From Magnetococcales bacterium (GTDB lineage: Bacteria; Pseudomonadota; Magnetococcia; Magnetococcales; DC0425bin3), in assembly GCA_015229045.1 (NCBI GenBank), contig JADGCJ010000201.1, forward strand, positions 1-5,405: a stretch of 5,405 nucleotides of DNA, written 5' to 3'. The notes under the pieces are model-generated. The model was not told where the DNA came from. It was given only the letters and a program-made list of their open reading frames with translations, and searched no databases. This document shows, piece by piece, positions 1 to 5,405 of the stretch. Numbering within the stretch: the stretch's first letter is position 1; each line of letters starts with the position of its first letter. The position numbers and the translations under genes were made by a program.

Positions 1-40
1 CCACCAAGGGGGCAGGCGGAGCCTCCCCCTTGGATCCCCC
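1..40. repeat. GC-rich hairpin repeat downstream of cbpB
   Basis: CCAAGGGGG (4-12) pairs with CCCCCTTGG (25-33). An inner AGGC/GCCT stem (14-17 with 21-24) and a GGA loop continue the hairpin. It is followed by ATCCCCC and AACCCC. The architecture is like that of the hairpins at 2061-2111. It lies about 50 bases past the cbpB stop and could end that operon, but the sequence following it on the minus strand is outside the window, so a T run cannot be checked. Confidence 0.5.
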
Positions 41-84
41 AACCCCTTTTAATAACAGAAGATTTTTACAGATTAGGTTGCCTT

Positions 85-1497
85 TCACACCTCAAAGAGG
101 GTGGTGACACCCGAATCCCAGGCGTCCCAGAGAAAATCATTCTCCCTTCCATCGGCGATCACCCGGAAAGCATGGCGCACCAACTCCTCGTACAAACCGC
201 AAAAGGCCCCGGTTTTTTCCATGGCACCATTCATTTCATGCGCTTCGGCAGGACAGGGTGAACCACAATAGTGGCGGATGGCGCAGGTGTTGCACGGCGC
301 GAACCGTTCCACATCGCGCTGCGTCACCAGACGAAAAGGGGCACTTTGCAACACGGCTGGAATGTCATCCTGAAAAAGATTGCCGCCCCGGAAAGCATCC
401 AGGCCGATAAATTCACTGCACGGAAAGATATCACCACTGGCAGACACGGCAAAGAAAGCACGCCCGCCGCCACAAGGTGAGATGTCACACATGAGTCGCC
501 GCGCCGTAGGCGCGAGAATGGCCAGTAAAATATTGGCATAATTGGCCACCACCAGCTTGCGACCCGTGGCACGGTACAATTCGTGGGTGCGTTCCAGGGC
601 AGCCAGCAGGGCTTTTGCCAGCAGGGCGTCGTCGGGCTTGATACTCCTGGCTCCGGGCAGGGTACAACGCACCGGGTTGAGCAGGCAGGCCGGAACCTTC
701 ATGGTGTGCAACAGATCGACCAGGTCGATCAGACGATCCAGATTGCTGGCGGTGACCGTGGTGATGACACTCAAGGCCGGATAGTCGGCGAGCCGCCTCA
801 GAGAGTCGAGAACCGCCGCATGCACACTGCCGCCATTCCAGGCCGTGCGGGTGCGATCGGTCACCTCGGCCTCGGGACCATCCAAAGACAACCCGATGCT
901 GACACCACGGGAGGTCAGGAAATCGATGGCCGCATCATCCAGGAGCGTACTGTTGGTCTGGAGACCAAATTGAAAATCCTCCCGGAAAGCATCGATGCCG
1001 GGAAAAATGGCCGCCCGGTTCAGCAGGGGTTCGGCGCCATGGAAAATGATGCGCGGTTTACGCGCCTTGTCCCCCATGCTGGCGGCGAAGTAACGCTTCA
1101 GAAGATCCAGGGCCTGCACCAGACGCTCGCCGGACATGTGGGCGCCGTTGCGGCGCAGGTCGCCGGGAATATAGCAGTAGGTGCAGTCGAGGTTGCATCG
1201 ATCGGTGGCATTGAAATAGACCGCCGAGGGTTTCAAACCAAAGCGCAACTGCGCCATCTCATCCTGAAAACCCTGGCGCTGTCCCCGGTAGGCGTCGAGG
1301 AGGAGTTCCGGCTTGGCCAACACGTCGGCCAGACGCTCCTTTTGCACCAGAGACCAGAATGCCGTCTCCGGACCGAGCACCGCCATCCAGGTGGGGTGTT
1401 CAATGTCCAGAGGAATGAGCGACGGCCCATGGCCCGTGTTGAAAAAACGGCCAGACGAAGGGGCCTGGCCAATCGGAGAGTGAACCGTCGCTTCCAT
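85..1497 (-). CDS. cbpB: Radical SAM/SPASM peptide maturase, CbpB-like
   Basis: This 470-residue protein is a cytoplasmic radical SAM enzyme predicted to modify the small peptide encoded just upstream. The SAM-binding 4Fe-4S motif CNLDCTYC is at residues 101-108 (Cys101, Cys105, Cys108), preceded by a roughly 90-residue N-terminal extension. The usual GGEP motif appears as HGAEPLL (153-159), and SLDGP is at 204-208. The C-terminal SPASM domain shows C342...GDIFPC360, then C402-X2-C405-X5-C411-X3-C415-X17-C433, the layout that binds auxiliary Fe-S clusters. There is no N-terminal B12-binding domain, so cobalamin appears to regulate the gene rather than serve as its cofactor. The start codon directly follows the stop of the peptide gene, implying translational coupling; the only ribosome site is a weak AAAAGG inside that gene. 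The radical SAM/SPASM assignment is secure. The CbpB name rests on recall of the CbpA/CbpB pair and on context. The chemistry performed is unknown. Confidence 0.9.
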   Translation of the reverse strand: MEATVHSPIGQAPSSGRFFNTGHGPSLIPLDIEHPTWMAVLGPETAFWSLVQKERLADVLAKPELLLDAYRGQRQGFQDEMAQLRFGLKPSAVYFNATDRCNLDCTYCYIPGDLRRNGAHMSGERLVQALDLLKRYFAASMGDKARKPRIIFHGAEPLLNRAAIFPGIDAFREDFQFGLQTNSTLLDDAAIDFLTSRGVSIGLSLDGPEAEVTDRTRTAWNGGSVHAAVLDSLRRLADYPALSVITTVTASNLDRLIDLVDLLHTMKVPACLLNPVRCTLPGARSIKPDDALLAKALLAALERTHELYRATGRKLVVANYANILLAILAPTARRLMCDISPCGGGRAFFAVSASGDIFPCSEFIGLDAFRGGNLFQDDIPAVLQSAPFRLVTQRDVERFAPCNTCAIRHYCGSPCPAEAHEMNGAMEKTGAFCGLYEELVRHAFRVIADGRENDFLWDAWDSGVTTLFEV

Positions 1498-1635
1498 TTA
1501 CTTGGCCTTTTCGTCCATCAGGATGTAATGGGAGAGGCCAACGCCATCGGCGGTGCAGCTTTTGCGGACAGCTCGCACAGGTTGGTCGACGTTGATTTTT
1601 TTACTCTCCTGCTTCTTTTTCGGCTCTTGTTGCAT
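1498..1635 (-). CDS. cbpA: Small RiPP precursor peptide, CbpA-like (45 aa)
   Basis: This 45-codon gene was found by translating the gap between the terminator and the maturase gene. The product begins MQQEPKKKQESKK, a Lys-rich polar leader-like stretch. It ends with a core-like segment, CTADGVGLSHYILMDE (residues 28-43), then KAK, and has a single cysteine at position 28. Start support is good: AAGGAG at 1642-1647 lies six bases before the ATG at 1635. The stop TAA (1498-1500) is immediately followed by the maturase ATG. The size, the single Cys, the GVGLSHYILMD segment and the adjacent SPASM enzyme match what I recall of the modified peptide precursor CbpA. Expression should be controlled by the cobalamin riboswitch and terminator just upstream. 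There is no signal peptide or membrane segment, and no dedicated protease or exporter gene is visible. Which residues are modified cannot be told; Cys28, Tyr38 and the nearby aliphatic or Asp residues are candidates by position only. Confidence 0.82.
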   Translation of the reverse strand: MQQEPKKKQESKKINVDQPVRAVRKSCTADGVGLSHYILMDEKAK

Positions 1636-1641
1636 CGTCGT

Positions 1642-1647
1642 CTCCTT
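1642..1647 (-). promoter_or_regulatory. Ribosome binding site of cbpA
   Basis: The minus strand reads AAGGAG followed by the six-base spacer ACGACG and the ATG at 1635. It is a near-ideal Shine-Dalgarno sequence. It lies downstream of the intrinsic terminator, so it is made only in readthrough transcripts. It fixes the start of the 45-codon peptide. Confidence 0.8.
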
Positions 1648-1659
1648 CTTGGTGTTGAC

Positions 1660-1711
1660 AAAAAAAAAGGGCCTCGAAGGGCATGACAGCTCAGCCCCTC
1701 GAAACCCTTTT
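1660..1711 (-). terminator. Intrinsic terminator of the cobalamin riboswitch
   Basis: On the minus strand, GGGTTTCGAGGGGC (1694-1707) pairs with GCCCTTCGAGGCCC (1669-1682) as a continuous 14-bp stem that includes three G-U wobbles. The loop is 11 nt (1683-1693), and nine T follow (1660-1668). AAAA at 1708-1711 can extend the stem by pairing with the T run. The hairpin sits between the B12 box and the cbpA ribosome site, the position expected for a transcription-attenuation riboswitch rather than one that blocks translation. Confidence 0.9.
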
Positions 1712-1724
1712 CCATCGGATTTCG
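1700..1724 (-). promoter_or_regulatory. Predicted antiterminator helix
   Basis: On the minus strand, CGAAATCC (1717-1724) can pair over 8 bp with GGGTTTCG (1700-1707), leaving a 9-nt loop. The second arm is the outer part of the terminator's 5' arm, so antiterminator and terminator exclude each other. The first arm is also claimed by the putative closing stem of the aptamer. The pairings are seen directly in the sequence; the regulatory role is inferred. Confidence 0.6.
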
Positions 1725-1934
1725 TCTTTTCGACCCTGGCAGGTCTTCTGACTCACGGACGATGCACCGCGCATCCACCTTCCCCCCGGAATGAGTTCCA
1801 GGAGTGGCTGGGCATGGCCCCATGCGCAGGCGTTTTCCGTTTACAGCGGCGGGTCCGTCACGGAGTTGCACCGTGTTCCGGGATGCCAGGATCGCCTGTT
1901 TCCTGTTCGACGCTGCGGATCATAACAAAATCCG
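1716..1934 (-). ncRNA. Cobalamin (B12/AdoCbl) riboswitch aptamer
   Basis: This is a cis-acting RNA that senses cobalamin. On the minus strand, the B12 box GTCAGAAGACCTGCC lies at 1738-1752, close to the consensus GCCAGGAGACCTGCC. Upstream of it are CGGTGCAACTCCGTGACGG (about 1855-1873), CCGCCGCTGTAAACGG (about 1837-1852) and GCCACT...GGGGGGAAGG (about 1779-1807). These match the order of conserved blocks in the cobalamin class, including E. coli btuB. The outer boundary is set by a possible 9-bp closing stem, CGGATTTTG (1926-1934) with CGAAATCCG (1716-1724). The expression platform is the terminator at 1660-1711, followed by cbpA and cbpB, so cobalamin is predicted to repress the peptide operon. 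Identification of the class is firm. The exact 5' end and the subtype (adenosyl- or aquo-/methylcobalamin) are not determined. Confidence 0.92.
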
Positions 1935-1959
1935 GCGACGGGATGCAAGCAGCTGGGCA

Positions 1960-2165
1960 GGGCAATCGCATTTAAACTGCGTTTGCTTTGGGACACGTCG
2001 TCTCTCTTGTTTGGAAAAAATAGTTGGTATGAAAGACTTTATCGGGGCTTCGCCCCAAACCCCACCAGGACTCTGTCCTGGACCTGCCAGGGAGCCAGCC
2101 CCCTGGACCCCGATGCCAAAAAGCGATCATGGCCTCGGGTGTGCCAGTTTCAAATGCGATTGCCC
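1960..2165. repeat. Inverted dispersed motif bracketing a hairpin cluster (MITE-like?)
   Basis: GGGCAATCGCATTTAAACTG at 1960-1979 (plus) is repeated in inverted orientation at 2144-2165, where the minus strand reads GGGCAATCGCATTTGAAACTGG. The two differ by one inserted G. The pair delimits about 206 bp that encodes no credible gene and holds three GC hairpins. A third copy occurs at 5344-5365. Outward-facing GGGCAA ends and inward-running CATTTGAAA would suit the terminal repeats of a small non-autonomous element, but I see no clear target-site duplication. The block separates the ATPase gene from the riboswitch, and the operon's promoter may lie within or beside it. Confidence 0.5.
2041..2114. 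repeat. Cluster of three GC-rich hairpins within an outer stem
   Basis: Three perfect-stem hairpins follow one another: GGGGC-TTC-GCCCC (2044-2056), CCAGGAC-TCT-GTCCTGG (2065-2081) and CCAGGG-N8-CCCTGG (2087-2106). An alternative outer stem, ATCGGGG (2041-2047) with CCCCGAT (2108-2114), could enclose the last two in a branched fold. No T run follows on either strand, so this is not a standard intrinsic terminator. The CCACC-hairpin-TGGA-CCCC pattern recurs at the left edge of the window, which suggests a dispersed extragenic palindromic family. Confidence 0.6.
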
Positions 2166-2177
2166 CGAGCAGGTCGT

Positions 2178-4301
2178 TCATCCACTGACCCTGGCTGTGC
2201 GATGAACCCTGGCACGTGCCTGTTTCAGAGGGATGACGAGCGGTTGATTGGTTTTCAACCCGACGGGCAGTCGGGCGACAAACGCCTCGGCCTCCTTGTG
2301 GCTGGAGAACTCATCCAGATAGATGAGCAGGCGGTCGTCGCGCAAGCGGACGACATTCAGGCGTTTGTTGCCAATCTGGGATTGCAAGGCGGCGAGATCC
2401 TTTTCCAGGGTCGCGAACCCGTCATCGTGGGACAACATCATCAGCTGGATGGTGAAGTGTTCGTCATCGCCGGTTTCGATCCAGATATGCGCGGCGATGA
2501 TCCTGTCTGCCAGGGGATCCTCTTTTTTCAGGTAGGGATAATTCTGTTTCGGGTCGGGCTGCCACTCCGGCTCCGTCCCGGCATCGTTGTGTGGCGCTTT
2601 TCCGGATGAGTCCGCCGCAAGGAATTTTCCCTGGGCGGTGTCGGTTTTCCGGAGATCCTTGGGAGAGGATGATTTCTCCCCTGCGGGGGGACGTTCACCA
2701 CCGCCTACGCTGGCCAACATGATGTCATCCGTCGTCGGCAACTCCAGCTGATCCGCCAGAAGCCGCGCCCCATCTTGACCTGATTTGAGGCCACTTGCGC
2801 GGTCTTGCCCACTTTTCGCTTCATTTTTGCCTGCAACCTTGTCGGGTATCGCATCCCCCTTTTTTTCGCGAGCGTCCGCTGTCGTTCCCGAGGTTTGATC
2901 GCTCTTGCCGATTGCCTTGTTGGCTGCATTGTCGGGCATCTGTTCAATTTTGCCGACTTTGTGGTCGGCGACCTTTTCTGCTGCCTTGTCGGGCTTGCCG
3001 GTGGACTTGTCGGCGATCTTGTCGGATTTTTGCGCGGTATTGCCAATGGTTTTGTCGGCGACCTTCGCGGTTTTCGGCCCGATGGCGGGTTCGTTTTTGT
3101 CGGCGGCGGCTTTGGATTTCAGGTCACTTTTTTTGTCGCCCGTTTTTGCGTTGACCTGTGCGACTTCTCCGCTCTTCTGCTCACCCGCTTTTTTCTCACT
3201 CTCTTTTATCACTGCGGCAGATTTTTGCCCGGCCACGGAATCCTGTCCAGAAATCCTGGTTTCGGGATGAAGGGCAGCGCCATCCGACACAGGGGTCGCA
3301 CTCTGGGGGAAGGAAGGAGTGGCGGAGGAGTTTTTATCCAGGGATTGCCCTGCCGGGGCTTCCGGAGTCAAAAAGCCTTTCGGCAACATGCGCGGGGTGT
3401 TGCCCCAGGAGTGCAGCGCCGTCCCCCCGACCAGCATGACCGCCAGGGTACTGGCCAGCAGGACAGGCCGTTGCCACAGATGGGTGACTGCCGGTGGCAG
3501 ATCGTTGGAGACCATGGCCGTCCGCACATGGCGCACACCCACGGCCTGGGAAGCATCGGAAAAAGCTGCGATCAGCGCCTTGTGCGCCAGAACATTGAGT
3601 CGTCTGAAACTTCCCCTGGATGCCCGATGCAAAAACCAGACGGCCCCTTTGGTAAAAACCCTCTCGTCGGGATCGCCGGTGGCTTCCAGGCGACTTTGCA
3701 GATAGTGACCCGTCTCCTTGAGTGTCAAGGGTACCAGGTGAAGTGTGGTCGACATGCGTTCGAGGAGTTGTCTGTTCGAGGGGTTGGCCAGGATGCGCGT
3801 CAACTCCGGCTGCCCAAACAGGACGATCTGAAACAGTTTGGTACGGGAGGTCTCGAAATTGCTCAACAGGCGCAACTCTTCCAGAGCGGCCATGGGCATG
3901 CACTGGGCCTCTTCGACCAGTACCAGGGCGTTGCGACCGTTGCGATGCAGATCAACCAGATGGTTCAGAAGAAGATGCTGGTCCGCCCAGCGGTCACCGG
4001 AGGGACCAGGCGACACCCTGAACTCCCGCAGGATGGAGGCAACGACCTGCTCCGGCGGAATGTTCGGGTTCAGGAGTATGGCAACATCGACCGTTTTGGA
4101 GAGGCGCTGGCACAAGGTCCGGCAAAGCATGGTTTTGCCGCTGCCCGTCTCGCCCGTCACCCTGATGATTCCCTCGCCGGCCTGAATGGCCCGCTGGAGC
4201 TCTTCCAGGATCTCGTCCCGGCCTCCCCCGCCGTAGAACAGCTCCGTATCCGGTGTCAAGGAGAAGGGGTGCCGCTGCAACTTGAAGTGGTTCAGATACA
4301 T
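2178..4301 (-). CDS. ExeA/DamX-like AAA+ ATPase with membrane helix and C-terminal SPOR-like domain
   Basis: This 707-residue protein starts MYLNHFKLQRHPFSLTPD, the typical opening of ExeA/GspA/MshM-type ATPases. Walker A is GETGSGKT (50-57), a Walker B-like VLVEEAQ is at 127-133, and the family's LFGQPEL is at 161-167. A single hydrophobic helix (about 279-297) should anchor it in the inner membrane with the ATPase in the cytoplasm. Residues about 370-515 form a Lys/Asp/Ala-rich linker of degenerate ADK and GK units. The C-terminal part (about 613-695) resembles SPOR domains, beginning HFTIQL and ending with EAEAFVARLP...PLKQARA, close in style to the end of DamX. SPOR domains bind denuded septal peptidoglycan, so a role in division or envelope assembly is likely; type II secretion or pilus assembly is the alternative. 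The ATG at 4301 is preceded only by a weak GGTGGTG. No partner genes flank it. Confidence 0.85.
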   Translation of the reverse strand: MYLNHFKLQRHPFSLTPDTELFYGGGGRDEILEELQRAIQAGEGIIRVTGETGSGKTMLCRTLCQRLSKTVDVAILLNPNIPPEQVVASILREFRVSPGPSGDRWADQHLLLNHLVDLHRNGRNALVLVEEAQCMPMAALEELRLLSNFETSRTKLFQIVLFGQPELTRILANPSNRQLLERMSTTLHLVPLTLKETGHYLQSRLEATGDPDERVFTKGAVWFLHRASRGSFRRLNVLAHKALIAAFSDASQAVGVRHVRTAMVSNDLPPAVTHLWQRPVLLASTLAVMLVGGTALHSWGNTPRMLPKGFLTPEAPAGQSLDKNSSATPSFPQSATPVSDGAALHPETRISGQDSVAGQKSAAVIKESEKKAGEQKSGEVAQVNAKTGDKKSDLKSKAAADKNEPAIGPKTAKVADKTIGNTAQKSDKIADKSTGKPDKAAEKVADHKVGKIEQMPDNAANKAIGKSDQTSGTTADAREKKGDAIPDKVAGKNEAKSGQDRASGLKSGQDGARLLADQLELPTTDDIMLASVGGGERPPAGEKSSSPKDLRKTDTAQGKFLAADSSGKAPHNDAGTEPEWQPDPKQNYPYLKKEDPLADRIIAAHIWIETGDDEHFTIQLMMLSHDDGFATLEKDLAALQSQIGNKRLNVVRLRDDRLLIYLDEFSSHKEAEAFVARLPVGLKTNQPLVIPLKQARARVHRTARVSG
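2757..3170 (-). repeat. Degenerate repeats encoding the Lys/Asp-rich periplasmic linker
   Basis: This segment encodes residues about 378-515 of the ATPase/SPOR protein and is built from imperfect copies of a short unit. At DNA level the plus-strand text GTCGGCG-A-(C/T)CTT recurs at about 2964-2974, 3009-3020 and 3054-3064, with further TTGTCGG remnants between. At protein level it gives repeated K-x-A-D-K and G-K-x-D-(K/Q) words such as KVADKTIG, KIADKSTGK and KVADHKVGK. Very low complexity and strong charge point to a disordered, cell-wall-spanning tether that may vary in length. Confidence 0.65.
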
Positions 4302-4509
4302 GGCTTCACCACCGTACCTATAAAAAACGTGTATGGCAACAACAGGTCCGTCAATCTATCCAGGGTCGCGCCAAAACGCACCGACTGCATCGGATAGACC
4401 GCACACGCCATGACGCAAAAACGAAGCCAAGGTATACCAGCCGACACACGTCAAAATATGATTTTGCCAGGGGGAATGGCGATTCCATGCTACACCGTTA
4501 CGGCTCTGC
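4302..4509. other. Intergenic region between vapC and the ATPase gene
   Basis: No gene is seen here. Reading the minus strand from vapC, two small hairpins occur: GGAAT-CGCC-ATTCC (4473-4486) and CAAAAT-CAT-ATTTTG (4452-4466). They could slow or end transcription but lack a proper T run. A perfect 8-bp palindrome GGTATACC lies at 4431-4438 and might be a protein site. Near the ATPase gene, a TTGACG (4349-4354) resembles a -35 box, but no good -10 is found 16-18 bases downstream, so I do not call a promoter. Confidence 0.4.
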
Positions 4510-4911
4510 TCACTCTTTCAAGATATTGATGGCCAGCTTTGGTGCAACGCAGGTCAGACGGTTGTCATTGGTCCAAAATTCCGTGCAACCGTGGACCATG
4601 GCCGTTGCCAGGTGCAAGGCGTCCGGAACCCTCAGGCCGTAGTCAGTACGCAGGCCAAGAGCCGTGTCAAACACCTCTTCCGGCATGGTCAACATGCGCA
4701 GCGACGCGAGATATTGACGAAATTGCCGAATGGTTGCCGTGTCGCGATCCCTGATGGGTTTGACCAACACCTCCAGGGGTACCAAGGGCGACATGGACAT
4801 GACATCACGCGCATGCCCGGCCATGGCTTGGCGAAGCGTGGCCGCGTAGACAGGATGACGTTCGACCAGATAGATGACGATACACGAATCCAGGCAGATT
4901 AACGCCATCAT
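4510..4911 (-). CDS. vapC: VapC-type PIN-domain toxin
   Basis: This 133-residue protein is a PIN-domain ribonuclease, the toxin of a type II pair. Such enzymes cut RNA (tRNA or rRNA in studied VapCs) using Mg2+ or Mn2+ held by acidic residues. The expected residues are present: Asp8 in ICLDSC, Glu47 in PLVPLEVLVKP, Asp97 in VPDALHLATA and Asp116 in TNDNRL. The set is complete, so the toxin looks active. The length is normal for the family. The start at 4911 overlaps the antitoxin stop as ATGA; a second in-frame ATG follows immediately (4908) and would shorten the protein by only one residue. It is translated from the antitoxin's mRNA and should be neutralised by that protein. The RNA target cannot be inferred from sequence. 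Confidence 0.88.
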   Translation of the reverse strand: MMALICLDSCIVIYLVERHPVYAATLRQAMAGHARDVMSMSPLVPLEVLVKPIRDRDTATIRQFRQYLASLRMLTMPEEVFDTALGLRTDYGLRVPDALHLATAMVHGCTEFWTNDNRLTCVAPKLAINILKE

Positions 4912-5261
4912 TTTTCCCAGGCGCGTCGATTGCTCTGGATGATCTCTTCCATCTCTTCCGGAGTTCGACAGGGAGGTCTTTGAAACTCGGCGGAGTTCAG
5001 CAAGGCCAGAATCTGCTCTACCTGGCCTGTCGCAACAGACTCCTTTTTTGTCAGGTCAAAATCGGGGGTTTCCATCAGCAACCCCTTCAGACGACCCGGC
5101 TTTCTCATGCCCAAGGCTGGTGCCAGTGTCAATGGGTCCAGAGGGACCAGCCGCGCCTGTGGAACGCCGCTTTCAGCGATGATGATCTCTTCGCCATGGG
5201 CAGCGCGGCGGACCAGTTCGGCAAGGTTGGTGCTGGCATCGGACAGATTGACGTGTTCCAT
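4908..5261 (-). CDS. vapB: Phd/YefM-like antitoxin of the VapC pair
   Basis: This is a 117-residue antitoxin. The N-terminus, MEHVNLSDASTNLAELV then RRAAHGEEIIIAESG and PQARLVPL (1-41), is the classic Phd/YefM DNA-binding fold that dimerises and represses its own promoter. A linker with KPGRLKGLL and PDFDL follows, then a C-terminal part (about 75-117) ending RTPEEMEEIIQSNRRAWEK that should wrap the toxin. I place the start at 5261 because GGAGG (5271-5275) lies nine bases upstream and the Phd fold begins there. An upstream in-frame ATG at 5324 would add 21 residues unlike the family. The tail is longer than in most Phd-type partners of VapC, which usually end soon after the DFD motif. The stop overlaps the toxin start by four bases, as expected for coupled expression with antitoxin first. 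Confidence 0.85.
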   Translation of the reverse strand: MEHVNLSDASTNLAELVRRAAHGEEIIIAESGVPQARLVPLDPLTLAPALGMRKPGRLKGLLMETPDFDLTKKESVATGQVEQILALLNSAEFQRPPCRTPEEMEEIIQSNRRAWEK

Positions 5262-5270
5262 GGGGCGACA

Positions 5271-5275
5271 CCTCC
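5271..5275 (-). promoter_or_regulatory. Ribosome binding site that sets the antitoxin start
   Basis: The minus strand reads GGAGG, then nine bases, then the ATG at 5261. No comparable site precedes the upstream ATG at 5324, so this favours the 117-residue form. Confidence 0.65.
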
Positions 5276-5295
5276 AAAGCATGGGAGTTTGCACG

Positions 5296-5324
5296 AGGCT
5301 ACCATGTTCGGGCCGTGCTTCCAA
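5296..5324 (-). promoter_or_regulatory. Weak candidate promoter of the toxin-antitoxin operon
   Basis: On the minus strand, TTGGAA (5319-5324) and TAGCCT (5296-5301) are separated by 17 bases, placing a start site about 25-30 bases before the antitoxin ATG. The spacing is ideal but both boxes match the sigma-70 consensus only partly. Autorepression by the Phd-like antitoxin would be expected here; no convincing operator palindrome was seen. Confidence 0.25.
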
Positions 5325-5343
5325 GCGCCCTGTGTCCAGAGCA

Positions 5344-5365
5344 GGGCAACCGCATTTGAAATTGG
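5344..5365 (+). repeat. Third copy of the GGGCAA(T/C)CGCATTTGAAA motif
   Basis: GGGCAACCGCATTTGAAATTGG differs from the copy at 2144-2165 at two positions and has the same orientation as the copy at 1960. It sits upstream of the toxin-antitoxin operon and runs toward the right edge of the window, so it may be the left end of an element that continues beyond the window, or another member of a dispersed intergenic motif. Confidence 0.55.
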
Positions 5366-5405
5366 CATGCTTGAAAAATCGGACCTTGAACCGCGTTTAT
5401 TTTGC

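Follow-up and report, generated by a model that had tools for sequence, protein, structure and literature searches.

Organization of the cbpAB locus

The window, that is the whole 5,405-nt stretch of DNA analysed, carries on its minus strand a cobalamin riboswitch and a transcription terminator, followed by the gene for a short peptide and by that for a radical SAM/SPASM maturase. This order had been proposed in an earlier note on the same DNA, whose coordinates, 1498-1934, take in the aptamer, the terminator and cbpA, with cbpB lying outside; the names CbpA and CbpB suggested there are also right. The gene cbpA (1498..1635, -) is an open reading frame for a 45-aa precursor peptide, scoring 51.5 bits with TIGR04164 (cut-off 35); the range of this match, along with conservation, defines a block of 25 residues, 20-44 (1504..1578, -). 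The start codon of cbpB (85..1497, -) immediately follows the cbpA stop codon, and its 470-aa product scores 666.2 bits with TIGR04163 (cut-off 375). Pfam domains Radical_SAM (PF04055) and SPASM (PF13186) are both found in CbpB over cut-off, and the cysteines of the CxxxCxxC motif, C101, C105 and C108, are invariant in an alignment of 21 CbpB sequences. Since both products pass the family cut-offs, the window pair is, by sequence, a new member of the existing NCBIfam pair CbpA/CbpB.

The closest proteins to those of the window, with 87% and 83% identity, are from Magnetococcus or other Magnetococcales. CbpA, used as a protein query, matched only four records, the window included; we think that its variable N-terminus limits word matches. 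A set of 36 distant radical SAM proteins from viral contigs, with 20-37% identity, was set aside.

The riboswitch aptamer (1721..1905, -) is recognized by Rfam cmscan as a full-length RF00174, covering model positions 1-189 of 189, and scores 65.9 bits (gathering score 31.5; E 4e-15): the covariance model thereby bears out the B12 aptamer claimed earlier from inspection. The terminator (1658..1712, -), also anticipated, is predicted as a stem, 1712-1664, followed by a U tract down to about 1658; folded alone, the hairpin reaches -34.1 kcal/mol. A simple terminator scan of the window does not report the 1712-1664 hairpin, our guess being that a bulge in the folded stem is the reason. An RF00489 match over the terminator (25.6 bits, below the cut-off of 50) was discarded as due to chance. 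When the 3' arm of the terminator is blocked, folding produces another hairpin (1700..1724, -), of eight pairs (1724-1717 with 1707-1700), and the two structures are mutually exclusive. Its modelled behavior suggests a possible role as antiterminator. As it takes part of the 5' arm of the terminator, a B12-responsive attenuation off-switch ahead of cbpA is plausible from structure, and the repression by B12 put forward in the earlier note agrees with the prediction from the folded leader. A Shine-Dalgarno-like AGGAG, read from the sequence, is located upstream of cbpA (1642..1646, -). A promoter scan of the window gave two hits, with 1.8 expected, and no promoter is claimed.

As judged by NCBIfam and Pfam, no B12 gene lies beside the cbpAB unit in the window, and the other window genes have no B12 link. 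Immediately upstream of the riboswitch, 172 nt are bracketed by a 24-nt inverted repeat (83%; 1953-1976 and 2149-2172), another copy of which occurs towards the end of the window (5341-5372); the arrangement resembles a small mobile element or a palindromic one. At 2178-4301 (-) a 707-aa AAA ATPase (AAA_22) with a long Lys-rich linker is encoded, which scores 189.5 bits with TIGR03015, below the cut-off of 324.5. At 4510-5324 (-) the gene of a PIN-domain protein overlaps a Phd/YefM antitoxin gene, as in an ordinary toxin-antitoxin pair.

Conservation of the riboswitch and terminator

Relatives were collected by a CbpB alignment search of genome contigs. The best 80 of 423 loci, from 78 genomes, were retained, so that the sample leans towards close relatives; most genome records are MAGs, and the 80 loci span about ten phyla, according to our own labels. 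Isolates with the unit include Azospira oryzae DSM 21223 (L084) and Blastochloris sulfoviridis DSM 729 (L041). In the 78 genomes searched, 63 of the 80 loci have an RF00174 match that precedes the CbpB match by 193-832 nt and shares its strand. A check of contigs against the cbpA core upheld 62 of these 63 as matched; for the remaining locus, L098, the correct contig carries a different riboswitch, at 498 nt. A B12-box pattern (at most two mismatches) is present in the locus DNA of 59 of the 63 switch-bearing loci and of none of the other 17. Since the genomes contain on average 2.8 cobalamin riboswitches, their placement before cbpAB is not due to chance.

Between the aptamer and the cbpA core, a terminator-like hairpin is found in 59 of the 63 relatives with a switch, compared with 7-13 in ten rounds of dinucleotide shuffling (for L098, the shuffled stretch was taken beside the riboswitch on the different contig). 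B12-repressed transcription is accordingly the predicted shared design, and the sequences make it very likely that cbpAB is repressed through its riboswitch, the response to the ligand being a prediction. The earlier note had regarded such control of a peptide operon as rare: this was overstated, the riboswitch being the rule inside the CbpA/CbpB family. In five loci (L056, L057, L060, L088, L107), an additional cobalamin riboswitch lies 452-602 nt upstream on the same contig but on the other strand, so that cbpAB diverges there from another B12-switched unit.

The CbpA core

The block adjoins cbpB in the window and in 79 of the 80 loci, the exception being L110, which is cut. Its core, RKxCxxxGxGLSHY, is nearly fixed, with some built-in bias, as the block model was seeded by a pattern already containing the conserved residues. 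Numbering from the cysteine, R-3, C0, G4, G6, L7, S8 and H9 are identical in all 83 canonical cores, K-2 is found in 77 and Y10 in 80 (Phe in the others), while D3 is present in only 40. The stop codon is mostly located 22-23 residues beyond R. The part preceding the block is variable, from 7 to 54 residues under a heuristic choice of start codons; by the same choice, L098, L093, L073, L069 and L085 have no more than 7-10 residues ahead of the RK pair, and in L043 a GTG is located four residues ahead. Two blocks each are found in L039, L043 and L050. Throughout the 78 genomes, no core was found away from cbpB loci.

Genomic context

Names were given to neighbouring gene clusters on the basis of 40 representative proteins (NCBIfam, Pfam), which are part of all neighbours. 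Among the named clusters are CbiG, CobQ/CobD, CobT, CbiB, CobB, CbiD, CobA, CobS, CobU, CbiL and CobC, along with BtuF- and BtuC-like proteins, CbiM, CbiQ, CbiK and TonB receptors. The cbpAB family is in this way linked genomically to cobamide assembly or uptake genes. At least one of 12 chosen marker B12 genes is located within 8 kb in 29 of the 80 loci and none in the other 51, counts that are limited by the many loci ending early at contig ends. In L111, whose gene clusters are named by representatives, cbpAB is part of a riboswitch-headed run with CobU, CobT, CobS, CbiB, CobD, BtuFCD-like and TonB genes.

Some neighbours are reported here as separate observations. Asparagine-synthase-like (PF00733) and diphthamide-synthase-like (PF01902) genes lie beside cbpAB within the B12 operon of L111 (6860-7783 and 9505-10173), and similar clusters occur in L064, L092, L095 and L130 (by BLAST clustering; those of L111 by Pfam); an involvement in the amidation of corrinoids is possible. 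An MttB-like corrinoid methyltransferase is encoded in L107 (9422-11299; 260.8 bits, below the cut-off of 525), with a related gene in L113; in Aromatoleum a betaine/BCCT transporter gene accompanies the MttB-like gene beside cbpB.

The 17 loci that lack a switch of their own differ from the 63 switch-bearing ones: a marker B12 gene is present within 8 kb in 14 of the former and in 15 of the latter (Fisher 1.7e-5, kinship being ignored). For L074 and L110, less than 250 nt are available upstream. In five of nine rescanned loci (L054, L058, L090, L106, L111) a riboswitch is found further upstream on the same strand, and in the other four (L085, L091, L094, L104) the fetched DNA contains none that exceeds the gathering score. 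No riboswitch is detected, even at E 0.05, in L068, L100, L082 and L064, and L092 features only a sub-threshold AdoCbl match ahead of a TonB gene. Neither a switch nor, among the 12 markers within 8 kb, a B12 gene is present in L068, L085 and L100.

Plasmid pHY1 of Methylovirgula, the only plasmid record found with (annotated) cbpAB, is a counter-example to the B12 link: the pair is located near pqqADE, a Crp/Fnr regulator and the heavy-metal RND pump CusA/CzcA, and the plasmid contains no cobalamin riboswitch, none appearing up to E 5 in 8300-10050. RND pump and adaptor genes are seen near cbpAB on this plasmid (L133, 17677-21374) and also in L045, L065 and L086, two of which are from Nitrospinales.

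Co-occurrence with corrin synthesis and cobamide assembly

In the 78 cbpB genomes, CbiD is found over cut-off in 46, CbiC in 51, CobN in 3, CobS in 67 and BluB in 21. A tie of cbpAB to the aerobic chelatase was therefore rejected, CobN being over cut-off in only 3 of the 78. In 25 genomes there is no match to CbiC or CbiD and no CobN over cut-off; 17 of them have CobS, and the other 8 show none of these four. The genome of L111, a single-chromosome record, has zero CbiC or CbiD candidates.

A separate sample of 145 Omnitrophota genomes contains CbpB over cut-off in 17 (lowest accepted score 461.6 bits, next 119.5), CobS in 56, CobT in 53 and CbiC in 7. CobS is present in all 17 cbpB genomes and in 39 of the 128 others (p 1.7e-8; this and the following Fisher test ignore kinship); CobT, too, is found in all 17, and in 13 of them CobS lies at most 5.5 kb from cbpB. 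Of the 39 genomes with CobS that lack CbpB, 36 keep CobT: cbpAB thus seems dispensable for cobamide assembly and, as most Omnitrophota with CobS and CobT do without it, is to be considered accessory.

CbiC, a marker of corrin synthesis, is missing in 11 of the 17 cbpB Omnitrophota, which in MAGs may reflect missing sequence, and some of them are on this ground probably salvagers. Within the genomes featuring CobS, on the other hand, CbpB is found in 6 of the 7 corrin makers (CbiC) against 11 of the 49 others (p 0.002), an enrichment that leans towards synthesis over salvage.

Ten more loci were fetched from cbpB Omnitrophota; as every one of them belongs to the 13 genomes in which CobS lies near cbpB, selection accounts in part for their B12 context. 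All ten contain a CbpA-like core beside CbpB and an RF00174 match. In six loci (L123, L124, L126, L127, L131, L132), which lie in B12 operons, the precursor is divergent, SYRxKCxxxxxGLSH[YF], with R, C, G6, L, S and H at conserved spacing, G4 absent in five of the six and Phe in place of Tyr in three. These precursors score 14.5-22.9 bits with TIGR04164, below the cut-off of 35, while the adjacent CbpB scores 461.9-505.8 bits in the three of the six that were tested.

Proposed role of cbpAB

The conservation of both regulation and gene pair far exceeds chance, and cbpAB fits cobamide supply rather than antibiosis. Switch, terminator, gene pair, their conservation and the genomic link to B12 genes are established at the sequence level; it is probable, from these, that cbpAB belongs to the cobamide supply pathway. 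The conserved riboswitch design and the adjacent B12 supply genes fit an action under B12 shortage, which the earlier note had suggested for the peptide. Scavenging, one of the roles it offered, would fit as well; of a signal, or of a substitute for a B12 function, there is no sign.

The following course of events may be envisaged. With adenosylcobalamin or a related cobamide in ample supply, the aptamer would fold and the terminator would halt transcription ahead of cbpA; when cobamide is scarce, the leader would be read through, and CbpA and CbpB would be produced. CbpB, using SAM radical chemistry, would modify the conserved block of CbpA, most likely by forming a cross-link from its sole conserved Cys. 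The block would itself be recognised and would probably also be the product, little or no leader being removed. The modified peptide would then stay inside the cell, where it may help makers to complete, and salvagers to get, their B12. Our best guess, a tentative one, is that it handles corrinoids, binding them or handing them over, its invariant Cys and His being placed close to the cobalt. Taken as a whole, the reading of cbpAB as a B12-repressed accessory unit of cobamide supply, whose modified peptide may handle corrinoids, has in our opinion slightly less than an even chance of being right.

The best placed alternative, which we regard as doubtful, is that modified CbpA is a metallophore or chaperone binding cobalt and feeding it to corrin synthesis. 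A cobalt chaperone was our first idea, from gene order in L104 and L106; in these loci, as in L058 and L094, cbpAB adjoins genes for CbiK, a CbiX/CfbA-type chelatase or CbiM. The enrichment of CbpB in corrin makers within CobS-bearing Omnitrophota and the Cys and His of the core agree with this idea, and cobalt transport is among the known classes of cobalamin-riboswitch targets listed in PMC3766115. Genomes devoid of CbiC and CbiD weaken it: having no corrin-synthesis markers, they should need no cobalt for corrin, missing sequence being possible for the MAGs, yet cbpAB is kept in the 25 genomes without CbiC, CbiD and CobN over cut-off, 17 of them with CobS, and in the 11 Omnitrophota without CbiC, including a single-chromosome record with zero CbiC or CbiD candidates. 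In genomes where cbpAB persists in this way, one of them a single-chromosome record, its function is not likely to be limited to cobalt insertion. This persistence, together with accessory status, favours, at modest confidence, a corrinoid-handling peptide, with cobalt handling next.

PQQ and mycofactocin are cofactors cut from peptides, and CbpA might similarly be cut to a small molecule, for instance a redox cofactor that serves to reduce cobalt, or the lower-ligand base used by CobT. We consider this improbable. The precursor is near-fixed and single-copy, cobT follows cbpB in L059, L067, L069 and L072, and BluB is over cut-off in only 21 of the 78 genomes; against this, BluB and cbpAB do occur together in those 21, CobT is found in 36 of the 39 CobS-bearing Omnitrophota without CbpB, Phe replaces Tyr in 3 of 83 canonical and 3 of 6 divergent cores, and no peptidase is found among the 40 annotated neighbour proteins, which are part of the neighbours. 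As for the supply of a lower ligand, neither the BluB nor the CobT counts decide.

More improbable still is a product replacing a B12-dependent function, in the manner of the riboswitch-controlled B12-independent isozymes, another target class given in PMC3766115: the 51 of 80 loci without marker B12 genes nearby would be in keeping with it, but cbpAB sits within B12 assembly operons and its overlap with CobS in Omnitrophota is complete. A secreted signalling or antimicrobial RiPP, such as radical SAM/SPASM maturases often yield, is very unlikely, since the core is near-fixed across about ten phyla and found solely at maturase loci, and since, besides CbpB, no neighbour cluster is present in more than 14 of the 80 loci, which leaves no constant exporter.

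In its most specific form, which is again no better than tentative, the corrinoid-handling reading describes CbpA as a near-leaderless, cross-linked, intracellular carrier or axial ligand of corrinoid (or cobalt), a missing B12-repressed component that would serve both the assembly and the salvage of cobamides in about ten phyla. If this holds, B12 metabolism would include a peptide-based component, a radical SAM pair with no described function would be placed in cobamide supply under B12 limitation, and a radical SAM substrate would be found to carry its own recognition block in place of a leader. The B12 pathway maps known to us have no peptide-based component, and CbpA would then be, to our knowledge, the first RiPP-like peptide serving B12 metabolism.

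Comparison with known systems

Among the open-licence papers searched we found none on the CbpA/CbpB pair, none joining a cobalamin riboswitch with RiPP and radical SAM, and none on cobalamin riboswitches in Omnitrophota. The NCBIfam short names, cobo_pep and rSAM_cobopep, suggest, as names only, that their authors had already tied the pair to cobalamin.

Like other RF00174 riboswitches, that of the window is composed of a full-length aptamer, followed by a terminator, ahead of the genes. The target is different: a peptide and its maturase fall outside the four classes of cobalamin regulon (B12 synthesis, transport of B12 or precursors, cobalt transport, isozymes) given by Sun et al. 2013 (PMC3766115), the main text of which does not contain the word 'radical'.

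After its own family, CbpB is best matched in NCBIfam by the PapB-type ranthipeptide maturases (NF047865), which are likewise radical SAM enzymes with a SPASM region, but its score, 139.4 bits, is well below the cut-off of 340. In a further difference from PapB-type systems, the CbpA cores hold a single conserved Cys, with Asp at +3 present in just 40 of the 83. The best solved relative of CbpB is PDB 5wgg (106.4 bits), which we take to be CteB.

With the PQQ and mycofactocin systems, cbpAB shares a conserved peptide and a radical SAM enzyme serving cofactor metabolism, while differing from them in that no cofactor-excising companion enzymes are seen among the 40 annotated neighbours. From the NCBIfam pair CbpA/CbpB, finally, the window departs in nothing, as the same curated cut-offs are passed and the gene order is that of the relatives; these additionally feature near-leaderless precursors, tandem cores and, in Omnitrophota, a divergent precursor scoring below the TIGR04164 cut-off.
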